A stretch of DNA of 53,032 bases from Iphinoe sp. HA4291-MV1 (GTDB lineage Bacteria > Cyanobacteriota > Cyanobacteriia > Cyanobacteriales > Nostocaceae): positions 1 through 53,032 of the forward strand of contig JAHHHH010000049.1 in NCBI GenBank assembly GCA_019359415.1, in the 5' to 3' direction. The notes beneath the pieces were generated by a model. It worked only from the letters and a program-made list of their open reading frames with translations. It did not search any database and was not told where the DNA came from. Each line of letters opens with the position of its first letter. Within the stretch, counting starts at the first letter, position 1. This document shows, one piece after another, positions 1 to 53,032 of the stretch. The position numbers and the translations under genes are program-made.

Positions 1-118
1 TTTTGCGGCTTATTCATAAGCTAGACTTATTATTTGTCCCAGGCAATCAGCTTTTTTACATTCTCCGAAAAACTGTATTATACACTACTATTTTTTAGCG
101 ATCGCAAAACTTTTCGGT

Positions 119-370
119 CTACTGAATTTGGATCAGGGCAATGACAACAACCATGTTACCGGCAATCTGATGTGCTTTGTGGAACAACCAACCGTATGGA
201 ACTTCTGTATCAATGATTTTCAACGACTGGTAAGCTCTAAGAGCTGCTGGTTCATAGTAAAAGGACAACAAAATCCCAGTCGTAGCACCAATTAAGGTTA
301 AAGTAATGATGACTACTGACAATATCGTCGTTATTCGCCGCAGAACCACATCTGAGTGTGTATTGTCCAT
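119..370 (-). CDS. Mini cytochrome b6-like membrane protein (83 aa)
   Basis: The protein resembles only the first part of cytochrome b6. It has a hydrophobic helix at about residues 13-37, then a TGILLSFYYEP segment like the end of b6 helix A, and a GWLFHKAH segment like the b6 GWLIRSIH stretch that carries a haem-ligand histidine (His67 here). In cytochrome b6 a second histidine follows 14 residues later; here that place is Gln81 and the protein stops at residue 83. There is no further b6-like sequence in the remaining 118 bases downstream. The N-terminus is a normal soluble leader, so this looks like a deliberately short protein rather than a 3' truncation. A role in haem or quinone binding is only inferred. 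The start is an ATG at 370. Confidence 0.7.
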   Translation of the reverse strand: MDNTHSDVVLRRITTILSVVIITLTLIGATTGILLSFYYEPAALRAYQSLKIIDTEVPYGWLFHKAHQIAGNMVVVIALIQIQ

Positions 371-477
371 GGCTAAACGCTCCTGTTCCTAACTTATTAT
401 TTACTTTTATTACGAGTATAACTAAGAATTATTAAGAATAGTTAGTTTTTGAGGAGAACTGAGAATTTAGCACTCTT

Positions 478-585
478 TTATACCAAATACTGAACCCAAG
501 CTTCTAATGCTTCTGGTAAACCGTACCACTTTAACGTAGCGAATATTTTTGTAAAATTTGTAAAATGCTCCGAGATACTTTTGAT
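478..585 (-). pseudogene. Possible C-terminal remnant of an unidentified gene
   Basis: A 35-codon open stretch ends with a TAA and encodes a C-terminus of ordinary protein character (FATLKWYGLPEALEAWVQYLV is its last part, split here as FATLKWYGLPE and ALEAWVQYLV). There is no start codon and a TGA lies directly upstream. I do not recognise the family. It may be a decayed gene end or chance. The rest of 371-867 shows no gene; it must hold the promoters of the two flanking divergent genes. Confidence 0.2.
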
Positions 586-867
586 TCACAAAATTCAAAT
601 TCCAGTGTGAAGAGCTTTCTTGACTCACATGTTCTTGGCTCACATGAGGTGTACCCAACGTGATAAGAAAGACATTAAGTGCAACTATTGAAGTGAAATA
701 CTCGTTATTTTTGAAAAAACACAAATTAAAAAATCGGTATTCTTCCTGTTTCCAATTCCCTATAGAAAGCTATTATTTGAAGAGGGACGCTTCCGTTCTA
801 CTATATATTACCCTAAAGATAAAGATTGCGAGAGTACTGCAACTGAGTCGAGTGAACGATAACTGCT

Positions 868-2568
868 ATGTCCTATGTCTCCCTCCTGAGAAATATACCA
901 GAATTCTTAAGCCAGCCCACAGGGATCGCAGTCTTAGCATCTCTTGGCATTCACGGTGCTATTGCGTTTCTCTTACCGATAGTGCCAATGAATTCTAAAC
1001 CTAAGCAAGCACCATTATCAATATCAAAAAGCGGTGTTGGACTTGTTGAGTTAAGTCAGGCTGAAAAAAACCGTCTGCCACAACCTGACAAACCACAACT
1101 CTCTTTACAACCCCCAGCGCCGGTATTACCACAAGTTCCTTCGCCAAACTCTGTCAATCAATCAACTCCATCATTACCGCCTCTACCACCGTCAACGGCT
1201 GCTACCGCTCTGATATTACCCCCACTTCCTAAAACAAACAACATAGCCGTTGCTTCCTTGCCTAAAAGACAGTCTTTGCCAATTCTTTCCAAGAGAGATT
1301 TACAACCTGATCCATCCTTAAGTACGAAAGTCAGACCATTTCCTCGTTACGTAGAAAAGGTACAATTAGGAGAAACCAAGCCACTGGAGACTTCCAGGAT
1401 TCCTTACAATGTGCCTTCAGTGCAAGCAGCTAACGTACCTCAGGAACAAGAACTTATTAACACCTCTGCTGCTGTTTCCTCTGAGCAGATGTCTACATCA
1501 GCAGAAGGAAGCACCGCGACACAAACTACTGAACCTGGGAGTGAGGTATCACAAGTTGCGAAGAACCAACAGTTCCTAACGCCTGTTGTACAACCCCCAC
1601 AAGCTAGGGATAATAACATAATAGCTTTAGGAAGGCAAAACCTCCCGCAATTGCAGCAAGATTCCAATTTCCAAGCTCCTGAGTTACCTCCACTAGCAAC
1701 TGCGCCATTATCGAAACCTAAGACTTTTGCAGAGCGTTTCACTGAAGCTAAAAAGCAATATCCTGACTTAGAAACGAGAAAGCCCATAGCTGCAATAGTC
1801 GATGCTAAAACAGCGCCAGAAGGCAACGTAGAAGGTGATTTGGTAGTCAATCGTGAAGGTCAAGTGGAATCAATAAACTTCCATGATAATTCCGTCGCTT
1901 CTGAACTGAAAACATCTGTTAGGGAATATTTTAGAGAATATTTCCAAAAAAATCCTGCTCAGGCAAATAGCAAACCCAAGTTTTACCCATTTAACATTTC
2001 GTTCAAGCCTAACAGCAACATTTCTAAAACTTCCGCATCAGAACTCTCAACCTCATATCGAGTCAATCAAACACAAAGAGCAGCCACAGCACAACGGAGT
2101 TTGATTCAACGTTTGCGTCCAACCGAAGTTAGTTCACAACCATCCAAAGAACCGCAAAAAGTCAACCGGACTGAACGTTCTATTCCATCGTCAATTAATC
2201 AACAAGTATCCCAAACTCAGACTGATTCTGCACCGCAAAATCAAGAACAACAAACATCACAACAACGGGTGGTTGTGAAGCAGTCTACGTCTGCACCACA
2301 AGCTAATCAAGAACAACAAACATCACAACAACAGGTGGTTGTCAGACAGTCTACATCTTCTTCACAAACTGAGAAAGAAGAACAAACATCACAGCAAAGG
2401 GTGGTTGTGAAACAGAGTCCGTCTGCACCACAAGCTAATCAAGAACAAACTTCTCGACAGGAAGTCAGTAGCAATCAACCTTCTGCTTCTAATGAAAATA
2501 GTCAAAAATTACTACAACAGTTGCGTCAAATCAGAGACAAAAGACAAGGCAGCAATCAGGAAAAATAA
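868..2568 (+). CDS. TonB-like proline/glutamine-rich envelope protein
   Basis: 566 aa. One membrane helix (about residues 17-39) near the N-terminus is followed by a long proline-rich, low-complexity periplasmic stretch. A folded segment at about 300-385 (EGNVEGDLVVNREGQV, then a YFREYFQKNP and FNISF stretch) has the spacing of a TonB/TolA C-terminal domain. The last 180 residues are Gln/Ser-rich and contain three 22-residue repeats (DNA at 2242-2439). This order matches cyanobacterial TonB-like proteins, some of which act in outer-membrane transport or in septal-junction formation in filamentous species. Here the TonB-like domain is internal, which is unusual. The start ATG has a poor ribosome site; an upstream in-frame start was not found. 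Family assignment is moderate and the partner is unknown. Confidence 0.6.
   Translation: MSYVSLLRNIPEFLSQPTGIAVLASLGIHGAIAFLLPIVPMNSKPKQAPLSISKSGVGLVELSQAEKNRLPQPDKPQLSLQPPAPVLPQVPSPNSVNQSTPSLPPLPPSTAATALILPPLPKTNNIAVASLPKRQSLPILSKRDLQPDPSLSTKVRPFPRYVEKVQLGETKPLETSRIPYNVPSVQAANVPQEQELINTSAAVSSEQMSTSAEGSTATQTTEPGSEVSQVAKNQQFLTPVVQPPQARDNNIIALGRQNLPQLQQDSNFQAPELPPLATAPLSKPKTFAERFTEAKKQYPDLETRKPIAAIVDAKTAPEGNVEGDLVVNREGQVESINFHDNSVASELKTSVREYFREYFQKNPAQANSKPKFYPFNISFKPNSNISKTSASELSTSYRVNQTQRAATAQRSLIQRLRPTEVSSQPSKEPQKVNRTERSIPSSINQQVSQTQTDSAPQNQEQQTSQQRVVVKQSTSAPQANQEQQTSQQQVVVRQSTSSSQTEKEEQTSQQRVVVKQSPSAPQANQEQTSRQEVSSNQPSASNENSQKLLQQLRQIRDKRQGSNQEK
2242..2439 (+). repeat. Three 66-bp tandem repeats inside the TonB-like gene
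   Basis: Units start at 2242, 2308 and 2374, and a partial fourth begins at 2440. Each encodes a 22-residue unit built around EQTSQQ, VVV and a QSTSAPQAN-like end. The copies differ at several bases, so the array is not a recent expansion. Confidence 0.85.
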
Positions 2569-2662
2569 GAACAGTTACATGAGGAATTAAGAGTATTTTT
2601 TAGTAAAATTTACTACAAAATAATAACTCCATCTAAAATTCCTCGCTTACTTCCCAATAACA

Positions 2663-2690
2663 AAAACCCTCTGGAACACCAGAGGGTTTT
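2663..2690. terminator. Bidirectional intrinsic terminator
   Basis: A perfect 12-bp stem (AAAACCCTCTGG / CCAGAGGGTTTT) with an AACA loop sits between two convergent genes. It has a T-run on the plus side and an A-run before the stem, so it can stop both the TonB-like gene and petJ. Confidence 0.85.
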
Positions 2691-2695
2691 CTTTT

Positions 2696-3079
2696 TCAGC
2701 TATTTTGCCAGCCTTGTTCTGCTTTTTGGAAAACGTAAGCAGCTACCTCTAGAATCTCCTGTTCACTTAACTTACTCTTGAATGCGGGCATAGCATTTTT
2801 ACCATGTTGCACCTGGTGGATAATTGCTTGAACTGAGTCTGTATCATAATCCTTCAGGTACTTTGATAAAGCTTGCTTTTTCAAAGTTTTTTCAATGATG
2901 AGGATGTTACCACCGCCTATGTGACAAGAAGAGCAGTTAGCGTTAAAGATTTTGGCACCGTTGGATATTTCGGCTGCAAGTGCTGAATCAAGAAATGGAA
3001 ATTGGAACAAGGCGATGCTCCAGTAGGGAGCCGCCCAAAGGGCTATCGCCAAGAAAGCTATAAATAAAACTGTTCTCAA
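2696..3079 (-). CDS. petJ: Cytochrome c6 (cytochrome c553)
   Basis: A small soluble lumenal c-type cytochrome that carries electrons from cytochrome b6f to photosystem I or to terminal oxidase, in place of plastocyanin when copper is short. With the start chosen here the protein has 127 aa: a signal peptide ending near SALA|AEIS (residues 33-38), the haem site CSSCH (49-53) and the axial methionine in NAMPAF (Met97). I chose TTG at 3079 because an AAGGAG ribosome site lies 6 nt upstream, and the protein then begins directly with the signal peptide. A longer frame from a TTG at 3109 would include that ribosome site as coding sequence. It is transcribed away from petE on the same strand with a 359-bp gap, so it probably has its own promoter. 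Cytochrome c6 genes are classically copper-repressed. Confidence 0.88.
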   Translation of the reverse strand: MRTVLFIAFLAIALWAAPYWSIALFQFPFLDSALAAEISNGAKIFNANCSSCHIGGGNILIIEKTLKKQALSKYLKDYDTDSVQAIIHQVQHGKNAMPAFKSKLSEQEILEVAAYVFQKAEQGWQNS

Positions 3080-3438
3080 GAGATTCTCCTTGCAACTAGC
3101 CTCCAGCAACTCAAAAACAGTCTCCAGTAACTATTGTAAGGCTGTCAGAAGTCCTAAAAAAACTACTCTTTGATACAGTTGCTGACTCTCAAGTACTAAT
3201 ACGCCGTAATGCTCCAAATTGCTTGTGACTAACGAGATATTTCTCTATTTAGATACAAAATTTCTCAAAATTAGGCGGTGACGAGTCTATCCCCCTTTGT
3301 TGCTACTAACATCTGAGATGAGGATAAAACTTGTCACCGCCGATAACTCCTAAGCGCACCCCAATATTAGGGCGTGTTATTTAGAAGCGTATTTTGCGAA
3401 ATAGCAAGACAAAGTGTTTTTCGTCAACAGTGTTACAT
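3080..3438. other. petE-petJ intergenic region
   Basis: No gene is visible. The 359 bp lie upstream of petJ and downstream of petE (both minus strand), so they should hold the petE terminator and the petJ promoter. I could not identify a definite copper-regulatory site. Confidence 0.4.
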
Positions 3439-3858
3439 TTAGCCTTCGACAGTCACTTTGCCAATCATACCCGCGCCACGGTGAGGTTCACAGTAGAAGG
3501 TGTATTCACCAGGAGGCGTATCTGTAGGGAAAGTGGTTTTCGTTTTTTGCGTAGGACTCATCATTAACTGCTTATGAGACAGACTTTTGGCTAGATCAGC
3601 ACTCTTTGCAGGATTTTTGGCTTTATCAAACACAACATTATGAGGAGGAACTTTGTTGTTCAACCATTCAATTGTGTCGCCTGGTTTAATCGTCAACTCC
3701 TTTGGCTGAAACTGCAACATTCCTTTATCAGTACCCAGTTTGACAGTGTAAGTCTCAGCTGCAGCACTGGGAGCAAAAACAGTAAAGCTACTAACAACTA
3801 AAAAAATTGTTAACAATGCTATACCAAAGCGCCGTAAACTTGACGCAATGATTTTCAT
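3439..3858 (-). CDS. petE: Plastocyanin
   Basis: The lumenal blue-copper electron carrier between cytochrome b6f and photosystem I. It has 139 aa with a Sec signal peptide (about 1-34, cleaved after PSAAA before ETYTVK). All four copper ligands are present: His73 in PPHNVVF, and Cys123, His126 and Met131 in YCEPHRGAGMIG. The length is normal for cyanobacterial pre-plastocyanin. The start ATG at 3858 follows an AGGAGAAAG-type ribosome site. It lies next to petJ on the same strand, so the two interchangeable carriers are neighbours, an arrangement that fits opposite regulation by copper. Confidence 0.96.
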   Translation of the reverse strand: MKIIASSLRRFGIALLTIFLVVSSFTVFAPSAAAETYTVKLGTDKGMLQFQPKELTIKPGDTIEWLNNKVPPHNVVFDKAKNPAKSADLAKSLSHKQLMMSPTQKTKTTFPTDTPPGEYTFYCEPHRGAGMIGKVTVEG

Positions 3859-4063
3859 GGCTTTCTCCTAACAGCAGGTTTTATTTTCCTTATTCATTTT
3901 AAATAAAATTAAGCCTAAATATGACAATATGTCGTAGATGGAAGTTTTTTTCACAACGGCTAGCTCTAGATAGTTAAATTGAGTGTCATCAGCAGTAACT
4001 ACTTGACTCAGATACACAAAGATGTATAGCAGTCCGCTTTTATTTCTGAACTTACTTGCGTAG

Positions 4064-4100
4064 GCAGGGAACAGGGAACAGGAAACAGGGAACAGGGAAG
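4064..4100. repeat. Heptamer tandem repeat, GGGAACA type
   Basis: About five imperfect units of GGGAACA. Such short tandemly repeated repetitive sequences are typical of filamentous cyanobacteria. The 3859-4491 stretch contains no gene; it holds this repeat and presumably the petE promoter close to 3859-3950. Confidence 0.75.
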
Positions 4101-4491
4101 AGGAAATAAGGCTCTTCGAGTCCTACCTAGCTTCGCAAAAATCAAATAGGAGTCCTATATACGATTCACCAGTCTCAAGTACTGAGTCCTAAAAAAACTC
4201 TTTTGCTCTCCAGTTCCACATCACTTGTCTTGAATGTTATAACCCTCTAAAAGATAAAAAATAAAAAATGAACACCTACCAATCAGCACTCGATAATCAA
4301 GACTGTTGTGAAGATATTTTCATTGTAAGGGTTTGTATTAGCAGCTAGGAGCAGTAAACTAGTGCAGTCAAAAACTATGAACGCAACGGCTAGAAATCAA
4401 TAATAAATAACGCCTAAAAAATCGATATGCTATTAGGTTAAGTTAACAAACTTGTGTCACATTAGTCACTAGTCCCTAATCATTGGTTTTC

Positions 4492-4510
4492 AGCCCCTAT
4501 TTATAGGGCT
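4492..4510 (-). terminator. Hairpin downstream of psbV
   Basis: On the minus strand AGCCCTA and TAGGGGCT form a short stem around a TAAA loop, with one bulged base. It is about 55 bases after the psbV stop and beyond the heptamer repeat. There is no long T-run, so termination is only likely. Confidence 0.4.
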
Positions 4511-4512
4511 TC

Positions 4513-4554
4513 TAATGACTAATGACTAATGACTAATGACTAATGACTAAATCA
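4513..4554. repeat. Six perfect TAATGAC heptamers
   Basis: Six identical 7-bp units lie directly downstream of psbV. The same heptamer appears at 35990-36000, where it contributes the start codon of the ankyrin gene. Confidence 0.95.
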
Positions 4555-4565
4555 GCCAACTAGCT

Positions 4566-5057
4566 TTAGTAATAAATTTTACCACCACCCCATTGTTTAC
4601 CGACAACCTTCGGTTGCAGGAGAATATGACCAGCGATCGCCTTCAAGTCATCATCGGTCAGATTTCTCATTTCCGTAAAAATATCTGCACTCTTGGTGCT
4701 GGGATGTATTTCGGAAATCTCCTCTTCCCCATCAAAGGTGGTAGGATTTTTCAGGTAGTCCACCAAACCTTCAATGTTGTTACGGTTAGGTGTAGCTAGG
4801 GCGAGTGTTTTTGGCTCGAGTCCGACATTCTGGTTTGTCTTGGTAATACCTCCAGGATGACACTGGGAGCAAGCGTTGTTAAATAAGCGTTTGCCTTCTT
4901 TGACTTGTTTAAGGCTGAGGACAATGGTATCGCCACTCTCATTTAATGGTACCGTGCGGGTCGCTTTATCTAGTTCCACTGCAGTGGCGCTACCGACAAC
5001 GAATTGAAATGTCAGCAAAACAGTAGCCGCAAAAATGCCAAACAATTTTCTAAACAT
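4566..5057 (-). CDS. psbV: Cytochrome c550, extrinsic photosystem II subunit
   Basis: PsbV binds the lumenal face of photosystem II and stabilises the oxygen-evolving Mn cluster. The 163-aa precursor has a signal peptide (about 1-26, ending ATA before VELD), the haem site CSQCH (63-67), the second axial histidine in EISEIHPS (His118) and the conserved GGGKIYY-type C-terminus. I start at the ATG at 5057, which matches the MFRKL start usual for PsbV and follows an AAGGGGA ribosome site. An in-frame TTG 15 bases upstream would lie on top of that site. It is a single gene with its own upstream region. Confidence 0.95.
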   Translation of the reverse strand: MFRKLFGIFAATVLLTFQFVVGSATAVELDKATRTVPLNESGDTIVLSLKQVKEGKRLFNNACSQCHPGGITKTNQNVGLEPKTLALATPNRNNIEGLVDYLKNPTTFDGEEEISEIHPSTKSADIFTEMRNLTDDDLKAIAGHILLQPKVVGKQWGGGKIYY

Positions 5058-5184
5058 TTTTCCCCTTAACAATTTTGACGCTCAACACAGCTAAGATGAC
5101 GATGCTCAATCTCATTCGTGCTCATGGCTAATTGCTGATGACTAATATTCTTTGCCATTAGCCATGAACCACTAGCAACTCAAG

Positions 5185-5397
5185 TCACTTCAGTTTCATC
5201 AACTGAGTTGCTTGTACTTTCTGAGTGTGTTTCAGACGGAATTTGGGAAATAGTTGCCTTTGCATCCTCTAAAGCCAAACGGGTTTTAGGGCTTTTATAG
5301 GCAATCATAGAGTTTGTCAGGCACAAGACAACGCCTTTTCCACAGGAGTACTGTAGTCAGTCGCTGTCTCGGCAATTGACAGATCCGCAAAATCCAT
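5185..5397 (-). pseudogene. Possible frameshifted gene remnant upstream of psbV
   Basis: Two overlapping frames look like one broken protein. The first begins with an ATG at 5397 (MDFADLSIAETATDYSTPVEK), then a frame change leads into a stretch with a hydrophobic part (VVLCLTNSMIAYKSP) and a charged tail ending at a TGA at 5185. One base shift would join them. I do not recognise the family. The rest of 5058-5637 shows no gene; 5500-5560 is AT-rich. Confidence 0.25.
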
Positions 5398-5637
5398 AAC
5401 GCTTCAGGTAGAAATTGAGCTGCTGTAATACCAATATCACGTCAGGCGTGCAATTTGTTGCCCAAAATAGGGGTCTAGGAGAATAGAGAAAGAATAATTT
5501 AAATTTTAAATTCAAAATTTAAAAAGCTATTTTAAATTTTAAATTTCTCTACACTCCGACATCCCGTCCTCAACGGGAACTTCTGACTAAGTTAAACACC
5601 GAACATCTGAATTCTGTGTTCTGTGTTCTTCCCAAGC

Positions 5638-6423
5638 CTATGTTGACTTTCCCAGATAAGCCTCCAAAACTTTTGAATTACGCTGAATTTCTTCTGGTGT
5701 TCCGTCAGCCAGATTTCGCCCTTCGGCTAGCACCCAAACGCGATCGCACAACGACATGATGACATCCATATTGTGCTCGATGATCAGAAAAGTCATGCCA
5801 CTTTTACTCCAAGCGGTTATGCGATCGCATATCTCATCAATAAGTCTAGGATTCACCCCAGCTGCTGGTTCATCCAATAAAATTAACTTAGGGTCGCTCA
5901 TCAGCGCCCTTCCCATTTCTAGCAACTTGCGCTGTCCGCCAGATAAACCCCCAGCATAATCATACGCTTTGTTCGCCAATCCTACCGACTCCAACAGGAG
6001 AAGCGCCCGTTCTTGGAGTTCTTTTTGTTCCTTAGTAATTTTGTGTTGTTGGAATTGGACCTGCCAAAATTTTTCGCCTGTTTGTTTTTGCGCTGCTAGC
6101 AGCATATTCTCCAACACCGACAATCGCGACAAAGTTCGGGCAACCTGAAAGGTACGTACCATTCCCATCTGGGCGATTTGGTGTGGCTGCAAGTTTTGTA
6201 TGGGTTCGCCGTCAAACGTGACTCGTCCTTTGTTCGGGCGGATGAAGCTTGAGAGTAAGTTAAATAATGTCGTTTTGCCTGCACCGTTAGGACCAATCAA
6301 GCCAGTGATGCTACCACTTGAGACTTGAATTTCGGCGTTATCTACAGCCTTAATACCACCAAAGTTTTTGCAAAGTCCAGTTGCAGACAGCAAAGGAAAT
6401 TGGGATGACTCGTTATTTGCCAA
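5638..6423 (-). CDS. livG: ABC transporter ATPase, branched-chain amino acid type (LivG-like)
   Basis: The cytoplasmic ATPase of a LIV-type (HAAT) uptake transporter for neutral or branched-chain amino acids. 261 aa. Walker A is GPNGAGKT (44-51), the ABC signature is LSGGQRKLLEMG, and Walker B is LILLDEPAAGVNP, followed by the switch histidine in IIEHNMDVI. The insert after Walker A and the GVNP after Walker B are typical of LivG rather than LivF. It overlaps the permease gene upstream by 11 bp, so the two are co-translated. In cyanobacteria such genes (Nat systems) are often scattered, so the second ATPase, second permease and binding protein are probably elsewhere. The exact substrate cannot be read from the sequence. 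Confidence 0.85.
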   Translation of the reverse strand: MANNESSQFPLLSATGLCKNFGGIKAVDNAEIQVSSGSITGLIGPNGAGKTTLFNLLSSFIRPNKGRVTFDGEPIQNLQPHQIAQMGMVRTFQVARTLSRLSVLENMLLAAQKQTGEKFWQVQFQQHKITKEQKELQERALLLLESVGLANKAYDYAGGLSGGQRKLLEMGRALMSDPKLILLDEPAAGVNPRLIDEICDRITAWSKSGMTFLIIEHNMDVIMSLCDRVWVLAEGRNLADGTPEEIQRNSKVLEAYLGKST

Positions 6424-7546
6424 GGGTGAGTTCCTCCTTTTTCCCTAAGATACCTTGAGGACGCCAAATCATCAGTACCATCAAGATAAGACCGATAATC
6501 ATAATCCGCAGGGCACTTAAACGGTCTGAATCTAGAGGGATAATTTTATCCAAGTTGCGCGTACCTTCGTAGTACATAAAGTAAAGCACTGCACCCAAGA
6601 TTGTGCCAAGATTATTACCAGAACCACCTAAAATGACGATAATCCAAGCAGTAAAAGTTTCTATCGGCTCAAAATTATTTGGGTAAATTGCGTTAAGTTG
6701 CCATGCTATAAAAGCACCTGCAACACCTGCGATCGCACCTCCTAGCATCAGTGATTGTAGTTTATACCAAAAGACGTTTTTTCCTAATGCCTTGGGAATC
6801 TCTTCATCTTCGCGGATAGCTTTGAGAACTCGACCCCAAGGCGATCGTACTAAAATTTCCAATCGCCAGAAGACAAAAGCTAATACCGTAAGTAACAGCA
6901 GCATCAAACCTGCTGCAGCGTTGTAGTCATACAGAGTGATAACACCGGATATATAAATGACCACTGTTAACAGTGCTAAGAAAACCCCTATAACTAGCTG
7001 TGATAGAAATTCTTGCTTATTACCTACTCTCTTATGTGAATTAGAGATATTTGATACTCTAGAAGTACGAATCCACCGCCACAACTGCCATAAAGTGACA
7101 CCAGCAAGTAGCGTCAACAGCCCAATCAACAAAACTTTGATGAATATATTGGGTACAAGAGTTGCGAGCGGTATAGGATAACTTTGTACACCAAACGCTC
7201 CAGGTCTCCACTCGTTACCAACAGGTAAATCCTGGTTATTCACGACAAGACGAATCAGTTCACCAACGCCAATGGTCACAATCGCTAAGTAATCTTCTCG
7301 CAAGCGTAAAGTCGAGAAACCAATTGCTAATCCTAAGAATGCTGCAACAACTGCCCCAATGAGTGCTGAGAGCAACAAAGGAATTCCTTTTAAGGTTAAC
7401 AACACAGTGGTGTACGCACCTAGCGTCATAAAGGCAACATGACCAAAGTTAATCAAACCCGTAAAGCCCCACTGTAAGTTCAGTCCCAGACCGAACAAAG
7501 CCAAAATTGAGGTAGAAATCGTTAAGAAAATGAGATATTGAGCCAT
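6413..7546 (-). CDS. livM: ABC transporter permease, branched-chain amino acid type (LivM-like)
   Basis: The inner-membrane permease of the same transporter as the following ATPase gene. 377 aa with about nine to ten hydrophobic helices. It carries the LivM hallmarks: GLNLQWGFTGLINFGHVAF near the N-terminus, LRLREDYLAIVTIGVGEL, and the cytoplasmic coupling loop SPWGRVLKAIREDEEIPKAL. About 50 residues in the middle (positions 150-200) are an extra hydrophilic loop plus helix compared with short LivM proteins, as seen in NatD-like cyanobacterial members. The start is the ATG at 7546. No LivH-type permease or binding protein lies in the flanks. Confidence 0.85.
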   Translation of the reverse strand: MAQYLIFLTISTSILALFGLGLNLQWGFTGLINFGHVAFMTLGAYTTVLLTLKGIPLLLSALIGAVVAAFLGLAIGFSTLRLREDYLAIVTIGVGELIRLVVNNQDLPVGNEWRPGAFGVQSYPIPLATLVPNIFIKVLLIGLLTLLAGVTLWQLWRWIRTSRVSNISNSHKRVGNKQEFLSQLVIGVFLALLTVVIYISGVITLYDYNAAAGLMLLLLTVLAFVFWRLEILVRSPWGRVLKAIREDEEIPKALGKNVFWYKLQSLMLGGAIAGVAGAFIAWQLNAIYPNNFEPIETFTAWIIVILGGSGNNLGTILGAVLYFMYYEGTRNLDKIIPLDSDRLSALRIMIIGLILMVLMIWRPQGILGKKEELTLGK

Positions 7547-7656
7547 AAGTCATTAGAGGTCATTTATAAAGTAAAGATAAAGACACAAAAGAGGCAGTGA
7601 GAATTAGTTTAAAAACAAAAACTTTGGGTAGGCAAGAATTATCAGGAACAATCACA

Positions 7657-8265
7657 ATGGTTCAATCAGCACCAAAACTTCTAACTGTTGATGAATTTAT
7701 TACCCACTACGGCGATAGCGATCGCCATGAGTTAATCGATGGTGAATTAATCGAGATGGAACCAACTGGACCACACGAGCAGATATCCGCCTTTATTGGG
7801 CGAAAACTGAATGTAGAAATAGACCGCCAGGATGCAACCTATTTTATCCCCCATCGATGCCTCATCAAACTGTTGGGGACAGACACCGCATTTCGTCCCG
7901 ATCTCATTGTGTTAGACCAAACTCGACTGATCAATGAGCCGTTGTGGCAAAAAGAACCTGTCATTACATTAGGAAACTCAATTAAACTCATTGCTGAAGT
8001 CGTCAGTACAAACTGGCAAAACGACTACGCCCGCAAAGTTGAAGATTATGCCACCTTCGGGGTGCCAGAGTATTGGATTGTCGATTATCTGGGTATTGGT
8101 GGCAGAGAATATATTGGTAAACCCAAGCAGCCAACAGTGACAATTTGTACATTAGTAGAGGATGAGTATCAAAAACAGTTATTTCAAAATAACGACCAAC
8201 TTGTTTCCTCAACCTTTCCCAATTTGCAACTCACGGCAAAACAAATATTTGCAGCAGGACTATAG
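7657..8265 (+). CDS. Uma2-family (DUF820) putative endonuclease
   Basis: 202 aa. It shows the PD-(D/E)XK-type pattern of the Uma2 family: an N-terminal LTVDEFITHYGDSDRHELIDGELIEM, a central FRPDLIVLD (metal-binding Asp) and LIAEVVSTNWQNDYARKVEDYA (Glu and downstream Lys), then PEYWIVDYLG. These genes are present in tens of copies in filamentous cyanobacteria and their role is unresolved. I start at the ATG at 7657, which has an AGGAA ribosome site; an in-frame GTG lies 60 bases upstream. It is divergent from the livMG pair. Confidence 0.85.
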   Translation: MVQSAPKLLTVDEFITHYGDSDRHELIDGELIEMEPTGPHEQISAFIGRKLNVEIDRQDATYFIPHRCLIKLLGTDTAFRPDLIVLDQTRLINEPLWQKEPVITLGNSIKLIAEVVSTNWQNDYARKVEDYATFGVPEYWIVDYLGIGGREYIGKPKQPTVTICTLVEDEYQKQLFQNNDQLVSSTFPNLQLTAKQIFAAGL

Positions 8266-8649
8266 AGAGTAAAAGCATTTCAGCAGTTATAAACATGAAC
8301 CCGACATGACCAGATTGTATACCAGAACAATTCAAATATGAGTACAGAGATCTCTTTTAACAGCAGCCAAGAACCTCATATCTCTCAGTACATCCAGAGC
8401 ATGTACGAGGATGAGCAACTTTAGTGGGGTATCTGGTAACTTTGTAACGACTTAACAGCAAGGCTGCTACTCTCAGCGCGTGATGTCCCCCCTCCCCTCG
8501 TCACCTCGATTCATTGTAAAATTCTTGAGTGTCAATCCTCTGCAGGTGAAAAGTTAAGTCAAAACTTAAAACGGTATAAGGTAGACAGGGGATGGCTGGC
8601 ACCTTGGCTTACACTTGTTTGTGAAAATCACGTTACTTGAGATTTCCTT
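8266..8649. other. Intergenic region before pgi
   Basis: No recognised gene. A 28-codon frame at 8338-8424 begins MSTEISFNSSQEPHISQYIQ but has no ribosome site and no known relative I can name. The pgi promoter should be in the last 100-150 bases. Confidence 0.3.
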
Positions 8650-10239
8650 ATGGACGCTACGGCACTTTGGCAAAGATACCAGCAATGGTTATATTTCCAT
8701 GAAGGATTGGGACTATACCTGGATGTGAGCCGGATGCGGTTTGATGACGCTTTTGTAGAAAAGTTGCAGCCGAAGTTTGAAAAAGCTTTTGCGGATATGG
8801 CGGAACTTGAGAAGGGAGCGATCGCTAACCCAGATGAAAACCGCATGGTTGGACACTACTGGCTGCGAAATCCTGATTTAGCACCTACCCCAGAACTCAC
8901 ACAAGAAATCGTAGATAGCATAGAGCAAATCGATGTGTTTGCCGAAAAAATCCACGCAGGTGGGATTCGTCCTCAAAAAGTTCCTCGCTTCACTGATCTT
9001 ATCTCTATTGGCGTTGGTGGTTCTGCTTTAGGTCCCGAATTTGTCGCTGAAGCCTTAGCCCCAGACTTCCCCCCACTGGCAATTCACTTCATTGACAATA
9101 GTGATCCAGCAGGAATTGAACGTATTTTAACTCATTTGAGAAGTCGCCTTGCCAGCACTTTGGTCTTAGTAATCTCCAAGTCTGGCGGAACACCAGAACC
9201 GCGCAATGGCATGATTGAAGTCAAAAAGGCTTACGCTGAACAGAATTTGGACTTTGCTAATTCTGCGATCGCTATTACCATGCCAGGTAGTAAGCTGGAC
9301 GAACAAGCAAAATCCGAAGGCTGGCTCGCAAGATTTCCCATGTTTGACTGGGTGGGAGGACGCACCTCAGAAATGTCTGCTGTGGGGTTATTACCAGCAG
9401 CGTTGCAAGGCATCGATATTCTCGCCATGCTAGAGGGTGCAAAACAGATGGATGACGCCACCCGCATCCCTGATATCAAACAGAACCCAGCCGCATTGTT
9501 AGCTTTATCCTGGTACTATGCTGGCAATGGACGGGGCGAAAAAGACATGGTTGTCCTACCTTACAAAGATAGCTTACTTCTGTTCAGTCGCTATTTGCAA
9601 CAGCTGGTGATGGAATCCTTGGGTAAGGAGAAAGACTTAGAAGGCAACACCGTTCACCAAGGTATTGCCGTTTATGGCAACAAAGGCTCAACCGACCAAC
9701 ACGCCTACGTTCAGCAGTTGCGCGAGGGAGTGCCGAATTTCTTTGTTACCTTCATTGAAGTTTTGGAAGACCGAAAGGGTCCATCTGTTGAAATTGAACC
9801 CGGAATCACAGCAGGCGACTATCTTTCTGGTTTTTTGCAAGGAACCCGACAAGCACTTTCTGAAAACCAGCGCGGCTCGATTACAGTAACCATTCCCCAA
9901 GTCAATCCTCGGACAGTGGGTGCATTAATTGCTTTATATGATCGCGCTGTTGGTTTTTATGCCAGCTTAGTTAACATCAACGCCTACCATCAACCAGGCG
10001 TAGAAGCTGGTAAAAAAGCCGCTGCTGCAATTCTTGAGTTGCAAAAACGAGTTGTAGAAGTTTTGCAAACAGAAAAAACAGCTCTTTCCCTGGAGGAAGT
10101 TGCTCAAAAAGCAGGTGCAACAGACAAAATCGAAGCAATTTACAAAATTTTGCGTCATTTACACGCAAATCAGCGAGGAATCGTGTTGCAAGGCAATCTT
10201 GGACAACTCAGCAGTTTGAGGGTTTCTGCCACCTCATAA
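8650..10239 (+). CDS. pgi: Glucose-6-phosphate isomerase
   Basis: Interconverts glucose-6-phosphate and fructose-6-phosphate in glycolysis, gluconeogenesis and the oxidative pentose phosphate pathway, which feeds cyanobacterial dark metabolism. 529 aa, normal for the cyanobacterial form. Visible family motifs: [28 protein letters not shown] (phosphate-binding SIS domain), the signature [15 protein letters not shown], and [16 protein letters not shown] with the catalytic-region Lys and His. A C-terminal helical extension resembling a small DNA-binding fold is usual in cyanobacterial Pgi. The start is the ATG at 8650 with a weak ribosome site. It stands alone, followed by a palindrome at 10270-10291. 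Confidence 0.96.
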
Positions 10240-10269
10240 ATTGATCTGATATATCACATTTTGGTTAAT

Positions 10270-10291
10270 AATTGTTGCACATGCAACAATT
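10270..10291. promoter_or_regulatory. Perfect 10-bp dyad between pgi and the ACT gene
   Basis: AATTGTTGCA and TGCAACAATT flank a CA spacer, followed by a T/A-rich tail. It may be the pgi terminator (9-bp stem, ACAT loop) or an operator for the ACT-domain gene that starts 50 bases downstream. The sequence does not decide between them. Confidence 0.5.
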
Positions 10292-10342
10292 TATTATTAT
10301 CCTAGAGCATCCCAGATTGAAGATAAAGCTTCAATTCTCAGG

Positions 10343-10780
10343 ATGCTTCACTGTTATATATTTTTGATGATGCACTTTAAAATTCAACGTCAACTGACTG
10401 TCGCCCTAGAAAATTACCCTGGTCGCTTAGCTGCTGTAAGTACCACGATCGCCAAGCAAAACATCAATATTGAGGCGATATCAGTGATTGACACTATCGA
10501 GCAAGCTGTCATTCGTTTGGTGACAAGCGATCCAACTTCGTGCAAAACCCTGCTAGTGAAAGAGGGGTTCTATGTCATTGAGGCGGATGTTCTGGCAGTT
10601 GAACTGACGGATAATCCTGGTCAATTAGCACGGATGAGTCAGGCTCTAGCTGCTGCCAAAATTAATATTGAATATACTTACGGTAGTACTATCCGCTCAG
10701 GAGAAAACATCCGTCTGATACTCAAAGTTTCTGATTTGGGCAAGGCTTGTGAGGTACTCGCCCAGATCAAGGAGAGCTAA
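10343..10780 (+). CDS. Tandem ACT-domain protein
   Basis: 145 aa made almost entirely of two ACT domains: LTVALENYPGRLAAVSTTIA with NINIEAISV, and VLAVELTDNPGQLARMSQAL with KINIEYTYGS. ACT pairs bind small ligands, usually amino acids, and regulate partner enzymes. No catalytic domain is attached. The start is uncertain: ATGs at 10343, 10367 and 10370 all have weak ribosome sites, and the fold begins only at about residue 11 (HFKIQRQL), so 10370 is plausible. The next gene begins 4 bases after the stop, so the two form an operon and the ACT protein may regulate that partner. Confidence 0.75.
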   Translation: MLHCYIFLMMHFKIQRQLTVALENYPGRLAAVSTTIAKQNINIEAISVIDTIEQAVIRLVTSDPTSCKTLLVKEGFYVIEADVLAVELTDNPGQLARMSQALAAAKINIEYTYGSTIRSGENIRLILKVSDLGKACEVLAQIKES

Positions 10781-10783
10781 TCT

Positions 10784-11953
10784 GTGGCTACTTTAATCGA
10801 AGGCAGTGTGGGAATCTTACCGCCTGGAGCGTTGGGAGTTAGTTTCTTCTATTATTTGACAGGGGAGTTAACGCAACTAGATGGTCAGGTCTACTTTCTG
10901 GAGCGTCAGGATTCGGCAAGTTCGCAAGTCTTGAAGGAAAGTGGCGAAATCGCGATCGCGACTCCGTTAGGAATCAAGTCTTTGCCAACCGACCTTTTGC
11001 TGAAACCAGATTTGCTTACTTGCTCTCGTTCTGGTTTTTTACCGGAAGTCGTGCTGATCTGTCCCAATCCCGACCAACTACTAGGCGTAATCACAACCGT
11101 TGTGGAATTGTTAGTACAGATCTACGAACAGGGACAGCTTTTGCAGCCATTTATACCATTGCCGTTTCTGGTTCTGTGTTCTAACGGTATCTATTTTCAG
11201 CGGTTCCGACAAATTTTTATTGAAAAAATCGAAGAAGCCACTCTTTTTGGTCGCCTTCCTGACCTATGGCCCGCCATAATACCCCAAATCATCTCTCGAT
11301 TTCTACGAGGTGTGACCATTCAAACTGGATTGCGAGAGGGTAGTGGAGCCAAAACCTTATATCGACCAGGTCCAAAAGGGCGAACCCAAATCGCAGGGGG
11401 AGATGCTACCAGCCGGGAGCGCTGCTCCCAAGTGTTAGCTACACGGGGAGGCTGGTTTGAACAAGCACCCAACAGTTCTGCTACTCGCCTGGAATTTGAT
11501 AAAGCACTAGTGAATCTTACCTGCAATTTGCTAGGACAGCTTTTGGCGATCAATTCTAAAGGAGACTTTCACGCTTTAATTGTTGCAGAAATTCTGAAGT
11601 CTTCCCTTGAAACCCAAATCTACGAATTATCGTATCGGGTATTTCAGGTTGGGCAAATGGTAAAAGTGTATAGTTTGGAAGAAGATTTTCAAGTGATTTT
11701 TAACCAGCTAATTGAAACCTGCAAAGCCCATGCTTCCCATATTCCCTCAAGTGTACAATGGGTAGACATGAAACTGCGCTTAGGTACATTAGAACCTCAA
11801 ATGACCCCCACAGAAGCTTGGCTAGTGGAGCCTCTGATTCGTTACGCTAAGGCATCTGGTCTGCAAGATACCGCAAATTATTTTGAGAAACTTAAAGGTG
11901 AATTGATAGAGAAATTGACTTTGGCAAGAAATAGAAGTTTGAGGAGTGCATAA
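10784..11953 (+). CDS. Putative NAD(P)-binding protein, ketopantoate reductase-like, with ACT partner
   Basis: 389 aa with a GTG start 4 bases after the ACT gene. The N-terminus (EGSVGILPPGALGVSFFYYL) reads like a Rossmann nucleotide-binding start with GxxGxG-like spacing (GILPPGALG), as in 2-dehydropantoate reductase or 6-phosphogluconate dehydrogenase-type enzymes. A helical C-terminal half would fit the same superfamily. The glycine motif is loose, and I see no convincing catalytic Lys/Glu pair, so the assignment is weak. No signal peptide or membrane helix is evident. It appears to be a conserved cyanobacterial protein of unknown role. Confidence 0.5.
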   Translation: MATLIEGSVGILPPGALGVSFFYYLTGELTQLDGQVYFLERQDSASSQVLKESGEIAIATPLGIKSLPTDLLLKPDLLTCSRSGFLPEVVLICPNPDQLLGVITTVVELLVQIYEQGQLLQPFIPLPFLVLCSNGIYFQRFRQIFIEKIEEATLFGRLPDLWPAIIPQIISRFLRGVTIQTGLREGSGAKTLYRPGPKGRTQIAGGDATSRERCSQVLATRGGWFEQAPNSSATRLEFDKALVNLTCNLLGQLLAINSKGDFHALIVAEILKSSLETQIYELSYRVFQVGQMVKVYSLEEDFQVIFNQLIETCKAHASHIPSSVQWVDMKLRLGTLEPQMTPTEAWLVEPLIRYAKASGLQDTANYFEKLKGELIEKLTLARNRSLRSA

Positions 11954-12109
11954 GTCAATTTCAATGACACCTATTAAGAATGCAGCAAGACTCTCTGGAA
12001 ATCTGAGCCTGAAAATCTTAACCTTAAAAATTCCCTCCTCTTCTTAAGCTTGGAGATACTAAGCCTTTCTGAAGTTTCACAAACTAGATAAATTTGAGAG
12101 TTAAATGAC

Positions 12110-13123
12110 ATGAAAACAGAAACTGTTGGTATCACATCCATTGGCTACTATATTCCCTCAGGGATTTTAACCAGTGAGGAAATGGCGAAGCTAGCTAATC
12201 TGCCTGTGTCTGTTTTCAGTGAAAAAATTGGCATAAACAAGAAACCTATAGCCAATAAAGATGAGCATCCTAGTGATATGGGGATTAAGGCGGCTTTAGA
12301 AGCTATCGATAAGGCAGGAATTACACCAAGCGAAATTGATCTGATTGCTTATTGTGGAGCTGGAGACTACGACTATAGATTTTGGTCACCCGCCGCCAAA
12401 ATCCAAGATGAAATTCGAGCAGAAAACGCCTTTGCGTTTGAAGTAAAAAATTTTTGTAATAGTGGTAACCTGGGAATACATATCTGCCGGAATATGTTAC
12501 TGGCAGATCCTGATTTGCATTATGCACTAGTTATCTGTAGCGATAAGCTATCCATGCTGCTTGATTATTCAGATAAAGACTGCCTCTCAACATTTATTAT
12601 GGCTGATGGCGCAGCAGCAGCAATTTTGAAGAAAGGAGAACCAAGCAATCAAATTCTATCTTATCATGCTATCACTAATGGAAAATTGGCTGATTTTCTA
12701 ATGATACCTTTAGCAGGAACCAAGTTTCCCGTTTCTGGTCAAGAGATGGATAGGAAACTGAGTTATTTAAAAGTGACAAATCCTAAAGAACTGGAAAGAA
12801 TATTATCAGATTTTTATTTAGAAAACTATAGCAAGGTCATTCAAAAGTCACTCAATAAAAGTGGTTATTCAATCAATGAAGTCGATTTCTTATTTACCAA
12901 TCAAGTTAAGAAGAGCTTATGCCACAGGATTCTAAACTTTTTAGGCTTAACGGATGAACAAACATTAATTTCTTTGCCTGAATATGGTCACTTGGGTGCA
13001 GTAGATACTATGTTTTGCTTGGCAAAAACTTTAGAGGAAAAGAAAATAAAACCTGGAAATATAGTGGTTTTAGCCAGTAGTGCTGCTGGTTTTTCCTGGG
13101 CTGCGCTCACTGTCAAATATTAG
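12110..13123 (+). CDS. 3-oxoacyl-ACP synthase III-like (thiolase-fold) enzyme
   Basis: 337 aa of the KAS III/FabH fold, which normally condenses an acyl-CoA with malonyl-ACP or a related partner. It shows SIGYYIPSGILTSEE, TPSEIDLIAYCGAG, the nucleophile in NFCNSGNLGIH (Cys116) and FIMADGAAAAIL. FabH uses a Cys-His-Asn triad. Here the usual PHQ site reads TNQ (Asn264) and the usual GN site reads YGHLG (His294), so His and Asn have traded places. This points to a specialised member (acyl transfer or another condensation) rather than the housekeeping FabH. It stands alone between unrelated genes, and its A/T-rich codon use differs from pgi, so horizontal transfer is possible. The natural substrate is unknown. 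Confidence 0.75.
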   Translation: MKTETVGITSIGYYIPSGILTSEEMAKLANLPVSVFSEKIGINKKPIANKDEHPSDMGIKAALEAIDKAGITPSEIDLIAYCGAGDYDYRFWSPAAKIQDEIRAENAFAFEVKNFCNSGNLGIHICRNMLLADPDLHYALVICSDKLSMLLDYSDKDCLSTFIMADGAAAAILKKGEPSNQILSYHAITNGKLADFLMIPLAGTKFPVSGQEMDRKLSYLKVTNPKELERILSDFYLENYSKVIQKSLNKSGYSINEVDFLFTNQVKKSLCHRILNFLGLTDEQTLISLPEYGHLGAVDTMFCLAKTLEEKKIKPGNIVVLASSAAGFSWAALTVKY

Positions 13124-13209
13124 ACTATTCATTCACAAACAGCGACGAACAGTATATAAAATTGTTTACTCTGCTAATTGAGCTAAGTATTTTCATACAT
13201 TATTTATCT

Positions 13210-13290
13210 AAGTGCGGGTAAATGCGATGGGCTTTGCCCCGCCTCCGGTGATCGCGCGTAGTGCAGTACCCTTACGGACAATCGCCACTT
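13210..13290. repeat. GC-rich palindromic repeat element
   Basis: A GC-rich island (GGGCTTTGCCCCGCC, then GATCGCGCGTAG and CCCTTACGG) in an AT-rich intergenic region. It belongs to the same loose family as the elements at 18851, 32718, 35810, 42027 and 45249. Confidence 0.55.
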
Positions 13291-13320
13291 ATAACTCCTC
13301 ACCTAACTTCTTAATTTAGC

Positions 13321-13917
13321 CTACCCTAATTTTTTTTGTGTCTCTCCAAATTTCACCTTGTTATACACATCTACTAAAGACATTTGAAACGGTATTGAAG
13401 CGAGAGTTATCTTTTCATCTTCTTCATCATATTCAAAAAGTGACCATCGCTTCTTTGCGGTTTTAGAAAACTGTTCAATATATATTCGAGTTTGGTCAAT
13501 CAAAACATACTCAGCAAAAGAGAGAATAGTCTTATAAGCATGAAATTTTCCCTCTCTGTCATAACCTTCAGTTGATTCTGATAAAACCTCAATAATCACT
13601 ATAGGATTAGTAATAGTATCAGTGCGATTATCCCAATATATCGGTTCACCAGCGATTACCATCACGTCTGGGTAGGTGTAGATTCGCTTCTGCGGTATCC
13701 ACAGGCGCACATCACCCATAAAGACTTCATAGTCCTGCTGCTTAAAAGCAAAATTTAATGCAGCATAAAAGTTACCTGCTATCCGGTTATGATTTGTCGT
13801 TCCACCAGCCATAGGGATTATTAGACCGTCAATATACTCACTTTTATACTCGGCGGTTTCTTCTAGCTGTAAGTACTCTTCTGGAGAGTAGTATCGCTGT
13901 TCTTGGTAAGTTTGCAT
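13321..13917 (-). CDS. Uma2-family (DUF820) putative endonuclease
   Basis: 198 aa with the complete family pattern: YYSPEEYLQLEETAEYKSEY-type N-terminus, YIDGLIIPMAGGT, TYPDVMVIAG (metal-binding Asp), VIIEVLSESTEGYDREGKF (Glu with downstream Lys) and AEYVLIDQTR. It belongs to a different subgroup from the copy at 7657. It lies just past the 3' end of the nuclease operon on the same strand, with about 300 bp and a tandem repeat between them, so it is probably a separate transcription unit. Its function is unresolved for the family. Confidence 0.88.
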   Translation of the reverse strand: MQTYQEQRYYSPEEYLQLEETAEYKSEYIDGLIIPMAGGTTNHNRIAGNFYAALNFAFKQQDYEVFMGDVRLWIPQKRIYTYPDVMVIAGEPIYWDNRTDTITNPIVIIEVLSESTEGYDREGKFHAYKTILSFAEYVLIDQTRIYIEQFSKTAKKRWSLFEYDEEDEKITLASIPFQMSLVDVYNKVKFGETQKKLG

Positions 13918-14205
13918 AGTTTTTGGGAGGGCTTTTTGCTTAATGTATGATTGTTTTAAGTAGATATATACTATTTTAAAACGAACCGTTAAGATGCAAA
14001 GAACGCAAAGGAAAGAATATAAAGAAGGTTTTTAGAACGGCTAAAATTTAGTTATTTGAAGAAGAATTCAGCAAGTCCTGATTCAGGAATCAGAATCACT
14101 CTTCGTGGGGAATTCAAACCCGCCTGTCCTAAGATTTCTGTCCACTGCTATAACAATAATTTTATGGCGAAAAGTGAATAAAAAAGCATAAAGCTAACTT
14201 ACGTA

Positions 14206-14430
14206 ATGAGAAAGCAAACAGCAAACAGGTATTTTGAGAAAGCAATTAGTCATTTTGCTTGCCCAAAACACCAAAACCAATGCGTGAATTACTGAAATGA
14301 GAAAGCAAACAGGCATTTTGAGAAAGCAATTAGCCATTTTGCTTGCCCAAAACACCAAAATCAATGCGTGAACTACTGAAATGAGAAAGCAATTAGCCAT
14401 TTTGCTTGCCCAAAACACCAAAATCAATGC
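14206..14430. repeat. Tandem repeat, about 84-bp unit, 2.6 copies
   Basis: Unit 1 is 14206-14296 (with an extra CAAACAG duplication), unit 2 is 14297-14380, and unit 3 is 14381-14430 (internally shortened). Each unit contains GAGAAAGCAATTAGCCATTT and then TTGCTTGCCCAAAACACCAA, with an internal GAGAAAGC direct repeat. The array ends exactly at the 3' end of the nuclease gene. A minus-strand frame runs through it but only because the unit length keeps frame in part; I regard it as non-coding. Confidence 0.85.
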
Positions 14431-15894
14431 CTAAATTTGAGGAGTAGGGAAATCGCGTAGAAAGTAAAAGCGATCGCGTCTCCAATCATTACCTTTAATT
14501 CGTCCCAAGTAGCCTGTTAAAGGTGAAGAAAGTTCAATCAGAATTTCATGCATTTCCTCTGTTTTTAGAGGCTGTGGTGGATTTGAGCCAAAATAATATA
14601 CACCATGTAAACTCTCAACTTCAGTATTATCTGAACCAGTTTTTTCTAAATAGTTTTTAACAAGTTCTACAAGGTGCGCTCTCAGAAAAATCTTTCTTTC
14701 TAACTTTTCTATATATTTATCAAGTTTATCATCAATTTGTCCAGCTTCTAAATATTGCTTCAATTCAAATAAGTTTATAGCACCTGGATATTTTGATTTT
14801 AATTCTACTAGCTTTTGCAAAGTCATAGCATTAATAATACTTACTTTCCATTCTTGAGATGTTTTTAGCATATCTGGAGATGGATTGCCAGGACCAATAA
14901 CTAACTTGGCTGAATTTAGAAATTGGTCTGAGCCTAAGTGCATCCCTCCCAGCTTAATCAATTCCTCAACAGTACCACTAGGAATCAGCTTACCTGCTTT
15001 ACACTCACCAACAAGGGGATAAGGTTTTGAACAAAATAAATCTAAACCACCAGCACCACCTTTGTAATGAGACTCAACTTTAAATCCTAAAAATTCAAGG
15101 CTGTCGCGTGCGATGTTTTCAAAATCTGTACCAGCTTGATAGTTGCTTTTTTTCTTCTCTTGTTCTATGCTGCGATCGCCATACGCTGCAATGTTGTTTA
15201 TCCAAGCTAAATCTGGATCGGGTTGTTGGATAAGTTGCTCAGTCGTCCAACCTAAAAATGCTTTAATATCTTGATCTAATGGTTTAGCGGCTGGGTTGGT
15301 GATAGCAAGGGAGGCTAAAGCACTTTGCAAGTCTTCTAATTCTGGATGCGGTGGCGGTTGACGTGTTTCTAGTTGGTGTTTGCGGATGGCAAAGGTGCGA
15401 TCGCTTAACACGGGGTTTGTTTGAGAAACTGTCACAGGCTGTGGTAAGGCAATAAACTGACTGTTTTTCTTGACTTGAACTTCAATTGCTTGAGGTAGGT
15501 AATAAACGCGCAGGTAAGCGAGAAAGATGTTTTGCCGTTGCTTGAGTGTTTCTTGTAAAGCTTCTTGTGTCCAAATCGTTCGTAAAGATAAAGCAGCTAG
15601 TGATTCAGTATTATCGATAATTTGACATAATTCACACTTTACCCAAGCTTTAATTGAGACAGTTTCAGTATCTAGTTGGGCAATAGCAGTTTGAGCAATA
15701 GGTAAGAAACTAAAGTGATAATACCGCTCAACTGGCAGCACGTTCATTAATCCATCTGCGGGACAAAGTGCAAATTCTCGCCCTTGAGTAAGAAATTTAT
15801 TAGATATAGCTGCAATCATTCGACCTTGCAACAGTGCCTCAATATCTGGTACTGGCAAGCATAAAGCGGTATTAATCACAACAGAATGATTCAT
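14431..15894 (-). CDS. PD-(D/E)XK nuclease-domain protein, third gene of the operon
   Basis: 487 aa. Residues 252-320 form a restriction-endonuclease-like core: Glu259 in GTDFENIA, FLGFKVESHYKGGAGGLDLF with Asp285, then PLVGECKAG with Glu297 and Lys299, the classic D-x(n)-ExK arrangement, followed by a helix. The pattern is like Mrr/NERD-type enzymes that cut DNA. The 250-residue N-terminal part is not recognised; it begins with VINTALCLPVPDIEALLQ and has CELC at 87-90. The C-terminal 150 residues are mostly helical. The start lies 6 bases after the ATPase stop, so the two are translationally linked. The active-site residues are intact, so it should be a working nuclease, with the ATPase as its likely activator or loader. 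Confidence 0.7.
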   Translation of the reverse strand: MNHSVVINTALCLPVPDIEALLQGRMIAAISNKFLTQGREFALCPADGLMNVLPVERYYHFSFLPIAQTAIAQLDTETVSIKAWVKCELCQIIDNTESLAALSLRTIWTQEALQETLKQRQNIFLAYLRVYYLPQAIEVQVKKNSQFIALPQPVTVSQTNPVLSDRTFAIRKHQLETRQPPPHPELEDLQSALASLAITNPAAKPLDQDIKAFLGWTTEQLIQQPDPDLAWINNIAAYGDRSIEQEKKKSNYQAGTDFENIARDSLEFLGFKVESHYKGGAGGLDLFCSKPYPLVGECKAGKLIPSGTVEELIKLGGMHLGSDQFLNSAKLVIGPGNPSPDMLKTSQEWKVSIINAMTLQKLVELKSKYPGAINLFELKQYLEAGQIDDKLDKYIEKLERKIFLRAHLVELVKNYLEKTGSDNTEVESLHGVYYFGSNPPQPLKTEEMHEILIELSSPLTGYLGRIKGNDWRRDRFYFLRDFPTPQI

Positions 15895-15900
15895 TTTTTA

Positions 15901-17775
15901 TTAAAAGATGTCTATGCTTACTTCTTCCACATCGCTAACTAGTGGTGTATTTACGACACTCTGACTACTTTCTTCATCAACAGCATCTTCAGGTACTTGT
16001 CCAGATGGGTCGCTGAGAATTTCACGGATTATATAATTATCAATTGCTATCTGCTGATGGCGAATAAAATCCAAAATTTGCTGTTCGCTTAACTCATAAT
16101 CTTCACGACCCTTCATAACGAAATGTAGTGCTAAAAGTGGCTTAATGTCCTCTGATTTTAACAATATCCATTCACCACCTAGGTTTTTTGACAAAAGTTG
16201 GCTCAAACACTGTTGTGCTTGAGCAGCACCTTTGTTAATTTGCTTAGAGCGAACTAAGCAACCACGAGTTAAATCAAAATCTTTGTAACGAATTAATCGT
16301 CTTAATGTAGCTCCAACTATCTTGCCTCCAGAATCTTGAAGAACAGCTACGCCAATTCTGACAGCTTTACCATTTTCCTTACCAACGACTTTGAAATCTA
16401 TATAACCTTTGTCCGCAGCTCTAGCTTGAACATCTTTGATTTCTTCAATTTGTACTTTTTCTATAGTTTCTCCAATCACAGCAGAGAAACCTAACCGTAA
16501 TGCCTGAGCAAGGGTTGCTTTATCCTCCATGTAATCTTGTACTGTCGTTTCTAAAGCAGCTAATTGTTGATTGTAAGCAGGTTCTACAGGGTTTTTTGGC
16601 TCGATTTTTTCTGTTCCTCCATCTATAACAGGAGATTGAAAGTTGTCAGCACACCATTGCAAAACTTTTCTGACAATTGGTTTTTCCTTACCTAATGCTC
16701 TAAGTTTATCTTCATCAAAGGGATAAACTGAATGAGGAGGAGTTAATCCCTTCTCTTGATAAAAATCTTCAAGCCATCCAGACACCAATGCAACAACCTC
16801 ATCAGAATTAAGATGTTTTAAATCAATAACTTTTTCACCTATTCTGTCTACAACTGCTTCAGCATAGGGTAAGACTTTTACCTGATGAGTCCAGGTTTCA
16901 GGATATATAGAAGTTAACAAAATACCCTGCTTAATTTTGTCGTATAAGTCTTTAGCGAGGAGAGCTGTAACTTGTGGTCCAGTAAATCCCGCATCATTAC
17001 ATCCTGCACTCTCCATTTCATCAAAACAGATAACTATAGGTTTGTAATCACTAATTAAGTCGAGAATTTGACGAGCCGTAGTGAAGGAATCAGCTTCTTT
17101 ATCTTCAGGATTAGGGTTTGATAAACCCATTGCATCCGCTTTTGACTGCGGTAAACTTTTTCCAGCGAGCCAGTTTATAGCAAAAAGTTCATAACCTGGC
17201 TCAGAGGAAAGAGTCCACATAATAGCCGTGATGATGTCTGGGTTTTCGATATCATGCTTAGTTGCAAGTACTCTATCTCTTAGATGTTCTGCTACCTTGG
17301 GATTTCGCGTGAAGGCTTCAGCAAATTTACTAACCATCTGCTGAGGAGTGTAGCTTTGATTAAATGCTTCATTATGAAGATCTGTTGCTAATTCCCGCCA
17401 CTGGCTTACTCCTTGACTACCTATTTGTTTGAGGCTAATTGCTAGGGTTCGCAAAAATTCAGCTTTAATTCGATTTAAATTCCCACACTCACTCATGTAG
17501 ACAAACAAAGCAATACCATCACTTTGCAAGTTATGGCGAATGCGACTGATGAGGTGACTTTTTCCTAGCCCTTTTTCAGCAGTGATAGTTATGCCAACAA
17601 CTTGTCGCTGTCGGGTTCGAACTTTCTCTATTGCCTCATAAACAGCATCGGAAGCATGAGCATTTAAGGATGGAACATCAGGAAAACCTTGTCCCCAAAC
17701 ATTATGTGTTCTAACTACAAAGCGTCCCTCAAATGGGTTATGGTTTTTGATGGCATTAATTAAGTCGTTGGACAT
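15901..17775 (-). CDS. Large P-loop ATPase, second gene of the operon
   Basis: 624 aa. Walker A is AEKGLGKS (66-73; the first glycine is replaced by alanine) and Walker B is PIVICFDEME (246-255, Asp252-Glu253). After that come sensor-like LLTSIYPETW and DRIGEKVIDLKHLNSDEVV, which looks like an AAA+/ORC-type lid, and then a winged-helix-like stretch. Residues 430-560 form an alternating strand/helix domain (GYIDFKVVGKENGKAVRIGV onward) that I cannot assign. The N-terminus NPFEGRFVVRTHNVWGQGFP looks like a targeting or partner motif. The C-terminus is acidic. It lies between a winged-helix gene and a nuclease gene, an arrangement common in prokaryotic immune cassettes. It resembles the ATPases in BREX-type systems only in a general way. 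Confidence 0.7.
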   Translation of the reverse strand: MSNDLINAIKNHNPFEGRFVVRTHNVWGQGFPDVPSLNAHASDAVYEAIEKVRTRQRQVVGITITAEKGLGKSHLISRIRHNLQSDGIALFVYMSECGNLNRIKAEFLRTLAISLKQIGSQGVSQWRELATDLHNEAFNQSYTPQQMVSKFAEAFTRNPKVAEHLRDRVLATKHDIENPDIITAIMWTLSSEPGYELFAINWLAGKSLPQSKADAMGLSNPNPEDKEADSFTTARQILDLISDYKPIVICFDEMESAGCNDAGFTGPQVTALLAKDLYDKIKQGILLTSIYPETWTHQVKVLPYAEAVVDRIGEKVIDLKHLNSDEVVALVSGWLEDFYQEKGLTPPHSVYPFDEDKLRALGKEKPIVRKVLQWCADNFQSPVIDGGTEKIEPKNPVEPAYNQQLAALETTVQDYMEDKATLAQALRLGFSAVIGETIEKVQIEEIKDVQARAADKGYIDFKVVGKENGKAVRIGVAVLQDSGGKIVGATLRRLIRYKDFDLTRGCLVRSKQINKGAAQAQQCLSQLLSKNLGGEWILLKSEDIKPLLALHFVMKGREDYELSEQQILDFIRHQQIAIDNYIIREILSDPSGQVPEDAVDEESSQSVVNTPLVSDVEEVSIDIF

Positions 17776-17844
17776 GGATGTATTTGCAGTATTTGCAGTA
17801 GCGGTGTACTAGGAGTTAGCAGGGAATCAGCAAAAATCGGTAGA

Positions 17845-18510
17845 TTAGTTCAAACGCTTGGCATAGCAGCGTAGCCCACTGACTTCAGTAGTGATGGAGT
17901 CTTCCAATTTGGTTGAGTCATTATCTGGTAAGCTGCCACCTTGAAGTTGCAAAATGTCCTTCTCCTGCATTTCCAGTAGCCATTCATTGAATTCAGAACG
18001 ACTGACGCGATCGCCTATTTCTCTTCTAATCCTGTAAATTGGTACCAAGTCATCTAAGTTGTAGTCTTGATTCAGTTTGTCGTAGACTTCCAACGTGACT
18101 TGCTTAAACTCCTCGTAAGATTCAATCCCACTCTTCACCCCATTAGCTGATGCAGTTGTAGCGATCGCACCATCCATTTGACTTATCCACTGCAGCAGTG
18201 CATTAACCACCCAACTACCGACAGTATTGGCTTCAAACCTAAACTCTGGATTTTTCAAACCCTCACCCAGCACCTCTAAACCCACAGGAGATATGAGAGA
18301 GTAACCTTTTTTGGAAATAGCGATCGCTCCTTTTTTCTCCAATTCCTTAAAGATGCTCTGATAATCTGCTACCTTCTTGCCTTTCGGTACAATTCGCTTT
18401 GTAACTTGACCTTTGTTCACTTCTTGCTTTGTTCCTCCCAAATCCCACAAAGCCAGAAGAAGACGAGTTTTCACCTGAGTTTCGATTATTGGTAAATTTT
18501 TTGACGCCAT
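17845..18510 (-). CDS. Winged-helix protein, first gene of the nuclease operon
   Basis: 221 aa. The first 90 residues look like a winged helix: KTRLLLALWDLGGTKQEVNK, YQSIFKELEKKGAIAISKKG (recognition helix and wing) and YSLISPVGLEVLGEG. A second similar module occurs at about 150-220 (LVPIYRIRREIGDRVSRSEF, then EWLLEMQEKDILQLQGGSLP). Two DNA-binding-type modules in one small protein suggest either a regulator of the operon or a DNA-sensing subunit of the complex. The gap to the ATPase start is 69 bases, on the same strand. Its ATG at 18510 follows a promoter-size gap before repeat-rich DNA. No homologue can be named with confidence. Confidence 0.6.
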   Translation of the reverse strand: MASKNLPIIETQVKTRLLLALWDLGGTKQEVNKGQVTKRIVPKGKKVADYQSIFKELEKKGAIAISKKGYSLISPVGLEVLGEGLKNPEFRFEANTVGSWVVNALLQWISQMDGAIATTASANGVKSGIESYEEFKQVTLEVYDKLNQDYNLDDLVPIYRIRREIGDRVSRSEFNEWLLEMQEKDILQLQGGSLPDNDSTKLEDSITTEVSGLRCYAKRLN

Positions 18511-18724
18511 ATTTACTTGTTCTATTTAACAGAACTACTAGTATAATTGTGACTTAAGAACATGGATAAAATAAAGTGCAAAACTTTGTTTAGTGTTTGT
18601 TAACCTGCGCCAAAACGACAGCGAGGAGTTGCAGTTTCATAAATCCACGTTGCTTGAATATCTCAACCTATGTAGAAATACTGAAAATTTCCCTGTTAGT
18701 CTCAAGATTGCTTGAACTAATATC

Positions 18725-18852
18725 GGCGTTGCATAAATGCGGGATGAATTGAGATTTTTGACTAAGGCTAAAGATAGATTCTTTGCGCCTACTCTGCGAG
18801 AACGGCTCCGCCGAATGCGTGAGGAAAATTCATCCCATTAATCAGCAACGCC
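18725..18852. mobile_element. MITE-like element with GGCGTTGC ends
   Basis: 128 bp bounded by GGCGTTGC and GCAACGCC, with an inner inverted pair GGGATGAATT (18741-18750) and AATTCATCCC (18827-18836). No coding capacity. The ends look like those of cyanobacterial insertion sequences, but I cannot name the family. It carries the 42-bp repeat found again at 37407. Confidence 0.65.
18782..18823. repeat. 42-bp exact repeat, copy 1
   Basis: Identical base for base to 37407-37448. It contains CTGCGAGAACGGCTCCGCCG, which can fold. Confidence 0.9.
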
Positions 18853-18950
18853 CGCGTAGCCTGTCCGATAAGACAGGCGCGGGGCTTTGCCCATCGCGTA
18901 GCGGCTCCTTTCCTGCGGAACGCACTCGCGTTCGGAGCATCGCCCGTATT
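18851..18950. repeat. GC-rich palindromic repeat
   Basis: Nested hairpins such as GCCTGTC/GACAGGC and GCGTAGC-type motifs, plus CGAACGCGAGTGCG-like arms. It directly follows the MITE at 18725 and precedes another, so the elements are stacked. Confidence 0.6.
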
Positions 18951-18958
18951 CCCGTATT

Positions 18959-19166
18959 TAGGACTTACGCATTGACAGGAAATACCAAATATGTAGTATT
19001 GGTTTTAGGCATTCAAGCTTGATTTTTCAACGATTTTTAAGCGATTGCACAGAGTGCACTGCCCCTTGGGCAATCGCTAGTTATCAAACAATGATTGAGA
19101 AAAGCCTGAAACGACCTATTTTCGTCAATGCATACGAAAAGGAATTTGTACAGTGCGTAAGTCCTA
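18959..19166. mobile_element. MITE with perfect 13-bp terminal inverted repeats
   Basis: 208 bp from TAGGACTTACGCA to TGCGTAAGTCCTA. The left end continues with TTGACA. There is no open frame that could be a transposase, so it must be mobilised in trans. A shorter relative with CTTACGCATTGACA and TGCGTAAG ends is at 52913-52948. Confidence 0.8.
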
Positions 19167-19583
19167 GTATTGATGATGTGTGACTAACACTTCAAGAATT
19201 AGCTATCTTTGGTCTATTGACAAGTTGTCTATAATAGCATAAATGGAGTCATAAGTTCTTTAAACACCAAAAGAACGCAAATTTCCCTGATTTAGCAATT
19301 TTTCCTGAGAAATAAGTGCTACCAGCTTCTCTATAGAGATATATTTTGGTAATCTACATTTCAACCAAAATAAGCTTTGTTAAAGGCTTGACTCATGAAC
19401 CAGAGTATAAGTCCGGCGTTGCTTACGCCAGAAAAATCTGGAATTTCACGGTATAGCCTATATCCTCACCGATTGTACAGTTGGACTAATTGATTCAATC
19501 AACTCGGTGACTTGCTCCATTGTTAACATTCCATTACAACTGACTTGTTGAGGAAAAGTTAACTGTTCTTAGTTTGGTAGCTT

Positions 19584-19669
19584 ATACCGTTTCACTTTGA
19601 TTTTGATACAAATGGAAATTGCCCATTGCCCATTGCCCATTTGTATCAGACCCGATCGTGAAATGGTAT
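19584..19669. repeat. Small inverted-repeat element with CCCATTG heptamers at its core
   Basis: 86 bp. The ends ATACCGTTTCAC and GTGAAATGGTAT are imperfect inverted repeats, and inside them GATACAAATGG and CCATTTGTATC pair perfectly. The core is TGCCCATTGCCCATTGCC, a heptamer tandem repeat. It is 45-130 bases upstream of the nitrilase-family gene. Confidence 0.7.
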
Positions 19670-19712
19670 TAACTGTTTTCAACCTCGCACAACATTACTC
19701 GTTGTTGAATTT

Positions 19713-20531
19713 ATGAAGTCTTATCTAGCCGCCGCTATTCAAATGACCAGTGTGCCCAATTTACAAGAAAATTTGGCGCAAGCAGAGGAATTCATCGACC
19801 TAGCCGTGCGTCAAGGTGCTGAATTAATTGGTTTGCCAGAAAACTTCGCTTTTATGGGTGAGGAAAATGAAAAACTGGCTCAAGCTGGTGCGATCGCTCA
19901 AGAAACAGAAAAATTTCTCAAAACAATGGCGCAGCGTTTTCAAGTTACCATCCTGGGTGGCGGCTTTCCAGTTCCTGTAGACAACACCAACACTCTTGTC
20001 TACAACACTGCTTTACTCATTGACCCTAGTGGTGAAGAACTCGCACGTTACCAAAAGGTACACTTGTTTGATGTTAATGTTCCAGACGGCAACACTTATC
20101 GAGAATCTACTACAGTTATGGCTGGTAAGCAATTGCCTCCTGTCTACTTCTCGCAAGAACTTGGTAATATTGGGCTATCGGTTTGCTACGATGTTCGCTT
20201 TCCCGAACTTTACCGACACATGGCTTACAAAGGCGGAGATATCATTTTTGTACCTGCTGCGTTTACTGCCTTTACTGGCAAAGACCATTGGCAAGTCCTC
20301 CTGCAAGCGCGTGCTATTGAAAATACCTGCTACGTGATTGCTCCAGCACAAACCGGCATCAACTACGCCCGCCGCCAAACTCATGGACACGCCATGATTA
20401 TAGATCCTTGGGGGGTTATTTTAGCAGATGCTGGCGAGGAGCCAGGAGTTGCGATCGCAGAAATTAACCCTTCGAGGCTAGAACAAGTCCGTCGGCAAAT
20501 GCCTAGCCTACAACACCGTGTCTTTGTTTAA
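19713..20531 (+). CDS. Carbon-nitrogen hydrolase, Nit1/Nit2-like amidase
   Basis: 272 aa of the nitrilase superfamily. The catalytic triad is complete: Glu43 in LPENFAF, Lys114 in YQKVHLFDV and Cys157 in SVCYDVRFPELY, with DHWQVLLQARAIEN following. The closest functional group is the Nit1/Nit2 branch, which removes the amide from deaminated glutathione or omega-amides, a metabolite-repair role in the cytosol. Length and motifs are normal. The start ATG at 19713 has no strong ribosome site. No operon partner: the next gene is 174 bp away and unrelated. Confidence 0.88.
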   Translation: MKSYLAAAIQMTSVPNLQENLAQAEEFIDLAVRQGAELIGLPENFAFMGEENEKLAQAGAIAQETEKFLKTMAQRFQVTILGGGFPVPVDNTNTLVYNTALLIDPSGEELARYQKVHLFDVNVPDGNTYRESTTVMAGKQLPPVYFSQELGNIGLSVCYDVRFPELYRHMAYKGGDIIFVPAAFTAFTGKDHWQVLLQARAIENTCYVIAPAQTGINYARRQTHGHAMIIDPWGVILADAGEEPGVAIAEINPSRLEQVRRQMPSLQHRVFV

Positions 20532-20637
20532 AAAGTAAAAAGAAACAAAGGTAGTACCTGTATTGTTACTGCCTAAAAAACAAGCGCCTTTATCAACCCC
20601 ATATAGGAAAATTCCTCTTTGAGGTGCGGCGCATTCG

Positions 20638-20685
20638 CGGGTTTGTACCATAATGATACGCAATTGGGAATATTAAACCCGCGCT
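20638..20685. repeat. Hairpin between nitrilase-like and unknown gene
   Basis: GCGGGTTT and AAACCCGC flank about 30 bases, close to the start of the next gene. It may act as a terminator for the upstream gene or as a 5' leader structure. Confidence 0.4.
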
Positions 20686-20705
20686 CACTTTAACTAACAA
20701 TAATT

Positions 20706-21671
20706 ATGGCATCCACAGAACCTATTAGCAATGAACCAAAGTCGGTTGTTCCTCCACAACCCTCAGATGACTCAGAACAAACCGAACCTGATACTGAAGA
20801 GCACAGAGCTAGAGTGGAACAAAATGGAGCGATATCTAACCCCGAACAAGTTCAAACTGATGAAAAAGTTGAAACTGATACCGAAAAGCAGACAGATAAT
20901 ACGGAACAATCTGGATCAATATTTCAAGCTGTTGGGGTGATTACTGGGTTGGTCAAATTCACTGATGAAAACAAAAGCAGTATCACCATCGGTCGAAAAG
21001 AATACCAGCTTTTCTATGCTCCACGAAAACAGAGAGCCTTTGAGGCTCTCAAGAAAGAAATAGAAGCAACTGGTGAGTCCACTCAACGACTGGTTGTTTA
21101 TCCAAAAGTGATTCATTTTCCAAAAAAAGACCAACCTCATCGAATCGCTTTTCAGCTAGTTGGTTTTGATAAGGGGCGCCAAGCAGAAGTCATCTCAGAG
21201 GAGCTTCAAGACATGGAGTTCAAACTCTGTGGATTGTGGCAATTCATCCCTGTTTGCCCTACTCCCTGCATCTCTGTTTTCCGAAATTTTACAACTGAGC
21301 GACTAGAGTATATAAAGACGGCTGAGCTAGCAAAGAAAATTAAATTCATGAAAGCTAGCCATCTCCCCTTGCTTTGGAAGGATGCACCAGTTAGACCATT
21401 TAGATTCAATCCCAAAGCTGGGAAAGACCAAGGACATCCAGCATTTGTTGAAATCAAGGCAAAATTTTTGCCTCAACGGGATGTTTTTGGGTTTGACACC
21501 CTGCTGGCTCTTCCTCAAGACAGAGCACCAAAATTTCTCAAAGCATCTAAGAAAGATAAAGCCTCAGCACAAGCAGCTAAGAAAGACAAAGCCCCAGTAC
21601 AAGCATATTCGAAGGATAAAGCCCCAGTACAGCGTGACAAACCCAAACCCAAACCCAAAGCTAAATCTTGA
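20706..21671 (+). CDS. Unknown charged protein with Lys/Ala/Pro-rich C-terminal repeats
   Basis: 321 aa. Residues 1-70 are acidic and disordered-looking. Residues 72-275 look folded (GVITGLVKFTDENKSSITIG, LVVYPKVIHFPKK, FQLVGFDKG), with beta-strand character that suggests an OB-like or similar barrel. The last 40 residues repeat the unit KKDKAxxQA about three times and end in KPKPKPKAKS, a strongly basic tail. Acidic head and basic tail suggest nucleic-acid or chromosome-surface binding, but this is inference. I do not recognise the family. No signal peptide or membrane segment. The start ATG at 20706 has no good ribosome site. Confidence 0.75.
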   Translation: MASTEPISNEPKSVVPPQPSDDSEQTEPDTEEHRARVEQNGAISNPEQVQTDEKVETDTEKQTDNTEQSGSIFQAVGVITGLVKFTDENKSSITIGRKEYQLFYAPRKQRAFEALKKEIEATGESTQRLVVYPKVIHFPKKDQPHRIAFQLVGFDKGRQAEVISEELQDMEFKLCGLWQFIPVCPTPCISVFRNFTTERLEYIKTAELAKKIKFMKASHLPLLWKDAPVRPFRFNPKAGKDQGHPAFVEIKAKFLPQRDVFGFDTLLALPQDRAPKFLKASKKDKASAQAAKKDKAPVQAYSKDKAPVQRDKPKPKPKAKS

Positions 21672-21758
21672 ATTGGAGCAATCGTGAAGTACCCACCCCA
21701 CCACCATACCCTTACGGCTATGGTCTACGGTGGTGTACACAAGTCATCGCATTGACAG

Positions 21759-21869
21759 GGGAGCATCCCAATTTTGTAAAAGTAGTGCGAGCATCTTGCT
21801 CGCGTACTATGAGCTAGCAAGATGCTCGCACTGCATTTGGCATAAAGAGCGAACATTTGGGATGCTCCC
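21759..21869. repeat. Nested palindromic element (MITE-like)
   Basis: 111 bp. Outer arms GGGAGCATCCCA and TGGGATGCTCCC are a perfect 12-bp pair. Inside is a perfect 17-bp pair, AGTGCGAGCATCTTGCT (21784-21800) and AGCAAGATGCTCGCACT (21816-21832). ATTGACAG precedes the left arm and GTTGACAG follows the right, possibly a target duplication. The surrounding 21672-22177 has no gene; the last 150 bases should hold the promoter of the deacetylase gene. Confidence 0.8.
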
Positions 21870-22177
21870 GTTGACAGTTTGGGCGATTTTTCCGTCACGG
21901 AGTCTTACACGTAAAAAATTGCCGGTCTTTATTTAAGGAACTTAACTGGTACCAAGCTCAGTCTAACTAACAGAAAATAAGTAGGAGCTTGAGTATGTCA
22001 TAAATACCAATTCCCTGTTAATTACCGATGTAATATTTAACGATTTCTTATACTTTAACTAACTTTTCTTTATACTTTTATCTCTTATCTTCATAACGAA
22101 CAGGGAATAATGTGTAAGCGTTACTCGGACTGAAGCCAATGCACCGTTACATAGCGGAAGTGCTCTGAAAGTTAAAT

Positions 22178-24013
22178 ATGAAACTCATCACTAATAATCG
22201 TATTCTGAATGACCTATTTTTTAATTTTCCTTCCCGAAGCATATTTCATGCTTTTATTTGTGGATTGTTTACTGCCTCAATATTATTACCGCAACTAGCT
22301 GTTGCTCGTCGTCCTGCTTCAAAACTGACTGAGCCTAATAGTACTCCTACAACAACCACCAGTGAAGCTTGTAGCAACGACATAGGGTTCAATAACCAAG
22401 TTTCCCGTGTGGCTAGCAATTTTGTTTTGGCATCTACTTGGGTGAGTAAGCCTAATTGGGGACTAGAAAGTATTGTGGAAGCTATTGGTCCGTATGTCTA
22501 TGCTTTTCTCAATCGTAGTCCTTGGCCCAACATTAATGAAAGAGCGAAGCAGGCAAGAGTACCTATTCTTATGTATCACGACATCGTACCAAAAAAACAA
22601 GTCTTTTTTGATGTCACCCCAGAAGAATTAGAACAACATTTCCAAACCCTCAAAGAGAATGGCATCACTCCCATTAGTCTTGATCAACTCATGACTCATT
22701 TGCAGACAGGAATGCCACTCCCAGAAAAGCCTGTAGTATTAACGTTTGATGATGGTTATGGGGGGCATTATGAATACGTTTACCCATTGCTCAAAAAATA
22801 CGGTTACCCCGCTGTATTTTCTATTTACACCAAAGGTATCGGCAACAATACTGGTCGAACTCATGTCAGTTGGGAACAACTCAAGGAGATGGCGGCTAAT
22901 CCCTTGGTGACAATTGCATCCCATAGTGTCAGTCACCCACCAGATTTAACAGTTTTGCCACCTGAACAAATCCAAAAAGAAGTCGTTGAGTCTAAGGCAA
23001 TTTTAGAGGCAAACTTGGGTATTCCTATTCGCTACTTCACCTATCCTGCGGGAAAATATAACGAGCAAGTTGCAGGTTTGGTGCAAGCAGCAGGATATGA
23101 CCTAGCACTGACTATGAATGATGTGGATGAACGGTTTGCTGGTGCATCAGAGAGTTTATTGGCAGTTTCTCGCTTCGGTCAATCTAGACTACAAGATGTG
23201 ATAACCAAAGCTTGGGGAGGTGCTAAATTATCAAGCTGGAAAATAGGCTTTGATTTTGCCAGCCCAGTTCAAAGAACTGACATTACGATTGAGAAAATTC
23301 CTCTTATCCTAGTTTCGGGCGGTAAACCGATAACTATCCACGCTGATAGCCGTTATACGGTAAAGGAGATTTTGGCTAGGAGTAATACCAATGCTGTTGC
23401 TGCTGTGGATGGAGGTTTCTTCTCCCTGAAATTCTTAAATTCTAATGTGATGATTGGACCCGTGTTCAGCCAAGTCACCAAACAATTCATTCCTGGCAGC
23501 AATAATGATAACCCGAAACTAAGCGGACGTCCTTTAGTATTGATTAGTCCTCATGAAGTGCGCTTCGTTCCCTTCGATCCACTCAAGCACAACACTTTAG
23601 AAGGAATACAAGCGGAAATGCCCGAAGTGACGGATGCTTTTGTCGCAGCAGCGTGGTTAGTCAAAGATGGTCAACCCCGTGAAGCAAGCACCTTTAACGG
23701 GTTGTACGGTTTTGACGTAGCACGTTATCGGGCTTTTTGGGGAATTAACCAAAATAAACAAGCTACTATCGGCGTTTCTCTGGAATCTGTTGACTCTATA
23801 TCTTTGGGAGCCGCACTGGTTAAGGCTGGATTACAGGATGTTGTGATGGTTGATTCGGGTCAAAGTACTTCCTTGGTTTATCAAGGAGAATCTCTTGTAC
23901 GTTATGAACCTCGTCCTGTCCCCCATGCAGTTGCACTTTTAGGACCTCCATCCACGACGAATACTCCCTCCTGTGTTTTGGTGGAAAATAAAACAAAACA
24001 CCGGAGAAGTTAA
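22178..24013 (+). CDS. Polysaccharide deacetylase fused to phosphodiester glycosidase domain
   Basis: 611 aa secreted or membrane-anchored protein. The N-terminal helix at about 22-44 ends in AVA, like a signal peptide. A NodB (CE4) domain covers about 128-330: VPILMYHDIV, TFDDG (189-193, metal Asp) and SHSVSH (metal His249 and His253), with YPAGKYNEQ later. After a linker, residues 370-600 match the phosphodiester glycosidase (DUF2233, NAGPA-like) fold: AVDGGFF, GRPLVLIS, IGVSLESVDSISL and MVDSGQSTSLVYQG. The combination suggests trimming of cell-wall or sheath polysaccharide in the periplasm. Active-site residues of both domains look intact. It is a single gene. Confidence 0.88.
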   Translation: MKLITNNRILNDLFFNFPSRSIFHAFICGLFTASILLPQLAVARRPASKLTEPNSTPTTTTSEACSNDIGFNNQVSRVASNFVLASTWVSKPNWGLESIVEAIGPYVYAFLNRSPWPNINERAKQARVPILMYHDIVPKKQVFFDVTPEELEQHFQTLKENGITPISLDQLMTHLQTGMPLPEKPVVLTFDDGYGGHYEYVYPLLKKYGYPAVFSIYTKGIGNNTGRTHVSWEQLKEMAANPLVTIASHSVSHPPDLTVLPPEQIQKEVVESKAILEANLGIPIRYFTYPAGKYNEQVAGLVQAAGYDLALTMNDVDERFAGASESLLAVSRFGQSRLQDVITKAWGGAKLSSWKIGFDFASPVQRTDITIEKIPLILVSGGKPITIHADSRYTVKEILARSNTNAVAAVDGGFFSLKFLNSNVMIGPVFSQVTKQFIPGSNNDNPKLSGRPLVLISPHEVRFVPFDPLKHNTLEGIQAEMPEVTDAFVAAAWLVKDGQPREASTFNGLYGFDVARYRAFWGINQNKQATIGVSLESVDSISLGAALVKAGLQDVVMVDSGQSTSLVYQGESLVRYEPRPVPHAVALLGPPSTTNTPSCVLVENKTKHRRS

Positions 24014-24340
24014 CAAAAGAACTCAGGAGTCAGAATGAAGCTTCGGCTTATCTCGACTTCGCTCGATATATAACGGTTCTCGTTTGCATGAAGTACATTT
24101 TTCAACCTCACCCCCAACCCCTCTCCGAGCTCCGGAGCTACGGTGTACACACAAGTCATCGAATTGCTCAAAAATCCTTCGTCACCTCACCCTGCCCTTC
24201 GGGCATCCCTCTCCGCGAGTTCGGAGAGGGAAAGATTTTAGCGCAAGCTAAAAGCGAGGGTGAGGTTTTGAGTGAGATGTGTGTACACCGTAGGCTAAGG
24301 AGAGGGGAGCGTTTGCGATACTCAAATGCGGGGTGAGGTG
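24012..24340. repeat. Mixed dispersed-repeat block
   Basis: It begins with the repeat AAAAGAACTCAGGAGTCAGA (shared with 41776-41873), then has GC-rich hairpins (TGCCCTTCGGGCA, CCCTCTCCGCG / CGGAGAGGG, TTTTAGCGCAAGCTAAAA) and a TACGGTGTACACACAAGTCA stretch that recurs in a shorter form at 21728. No gene is visible. Confidence 0.6.
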
Positions 24341-24412
24341 ACGACTGTATTGCACCGAAGTGAGATACGAAATTTAAGGTTTTTGGCTCTAACTGAACCC
24401 TATTGAACTCTA

Positions 24413-24660
24413 ATGACTCGCAACAAGAGAAATTTGCAACCAGGATTTTCCTACCACGTCACTACCCGCTGCAACAACCGCGAATTCAACCTAGCGCGGC
24501 GCGAATGTCGGGAAGTCTTCCTATATGCACTTCAAAAGGTTTGGACAAATATAACTTCAAACTGTATGCATTGTGCATCATGTCCAACCACGTCCACTAT
24601 CCTATAGAACCAGCCACCCCAGAAGATTTGCCGACTAGATTACATCCTTGTGGTGTATAG
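24413..24660 (+). pseudogene. Broken REP-associated tyrosine (IS200-like) transposase
   Basis: The first frame gives NLQPGFSYHVTTRCNNREF and ALQKV, the usual start of the Y1 transposase family that moves or maintains REP palindromes. After a shift near 24540 another frame continues with YALCIMSNHVHYPIEPATPE, which contains the HUH-like pair HVH. The C-terminal half with the catalytic tyrosine is missing. A frameshift plus truncation make it inactive. Directly after it is a short palindrome, ACACAGC/GCTGTGT. Confidence 0.8.
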
Positions 24661-24662
24661 GA

Positions 24663-24679
24663 ACACAGCATTGCTGTGT
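24663..24679. repeat. Short palindrome beside the transposase remnant
   Basis: ACACAGC and GCTGTGT around ATT, at the convergent end of the transposase remnant and the aldolase gene. The core resembles the long palindrome at 52841. It could be a weak terminator, but no T-run follows the hairpin on the aldolase strand. Confidence 0.5.
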
Positions 24680-24701
24680 CCCTATTTATTTGTTCTCAAA
24701 C

Positions 24702-25781
24702 TTAGACAGCTGCAGCTTTCTTAGTCACAGCGTTGAGTTCACCCTTAGCATACTTAGCAGCAAAGTCTTCGAGTGAAATCTGCTTGATCTTGCTAGCATT
24801 ACCAGCAGTACCAAATTGCTGATAGCGGTCAGCACAAACCTTCTGCATATACTTAATAGAAGGCTTGAGGAAGTGACGGGGGTCAAATTCTTTGGTGTTT
24901 GCAGCCAAAGCTTCACGCACAGCAGCGGTAATAGCCAAACGGTTGTCGGTGTCAATATTCACCTTACGCACACCACTCTTAATACCTTTTTGGATTTCTT
25001 CCACAGGTACGCCGTAGGTTTCGGGGATTGTTCCACCATACTGGTTTATCAGGGCGAGCAAATCTTCGGGTACGGAAGAGGAACCGTGCATCACCAAGTG
25101 GGTGTTGGGCAAACGACGGTGAATTTCTTCGATGCGGCTAATTGCCAAAATTTCTCCAGTCGGCTTGCGGGTAAATTTGTATGCACCGTGGCTGGTACCA
25201 ATAGCCACCGCCAAAGCATCCACTTGAGTTTGTTCCACGAAGTCCACTGCTTGGTCTGGATCAGTCAATAGCTGATCATGGGAGAGAACACCCTCCGCAC
25301 CGTGACCATCTTCAGCTTCACCCATACCAGTTTCCAGAGAACCCAAGCAACCGAGTTCACCTTCAACGCTGACACCCAACGCGTGAGCCACTTTAACCAC
25401 TTCGCGGGTGACATTGACGTTGTACTCGTAGCTAGCGGGGGTCTTGGCATCAGCTTCCAGCGAACCATCCATCATTACGCTGGTAAAGCCATTCTTAACT
25501 GCTGAGTAGCAGGTAGCAGGTTCATTGCCGTGATCTTGGTGCATGGCAATAGGAATATGGGGGTAGGTTTCTACCGCTGCCAAAATCAGGTGACGCAGGA
25601 AGTTTTCACCAGCATACTTACGAGCGCCACGAGATGCTTGCAAAATCACGGGGCTATCTGTCTCATGGGCAGCCTGCATAATAGCTTGAATCTGCTCCAT
25701 GTTGTTGACGTTGAAAGCAGGTATGCCGTAACCGTTTTCTGCTGCGTGATCCAACAGCAGCCGCAGGGGTACGAGCGCCAT
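24702..25781 (-). CDS. fba: Fructose-bisphosphate aldolase, class II
   Basis: Zn-dependent aldolase of the Calvin cycle and glycolysis; in cyanobacteria the class II (CbbA-type) enzyme acts on fructose- and sedoheptulose-bisphosphates. 359 aa, normal. Visible: [15 protein letters not shown], the Zn ligand in [21 protein letters not shown], the GTSHGAYK and MHGSSSVP phosphate/Zn site, and KVNIDTDNR. The start ATG at 25781 has an AGGAGGACT ribosome site 5 bases upstream. Codon use is strongly biased, as expected for a highly expressed gene. It stands alone. The 322 bp to the next gene contain its promoter and no other visible element. Confidence 0.96.
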
Positions 25782-26103
25782 AGATAGTCCTCCTAATTGG
25801 GTTATCAGCTAGTCAGTCTGGGACAAGCGTAAATGTGTGTACGCTATTCTTAATCTTAATAGTATTTTAAGCTTATAGGAAATTATAACTAGTGATGTGT
25901 CCCTTCTGTTAAAAAACTTTAAGCAAAAAAGTAGAATGGACACTCCCCACCTTATTCTATTATATATTTCAATGACTTAGTTTTGTACTTTGAGTTACTG
26001 AGTTAAATGGGGTAGCTTGTCGAAATCACAACTTATCCCTTTGTCGGCAACTTAATGCTCTGCTTTTTATATAATGTGATGTGCGGCACTCAAAAACCCT
26101 ATA

Positions 26104-26175
26104 TGGGTCGCCCGGGATTCGAACCCGGAACTAATCGGTTAAAAGCCGAGTACTCTACCGTTGAGTTAGCGACCC
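26104..26175 (-). tRNA. trnK: tRNA-Lys (UUU)
   Basis: The minus strand folds as a 72-nt tRNA: acceptor GGGTCGC/GCGACCC, D-arm ACTCAACGGTAGAGT, anticodon loop CTTTTAA (anticodon UUU), T-arm CCGGGTTCGAATCCCGG. The 3' CCA is not encoded. It closely resembles chloroplast trnK, including the mismatch at the base of the anticodon stem. There is no intron. Confidence 0.96.
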
Positions 26176-26261
26176 GTTCTATTATTTGCAATGCCTAAGA
26201 TATCTTAACCTGCAATGCCTAAGATATTATAGCACAACCTTCTCAAGATTTGTAAAGGGAT

Positions 26262-27098
26262 TTAGAAAAAATTTGCCGTCAAACGTACAGTTGCTGTATG
26301 GCTAGCTTCCGGTTCTAACACACTCAAGCGTTCACCTGTATTGAGAGCGTTACGGGCAGCGCTCCACGGTTCCAAGCAGTAATAGTCTTTGCCAATAACC
26401 GTCCAAAAGACGAGAGTAGAATATGTGTCGTCATATTCCAGCTTCAATTTCAACTTGCGAGCATTATCTGTAACTGTAGCTGATTTACCGTTTAGCTGCT
26501 TAAAAGCGACATCAATTTCATCGCGGTTATAGTCAAAATCCCCGTTAAACAAGTGAATTTCTTTGGTTATTTGGTCTTGGTACTCTTGCGAGGGTATTTC
26601 AAACTTAAGTTGATTTTTATCCACTGTTAAAAAGTAAGGATGTAAACCTGTAGAAAAAGGCATTTGTTCAGTGGAAAGATTGGTGTACTTCTGTCTGATT
26701 TCTAATGTATTGCCTTGTATTTGATAAGTAAAAGCGAGTTTAAACTCAAAAGGGTAAACAGCGCGTGTTTGCTCGTTGCTGCTTAAGGCTAAAGTCAGGC
26801 TGGCTTTTTCTGGAGTCACTTGGTCTTCGATAAATTCCCAAGGCAAATCACGGGCAAAACCGTGTTGTTTGAGAGTGTATTGCTTGTCGTTGAGAGTATA
26901 AGTGTTATTGGGTAAGTTCCCGCAGATGGGAAACAAAATTGGAATTCCACCTCTGACACTCAATTGAGGATTAGCAAAACGTTCCTCGTCCAGGTAAAGA
27001 ATTTCTTGATTTTGTACTCGCCAGCTAGTGATAATACCACCTCTTTCTGGTACAACTTCCAGCCGAGATTGATTTGTTTGAATGTAGAATTTCTTCAT
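26262..27098 (-). CDS. Aldose 1-epimerase/YeaD-like protein
   Basis: 278 aa of the galactose mutarotase-like fold. Visible: GGIITSWRVQ, RGGIPILFPICGNLPNN, KQHGFARDLPWEF (catalytic-type His), GLHPYFL (second His) and CLEPWSAARNALNTG (Glu). This motif set is that of the glucose-6-phosphate 1-epimerase group rather than GalM, so a sugar-phosphate substrate in the cytosol is likely. I start at the ATG at 27098 (MKKFYIQ), as the fold begins there; an in-frame ATG 30 bases upstream is possible and neither has a strong ribosome site. It is a single gene, 119 bp from pdhA on the same strand and separated from it by a hairpin. Confidence 0.85.
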   Translation of the reverse strand: MKKFYIQTNQSRLEVVPERGGIITSWRVQNQEILYLDEERFANPQLSVRGGIPILFPICGNLPNNTYTLNDKQYTLKQHGFARDLPWEFIEDQVTPEKASLTLALSSNEQTRAVYPFEFKLAFTYQIQGNTLEIRQKYTNLSTEQMPFSTGLHPYFLTVDKNQLKFEIPSQEYQDQITKEIHLFNGDFDYNRDEIDVAFKQLNGKSATVTDNARKLKLKLEYDDTYSTLVFWTVIGKDYYCLEPWSAARNALNTGERLSVLEPEASHTATVRLTANFF

Positions 27099-27153
27099 TG
27101 CACTGCCATGGTTGAAGTGTGCTTGCAAACGCGTTTTTCAGTATTTAGTTTTG

Positions 27154-27191
27154 AGTGCTGAGTCTTTTCTTTCCACTGAGTACTCAGCACT
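27154..27191 (-). terminator. Hairpin between pdhA and the epimerase-like gene
   Basis: AGTGCTGAGT and ACTCAGCACT are perfect 10-bp arms around 18 bases, just after the pdhA stop. The following minus-strand sequence is only moderately T-rich, so this may be a processed hairpin or a terminator. Confidence 0.45.
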
Positions 27192-27217
27192 GAGCACACC
27201 CTACAGAAAACCGCTTT

Positions 27218-28255
27218 TTATTCGTCTTCTGCAAATACAAAGCGATACAACTCGCTAGGGTTGGGTTCGGGACTACTTTGGGCAAATGTCACTGCTTCGT
27301 CGATAACTTGCTGCACCTGTCGGTCAATTGTCTTAAGTTCTTCATCAGAAACCAAGTTTTGCTCGACCAAATAAGTAGCAAATCTCTTGATTGGGTCACG
27401 AGCAAACCAAAACTCTTTCTCAGCCTTAGTTCGCAGTTCATCTGGGTCAGCCAGAGAGTGACCCCGGAAACGGTAAGTCAATGCTTCAATTAAAGTAGGA
27501 CCATTCCCAGCACGAGCACGAGCTACGGCTTCCTGAGCGACTGCTCGCACCGCCAGAATATCCATACCGTCTACTTCCACTCCAGCCATGTTAAATACGC
27601 TGGCTTTTTGATAGATCTCTGGTTGGGAAGTCGCCCGTTCGTGAGCCATGCCGATCGCCCACTTATTATTTTCTACCACAAAAAGAATTGGCAGTTTCCA
27701 CAGCGCCGCCATATTCAACGTCTCGAAAAACTGACCGTTATTTGCAGCTCCATCGCCAAAAAAACAAGCGCTCACTTGGTCAGCGCTTTCATCACCTAAC
27801 ACTTCGCGGCGGTATTTCGTTTGAAAAGCCGCCCCAGCAGCAACGGGAATACCCTCAGCCACAAAAGCATAACCACCTAGCATGCGATGTTCACTAGAAA
27901 ACATATGCATTGAACCACCGCGTCCTTTGCTGCACCCTGTGGCTTTACCAAATAGCTCTGCCATGACTTCTTTTGCAGGTACTCCCGCACTTAGAGCATG
28001 AACGTGGTCGCGGTAAGTACTGCACACGAAATCTTCACCTGGTCGCATCGCTCCTTTAATCACACCGCTAGATACGGCTTCCTGACCGTTGTACAGGTGG
28101 ACAAAACCAAACATTTTGCCCCTGTAGTACATCTCGGCACATTTGTCTTCAAAGGTGCGCCCTAGTACCATATCCTCATACAACAGCAATCCTTCTTCTT
28201 TAGTTATTTGTACCGTAGCTGCATCAAATTTGGGTAATGTGCGTTCTTGAATCAT
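27218..28255 (-). CDS. pdhA: Pyruvate dehydrogenase E1 component, alpha subunit
   Basis: The thiamine-diphosphate subunit that decarboxylates pyruvate and, with E1 beta, E2 and E3, makes acetyl-CoA. 345 aa from the ATG at 28255 ([10 protein letters not shown]). It contains the TPP/Mg motif [17 protein letters not shown] with the NN end in VENNKWAIG, the phosphorylation-loop-like [15 protein letters not shown], and [16 protein letters not shown]. Earlier in-frame starts up to 28303 add residues not expected for the family. E1 beta is not adjacent, which is normal in cyanobacteria where pdh genes are scattered. Upstream is a heptamer repeat and a gene-free kilobase. Confidence 0.95.
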
Positions 28256-28284
28256 TATTTCTGAGTATTCCTGTGTTGAAAATA

Positions 28285-28314
28285 GGGAATGGGCAATGGG
28301 CAATGGGCAATGGG
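28285..28314. repeat. GGGCAAT heptamer tandem repeat
   Basis: About four units of GGGCAAT (the CCCATTG family) in the pdhA upstream region, with the same core as at 19617 and 35945. Confidence 0.9.
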
Positions 28315-29342
28315 AAAGACATTTTCATTGCAAGGTTCGTGAGATTTTCCCGTGATTAGCTGACTCTAAGATGCAATTTACATTTGTGCTGGTGAGTGAA
28401 AGCGTTGCGGTGCAATAGCACTTCGCCTCTGAGGGCTGTTGTAAAACTTAAAGTTACGATTTGAGATAAGTTGCACTTCATAAGCGTAAGCTTGTGAAGT
28501 ACCCACCACCAAATCGGAGTATCTCTAACTAGTGCTTGCTCTCCAGTTTCATCGGTCAGTACCATGTTAGGAACATTACAAGAATGTCGGCAACCTACCT
28601 GTCCTCGCGATGATTTTACCTGTCCTCGCGAGGTTTGGGACTCGCCCCTTACTCCCGCACACCCGTGTGTACTCTGGCTGCAACCCGCCTCCCGCAGGTT
28701 GTTTTGAATTGTTGTACACGATGCTCATGCATTGTTCCCTAGAAATTGAGCATCATCTTGTTCTACAGCAATCGGTAGTATGTCAATCTTGGTTTCTAGG
28801 CTACTTACCAAAATAGCAAGTTTTCTGCATATTTATTAACAATTTCGGGAAATGGTACCAAAAGTCAGTATTTTTCTGTAGATTATTGTAATCAAAGAAT
28901 AATTTATGATAGACTTGGGTTCGCTATATATTAGCAAACTTTTGTGGTGCTTCTTTCACCATATGCTGCAGAAAGTCCCTCTGAACCAGTTGCAGGAATG
29001 GTCATTCCATAAATCCCGAAAAAAGAATAAAAAAATACTCCTACCAAGAAACCATTACTTATGCTGCCATCGGAAATGTTGTAGTCAATTTTTGGTTTGT
29101 CAAATAGATTGCAATTTAAATAAGCCAAAAATAATAAAAGTATTCTTAAAAAGATTGGATACTTATCAGAATCGGCAAAACACTAGTACCATAACAAAAA
29201 CATATCATTGTCAGAGCACTAGTAAGGTTGTTGCAAAACATACCTGTAGTGTGAAATCAATAGGTAACTGTTGTGGCACTTTTTTACCAGCCTGGAATAC
29301 TCTAAGAGAATTATATTAATCGTGCTGCAGGGGAAGTGAGCC
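28315..29342. other. Gene-free kilobase with hairpins upstream of pdhA and zipN
   Basis: No recognised gene in 1 kb. On the minus strand 28370-28565 has several hairpins (CTTCACAAGC-TTAC-GCTTATGAAG; AGTGC-TATT-GCAC) and could be a structured leader or small RNA, though a 69-codon frame also spans it. ACCTGTCCTCGCGA occurs twice (28597-28610 and 28618-28631). Frames at 28906-29319 (plus) and 28931-29128 (minus) have no recognised product. The zipN promoter should be in the last 150 bases. Confidence 0.4.
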
Positions 29343-31655
29343 GTGCGAATTCCGCTAGATTACTACAGAATTTTAGGGATACCAATGGCGGCAAGTGAGG
29401 AACAGTTGCGGCAGGCATATGGCGATCGCGTTGTGCAATTGCCGCGCCGTGAGTATTCCCAAGCAGCAATTACATCTCGAAAAAACTTAATAGAAGAAGC
29501 TTACGTTGTTCTGTGTGATCCAAAAGAACGTAAAACATACGACCAGCTTTACCTTGCCCATGCCTATGGTTCTGACAGCACTTCAAGTGGCGCAGTTGCT
29601 GTTGAAAGTCGCAAGCCAATGGGTGATGTTGATTCTCAAGCTCTTAGTATTGACGTTTCCCAAGATGAATTGGTTGGTGCTTTATTGATTCTACAGGAGC
29701 TTGGAGAATATGAACTTGTTTTAAAACTGGGTCGTCCATACCTGGTTAATAAAAATGGTATGGGCAGTATCCAAGGCAACACAGAGGATATAGAGGAAGT
29801 TTCTTCTCCTAGTGAACGTCCAGACGTTGTACTTACGGTTTCTCTCGCTTGTTTAGAACTAGGTCGCGAGGAATGGCAGCAAAGTCACTACGAAAATGCT
29901 GCGATTTTCTTAGAAACAGGAGAGGAACTCTTAGCACGCGAAGGGTTATTCCCCAACGTTCGCTCGGAAATCCAGTTTGATTTGTATAGATTGCGACCCT
30001 ATCGCATTTTAGAATTACTTGCACTACCTGAAGAACAAACCACAGGACGAAAACAAGGGTTGCAATTATTGCATGATATTTTAGATGAGCGTGGTGGCAT
30101 TGATGGTACAGGAGACGATAAATCTGGTCTAAGTACGGATGATTTTCTACGATTTATTCAGCAACTGCGTAACTACTTGACAGTTGCAGAGCAGCACAAT
30201 CTGTTTGAAGGAGAAAGCAAGCGTCCCTCAGCAGTCGCCACCTATTTAGCAGTTTATGCTTTGATAGCACGGGGATTTGCCCAACGTCAACCCGCATTAA
30301 CTCGTCAAGCAAAGCAAATGCTGCTTCGCCTGGGTAGACGTCAAGATGTACATTTAGAACAGTCACTCTGTGCGCTCCTTTTAGGGCAAACAGAAGAAGC
30401 AAGTCGTGCCTTAGAACTCTCGCAAGAGTACGAGGCTTTAGCTTTTATTCGAGAAAATTCTCAAGACTCTCCAGACCTTTTACCAGGACTGTGTTTATAT
30501 GGGGAACGCTGGTTGCAAAACGAAGTGTTTCCAAACTTTCGAGATTTGGTAGAACAGCCAGCTTCCCTAAAAGATTATTTTGCCGACCAACAAGTGCAAG
30601 CTTATTTAGAAGCTTTACCCACAGAAGCAGAACCCACACATTCAGGGACTGGGATGAACCGCCAGACTTCCCAAACACACGAAACCACTCGTCAGAGTCG
30701 CCGCCATAATTCCACAGTAGTTGAGGGAAAATTCCCAACTCAAAAAACTTCCAACTCAGAAACACCAGCCACATCAACCTTTTCCTCACCCAGTTACACG
30801 ACGACATCATCCTCTTCATCAGGTACCTGGAGTCCACAAGCCGAAACACCTATAGCACCACTTCCCAACACAGACCCCACTACCAAAGGAACTTACCACA
30901 ACTTGAATAGTCGGTCCAAACATCCGACAGCACCTCCTCAAGGGCAAACTCAAAGGAGGCGCAAACGCAGTCCATCTGCTAGTTCAGGAAGTGGATCAGA
31001 TAATCGTCATGGGTATGCTCATCGTCGGCAAGTTTTTGCCCGTACAACTCCCGCACAAATGCGATTGGTGCGGATAGTGTTTGTTTCATTGGGGAGTCTA
31101 TTGGTACTATGGTTGTTAATTTCCACAACTGTTGGATTGTTCAAAAATCTGTTTTTCCCTGGACCCTCCTTGAAAGGTGAACAGTTATCAGTTCAACTCA
31201 ATCAACCCTCAGTCCCCATTCCTGAGCAAAATAGCAAACTACAATTACCAGCAGGAACACTCACTGAAGCGACAGCAGAGGAAATGATTCAGGCTTGGCT
31301 AGATACCAAAGCTGCAGCTTTCGGACCTAACCACGAGATTGATGGTTTGAAGAATATTTTAGTGGGTTCAACCTTGATAAAATGGCAGGGATGGGCACAG
31401 CAGGAAAAGACCGATAACCGCTATCGGAAATACGAACATAGCGTGAAAGTAGAATCTCTGGAGGCAAATCAAGCTGACCAGCATTACGCTGCGGTAGAAG
31501 CTTCGGTAACTGAAGCCACACAGTATTATGAGAATAGTCAGATCAAAAAATCTGATAATGAAAAGTTGCGAGTGAGATATGAATTTGTTCGCATAGATGG
31601 TTCGTGGCGTATCCGGGATATGTCAGTTCTGAACAAGATCAGTATGATTTTTTAG
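29343..31655 (+). CDS. zipN: Cell division protein ZipN/Ftn2 (ARC6 homologue)
   Basis: Membrane anchor and organiser of the FtsZ ring in cyanobacteria; the plastid homologue is ARC6. 770 aa from a GTG. The N-terminus is a J-domain-like fold (DYYRILGIPMAASEEQLRQA to KTYDQLYLAHAYG); the HPD motif of true DnaJ is absent, as in Ftn2. A helical cytoplasmic region follows, with a Ser/Pro/Thr-rich low-complexity stretch (about 430-560). Next come a single membrane helix (about 578-603, VFVSLGSLLVLWLLISTTVG) and the conserved C-terminal ARC6/IMS domain (EATAEEMIQAWLDTKAAAFG to WRIRDMSVL). GTG is chosen because the fold starts immediately. It is a single gene. Confidence 0.93.
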   Translation: MRIPLDYYRILGIPMAASEEQLRQAYGDRVVQLPRREYSQAAITSRKNLIEEAYVVLCDPKERKTYDQLYLAHAYGSDSTSSGAVAVESRKPMGDVDSQALSIDVSQDELVGALLILQELGEYELVLKLGRPYLVNKNGMGSIQGNTEDIEEVSSPSERPDVVLTVSLACLELGREEWQQSHYENAAIFLETGEELLAREGLFPNVRSEIQFDLYRLRPYRILELLALPEEQTTGRKQGLQLLHDILDERGGIDGTGDDKSGLSTDDFLRFIQQLRNYLTVAEQHNLFEGESKRPSAVATYLAVYALIARGFAQRQPALTRQAKQMLLRLGRRQDVHLEQSLCALLLGQTEEASRALELSQEYEALAFIRENSQDSPDLLPGLCLYGERWLQNEVFPNFRDLVEQPASLKDYFADQQVQAYLEALPTEAEPTHSGTGMNRQTSQTHETTRQSRRHNSTVVEGKFPTQKTSNSETPATSTFSSPSYTTTSSSSSGTWSPQAETPIAPLPNTDPTTKGTYHNLNSRSKHPTAPPQGQTQRRRKRSPSASSGSGSDNRHGYAHRRQVFARTTPAQMRLVRIVFVSLGSLLVLWLLISTTVGLFKNLFFPGPSLKGEQLSVQLNQPSVPIPEQNSKLQLPAGTLTEATAEEMIQAWLDTKAAAFGPNHEIDGLKNILVGSTLIKWQGWAQQEKTDNRYRKYEHSVKVESLEANQADQHYAAVEASVTEATQYYENSQIKKSDNEKLRVRYEFVRIDGSWRIRDMSVLNKISMIF

Positions 31656-31785
31656 ATTTGAAAAATTAGGGCGACGCCCAAAAAAAACAGCGCCTATACT
31701 ATAGTGGCAAGAAAAAATGCTCCCTGTTTATGTAGCCCTGAATTCCATTCGCCAGGGCAATGTGTGTGAGCAAGTAGGCTAAAAT

Positions 31786-32616
31786 ATGATTCTTAAAAAC
31801 TATCAATTTCACTATTCTTTCAATGGTAACCCAGGTAAACCACTTATACTATTTTTACACGGTTTCATGGGGAACAGTCATGAATTTGATGAAGCCATCT
31901 TATTACTATCTGATGAATTTTACTGCCTGACAGTTGACCTTCCTGGACATGGAGAAACTAAAGTTTTGAGTGGTGACGAGTGTTATACAATGCCAAACAC
32001 TGCTCATGCGATAATCAACTTATTGGATAATTTAAACATTACCAAATGTTTTTTAGTTGGTTATTCAATGGGTGGAAGATTAGCTTTATACCTTACCCTG
32101 CATTTTCCTCACCGTTTTCCTAAAGTTGTTTTGGAATCAGCTTCTCCTGGTTTATTAACAGAAGCAGAACGAGTAGAACGAGTTAAACGTGATGAGCAAA
32201 TAGCCAGGAAATTAGAAAGAAGCATTGATAGAAATGACTTTGCTACTTTTCTTGCGAATTGGTATAGTCAAACAATTTTTGGAACCATTAAAAATCACCC
32301 CCAATTTCAAAGCCTTATAGAAGTTCGTTTACAAAATAATTCAATTGAGTTAGCGAAATCACTTCGATTCATGGGTACAGGATGTCAACCTTCTTTGTGG
32401 GAAAAACTGAAAGAGAATATGAATCTTTTGCTTTTATTAGCAGGAGAGTATGATGAGAAATTCATAGAGATTAATACAGAAATGACGAAAATTTGTGAAT
32501 TTTGCCAGCTAAAAATAGTTAGTCATTCAGGGCATAACATTCATTTTGAGAATGTTAAGATATTTATTGAAAGTATTAAAGAATTTTTTGTTGTTGCATT
32601 ATTTAAGACGAAATAA
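31786..32616 (+). CDS. menH: MenH-like alpha/beta hydrolase (SHCHC synthase)
   Basis: 276 aa. Probable 2-succinyl-6-hydroxy-2,4-cyclohexadiene-1-carboxylate synthase of phylloquinone (photosystem I A1 quinone) synthesis. Motifs: FLHGFMGNSHEFDE (oxyanion loop), LPGHGET, the nucleophile Ser94 in GYSMGGRLALYL, an Asp near LLAGEYDEKF and the His in SHSGHNIHFEN. The MGGRLALY version of the elbow and the HFEN end are typical of MenH. The gene is A/T-rich compared with zipN. It is a single gene, followed by a MITE-like repeat. Confidence 0.8.
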   Translation: MILKNYQFHYSFNGNPGKPLILFLHGFMGNSHEFDEAILLLSDEFYCLTVDLPGHGETKVLSGDECYTMPNTAHAIINLLDNLNITKCFLVGYSMGGRLALYLTLHFPHRFPKVVLESASPGLLTEAERVERVKRDEQIARKLERSIDRNDFATFLANWYSQTIFGTIKNHPQFQSLIEVRLQNNSIELAKSLRFMGTGCQPSLWEKLKENMNLLLLLAGEYDEKFIEINTEMTKICEFCQLKIVSHSGHNIHFENVKIFIESIKEFFVVALFKTK

Positions 32617-32632
32617 CTGCAAACCCAAGTTG

Positions 32633-32785
32633 CTATAGCAATTCTAGATGAATTGTGAAAATTGAAAAACAAGATCCCCTACTTCGTAAAAGTTGTCGGG
32701 TATCTTGTTGTTCACGTAAGCCCTACGGGCAGGCTCCGCCAACGCGCAGCGTGCCCGCAGGGCTTATGATTTAGGATTGCTATAG
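32633..32785. mobile_element. MITE-like element with CTATAGCAAT ends
   Basis: 153 bp. Ends CTATAGCAATTCTA and TAGGATTGCTATAG pair with one mismatch. Inside are AACAAGAT/ATCTTGTT arms and a GC-rich hairpin (AAGCCCTACGGGCAGGC to GCCCGCAGGGCTT). No coding capacity. It lies 17 bases after menH and may serve as its terminator. Confidence 0.75.
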
Positions 32786-32816
32786 TTATGGAAAAAAACA
32801 TCCAAAGAGAATTCAA

Positions 32817-33488
32817 CTACCTTGATTTTCCAGTCGCTTTTAATTCCTCTTGCAAAATTTTCTGATAAATCTTAGGTAAATATGGACTCACAGAATTAGT
32901 TTCTATACCATATCCCAAACTTGTCCAAGTAGGAGACAACTGCTGCAAAACTTCTTTTAACTTTCCTTGACTTAGCTGTTGAGAAATATCAGTTCCCCAA
33001 AATTGAGAGTCACTTAACCAACGATAAACTACTACGTCTTGATACTCTGGTTCAAAACTATAAGAAACCCAAAACATAAATCGTCCTGGGTTTGGGTGAT
33101 AGCGGGGAGCTATGGTATTCCATGTCGTATTAATCATTTGATATCTACCTGCAGCGGTAGAACAATTACCTTTGTTAGGACCTGTAACAATAGTGACGCA
33201 GACTTCAGGATGGCGGCTAAGGTTGTTAACGTGCTGTCCACCGTACAATACTGAATAAGGACGGTTGCTATTTGCTTCGCTTGCTGAGATAGTTCGCATC
33301 AAAGCACGGATATAAGGATCACCCCCTTTCATGACTAAGGGAGGCTGTTTTTTACGAAATGTGGGATCGGTATGCGATCGCAAATCTCCAAATATGTACC
33401 ACTGCAATAAACACACGAAGCCAAGAAGCGCGGCTATTGGTCCTATGAGTTGTTCAACGCCGCCTTTGCGTTCTAAGCCTTTCTTCAG
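32817..33488 (-). CDS. Lysozyme-like glycoside hydrolase (GH104/GH24 type), membrane-anchored
   Basis: Muramidase-like enzyme that cuts peptidoglycan. The folded part has ALMRTISASEANSNRPYSVL (catalytic Glu), YGGQHVNNLSRHP, TAAGRYQMINTTWNTIAP and a helical end, typical of phage-type GH104. I start at a CTG at 33488: no ATG, GTG or TTG lies in frame upstream of a GTG at 33416, while a TAAGGAG ribosome site sits exactly 7 bases before this CTG. The 24 added residues (KKGLERKGGVEQLIGPIAAL and so on) complete a basic N-terminus plus membrane helix (LIGPIAALLGFVCLLQWYI), otherwise cut in half. The protein then has 223 aa and is anchored facing the periplasm. It is likely a cell-wall remodelling enzyme or a domesticated phage gene. 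Confidence 0.78.
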   Translation of the reverse strand: MKKGLERKGGVEQLIGPIAALLGFVCLLQWYIFGDLRSHTDPTFRKKQPPLVMKGGDPYIRALMRTISASEANSNRPYSVLYGGQHVNNLSRHPEVCVTIVTGPNKGNCSTAAGRYQMINTTWNTIAPRYHPNPGRFMFWVSYSFEPEYQDVVVYRWLSDSQFWGTDISQQLSQGKLKEVLQQLSPTWTSLGYGIETNSVSPYLPKIYQKILQEELKATGKSR

Positions 33489-33640
33489 AGTCCGACTCCT
33501 TACAGTTACCTGCTATTGTCATCAAAATATAACAACAGTCTTCAACGTACTCATTCAGGAAAATTCACAAAATTAGTCAAAAGTCAACAGTCTTAAGTTA
33601 TTTGACTCTTGACTATTAACTTTTAACTTAGCACTTTTAG

Positions 33641-34300
33641 CTAAACAACGTTAGCAAAGAGTTCTCCAAAGTTTTTTGCGGGTGCGTTTTCCTTAGCAAC
33701 AATCTCCACGATTTTATTTTTTGCTGCTGGCTCAAAGAGCGCCTCAACACAAACCTGAGCGACTTTTTGCCGGGGAATGCTACCCTCGAACAATGTATCA
33801 GCAGTTTGCATCACGATTTGGTTGGAGTTATCTTCATTCCTTAAACCACCAGGTCGCACTATTGTATAGTTTAGACCGCTTTTCTGGATGTACTCCTCAG
33901 CTTGCTTTTTCCAATACAAAATCAGCCAGAACAAGTTCAAGGGATGGAAAAGCTGGGAAGCAGCCAAAGAAGAAACAAAGACAAAATGCTCTATTCCTTT
34001 AGCCTTTGCTGCATTTACCAAATTTTTAGTCCCTTCACAATCCACTTTATAAGGTCCAGTTGGATCAAAGCTTGGTTTTGCGCCAGTTGCACACAGTACC
34101 ACTGTACTATCTCCCAAAGCAACAGAAAGGGTTTCTGACTTTAACACATCCCCAATGACCAACTCAACATCAGCACTGAGAATACTCCTAGCTTTCTCTA
34201 CATCCCTGACTAAGGCACGAACGGGAATATTCCGCGCTATCAACTCTTGTACTATCCGGCGACCTGTTTCACCTGTTGCCCCTGCTACTAATGCTTTCAT
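33641..34300 (-). CDS. Atypical short-chain dehydrogenase, NAD(P)-binding
   Basis: 219 aa with the glycine-rich motif VAGATGETGRRIV at the N-terminus, then VRALVRDVEKA, VIGDVLKSETL and FVFVSSLAA. The active-site Tyr-x-x-x-Lys of classical SDRs is only hinted at (YWKKQAEEYIQKSGLNYTIV), as in the NmrA/Tic62-like atypical group. Plant relatives (Tic62, HCF173-like) bind NADP(H) in chloroplasts; in cyanobacteria such proteins assist photosystem assembly or redox sensing. The exact role is not readable here. ATG at 34300, single gene. Confidence 0.85.
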   Translation of the reverse strand: MKALVAGATGETGRRIVQELIARNIPVRALVRDVEKARSILSADVELVIGDVLKSETLSVALGDSTVVLCATGAKPSFDPTGPYKVDCEGTKNLVNAAKAKGIEHFVFVSSLAASQLFHPLNLFWLILYWKKQAEEYIQKSGLNYTIVRPGGLRNEDNSNQIVMQTADTLFEGSIPRQKVAQVCVEALFEPAAKNKIVEIVAKENAPAKNFGELFANVV

Positions 34301-34489
34301 AATAAACGCTATCGGTGGAAAACTAGTATCTGTTTTTCAGTTTCCTATTTTAGAGATTCTGTAGAAATTAGATAAACTACATGACAGATGATTGAGATTT
34401 CCGCCAAAATGGAGATTTGATACGAAATTGTTTACCTACCAAGGGAATTATTCATTTAGACAAAGCTCTTACTATAGAAGAATACTTTT

Positions 34490-35167
34490 ATGCTTTCAAA
34501 AAAACCAGATTATCAGTCTTTTGATACAACTGAAGCAACTTTATCTGTGACATCGACCCAAGAAGCTGGTGAGGATGCAACCCAAGAAGCAACAGGAACA
34601 CCAAGACGGTTTTACAGTCGTTATTGCGACTATATGGAAATGTATGCTACAGCTGGAACTGTTGCTGAATACCTCAATAATCACGCCTCATGGTTTTCGC
34701 GTTGTGCTGATCCCATGAAGGTGGAACCATTGGGGGAAAATAGTTATGCCTTAGTCGTTGGTCGTTTTGGCTCTTTTGGTTACGAAGTAGAACCAAAAAT
34801 TGGTTTGGAACTATTACCACCAGAGGAAGGAGTTTATCGTATCCGTACTGTTCCGATACCGGACTACCATACTCCTGGTTATGATGTGGATTATCAGGCT
34901 GCGCTACGGTTAAAAGAAAATGTGGCAAAATTATTTGCCACCTGCTTGAGTGAAATGACACTGGTGGAATGGGAATTAGATCTCACTGTTTATATTCACT
35001 TTCCCAAGTATATTCAGCGATTACCCAAATCTCTAATTTTATCTACAGGCGATCGCCTACTTAACCAAGTTGTCCGCCAAGTGTCCCGCCGTTTAACTTG
35101 CAAGGTACAGGAAGATTTTCACCAATCTTTGGGCATTCCTTTTCCTGTTGATCCCAAGAAAAAGTAG
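34490..35167 (+). CDS. DUF1997-family conserved protein
   Basis: 225 aa. The first 40 residues are polar and unlike the rest. The conserved part starts at RRFYSRYCDYMEMYATAGTV and includes WFSRCADPMKVEPLGENSYA, VVGRFGSFGYEVEPKIGLEL and LEWELDLTVYIHFP-like stretches, consistent with the DUF1997 family found in cyanobacteria and plants. No signal peptide, membrane helix or catalytic motif is visible. Function unknown. The fold is probably a lipid- or pigment-binding START/SRPBCC-like barrel, which is inference. Divergent from the SDR gene. Confidence 0.75.
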   Translation: MLSKKPDYQSFDTTEATLSVTSTQEAGEDATQEATGTPRRFYSRYCDYMEMYATAGTVAEYLNNHASWFSRCADPMKVEPLGENSYALVVGRFGSFGYEVEPKIGLELLPPEEGVYRIRTVPIPDYHTPGYDVDYQAALRLKENVAKLFATCLSEMTLVEWELDLTVYIHFPKYIQRLPKSLILSTGDRLLNQVVRQVSRRLTCKVQEDFHQSLGIPFPVDPKKK

Positions 35168-35220
35168 TCAGTCACTAGTCAATAGTCATTTGTTTTTTAC
35201 CAATGACTCATGACTCATGA

Positions 35221-35691
35221 CTACCCTTGAGTGAGAAGTTTTTGGACAATTCCCAACCCAGTGATAGCCTGCCAAGTAAAAAGACCTAAAAGCACAAAAT
35301 TTAATAGAATATGAGTCATACGCGCCCAATTTGCACCCTTTTGCATAAAAGGTGCCAGAGAAGCCGAGAAAGCAATCAGACTTGTCATACCAAGTCCTAC
35401 GAGTAGGTGAGGTCCAAAAAACAACTTACCATCATGGATGTAAGTGGCAGCCATACCACCGATAGCGCCCGTCACCATGAAAGCCAAAAGTATAGAACCG
35501 ATTTGGTAGTGTTTAACGTTGTATTTACCTTTGATTAATTCTTTCTTTTCTTCACCCTGAGCATTCCTTGTCCGTTGGACTTGCAGTCCCAGATACGCCC
35601 CATACAAGGAAAGTAGTAATAGTGCCCACATCAAAATGGGGTGAAAGAAGTTTAACCAATATTTAACTGATGATGAAAGTTCCAGACTCAT
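35221..35691 (-). CDS. DUF4079-family membrane protein
   Basis: 156 aa with four hydrophobic helices (WLNFFHPILMWALLLLSLY; IGSILLAFMVTGAIGGMAA; GPHLLVGLGMTSLIAFSASL; MTHILLNFVLLGLFTWQAI). Histidines in helices 1, 2 and 4 (FFHP, VKHYQ, MTHILLN) suggest b-type haem binding, as proposed for the DUF4079/cytochrome b561-like group. I use the ATG at 35691 (GAGGGG upstream); a frame open back to 35790 adds only polar residues. Function unknown; found in cyanobacteria and plastids. Confidence 0.8.
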   Translation of the reverse strand: MSLELSSSVKYWLNFFHPILMWALLLLSLYGAYLGLQVQRTRNAQGEEKKELIKGKYNVKHYQIGSILLAFMVTGAIGGMAATYIHDGKLFFGPHLLVGLGMTSLIAFSASLAPFMQKGANWARMTHILLNFVLLGLFTWQAITGLGIVQKLLTQG

Positions 35692-35804
35692 AGCTATTGC
35701 CCCTCTTCTTAAATCTTCATAAAAATTAGCATAACGCTTATTGGGAATGAGGAGATGGGATGATGAGGAGATGGGGAGATAAGGGGACAAATCAATTCAA
35801 AATC

Positions 35805-35887
35805 ACCGTATGCGCAAAGCGCAGGCTCCGCCAACGCGCAAGCGTGCCCTACGGGCAAGATTGGAGCGGAGGAAACCTCCGCTCCAA
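35805..35887. repeat. GC-rich repeat plus perfect 12-bp hairpin
   Basis: GCAGGCTCCGCCAACGCGCA (also at 32728) followed by TTGGAGCGGAGG - AAA - CCTCCGCTCCAA (35861-35887). The hairpin could be a terminator for either strand, although no T-run follows. Confidence 0.75.
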
Positions 35888-35997
35888 CTTCTCTCAAAAT
35901 TCAAAATTCAAAATTAGAAGTCTCTCCCTCTGCCTCTTCATCTCCCCATTGCCTATTGCCCAATTCCCATTGCCCATTGCCCAATTTCTAATGACTA

Positions 35998-37281
35998 ATG
36001 ACTAAAAGTAACGATGTCTTGCTGCTGTCGGCTGTGAAAAATGGTGATATCAAGCAGGTGCAAGCACTGCTTAATAGTAGTGCTAAGGTAGACACGAGCG
36101 ATCGCGATGGCACTACGCCCTTGATGTTTGCTGCACATTTAGGCTACACCGAAATCGCGCGATCGCTTCTTGATGCGGGTGCTCAAATCAACTTGAAAAG
36201 AAAGCGCTATGGGTTGACGGCTTTGATGTTAGCAGCGAGTGCTAAAGCGCTTGACGTTGTAAAGCTTTTAGTCTCTAGAGGTACGGATGTCAATGCAACC
36301 AATGAAGATGGCAGCACTGCTTTGATGGTAGCCGCCCTGAAAGGACATGCTGATGTTGTGCAAGTCTTACTTGCTGCTGGTGCTAAAGTCGATGTTAAAG
36401 ATAAAGATGAGGACACAGCTTTTCAACTGGCAGTACGCGCTGGACACACCGCAGTTGTACAAGCAATACTACAAAATTATACAGATGTCAATACCCAAGA
36501 TGAAGAGGGAGAAACCGCATTAATGGTTGCGGCAGATCTGGGACACTTGGAAGCTGTGCAAGCACTACTAGCAGCAGGGGCTGATGTTCAGATGCGAAAC
36601 CTTGATGGTGGTACAGCTTTATCAGCAGCAGCAGCAGCGGGACATAGTGCGATCGCAGCAGAAATACTCGATCGCGGTGCTGATGTCAATATCCAAGATA
36701 AAGATGGGGAAACAGCCCTGCATCTAGCTGTCGTTGAAGGTTATGCCGATGTGGTAGAGGTCTTACTCAGCCAAGGAGCAAACGTACAAATTAAGAACCA
36801 TTTAGGAGATACACCGCTACTCTTGGCAGCTTTGCAGGGACACAGCCAAATTGTTGAAGCACTAGTGCGTCAGGGAGCAAACGTGAAAGAGAAAAACTTG
36901 GGTGAGCAACCTTTGACGCTAGCAGCAATACAGGGACACACTGAAATAGTGAAGCTAATACTATATCATGGTGCTGATGTCAATACTCAAGGGGATGATG
37001 GAAAAACTGCTTTAATTAAGGCAGCGGAACGTCATCATACAGGCGTGATACAGCAGCTTGTGGCAAAGGGAGCAGAAGTAAATTTACGAGACTCAGCAGG
37101 AGCGACAGCGCTGATGTGGGCTGCTTCGCGAGGTTATAACGAGGTGGTGCATTTGTTACTCAAAGCTGGGGCAGATGTGAATATCAAAAACCAAGGTGGT
37201 TATACAGCTTTGATGCTTGCAGAGTTTAATGGGTATCCTAGCGTGGTGCAGAGCCTTTTGGCAGCAGGCGCACAGGAATAA
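35998..37281 (+). CDS. Ankyrin-repeat protein
   Basis: 427 aa made of about 12-13 ankyrin repeats; each has the pattern DGxTALMxAAxxGHxxxVxxLLxxGAxVN (for example DGSTALMVAALKGHADVVQV). There is no signal peptide or other domain. It is a protein-binding scaffold, and the partner cannot be read. The start ATG at 35998 lies inside a TAATGAC heptamer repeat and lacks a ribosome site, so initiation may be weak or the start may be a later codon. Long repeats like these are common in filamentous cyanobacteria. Single gene; GC-rich repeats flank both sides. Confidence 0.93.
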   Translation: MTKSNDVLLLSAVKNGDIKQVQALLNSSAKVDTSDRDGTTPLMFAAHLGYTEIARSLLDAGAQINLKRKRYGLTALMLAASAKALDVVKLLVSRGTDVNATNEDGSTALMVAALKGHADVVQVLLAAGAKVDVKDKDEDTAFQLAVRAGHTAVVQAILQNYTDVNTQDEEGETALMVAADLGHLEAVQALLAAGADVQMRNLDGGTALSAAAAAGHSAIAAEILDRGADVNIQDKDGETALHLAVVEGYADVVEVLLSQGANVQIKNHLGDTPLLLAALQGHSQIVEALVRQGANVKEKNLGEQPLTLAAIQGHTEIVKLILYHGADVNTQGDDGKTALIKAAERHHTGVIQQLVAKGAEVNLRDSAGATALMWAASRGYNEVVHLLLKAGADVNIKNQGGYTALMLAEFNGYPSVVQSLLAAGAQE

Positions 37282-37406
37282 TATGAGTGAAAACAACAAA
37301 CAACAATTTATAGACTAGACTTATTGCACTCATTCGCTCTTTTCGCGCTCTTGTTTGCGACGCCAGATACCTCTGTCGGGAAACCCTCCTGCAGTACTGG
37401 CTCGCC

Positions 37407-37448
37407 TTTGCGCCTACTCTGCGAGAACGGCTCCGCCGAATGCGTGAG
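37407..37448. repeat. 42-bp exact repeat, copy 2
   Basis: Identical to 18782-18823. It lies in the gap between the ankyrin gene and the Cys-rich peptide gene, which otherwise shows nothing. Confidence 0.9.
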
Positions 37449-37522
37449 ACAAAAAAATATTTATGCAATAAATCCACTGTCTAAATAAATTAAGACAGTT
37501 GTGAGACGCTAATACGAGTACT

Positions 37523-37798
37523 TTAACAAAGCTTTCGCTGACCCTTTTGGGTTGCATTACAACAAGCAGTTTTCACCTTAAAGTCAACACAGCAAATCGC
37601 TTCAGGAGAGCAAGCTTTCTTGGGATGTACTGTACATTTGAGTCGGTAGTCATTGGTGAAATATTCACAACCAGCACAGGGAATTTGATGTAGCATTTTG
37701 ACATAATTTGTACCCTTGCTCAAGGTTTGCCAAACACTACAAATAAATAGAAGTGTAATTGTCCAAGCACAGAAGGCAAGAAAAATTGTAGCTATCAT
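37523..37798 (-). CDS. Cys-rich single-pass membrane peptide at the iron-stress locus
   Basis: 91 aa. One N-terminal helix (residues 3-23, ATIFLAFCAWTITLLFICSV) is followed by a soluble part with ten cysteines: IPCAGCEYFTND, LKCTVHPKKACSPEAICC, VKTACCNATQ, and a final C. Cysteine pairs spaced CxxC and neighbouring His suggest metal or Fe-S binding or disulfides. I cannot name the family, but its place downstream of two IsiA-type genes on the same strand suggests a role under iron limitation. Ribosome site GAGGAT 7 bases before the ATG. Confidence 0.7.
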   Translation of the reverse strand: MIATIFLAFCAWTITLLFICSVWQTLSKGTNYVKMLHQIPCAGCEYFTNDYRLKCTVHPKKACSPEAICCVDFKVKTACCNATQKGQRKLC

Positions 37799-37895
37799 AA
37801 ATTATCCTCAGAAATTATCTTAAAAAAGTGCCCGCAGCACTGGCATAACTACAGGCATGAGACAATACTTAGCTAGTGTTGAATGATGAGCTAAA

Positions 37896-38873
37896 TTAAG
37901 AGTTAACAGTATTAACTTCTTGACGCGATCGCCAAAAGTGCCAAACAAAACCCACGAAAGCCAATACATCCAAGAAAAACTGGATATTTGCCATTGCCAA
38001 ACGGTTCTCACCGTAAAATTCTATTGGGAAAACTGTCATGTTATATCCCACAAAAACGACAGAAATAAAACCCATCAAAGCTAAACCAAGCAAGCTATAG
38101 GAAAGAATTTCTTCACCATTTTGTATAGGAAAAAGTCGTCGTACCCAATCAAAAGGTTGTACAACAATATGCCAAACGCCTCCCACAATTAGGATGAACC
38201 CAATCCAAATGTGGCCACCAATAACATCTTCTAAGTTGTCAACACTTGCCATTCCTAAAGGAGTCCAGCTACCATCTTTAAGACCAACCAAGTAGCCGAA
38301 TATTGTGACTGGGTTTATAGTGGGGTTATCAATGAGGCGGACATTTCCCAGATGAGTATCATAAATCCCACCAAAAAACATTGCTTTTAACACGAGCAAA
38401 AATGCTCCTAAACCCAGAATAATTAGGTGATGTCCTAAAATTAAACCTAATTGTTTCGGGTCATTCCATTCATAGTGAAATTTTGCAGTTCTTCCGCCAA
38501 GATTATACAAAACTGGCGAACTCTGGAAAACATGAAAAAGTCCTCCTGCGCCTAAAACAGCGGATGCTACTAAATGCAAAATCCCAACCACAAAATAGGG
38601 ATAAGTATCAATAACTTCGCCTCCAGCACCTACACCCCAGCCTAGAGTTGCTAAGTGAGGCAACAAAATCATTCCCTGCTCATACATTGGTATGTCAGGG
38701 ATAAACCGTGTCACCTCAGAAACAGTCGTTGCACCCACCCACAACATAATTAAGCCTGCATGAGCGATATGAGCACCTAATAGCTGTCCAGACAAATTAA
38801 TTAAACGAGCATTGCCAACTAACCACGGTAAATTGGTATCTGCTGTAAAGGTTCTATCAGTAGAAATTGTCAC
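37896..38873 (-). CDS. IsiA-family chlorophyll-binding antenna protein (second copy)
   Basis: A six-helix CP43-like antenna protein. Visible: [85 protein letters not shown] and a final [13 protein letters not shown]. It differs from isiA and lacks the extra C-terminal domain of fusion-type PcbC proteins. I start at GTG 38873 ([12 protein letters not shown]), which has AAGGG upstream and gives a normal N-terminus; an in-frame TTG right after the isiA stop would add 32 odd residues. Length 326 aa. It lies 96 bp after isiA and probably shares its transcript. Confidence 0.85.
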
Positions 38874-38933
38874 AATTGAATACCCTTTTTGTTCGAGAAT
38901 CCACGCCTTTGCCACCGTACCGAAATAGAAATC

Positions 38934-38959
38934 CCCTGCTAACCTGAGGTATAGCAGGG
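38934..38959 (-). promoter_or_regulatory. Hairpin between isiA and the second antenna gene
   Basis: CCCTGCTAACC - TGA - GGTATAGCAGGG forms an 11-bp stem with a bulged A. It comes right after the isiA stop without a T-run. It may stabilise the isiA mRNA or partly terminate it, giving isiA in excess of the following gene. Confidence 0.5.
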
Positions 38960-38969
38960 AAAATGTCAA

Positions 38970-40004
38970 TTACGACTCGCTACTAATAGCATTGAGTGAC
39001 CTTTCCACTTGCTTGAAGTCAACGCCAATGGCTCGCAGAGCATGCCACAAGTGACCTTGTAGGAAGAAGAAAGCTAAGAAGAAATGGGCATTTGCCAACC
39101 AAGCTCTGGACGTATGCTGTCCTAACGGTAACTGGATTGTGTCGGCAAAATACGGAGAAACACCGAATTTGACTGCCAAAGTAGGTCCGTAAAATTCCAC
39201 AGGATATGCTAAGGTGTTAACTGCACAGAAGTAAGCAGCCACAAATCCTGCTAAAGCGATCGCTCCCAAAGAGTAAGAAAGAATGGCTTCACCTGAGAAT
39301 ATCAAAAGCTTCTTTGTCCAAGGAAAAGGCTCTGTCAGAATATGCCAGACACCTCCAACAACGAGGAACAAGCCTACATAAATGTGACCACCAACTAAAT
39401 CTTCCAAGTTATTCACACTGGCAAAGTGGGTTTGGTAGCCATAGATGACGAATGGGTTGAGGGTGGGATTGGTGACAACTCGGACAGCGTGAATTGTCGA
39501 GTCGTAGAGTCCTCCCCAGAACATGGCTTTCGCTACGAGCAATAGAGCAGCGACTCCCAAGAAAATCAGGTGATGTCCCAAGATGAAGCCAAGTTTCTTT
39601 GGATCGTCCCATTCAAAGTGAAATTTACGAGCACGTCCTTGTGCATCTTTCAAGTTTTTTGGACCTTTGAAGGTATGGAATAGTGCACCCGCACCAAGGA
39701 CGGCAGATGAGATCAGGTGCAAGGCTCCAATGACAAAATAGGGGTAAGTACTTACCACTTGACCCTCTGCTCCTACACCAAAGCCCAAAGTAGCTAGGTG
39801 AGGTAGCAAAATCAATCCCTGTTCGCCCATTGAGACATCAGGGTTGTAACGAGAGAGTTCAAACCAAGTAAAAGCCCCTGCCCATAATGTCGTTAGCGCT
39901 GCTTGCGCGATATGAGCGCCAAGAAATAAGCCAGAGAGGTTGGTAAAGCGAGCGTTTCCAGCCCACCAGTCATATTTGACGTTGGAATTGCCGTATGTCT
40001 GCAT
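38970..40004 (-). CDS. isiA: Iron-stress chlorophyll-binding protein IsiA (CP43')
   Basis: 344 aa antenna that forms rings around photosystem I under iron limitation. Six helices with the CP43' pattern: [98 protein letters not shown] and a C-terminal [20 protein letters not shown]. The large lumenal loop of real CP43 (PsbC) is absent, which separates IsiA from it. Start ATG at 40004 with an AGGAGGCAAG site upstream. It is the first gene of the minus-strand cluster and is usually under Fur control and the antisense RNA IsrR, neither proven here. Confidence 0.95.
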
Positions 40005-40806
40005 TACGAGCTTCTTGCCTCCTTGTAAAAACTATAGGCATGGTAGGAAATCATTCCCAGAGCCTAGCTCTAGGAATGAACAGAGTAAGAGGAACAAAAA
40101 ATCTAGAGAATCGCTGGTAACACTGAATAGCAGTACGGCATGGTACTGCTCCAAATCGTTAACAGTCATGCGATGCCGAAAGCGAGATCGCTAAGCACAG
40201 AGCGCATGCACTCACGTTTAGCCATCGTCCGTCGCATATATGCTCTACAAACGGCTTCTCACAAAGCAGTGTTGATATAGGATCTTTCGCAGTCAAGCCG
40301 AAAACTGCAACTTGAACACTCCTTTTTCAAATAGCAGCTAATTATTGATCATTTCTTCTGCTCATTCTTATTCAATCACTAATGAAAATATTTGTCAAAT
40401 AATTGGAGCAAAATAAAAAGTAGGCAACTTGAGGCTGACCTACTAACCAAAGCACACAAAATTCCAACACGGAAACATGTCTGACCGTTGTAGAAGGTTT
40501 ATTACTATTTGTAAGCAATTAAGAGTGTAGCATAAGCTTATTGATAGTCAATAGCAACTTTAATCAAATTCTTTATCTAACATCCTAGGATAAATAAGGA
40601 ATTAGTATGGTCTTTAACCAGAGAAAAAAGAAATTTCTGGCTTGTTATATCTGATACTTTACAAAAAGTAAAACAAATTAGATGAAAAATATATTCATTA
40701 CTTTTGATAAGATATAGCCAGCACTTCTTGATATAATTCATCATTAAGGTGGTTATATTCTTCAAGTGATTTAATAATCTTTGTTCCAAGTAATGCCATG
40801 ACTGGC
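40005..40806. other. isiA upstream region, with a possible Fur site
   Basis: No established gene. On the minus strand, about 360-375 bases before the isiA start, GATTGAATAAGAATGAGCAG (complement of 40361-40380) is a loose match to a Fur box. A 33-codon frame at 40698-40799 (minus) begins [20 protein letters not shown]; it is sensible sequence but unidentified. The region is A/T-rich and also lies upstream of the plus-strand antenna remnant. Confidence 0.3.
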
Positions 40807-41109
40807 ATGGCTATTCAAACTCCGGAGTCGATTTATTGGTGGTCAGGTCAGGAAATGCCCAGTTAACAAACCTCTCAGAGCGACTTTTAGACGCTCACGT
40901 TGCACATGCGGGATTGATTGTTATGTGGACAAGGAGCCACGACTCTGTTTGAACTTGCCCGCTTCAGCCCAACACAACCTATGTACGAGCAGGGATTGAT
41001 TCTCTTGCCTCACAAACGCAACTCTTGGTTGGGGAGCCAGCTGGGCAGGTTTCCTGACTTGAGCAAACTAGCGTGTGTGAGAGCAAGTGGACAGGTAGTA
41101 GATACCTAA
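40807..41109 (+). pseudogene. Decayed third IsiA/CP43'-family gene
   Basis: Pieces of an antenna gene are spread over shifted frames: [14 protein letters not shown], then (shift) [20 protein letters not shown] and GLIVMWT, then (shift) [20 protein letters not shown] and GLILLPH, then ATLGWG after another shift, and GQVVDT before a stop. At least three frameshifts and loss of the C-terminal two thirds show real decay. It lies on the opposite strand to isiA, directly upstream of isiB, so the ancestral order was an antenna gene followed by flavodoxin. Confidence 0.85.
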
Positions 41110-41253
41110 GTAGTAAGACAAAATTAATTACACAAAATTAGACTTGAAACCCTTATCCAGCCTAGAAAGTAATGTGTAAATATTTCTGTCCGATTACTTA
41201 TCCCTACTTTCTTCAAGCACTCAAGCAATGAAATCTACATACGAGGAGTCCAA

Positions 41254-41766
41254 ATGTCAAAAAAAGTTGGTCTGTTCTACGGAACCCAAACAGGTAATAC
41301 AGAATCCGTAGCTGAAAAAATTCGGGATACATTTGGTGATAGTGTTGTGACTTTACATCAAATTTACGAAGCAGAACCTTCCGATTTTGATGAGTATCAA
41401 TCTCTCATCATTGGCTGCCCCACTTGGGACATTGGTCAACTTCAGAACGATTGGGAAGAGTTTTTCCCTACACTCGACAATATAAATTTTAGTGGCAAGT
41501 TAGTTGCCTATTTTGGTACCGGAGACCAATATGGCTATGCCGATAATTTCCAGGATGCAATAGGAATTCTGGAAGAAAAAATTTCAAAAAAAGGTGGGAA
41601 AACTGTTGGCTATTGGTCAACCGATGGTTATGAATTTGACAACTCTAGAGCTTTGAGAAATGGCAAATTTGTTGGGCTGGCGATCGATGAAGGTAATCAA
41701 CCTGAGTTAACGGATGAGCGAGTCCAAGCTTGGGTTGCTCAGTTGAAGACAGAATTTGGTTTGTAG
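41254..41766 (+). CDS. isiB: Flavodoxin
   Basis: FMN-containing electron carrier that replaces ferredoxin under iron starvation. 170 aa. Phosphate-binding loop FYGTQTGNTESVAE, aromatic FMN contacts in GCPTWDIGQLQNDWEEF (Trp) and FGTGDQYGYADNF (Tyr), and VGYWSTDGYEF. The start ATG follows ACGAGGAG. It is on the plus strand, after the antenna remnant. In many cyanobacteria isiB follows isiA; here they are separated and divergent. Confidence 0.95.
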   Translation: MSKKVGLFYGTQTGNTESVAEKIRDTFGDSVVTLHQIYEAEPSDFDEYQSLIIGCPTWDIGQLQNDWEEFFPTLDNINFSGKLVAYFGTGDQYGYADNFQDAIGILEEKISKKGGKTVGYWSTDGYEFDNSRALRNGKFVGLAIDEGNQPELTDERVQAWVAQLKTEFGL

Positions 41767-41775
41767 GAAAGTTTT

Positions 41776-41873
41776 AACAAAAGAACGAAGGTGTCAGTCG
41801 TCAGAATCTGTCATGAATTATGTACGATGCTCGGTCGTACAGAAGCCATTCTGACTCCTGAGTTCTTTTGGTT
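41776..41873. repeat. Dispersed inverted-repeat element
   Basis: 98 bp. The arms AACAAAAGAAC...CAGAAT and ATTCTGACTCCTGAGTTCTT are imperfect inverted repeats. The right arm, read on the minus strand, shares AAAAGAACTCAGGAGTCAGA with 24012. It starts 10 bases after isiB and may terminate it. The rest of 41874-42152 holds another GC-rich repeat and no gene. Confidence 0.75.
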
Positions 41874-42026
41874 AACCTCTCACGGATGACCCAGCAATTT
41901 TGGGTTGGTGGAGTACTAGAGAACTGGTCCACTAATATAGATTGACAAAAATAACATTATGTGTGTCATGTCAAAACGCCTATTTGCGGCTTAATTTTTC
42001 AGTGTGGTTTTTAGCGATTCTCCTAG

Positions 42027-42068
42027 CCCTTTCAGGGCGGCTGCGCTAACGGAGACGCTACGCGAACA
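42027..42068. repeat. GC-rich palindromic repeat
   Basis: AGCCCTTTCAGGGCGGCTGC, then CTAACGGAGACGCTACGCG; the same loose family as the other GC-rich elements. Confidence 0.6.
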
Positions 42069-42152
42069 CATGAAAACCTCAGCCCTTATGTTTGATTGAC
42101 ACAACACCTACATTCTGTATTTTACGTCAACCGCTTCTACTGGAACGGCGCT

Positions 42153-42614
42153 CTAGGCATTTACGTCTGGACTCCGGTTGAAGGAATAGCGATTAATGTC
42201 ATTACGCTTAACCCAGCCATGTTTGACCCAGTATTGATTAGCAAGGTCATTATCAACAAGCACATCAATATGAGTTTTGAAAATACCAATGGACTCAAGT
42301 TTTGACAAACAGCATTCAACGAGTTGAGAAGCAATTCCACGCTTTCGATAACAGGGCAAGACAATTACATGCTGTAGGTAACCACGTCTACCGTCATGCC
42401 CGCACAGAGCACATGCAATGACTTCGCGTTCATCAACGACTATGAAACTTAATCCTGGATTACGTGCTAAATAACGAGCAGTTGCCTCTTTAGAATCGGC
42501 TCCACGAAGAGTAACACCAGGAGTTTGCCTCATCAACTCAAGCACAGCATCATAGTGTTCGATTGTCATTTCAACAATTTCTATGTCAACTGTAGGAGCG
42601 CTTAGGTTTGCCAT
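42153..42614 (-). CDS. GNAT-family acetyltransferase
   Basis: 153 aa. The acetyl-CoA site is HVIVLPCYRKRGIASQLVEC (the Q/R-x-x-G-x-G/A motif) with LESIGIFKTHIDVLVDND and YWVKHGWVKR. The N-terminal half (IEIVEMTIEHYDAVLELMRQ, TRYLARNPGLSFIVVDERE) is typical of the fold. Substrate unknown. It starts 6 bases after the universal stress protein stop and is co-transcribed with it. Confidence 0.88.
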   Translation of the reverse strand: MANLSAPTVDIEIVEMTIEHYDAVLELMRQTPGVTLRGADSKEATARYLARNPGLSFIVVDEREVIACALCGHDGRRGYLQHVIVLPCYRKRGIASQLVECCLSKLESIGIFKTHIDVLVDNDLANQYWVKHGWVKRNDINRYSFNRSPDVNA

Positions 42615-42620
42615 CTGGTT

Positions 42621-43046
42621 TTAACTCGGCTTGACTACCAACACAGAACAATTTGCTTCTTCTACCACTTGAGAACTGACTGAACCTTGGACAATTCGCT
42701 TCATACCAGTTAACCCACGACTGCCAATAATAATTAAATCAGCTTTGTAAATATTTGCAAGGCGAATAATTTCTTCTGCTGGATCGCCGGTGACAAGTTC
42801 TACATCACTTTCAACAGGTAATAGTGCTTGGTAAGATTGGAGCTGTTTTTCAATCTGGAGATAGGAAAATGTTGATGACTCAGGGTGAGGACGGTCGGCG
42901 GGTAGTTCCATCTCTGACTCTAATGGAGGAAACACATGGCAGAGAATAACTTTGCCGTCTTTTGGCAGTACCAATTTCTGTAAAGTCTGGATAACTCTGT
43001 CTGCAAGTTCCGAATCATCCAGAGCAATCAAAATAGTCTTTAGCAC
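42621..43046 (-). CDS. Universal stress protein A-family
   Basis: 141 aa. The ATP-binding pattern is clear: ILIALDDSELADRVIQTL at the N-terminus and IGSRGLTGMKRIVQGSVS (G-x2-G-x9-G-S) near the end, then CSVLVVKP. I use GTG 43046 because GGAG lies 9 bases before it; another GTG at 43061 would precede that site. It comes first in a two-gene operon with the GNAT gene. Confidence 0.9.
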   Translation of the reverse strand: MLKTILIALDDSELADRVIQTLQKLVLPKDGKVILCHVFPPLESEMELPADRPHPESSTFSYLQIEKQLQSYQALLPVESDVELVTGDPAEEIIRLANIYKADLIIIGSRGLTGMKRIVQGSVSSQVVEEANCSVLVVKPS

Positions 43047-43224
43047 CGATATCGTCTCCACAAGAGTAGACCTTTTACATAAGTAACGGCTGAAGGATTA
43101 ATGGCTACACTAACTATATCCAAGCTGTGAACATAGTTTTGTATAGCCTTAAACTTTCAGTTTGAACCTATAGGCTGAGTTTTGCCTAATGTCTAAGGAA
43201 AAAATTAATAATTCAAATTCAAAA

Positions 43225-44526
43225 TTACTCTTCCTTTTGAACTCGGCGTCTGACAGAATCAGCATGAGAAGGTAAGCCTTCAGCTGTTGCCAGCACATCA
43301 ATTGCACCAGCCACCTTTTCTAGTGCAGCCTGGGAGTATTGAATAATACTAGAGTGTTTCATGAAAGTTTCAACTCCCAATGCTGAGGCATAACGAGCAG
43401 CACCAGAAGTTGGTAAGGTGTGGTTAGGTCCAGCCAAATAATCTCCTACGGCCTCTGGTGTAGAATATCCCAAGAAAATGGCACCCGCATTCCGAATAAG
43501 TGGTAGTAACTCCCAAGGGTCTTCTACTTCTAACTCTAGGTGTTCGGGGGCAAACTCATTTGAAAGTTCCGCTGCTGCTTCTAAGGATTCTACAATCACT
43601 ATCAAGCCGTAGTGAGCGATCGCCTTTTCTGTGAGCAAGCGTCTTGGGTGGTTCACAAGTTGTCTTTCCACCGCCATTTGTACATTCTTTGCCAAAACTG
43701 TATCCGTGGTCAGCAAAATTGCTGCTGCCATCGGATCATGTTCTGCTTGCGCTAACAAATCAGCAGCAACGTGTACAGGATTTGCGGTTTCATCAGCAAT
43801 AATGAGAACTTCGCTTGGTCCGGCTAAGGAATCGATGCCTACAGTACCATAGACGAGTTTTTTCGCCAAAGTGACATAAATATTACCTGGTCCTGTGATG
43901 ACATTAACTTTAGGAATCGTTTCTGTACCATAGGCTAAAGCGGCGATCGCCTGTGCGCCTCCGACGCGATAAATTTCTTGCACTCCAGTTTCTTGTGCTG
44001 CTACCAGCACTGCTGGGTTAATTGCTTTGTTGCTCGATGGTGGTGTGATCATCACCACACGCGGGACACCAGCGACCTTTGCCGGAATTGCATTCATCAA
44101 TACCGTGCTTGGATAGGCGGCGCGACCACCTGGCACATATAACCCCGCTCTGTCTACTGGTGTGTAACGTTTGCCCAATACGACATCATCATCGCCAAAT
44201 TGTACCCAACTTTTGGGGACTCGTTGGCGGTGAAACGTATCGATTTGGCGGCAAGCAAGCCTGATAGCCTGGAGCAATTCCTTTGATACCTGTTGGTAGG
44301 CTGCATCCAGTTCTGAGCCTGTCACGCGCAGTTCATCTGGCTTGAGGGTTTGCTTATCAAATTCGGCTGTGTAATGCAGTACAGCTTTATCGCCTTGGCG
44401 CTTCACTGCCTGCAACACTTCCCGCACTGTTGCTTCTTTGTGAAGCACCTGTTCATCATGGGTGCGATCGCAGATCCGTTGTAGTTCTGCTCTAACATCT
44501 GCCTGCTGAGTAATGATTCGCAGCAT
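43225..44526 (-). CDS. hisD: Histidinol dehydrogenase
   Basis: Last two steps of histidine synthesis, NAD- and Zn-dependent. 433 aa. Visible: GGRAAYPSTVLMNAIPAKVA, TGPGNIYVTLAKKLVYG, DSLAGPSEVLIIAD, the Zn-site HDPMAAAIL, FAPEHLELEVEDPW and GPNHTLPTSGAARYASAL. Full length. It stands alone, as his genes do in cyanobacteria. ATG at 44526 with a weak ribosome site. Confidence 0.96.
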   Translation of the reverse strand: MLRIITQQADVRAELQRICDRTHDEQVLHKEATVREVLQAVKRQGDKAVLHYTAEFDKQTLKPDELRVTGSELDAAYQQVSKELLQAIRLACRQIDTFHRQRVPKSWVQFGDDDVVLGKRYTPVDRAGLYVPGGRAAYPSTVLMNAIPAKVAGVPRVVMITPPSSNKAINPAVLVAAQETGVQEIYRVGGAQAIAALAYGTETIPKVNVITGPGNIYVTLAKKLVYGTVGIDSLAGPSEVLIIADETANPVHVAADLLAQAEHDPMAAAILLTTDTVLAKNVQMAVERQLVNHPRRLLTEKAIAHYGLIVIVESLEAAAELSNEFAPEHLELEVEDPWELLPLIRNAGAIFLGYSTPEAVGDYLAGPNHTLPTSGAARYASALGVETFMKHSSIIQYSQAALEKVAGAIDVLATAEGLPSHADSVRRRVQKEE

Positions 44527-45309
44527 GGAGTAAGGACAATGCCAACTTGAGAAAATTCCTGCGGTGAGAATAAGTTTTGCTCTTTACCCGAAAGGGCGCA
44601 AAGCTAACCCGAACTCTCTTCTCTAGCTTAACCTGGATTTTTTTGATACTTCCACGGCTTTGGTGCACATGGTTTATATGAGAAGGCAACAAAATAACGA
44701 TATTTTTACTTGCCTTTTGGCTAACCTAGCAGCGGGAGAGCCAAATTGGCTATTAGCTGCTCTTAGTAGGCGTGCCAGTTTCCAATCTCAAGCGTGACTC
44801 TAACTCCCAAACTTTACGACAGGTTAACTGTATGTTTGTTCATCCAGTCTCCCTTTCGATTCTAAGTAGGAGTTGAGTATGATTTTTGCTTATTTCTTTA
44901 CTTTACTTACTAACATATTTACAGAAGCAATGTGCCTAATAGCCATATGTTAACTTTTGAACCCCAACCATTCATGAAACCCTATTTAGAGCAATAGATT
45001 TCTCTTCGAGAGGAACTACATTGACAGTGTTTAGTAATTATAACTTTTCCTTAACTAAAGTTAGGGAATTTCAACAAGGATTTTTAGCTGATAACTGATT
45101 TTGTCAATAACTTATAGCAGAGTGATTGATTATAGCACATTTCTAGAACTGACAACAAGCTTAAGAAACTCGATGTCTCAGAGAAACCCAAAAATCCAAT
45201 CCGGGTACTGTACTAATTCGGCCATCTGAGGTGCGATCAGCAATGCTTGTGCCCCTTGGGCAATCGCCCTTGGCGGGCACTCCGTGCCATCGCGTAGCGT
45301 TCATCTCAT
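44527..45309. other. Gene-free region upstream of hisD
   Basis: Nothing convincing in 780 bp. 44527-44700 should hold the hisD promoter; 45249-45300 is a GC-rich repeat (GCCCCTTGGGCAATCGCC, then GGCGGGCACTCCGTGCCATC). Confidence 0.5.
45249..45300. repeat. GC-rich palindromic repeat
   Basis: Nested short hairpins of the same family as the other GC-rich elements, just upstream of the cellulase remnant. Confidence 0.6.
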
Positions 45310-45312
45310 GTT

Positions 45313-45826
45313 AGCGATGATTTCAATATTGGTAGCAATAAAGAATTTGAAGGGAAAACCCCAATAGAGGTGATAGACTTAATTATTCAGGAAGCAAAAT
45401 GTCAAGAGTTACTCATTCTACTCGATAGCCACTGTTTGAGTGACAAACGCATTGCTGAACTGTGGTACGAAGACAACTTCACAGAAGCAGACTGGATTAA
45501 TACCTGGACAATGTTAGCCGATAGATACAAGAATCAAACCAACGTTATTGGTGCAGACCTGAAAAACGAGCCCCATGGAAAAGCAAGTTGGGGTACTGGT
45601 GATTTAGCGATAGACTGGCGACTGGCAGCAGAACGAGCTGGCAATGCAATTCTTGAGTTTCAAAATTATGAATCAGGGTAATACTAAGGTTAATGATTGG
45701 CGGATGACATTTGATAGTGCGATTCGTTGATTTAATAACTCTTGGAATGGTAACTTTAAAGCTCAAGGCACGACACAGTATGTTGTCACGCCTCTAGATT
45801 GGGGACGGTTCATTGAACCCAAGTAA
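45313..45826 (+). pseudogene. Remnant of a secreted cellulase (GH5 with CBM2)
   Basis: The first frame (45313-45681) gives LLILLDSHCLSDKRIAELWY, EADWINTWTMLADRYKN and VIGADLKNEPHGKASWG, the core of a GH5 endoglucanase with the acid/base Glu in NEP. A second frame (45671-45826) gives NDWRMTFDSAI, a stop, then NNSWNGNFKAQGTTQYVVTP and LDWGRFIEPK, part of a family 2 cellulose-binding module. The signal peptide, the N- and C-terminal ends and the linker are lost, and stop codons interrupt both. It is inactive. Confidence 0.82.
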
Positions 45827-46054
45827 GTACGTAACCTTGGTTTTTGCGCCAATAAACTTGATTCAGACTACCACCCGACGGAAGTTAAAGTGAAGAGTCA
45901 AAGATGAAATAAAACAAAAGATACAAGCTTTGTCTTGAATCAACATAACTCTTATGTAAGAACTAACATATCTTACGTATGCGTGTTATCACTCACAACC
46001 AGGGAATAATAACCTTAAGTAAAGTAATTAATGACGTAGGGATATCAAGCAGTA

Positions 46055-49000
46055 ATGCTAAAACTAACTGGTTATCAAATTTTTGGGCAAATTTATGCAA
46101 GCACTAGAACCTTGGTATATCGAGGAATAAGAGAACAAGACCAACAACCAGTTGTCATAAAACTCCTACGACGTAAATATCCTAGCTATCAAGAACTGTT
46201 ACAACTGCGCAATCAATATACTATTTCCAAAAACCTTGAACTGGAAGGCATAATTAAACCTTATAGTTTGGAACCCTACCAAAACAGTTATGTTTTGGTT
46301 ATGGAAGATTTTGGTGGTATCTCTCTTAAGGATTATGCAAATCACTTAGAGTCGCCAAAATGCTTGCCTCTACAACAATTTCTCCACATTGCTATTCAAA
46401 TCGCCTCCACTTTACAGCAGTTATATCGTAACCGTGTCATTCACAAAAACATTAAACCTGCGAACATCCTCATTAATCCCACAACTGGTGAGGTCAAACT
46501 TATTGACTTCAGTATTGCCTCTCTTCTGCCCAAAGAAATTCAATTTCTCACTCATCCTAATGTTTTAGAAGGCACGCTGGCTTACATTTCTCCCGAACAA
46601 ACAGGAAGGATGAACCGAGGTATCGACTACCGCAGTGACTTTTATTCTCTTGGCGTCACATTCTTTGAACTTCTCACTGGACAGTTACCGTTCACCACGA
46701 CTGATCCCATGGAGATGGTTTACTGCCATATTGCCAAACAACCACCAAAAGTAAGCAATATTAATCCTAGCATTCCCCCAGTTGTGTCTGACATCATCAG
46801 CTTACTCATGGCAAAGAACGCTGAAGACCGCTATCAGAGTGCTCAAGGACTAAAGCATGACTTAGAAATATGCTTACAACAGTGGCAAGAAACAGGAAAA
46901 ATTGTGCCCTTTGAGTTAAAAAAACAGGATATTTCAGACCGTTTCCTTATTCCTGAAAAACTCTATGGTCGCCAACATGAAGTTGAAACCCTACTTGCTG
47001 CTTTTGAGCGAGTGACAAAGAGTGGGACAACTGAAATGATATTGGTGGCTGGTGTTCCTGGTGTAGGCAAGACAGCAGTAGTCAACGAAGTTCACAAACC
47101 GATCGCACGACAGTGTAGTTACTTTATCCAAGGGAAATTTGACCAGTTGCAACGCGACATCCCCTTGTCAGGATTGGTGCAATCCTTTCAGGACTTAATC
47201 GGACAACTGCTCAGTGAAACTGATGCTGAAATTCAACAGTGGAAAGCTAAAATTTTGTCAGCATTAGGTGAACAAGCTCAAATCATTATCGATGTTATTC
47301 CCAAACTTGAACTCATTATTGGCAAGCAACCCATAGTTACTGAACTCTCTGGTACTGCTGCCCAACATCGTTTCAATTTATTGTTCCAAAGATTCATCAG
47401 AGTATTTACCACAAAGGAGCGTCCCTTGGTTATCTTTCTGGATGACTTGCAATGGGCAGATGCAGCTTCTTTGAAATTCATTCAATTATTAATGAATGAG
47501 AACAATGTCAGTATCAACAATCTTACCTCATCTTCTCCTCTGGTGGAAGATAAGAAGAGAGATGGCGAAACTGAGGGAGGTTTACTTCTCATTGGTGCTT
47601 ATCGAAATAATGAAGTTTCTAGAACACATCCGCTATATTTAACACTAGATGAAATAAAAAAAATAAAAGACAAGATTAATACTATTCATATAAAACCCTT
47701 AAATCAAGCTAATTCAAATCGTCTCATTGCTAATACCCTCCGTTGTCCAGAAGCAGTTGCTATTTCTCTGAACCAAATGGTATTTGCAAGAACCAAAGGT
47801 AATCCCTTCTTTATTCATCAATTCCTGAAATATTTGCATAATGAAGGACTGATTCAATTTAATTTTGATGTTAGTCATTGGCAGTATGATATTGCTAAGG
47901 TAAAGGCATTAGCTTTAACAAATGATGTCGTAGAATTTATGGCGCTTCAAATAGAGAAGTTGCCCAAACATACTCAAGAAGTCTTGAAATTAGCTGCCTG
48001 CATCGGTAACTCTTTTGATTTAAAAACTCTTAGCATTGTGTATCAAAAATCTGTCGTAAATACAGCAAGTGACTTGTGGACTGCGTTAGTTGAAGGGCTA
48101 ATTTTACCGGAACTTGATAATTATAAGTTATTCATAACGAAGAATAATTCACAAGAAATTATCTCTAGCACAGAGCGTAACAAACTACCAGATATTAATT
48201 CTAAGTTACCTCAATACAAATTTGTACATGACCGAGTACAGCAAGCCGCTTATTCTCTGATTCCTGAATCAAACAAACAGTCAATTCACTTGAAAATTGG
48301 ACAACTACTATTAGACAATACTCCAGTTGAAGAACGGGAAGAAAAGATTTTTGATTTGGTCAATCAGTTCAACATAGCAGTGGAATTAATTACCCATCAA
48401 ACGGAGCGCGATGAACTTGCAACGATGAATTTGATGGCTGGATGTAGAGCTTTAGCATCAACAGCTTATGCAACAGCGGCTAAATATTTAACAACAGGTA
48501 TTCAGTTTCTGTCTAGTAATAGTTGGGAAACGAACTATGACCTAACCCTAGCCTTGTATGAAACAGCAGCAGAGGCGGTATACCTGACTGGCGACTTTGA
48601 GCAAACAGAGCAATTAGTAGAGGTGGTATTGGCAACAGCAAAAACTCTGCTAGACAAAGTGAAAGTTTATGAAGTCAGGATTGAAGCTTATAAAGCACAA
48701 AGTCGAGGTGTGGAAGCTATTACAACAGGATTACAGGTGCTCAAGTTATTTGGGATAAAATTTCCTGAACAGCCAAGCCAAAAAGACATTGAGATAGCGC
48801 TGCAAGAAACACAGTTAGCTCTGGCAGGAAGACAAATTGAGGATTTACTCAACTTGCCGAATATGACCGAGCCAACAAAACTGGCAGCAATGAATATCTT
48901 AGTGCAACTCCTACCTATTACATATGTGAGTTCTCCTCCACTTTTTACTTTAGTTGTTTTGAAACAGGTCAACACATCTCTCAACTATGGAAATTGTGCT

Positions 49001-51718
49001 GCTTCTGCTTTATCTTATGGAACTTACGCAATCACTCTTTGTCAAATTTCTGGAGAGATTACTGACAGCTATCGACTTGGTCAGTTGGCTTTAAATTTGT
49101 TAGCACTATTCAATGCGAAAGAGTTTCAATGCATCGTATTTTATGTAGTTAATACTTTTACAACACATTGGAAATCACATATAAGAGAAACTCTAAAAAA
49201 ATTTTTAGAAGCTTACTCTATAGGTCTTGAAACTGGAGATTTAGAGCAAGCTGCCTACTCAGTAACTGCATATTTTGAAAATTCATTCTGGGTAGGCAGG
49301 GAGATAGTAAGGCTGGAACTGGAAATAGCAAACTATCATAAGGTAATTGCTCAACTAAACCAAGAAATTCCACTACAGTTTAATGCAACCAATAGGCAGA
49401 CAATCTTAAATTTACTAGGACATTCTGAAAATCCATGCTGTTTAAGTGGTGAAGCTTATGAAGAAAAGATTATGCTCCCACTCCTACAGCAGGTTAATAA
49501 CAGAAATGCTATTTTCTTGCTATTTATAAACAAATTATTTCTCTGTTATTTGTTTCAGGATTATGCTCAAGCGGGGCAATGTGCAGTCTTGGCAGAAGAT
49601 CATTTAGATGCAGTTGCCGCCAAGTTCATTTTTGCTATCTTCTATTTTTATAGCTCTCTAACAATGTTAGCCGTCTATCCTGAGGCTGTTCAATCTGAAC
49701 AAAAACAAATTTTAGAGAAGGTATCAGCAAATCAAGAAAGGATAAAAAAATGGGCAGAGCACGCCCCGATGAATTTTTTGCACAAATATTATTTGGTGGA
49801 GGCAGAGCGACATCGAGTTTTGCGTAACAATGTGGAAGCAATGGAATTGTACGACCGTGCCATTGTTCTAGCCAAAGAACACGAGTACATTAATGAAGAA
49901 GCCATTGCTAACGAACTTGCTGCCAAGTTCTATCTAGAATGGGGCAAACAAAAGATTGCTCAAACCTACCTCAGTGATGCTTACTACGGCTACGTTCACT
50001 GGGGAGCATCAGCCAAAGTAGACGACTTGGAAAAACGCTATCCCCAATTACTTGCTCCGATTCTCCAACGAGAACAACCTAGTCTCCACAAGCGTGAGAA
50101 TAGCACCCTTAACAATGGCGCATCCACATTTATCAATAATACCAACGAAACTGTCATTGGTTATAGTACAAGCATTTCAGACTCTTTGGATTTAGCATCT
50201 GCTGTCAAAGCCTCTCAAGCATTATCGGGAGAAATTCAGCTTGAGCAACTGCTTTCCACCTTAATGCAAGTTGTAATGGAGAACGCTGGAGCCTCCAAGT
50301 GCGCTGTGATTTTGAGGGATGGTGATGATTTACGTTTAGCTGTTACTGCAGTCAGTTCTAGTGTATCTGATGTGCCCACTTGTACGACGTTACTATCAAT
50401 TCCTTTAGAATCAAGCGAAGATATTCCCGTGACTTTGATTAACTACGTTAAGCGCACGCAAGAAATCTTGGTAGTTGATGATGTAACATCTGTTGGCTCC
50501 CTAGTACAGCATGGCTATATTACCCGAAATCAACCCAAAAGCCTATTGTGTATCCCAATTATTAATCAAGGCAAATTACTCGGTATTCTCTACCTAGAAA
50601 ATAATCTAGCGACGGCAGCATTTACACGCGATCGCGTAGAACTCCTTAAACTGATTACCACCCAAGCGGCAATTTCTCTAGAAAACGCAATTCTTTACCA
50701 AAATTTGTCACAAGCAAACGAACGCTTGGAAGAATACAGCCGTACTTTAGAAGCGAAAGTTGACCAAAGAACACAGGAACTGTACGAAAAAAATCAACGC
50801 TTAAAGCAAGCTCTAGAAGAATTACAAAACACCCAAATCCAATTGATTCAAAGCGAAAAAATGTCGAGTTTGGGGCAAATGGCGGCAGGAATTGCTCATG
50901 AAATCAATAATCCTATTAACTTTATTCATGGCAATGTCGTTCATGCTAACGAATATGTAAAGGACTTGCTAGATTTGATTGCTGTTTATCAGCACGAATA
51001 CCCCAATCCCTCTCCTCAAGTACACCGAAAAGCTTTTGAAATTGACCTAGATTTCCTAGTAACGGACTTGCCAAAGCTTTTGGATTCTATGAACGTTGGA
51101 ACTACACGCGTCCGCAATATTATTTTGGGTTTACGTAACTTCTCTCATCTGGATCAAGCGGAAATGAAACCTGTAGATATTCATGAGGGACTCGACAACA
51201 CCTTAATGATTTTGCAGCACCGACTCAAAGGCAAGGACAAGTATCCTGAAATTGAAATTATTAAAGAATACGGACAACTACCTAAAATCAGTTGCTACGC
51301 AGGTCAGCTCAATCAGGTGTTCATGAATATCCTCTGTAATGCCATTGATGCACTGCAAGAGTTATTTGTCAATAACCATACGCTACGGAAATCCTCCCTA
51401 AGCGCATCTACGTCATATGATGAAGACAAAGGACAAACGAAAAAAGACAAAGGACAGATTCGTATTCGCACTGAACTAACAAATTCCAGTACTGTGAGGA
51501 TCCAAATTGCTGACAACGGTCCTGGAATGACTCAGGAAGTGCGGCAAAAAATCTTTGACCCATTTTTTACCACTAAGCCGATAGGAAGTGGTACGGGATT
51601 GGGGTTATCCATTAGCTATCAAATTGTGGTGGATAAACACAAGGGACAGTTGACTTGTCATTCTACTCCAGGACAAGGGACTGAGTTTATTGTTGAAATA
51701 CCGACGAAACAAAAATGA
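46055..51718 (+). CDS. Giant Ser/Thr kinase - AAA ATPase - GAF - histidine kinase
   Basis: 1887 aa, the trifunctional sensor type common in filamentous cyanobacteria (HstK-like). Order: protein kinase (about 7-275; Lys36, HKN at 130-132, DFS at 151-153), AAA/NACHT-like ATPase (about 300-600; Walker A GVPGVGKT at 333-340, Walker B VIFLDDLQWAD), a long helical TPR-like middle, GAF (about 1385-1560), coiled coil, HisKA with His1615 in AAGIAHEINNP, and HATPase (NAIDAL, ADNGPGMT, GSGTGLGLSI). The catalytic Asp of the kinase loop is Asn here, so the Ser/Thr kinase is probably inactive while the His kinase looks intact. No response regulator is adjacent. The ATG at 46055 has no strong ribosome site. 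Confidence 0.92.
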   Translation: MLKLTGYQIFGQIYASTRTLVYRGIREQDQQPVVIKLLRRKYPSYQELLQLRNQYTISKNLELEGIIKPYSLEPYQNSYVLVMEDFGGISLKDYANHLESPKCLPLQQFLHIAIQIASTLQQLYRNRVIHKNIKPANILINPTTGEVKLIDFSIASLLPKEIQFLTHPNVLEGTLAYISPEQTGRMNRGIDYRSDFYSLGVTFFELLTGQLPFTTTDPMEMVYCHIAKQPPKVSNINPSIPPVVSDIISLLMAKNAEDRYQSAQGLKHDLEICLQQWQETGKIVPFELKKQDISDRFLIPEKLYGRQHEVETLLAAFERVTKSGTTEMILVAGVPGVGKTAVVNEVHKPIARQCSYFIQGKFDQLQRDIPLSGLVQSFQDLIGQLLSETDAEIQQWKAKILSALGEQAQIIIDVIPKLELIIGKQPIVTELSGTAAQHRFNLLFQRFIRVFTTKERPLVIFLDDLQWADAASLKFIQLLMNENNVSINNLTSSSPLVEDKKRDGETEGGLLLIGAYRNNEVSRTHPLYLTLDEIKKIKDKINTIHIKPLNQANSNRLIANTLRCPEAVAISLNQMVFARTKGNPFFIHQFLKYLHNEGLIQFNFDVSHWQYDIAKVKALALTNDVVEFMALQIEKLPKHTQEVLKLAACIGNSFDLKTLSIVYQKSVVNTASDLWTALVEGLILPELDNYKLFITKNNSQEIISSTERNKLPDINSKLPQYKFVHDRVQQAAYSLIPESNKQSIHLKIGQLLLDNTPVEEREEKIFDLVNQFNIAVELITHQTERDELATMNLMAGCRALASTAYATAAKYLTTGIQFLSSNSWETNYDLTLALYETAAEAVYLTGDFEQTEQLVEVVLATAKTLLDKVKVYEVRIEAYKAQSRGVEAITTGLQVLKLFGIKFPEQPSQKDIEIALQETQLALAGRQIEDLLNLPNMTEPTKLAAMNILVQLLPITYVSSPPLFTLVVLKQVNTSLNYGNCAASALSYGTYAITLCQISGEITDSYRLGQLALNLLALFNAKEFQCIVFYVVNTFTTHWKSHIRETLKKFLEAYSIGLETGDLEQAAYSVTAYFENSFWVGREIVRLELEIANYHKVIAQLNQEIPLQFNATNRQTILNLLGHSENPCCLSGEAYEEKIMLPLLQQVNNRNAIFLLFINKLFLCYLFQDYAQAGQCAVLAEDHLDAVAAKFIFAIFYFYSSLTMLAVYPEAVQSEQKQILEKVSANQERIKKWAEHAPMNFLHKYYLVEAERHRVLRNNVEAMELYDRAIVLAKEHEYINEEAIANELAAKFYLEWGKQKIAQTYLSDAYYGYVHWGASAKVDDLEKRYPQLLAPILQREQPSLHKRENSTLNNGASTFINNTNETVIGYSTSISDSLDLASAVKASQALSGEIQLEQLLSTLMQVVMENAGASKCAVILRDGDDLRLAVTAVSSSVSDVPTCTTLLSIPLESSEDIPVTLINYVKRTQEILVVDDVTSVGSLVQHGYITRNQPKSLLCIPIINQGKLLGILYLENNLATAAFTRDRVELLKLITTQAAISLENAILYQNLSQANERLEEYSRTLEAKVDQRTQELYEKNQRLKQALEELQNTQIQLIQSEKMSSLGQMAAGIAHEINNPINFIHGNVVHANEYVKDLLDLIAVYQHEYPNPSPQVHRKAFEIDLDFLVTDLPKLLDSMNVGTTRVRNIILGLRNFSHLDQAEMKPVDIHEGLDNTLMILQHRLKGKDKYPEIEIIKEYGQLPKISCYAGQLNQVFMNILCNAIDALQELFVNNHTLRKSSLSASTSYDEDKGQTKKDKGQIRIRTELTNSSTVRIQIADNGPGMTQEVRQKIFDPFFTTKPIGSGTGLGLSISYQIVVDKHKGQLTCHSTPGQGTEFIVEIPTKQK

Positions 51719-51875
51719 AGTTAGTGAACCAATAGTAAAAACTTTTACGCCTATGCTGTGGAAATTTTTTGAGAGGATGTCTGAAAAGTATCCAGCGAGA
51801 TGAAACTTTTCAAACATGCCCTAACACCACTACAGTTAGTTTCACTAAACACAGAAAAATTTACAGTTGGTTTAT

Positions 51876-52589
51876 TTATGAAGCTTTCATCAGTTGAACA
51901 AAATGGTGCTTTTCTACATATGCCATCATTTCATGAATGGCTTCTGTGAAAACTTCAAATACTTTCTCAACCACCTCAAAAACTTTAGCTCTTTGCTCCT
52001 GTGTCAGTTGTATTTCTTCAAGGAACTGCTTTACATCATCAGTTCCTGTAATATGGCCAGTTTCCACATGGGAATGATGCTCACCAAAATAGAGGTACTT
52101 TTGCTTGGTAATTTGCTGAAGTTCCTGCGTTACTTGTACAGTCATAGTAAAAGCAGTATGTGCTGTTGCCTCTATCGCCTCAATTGCTGCAAGTACTACA
52201 ATAGGTTCACAGCGGAAAGTATGCAGTGCAATTTGATGGCATATTTGGCGTGTTTTATATGTTTCTTTACCCCACAGAAATCTCAGCACATCACTGAACT
52301 TTATTGAGTTGTCAAACCCGAGTTTCTCAAGGTCTTCTAGAAACCAAACCCAGTGATGATCATCTTCATAAGTGTGTCTGTTGATGATTTGCTGGATTGG
52401 GTCATCAGTTGGCTCTTTTCGGAAATCGTATTTATTCAACTGCCCAAAATTCATTGCCAAAGGAGCTACACAAGGTGCCCAAGCCAGCCTTTGTTGTGGG
52501 TCTATGCTTTTATCTTGCATAAACTTAAATAACGGCAATTGGGCAAATTCTTGCTTCCTTTTTTCAATCAACGCCAGGACTTCTTTCAT
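51876..52589 (-). CDS. Heme-oxygenase-fold protein, possible di-iron oxidase
   Basis: 237 aa from the ATG at 52589, which has GGAG 9 bases upstream; an earlier in-frame ATG (52613) is less likely. Almost all helical. Potential metal ligands are in RHTYEDDHHWVWFLEDLE (His72, Glu75, Asp76, His78/79), EAIEATAHTAF and YFGEHHSHVETGHITG. This His/Glu spacing resembles the heme-oxygenase-like di-iron enzymes (relatives of UndA, BesC and SznF). Substrate and pathway are unknown, and no biosynthetic partner is visible before the window ends. A TenA/PqqC-like scaffold without metal is the alternative. Confidence 0.65.
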   Translation of the reverse strand: MKEVLALIEKRKQEFAQLPLFKFMQDKSIDPQQRLAWAPCVAPLAMNFGQLNKYDFRKEPTDDPIQQIINRHTYEDDHHWVWFLEDLEKLGFDNSIKFSDVLRFLWGKETYKTRQICHQIALHTFRCEPIVVLAAIEAIEATAHTAFTMTVQVTQELQQITKQKYLYFGEHHSHVETGHITGTDDVKQFLEEIQLTQEQRAKVFEVVEKVFEVFTEAIHEMMAYVEKHHFVQLMKAS

Positions 52590-52807
52590 TTTTGGGACTC
52601 CACACTTAATCATTAGATTTATGAATAAATTTGGCTGTTACACCAAGCTTTAGAAACTGAGAAAATAAAACTCGCTTGTGTAGTGTTAAAATTCACTACG
52701 TATTTTAATCTATATGGTACTCGTTTCACAATATACTCTAAACAAACTTACGTCCATACACGGTTAAAGGGTGTAAAGTCTGGCGCTGATGGCAAGTTTC
52801 AGTCAAC

Positions 52808-52906
52808 TATAGCGGTTGGTGGTGTTGCATACACTACAAAGTAGGGGCACAGCATGCTGTGCCCCTACAAACGACCTGTATTGTACTCAACTGAAAACGG
52901 CTATAT
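52808..52906. repeat. MITE-like element around a 28-bp palindrome
   Basis: 52841-52868 is a perfect palindrome with arms GTAGGGGCACAGCA and TGCTGTGCCCCTAC. Outside it CTATAGCGGTT and AAACGGCTATAT pair imperfectly. The rest of 52614-53032 shows no gene. Confidence 0.8.
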
Positions 52907-52912
52907 GTAGAA

Positions 52913-52948
52913 CTTACGCATTGACAATCAAGACAAAAAGTGCGTAAG
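52913..52948. repeat. Short relative of the TAGGACTTACGCA element
   Basis: CTTACGCATTGACA at the left and TGCGTAAG at the right, only 36 bp in all. It shares the left end, including TTGACA, with the MITE at 18959 and looks like an internally deleted copy. Confidence 0.7.
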
Positions 52949-53032
52949 GAGAATTCAGAAAAAAACTAGCGATCGCTATTTACCAGAGGCGTGAAAAACA
53001 GATAATTTACTTGTTTGTGTTTAGGGTTCGGA

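Follow-up and report, generated by a model that had tools for sequence, protein, structure and literature searches.

The three genes described here encode a winged-helix (wHTH)-like protein, a P-loop ATPase and a nuclease that joins a DUF1802 domain to a PD-(D/E)XK domain. They form an operon that is conserved in cyanobacteria and that, in Nostocaceae, is usually found at one chromosomal site beside pgi. Comparison of sequences indicates that the interior of this operon is exchanged between relatives while the neighbouring genes remain stable. We consider it probable that the operon acts as a nuclease-based defense against invaders such as phages or plasmids, in which a scanning complex of the wHTH protein and the ATPase would load the nuclease on invading DNA.

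In the window, by which we mean the whole 53,032-nucleotide stretch of Iphinoe sp. HA4291-MV1 DNA that was analysed, the three open reading frames lie on the minus strand with intergenic gaps of 6 and 69 bases, exactly as reported in a preliminary description made from the sequence alone (Table 1). The nuclease core and the Walker motifs named in that description hold up across the family. Of 75 usable homologues, all retain residues E259, E297 and K299, and all but one retain D285. In the ATPase, K72 of Walker A is kept in 74 of 75 usable triads, the remaining one having a gap, while D252 of Walker B is found in 74 of 75 and the residue at position 253 is glutamate in 68 and glutamine in the other 7.

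Table 1. Features of the operon and of its flanks in the window
Feature	Positions	Strand	Remarks
wHTH-like protein, 221 aa, first gene of operon	17845..18510	-	
wHTH N-terminal module (~aa 5-98), outer operon end	18217..18498	-	Follows species marker better than interior; remnant beside Bunzi-like genes
wHTH C-terminal module (~aa 130-221)	17848..18123	-	Co-inherited with ATPase
P-loop ATPase, 624 aa	15901..17775	-	AAA_16/AAA_22/KAP-like, below curated cut-offs
Walker A, aa 66-73, AEKGLGKS	17557..17580	-	
Walker B, aa 248-253, VICFDE	17017..17034	-	
ATPase C-terminal strand-rich domain, ~aa 405-600	15976..16563	-	
Nuclease, 487 aa, DUF1802 + PD-(D/E)XK	14431..15894	-	
DUF1802 domain, aa 10-174	15373..15867	-	Co-inherited with ATPase block
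Mrr-like PD-(D/E)XK catalytic module, ~aa 230-375 (E259, D285, E297, K299)	14770..15207	-	Two interchangeable types
Nuclease C-terminal tail, conserved, ~aa 457-486, ELSSPLTGYLGR...RFYFLRD; inner operon end	14437..14526	-	Remnant at several sites
pgi, glucose-6-phosphate isomerase, conserved site flank	8650..10239	+	Pfam PGI 9e-56
Carbon-nitrogen hydrolase (nitrilase-like), far flank in this genus	19713..20531	+	

The N-terminal part of the nuclease, previously left unassigned, is the Pfam domain DUF1802 (2.8e-30, residues 10-174), which was matched in 24 of 24 members when homologues were scanned singly. With E≤0.1 as threshold, the same scans gave an Mrr_cat match for 17 of the 24, the best at 1.3e-4; the window nuclease itself reached only 0.033, below the cut-off. 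DUF1802 also occurs as a stand-alone protein of about 200 aa in 27 of 31 relatives. The winged-helix modules proposed for the small protein are weakly echoed in part of its family: Pfam matches to the DUF6293_C winged helix (best 5.9e-4) and to SelB-wing_2 (best 0.017) were each found in 5 of 23 members, and the window protein has no Pfam match at 0.1. Matches of the ATPase to AAA_16, AAA_22 and KAP are all below threshold. Its C-terminal domain is possibly an inactive REase-like fold followed by a wHTH; aligned with the nuclease domain by hhalign, it gave no REase signal. Comparison with solved structures returned no match for query P0002 and alignment A2 and one at 1.7 for alignment A3. Alignment A1, which includes one non-triad ATPase (L066), gave chance-like matches only, such as YTH at 0.004. 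The operon is not a system known to PADLOC or NCBIfam, since no model names it: PADLOC 2.0.0 returned no family at E≤1 for any of the three proteins, and nothing in NCBIfam 20 rose above a cut-off.

The three genes travel together. We scanned GTDB genomes and recovered 251 relatives of the ATPase, the best 80 of which were analysed. At 76 of these 80 loci the order wHTH-ATPase-nuclease is kept on one strand, which puts the arrangement beyond chance; median intergenic gaps are 44 and 10 bases over 79 triads. The four exceptions are two loci in which the ATPase stands alone within the flanks (L133, L143) and two cut by contig ends (L150, L155). In a sample of 292 cyanobacterial genomes, counting strong matches and excluding weak and remnant ones, the ATPase was found in 44 genomes, the nuclease in 43 and the wHTH protein in 44; all three occur in 42 genomes and are clustered in 41, with any strong member present in 46. 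Among 60 relatives, matches to the ATPase were found in 50, to the nuclease in 49 and to the wHTH protein in 42, these counts including paralogues and stand-alone DUF1802 proteins. The nuclease and the ATPase were not found on phages or viral contigs, and searches of plasmids returned nothing for query P0001 and two weak records for query P0002. On these searches with the nuclease and the ATPase we rejected a phage- or plasmid-borne origin, and the near-complete absence from such elements suggests a system less mobile than many defense systems, a point against the defense reading.

Among the best 80 of the 251 loci, pgi is a neighbour in 38 and mutM in 31, and the pgi site was therefore surveyed across the family. 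Pfam supports the gene names used here, for pgi on the window gene and for mdh, mutM and psaE on genes of locus L038. We found pgi in 151 of 156 Nostocaceae genomes and read 126 of these 151 sites, the others having too little contig room or, for the most part, ranking among the lowest in identity. A full triad is present at 65 of the 126 sites, a remnant at 6 and neither at 55. The far flank mdh/mutM/psaE/pap bounds 50 of the 126 sites, of which 37 carry the triad, 5 a remnant and 8 neither. The preliminary description had asked whether the genes lie in defense islands; at 65 of the 126 sites the operon lies instead at one housekeeping site, and in view of the neighbours seen in the best 80 loci we rejected a mobile defense-island system.

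The bounded sites without a triad have varied contents. Two (L247, L285) hold a retron-type reverse transcriptase (RT) together with a Schlafen (SLFN)/TPR protein, and two (L162, L228) a helicase of the PADLOC candidate PDC-S28, with a nuclease-tail remnant in L162 as well. A NACHT NTPase and an FGE-sulfatase, neither recognised by PADLOC, are found at L237 and L254, loci that we take to be immune-type from the Pfam NACHT match and from the known biology of bacterial NACHT proteins. The triad is broken at L182 and L275, L199 is a rearrangement, and three sites (L202, L240, L166) contain no ORF longer than about 220 aa, the PADLOC scans having covered the larger ORFs. Phosphonate-transport genes lie beside remnants at L159, so that one replaced site holds transport genes, an observation that speaks against a defense reading. 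In total, immune-type genes are present at 6 of the 13 bounded sites without a triad. Six of the 126 sites had entered the set by another route, four because they carry remnants or a second copy; without these six loci the count is 5 of 10, with the triad at 36 of 46 bounded sites. PADLOC matches are also scattered among control ORFs downstream of pgi at other sites, where 43 families were found at the stricter threshold of 1e-20 (143 of 268 ORFs), including PD-T4-6, Cas12f and DpdF models; none of the 25 families listed, of the 43, had more than two members. The site contents should thus be read as suggestive of replacement and not as a tested enrichment. With that reading, the replacement of the triad by immune-type genes at the pgi site suggests a role in defense.

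Remnants of the operon also accompany a different pair of genes. In four genomes an N-terminal remnant of the wHTH protein, about 100 aa long in L158, L160 and L163 and split in two in L167, precedes genes of 267/335 aa and 433 aa in the same orientation. A C-terminal remnant of the nuclease, 27-28 residues long, ends the row in L158 and L160; none was detected in L163 and L167. The 433-aa protein of L158 matches PADLOC BnzB at 9.8e-62, and its partner, like that of L160, matches PDC-M09A, the L160 partner also matching BnzA weakly. At the DNA level the four Bunzi-like inserts share 92-96% identity. The insert is away from pgi in three of these genomes (G077, G172, G197), and G077 has a complete triad beside pgi in addition.

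Different parts of the operon have different histories. Over the 75 usable of 80 triads, identity of the ATPase core co-varies strongly with that of the ATPase C-terminal domain (r=0.91), the wHTH C-terminus (0.80) and the DUF1802 region (0.77), but not with that of the nuclease C-terminus (0.33), the wHTH N-terminus (0.32) and the catalytic domain (0.11). In a sliding window the correlation drops to 0.05-0.11 at nuclease positions 241 to 400, against 0.83 for the most variable stretch of the ATPase. The wHTH C-terminus, the ATPase and DUF1802 are thus co-inherited as a block. Among 408 pairs with ATPase cores more than 70% identical, 197 have catalytic domains less than 50% identical; conversely, 128 of 2775 pairs share catalytic domains above 80% with ATPase cores below 60%. 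The catalytic domains fall into two types, of 46 and 29 members among the 75, which require at least 20 changes on a quick ATPase tree; shuffling the labels gave 23.2, with 20 or fewer changes in 17 of 200 shuffles.

The catalytic module is not the sole part that is swapped, as the species markers pgi, mdh and mutM show the ATPase block to be exchanged too. For the 65 triads beside pgi, window included, identity correlates with that of pgi at r=0.54 for the wHTH N-terminus, 0.37 for the DUF1802 region, 0.36 for the nuclease tail, 0.31 for the nuclease C-terminus, 0.27 for the wHTH C-terminus, 0.21 for the catalytic domain and 0.13 for the ATPase core. For the 42 pairs whose pgi proteins are more than 95% identical, median identities are 0.47 for the ATPase core, 0.92 for the catalytic domain and 0.90 for the wHTH N-terminus. 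Where mdh and mutM are present as well (27 loci), these two controls track pgi with r=0.85 and 0.69; in the operon the wHTH N-terminus reaches 0.41, the nuclease tail 0.29, and the ATPase core and the catalytic domain 0.08 each. The 11 closest pairs, defined by a mean above 93% over the three marker proteins, have housekeeping medians of 0.98 (pgi), 0.97 (mdh) and 0.96 (mutM); within the operon the medians are 0.92 for both the wHTH N-terminus and the nuclease tail, 0.57 for the catalytic domain and 0.47 for the ATPase core.

The same contrast is visible in DNA. From pgi to mdh, loci L238 and L245 are mostly 0.80-0.98 identical, with two single 200-base windows at 0.62 and 0.66 and one continuous stretch, comprising the DUF1802 region, the ATPase and the wHTH C-terminus, at 0.49-0.67; across that stretch L238 and L241 are alike. 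At 60% identity the 65 ATPases beside pgi form eight types (22, 20, 11, 4, 4, 2, 1 and 1 members), which need 32 changes on the pgi tree compared with 35.7 after shuffling (9 of 200 at or below), whereas the catalytic types need 13 compared with 19.4 (0 of 200). The catalytic type therefore keeps some species signal and the ATPase type nearly none. The operon is best read as being under diversifying selection, and the pattern of swaps fits pressure from phage inhibitors or an altered target preference.

We tentatively suggest, at slightly less than even confidence, a combinatorial immune locus in which the two operon ends, ~98 residues at the wHTH N-terminus and ~30 at the nuclease C-terminus, would serve as standing homology arms. 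Between them, interiors would recombine among relatives, including the eight ATPase types, two nuclease types largely independent of the ATPase and even unrelated defense genes such as the Bunzi-like pair, so that multicellular cyanobacterial populations would keep a shuffled repertoire at one address.

As for function, several lines of evidence argue for the anti-invader reading: the conserved gene order, the clustering in cyanobacterial genomes and the near-invariant catalytic and Walker residues; the immune-type genes at the pgi site and the BnzB-like pair beside remnants; the exchange of domains, as conflict systems show; and a published anti-invader prediction, made in one clause, for what seems to be the same composition (PMC10853773, section 22). 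The defense role put forward in the preliminary description thus gains from co-conservation, from the genes that take the operon's place and from allele exchange, which fall short of proof. By analogy with SspB-SspC, the wHTH protein and an Orc/Cdc6- or STAND-like ATPase would assemble into a complex that scans DNA in an ATP-dependent manner. An encounter with foreign DNA, or with a foreign modification state, would lead this complex to load or activate the DUF1802-PD-(D/E)XK protein, whose Mrr-like domain would cut DNA, DUF1802 acting as a reader or adaptor. What the system targets, what ATP does, whether DUF1802 is a reader, how exchange takes place and whether the invader or the host is cut are all points that we infer.

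The strongest competitor is modification-dependent, type IV-like restriction, a possible if less likely reading in which DUF1802 would read a modified base and the ATPase would power cutting as in McrBC, the operon not being a general sensor of invaders. The Mrr-like catalytic part fits this reading. A modified-base reader of the ASCH type finds less backing: the likeness of DUF1802 to ASCH is by eye only, and hhalign of the DUF1802 region with ASCH proteins (YqfB, then YqfB and four homologues) gave probabilities of 0.1-0.2, whereas control regions reached up to 2.0. The frequency of stand-alone DUF1802 proteins among relatives further argues that the domain need not be a defense reader.

We regard as unlikely a DNA repair or end-processing (resection) complex of filamentous cyanobacteria. 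Such a complex would be kin to a paralogous operon found in 10 loci, in which a ~283-aa gene weakly like the wHTH protein and a ~680-aa ATPase adjoin a ~860-aa protein with DNA_pol_A_exo1, PDDEXK_1 and FtsK domains (as seen in L052). The stable housekeeping site, and distant ATPase matches in many of the 60 relatives, would suit this explanation. The FtsK-linked paralogues themselves, however, resemble "HerA/FtsK capture" conflict systems described in PMC10853773. In addition, patchy presence, remnants and broken copies misfit a housekeeping repair factor, as do near-random allele exchange at one site and replacement of the triad by other immune-type genes. Self-spread of the nuclease by homing-like gene conversion, in which the cutting of alleles without the same module would drive cassette exchange with no immune function, matches the exchange of catalytic module and interior cassette inside conserved flanks, but is very unlikely given that the ATPase and wHTH protein are co-conserved with the nuclease, that homing endonucleases are not known to need either partner, and that unrelated immune-type genes occur in the operon's place.

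If the anti-invader reading holds, the locus offers a single address at which a predicted ATPase-nuclease defense system is reshuffled block by block and where retron, NACHT or PDC-S28 genes are found instead. New here are the frequent position of the operon beside pgi in Nostocaceae, with retron-type RT, NACHT, PDC-S28 helicase or transport genes, broken copies or small ORFs where it is missing and a Bunzi-like pair beside its remnants at other places, and the exchange of its interior, with a nuclease domain of two interchangeable types. Because close relatives differ strongly in the cassette and little in its flanks, they provide a natural experiment for relating allele to phage range. New defense genes might also be traced through the remnant ends, as neighbours of a wHTH N-terminal remnant or of a nuclease tail are candidates.

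The preliminary description held that the system may be undescribed. It has no name in PADLOC or NCBIfam, but its composition was probably already predicted by Rakesh, Aravind and Krishnan (2024; PMC10853773), who in one clause of section 22 list unnamed operons of an Orc/Cdc6 ATPase, a REase-ASCH protein and a DndG-like triple-wHTH protein and predict immunity against selfish elements for them. Common to both are a wHTH protein, a P-loop ATPase whose C-terminal domain is large, and a REase with an N-terminal fusion, the REase (PD-(D/E)XK) subunit having intact catalytic residues in the triad. The fusion partner is ASCH in the published operons and DUF1802 in ours, and the negative ASCH comparisons make the equation of the two a matter of inference. 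In the published systems the Orc/Cdc6-clade AAA+ ATPase has an inactive REase between the AAA core and a C-terminal wHTH; the triad ATPase, with AAA_16/AAA_22/KAP matches below cut-off and an unmatched C-terminal domain, may be its counterpart. Their DndG-like protein has three wHTH, and our small-protein family shows weak winged-helix matches in 5 of 23 members. Their neighbourhoods are called mobile, whereas the triad site is mostly fixed. The main text of PMC10853773 mentions neither cyanobacteria nor DUF1802 nor Nostoc, and its passages on such systems hold no description of allele exchange; PMC12839542 repeats its general theme. Literature searches, judged from titles and abstract openings, listed no paper devoted to the triad.

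Other known systems share parts of this architecture. The HerA/FtsK capture systems of PMC10853773 are resembled by the paralogous cyanobacterial FtsK operons and by a Methylobacterium plasmid, on which a 226-aa gene precedes a fused ATPase-HerA protein; they use an FtsK/HerA pump, whereas the window operon has none, and no FtsK family was matched in its three proteins or in the seven neighbours scanned in the window. The type IV restriction systems McrBC and Mrr also combine a motor ATPase with a PD-(D/E)XK nuclease, or have an Mrr_cat-like core, to which the triad adds a separate wHTH-like subunit and DUF1802; McrB and McrC had no Pfam or NCBIfam match at E≤1 in the three proteins. SspB-SspC of SspABCD, a wHTH recognition protein and an Orc/Cdc6-clade ATPase proposed in PMC10853773 to scan DNA, may be analogous to the first two subunits, SspABCD having a phosphorothioation enzyme where the triad has a nuclease.

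In 10 fetched loci, a wHTH-like gene is followed by an ATPase gene related to that of the triad and by a gene for an exonuclease-PDDEXK-FtsK protein, forming an operon paralogous to the triad. The copy in the window's own genome may be broken, because its ATPase is split over two ORFs (locus L051, 8514 and 9490). A third variant fuses the same kind of ATPase to an RNase_T-type exonuclease in one gene of ~800 aa. On the Methylobacterium plasmid pMaq22A_1p, three consecutive genes encode a 353-aa protein judged by eye to be DUF559-like, a second protein of 226 aa, and an ATPase fused to HerA (1084 aa in all). The triad itself is doubled in tandem at L132, L135 and L151, with the two ATPases divergent from each other.

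Between pgi and the triad, the window encodes a protein of 198 aa from the Uma2 family, which Pfam labels "putative restriction endonuclease", and an 84-bp unit is repeated 2.2 times directly downstream of the nuclease gene. Pairs of ~105-aa and ~120-aa genes, up to three in tandem, lie close to the nuclease end of the triad; the ~120-aa member resembles aspartyl proteases with a match below cut-off, and one or the other gene is present at 50 of the 126 pgi sites. The window also carries two IsrR antisense RNAs, each opposite one of two adjacent ORFs, presumably isiA-type genes.

Of 31 relatives, 27 have a stand-alone DUF1802 protein of ~200 aa, which appears to be a housekeeping relative of the triad nuclease's N-terminus.

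Coordinates of the features (L, fetched locus; G, genome; C, contig)
Feature	Position	Match
Paralogous FtsK-linked operon	L051-L059; G000:C86:16711-17730	
RNase_T-type exonuclease-ATPase fusion	L060:9034-11424	
pMaq22A_1p gene row	L076:4243-9252	
Uma2-family protein	window 13321-13917	Pfam, 1.7e-33
84-bp tandem repeat	window 14220-14404	
Small gene pairs	L161:3002-5236	
IsrR antisense RNAs	window 38291-38468 and 39434-39611	Rfam
Stand-alone DUF1802 protein	G000:C127:44250-44774
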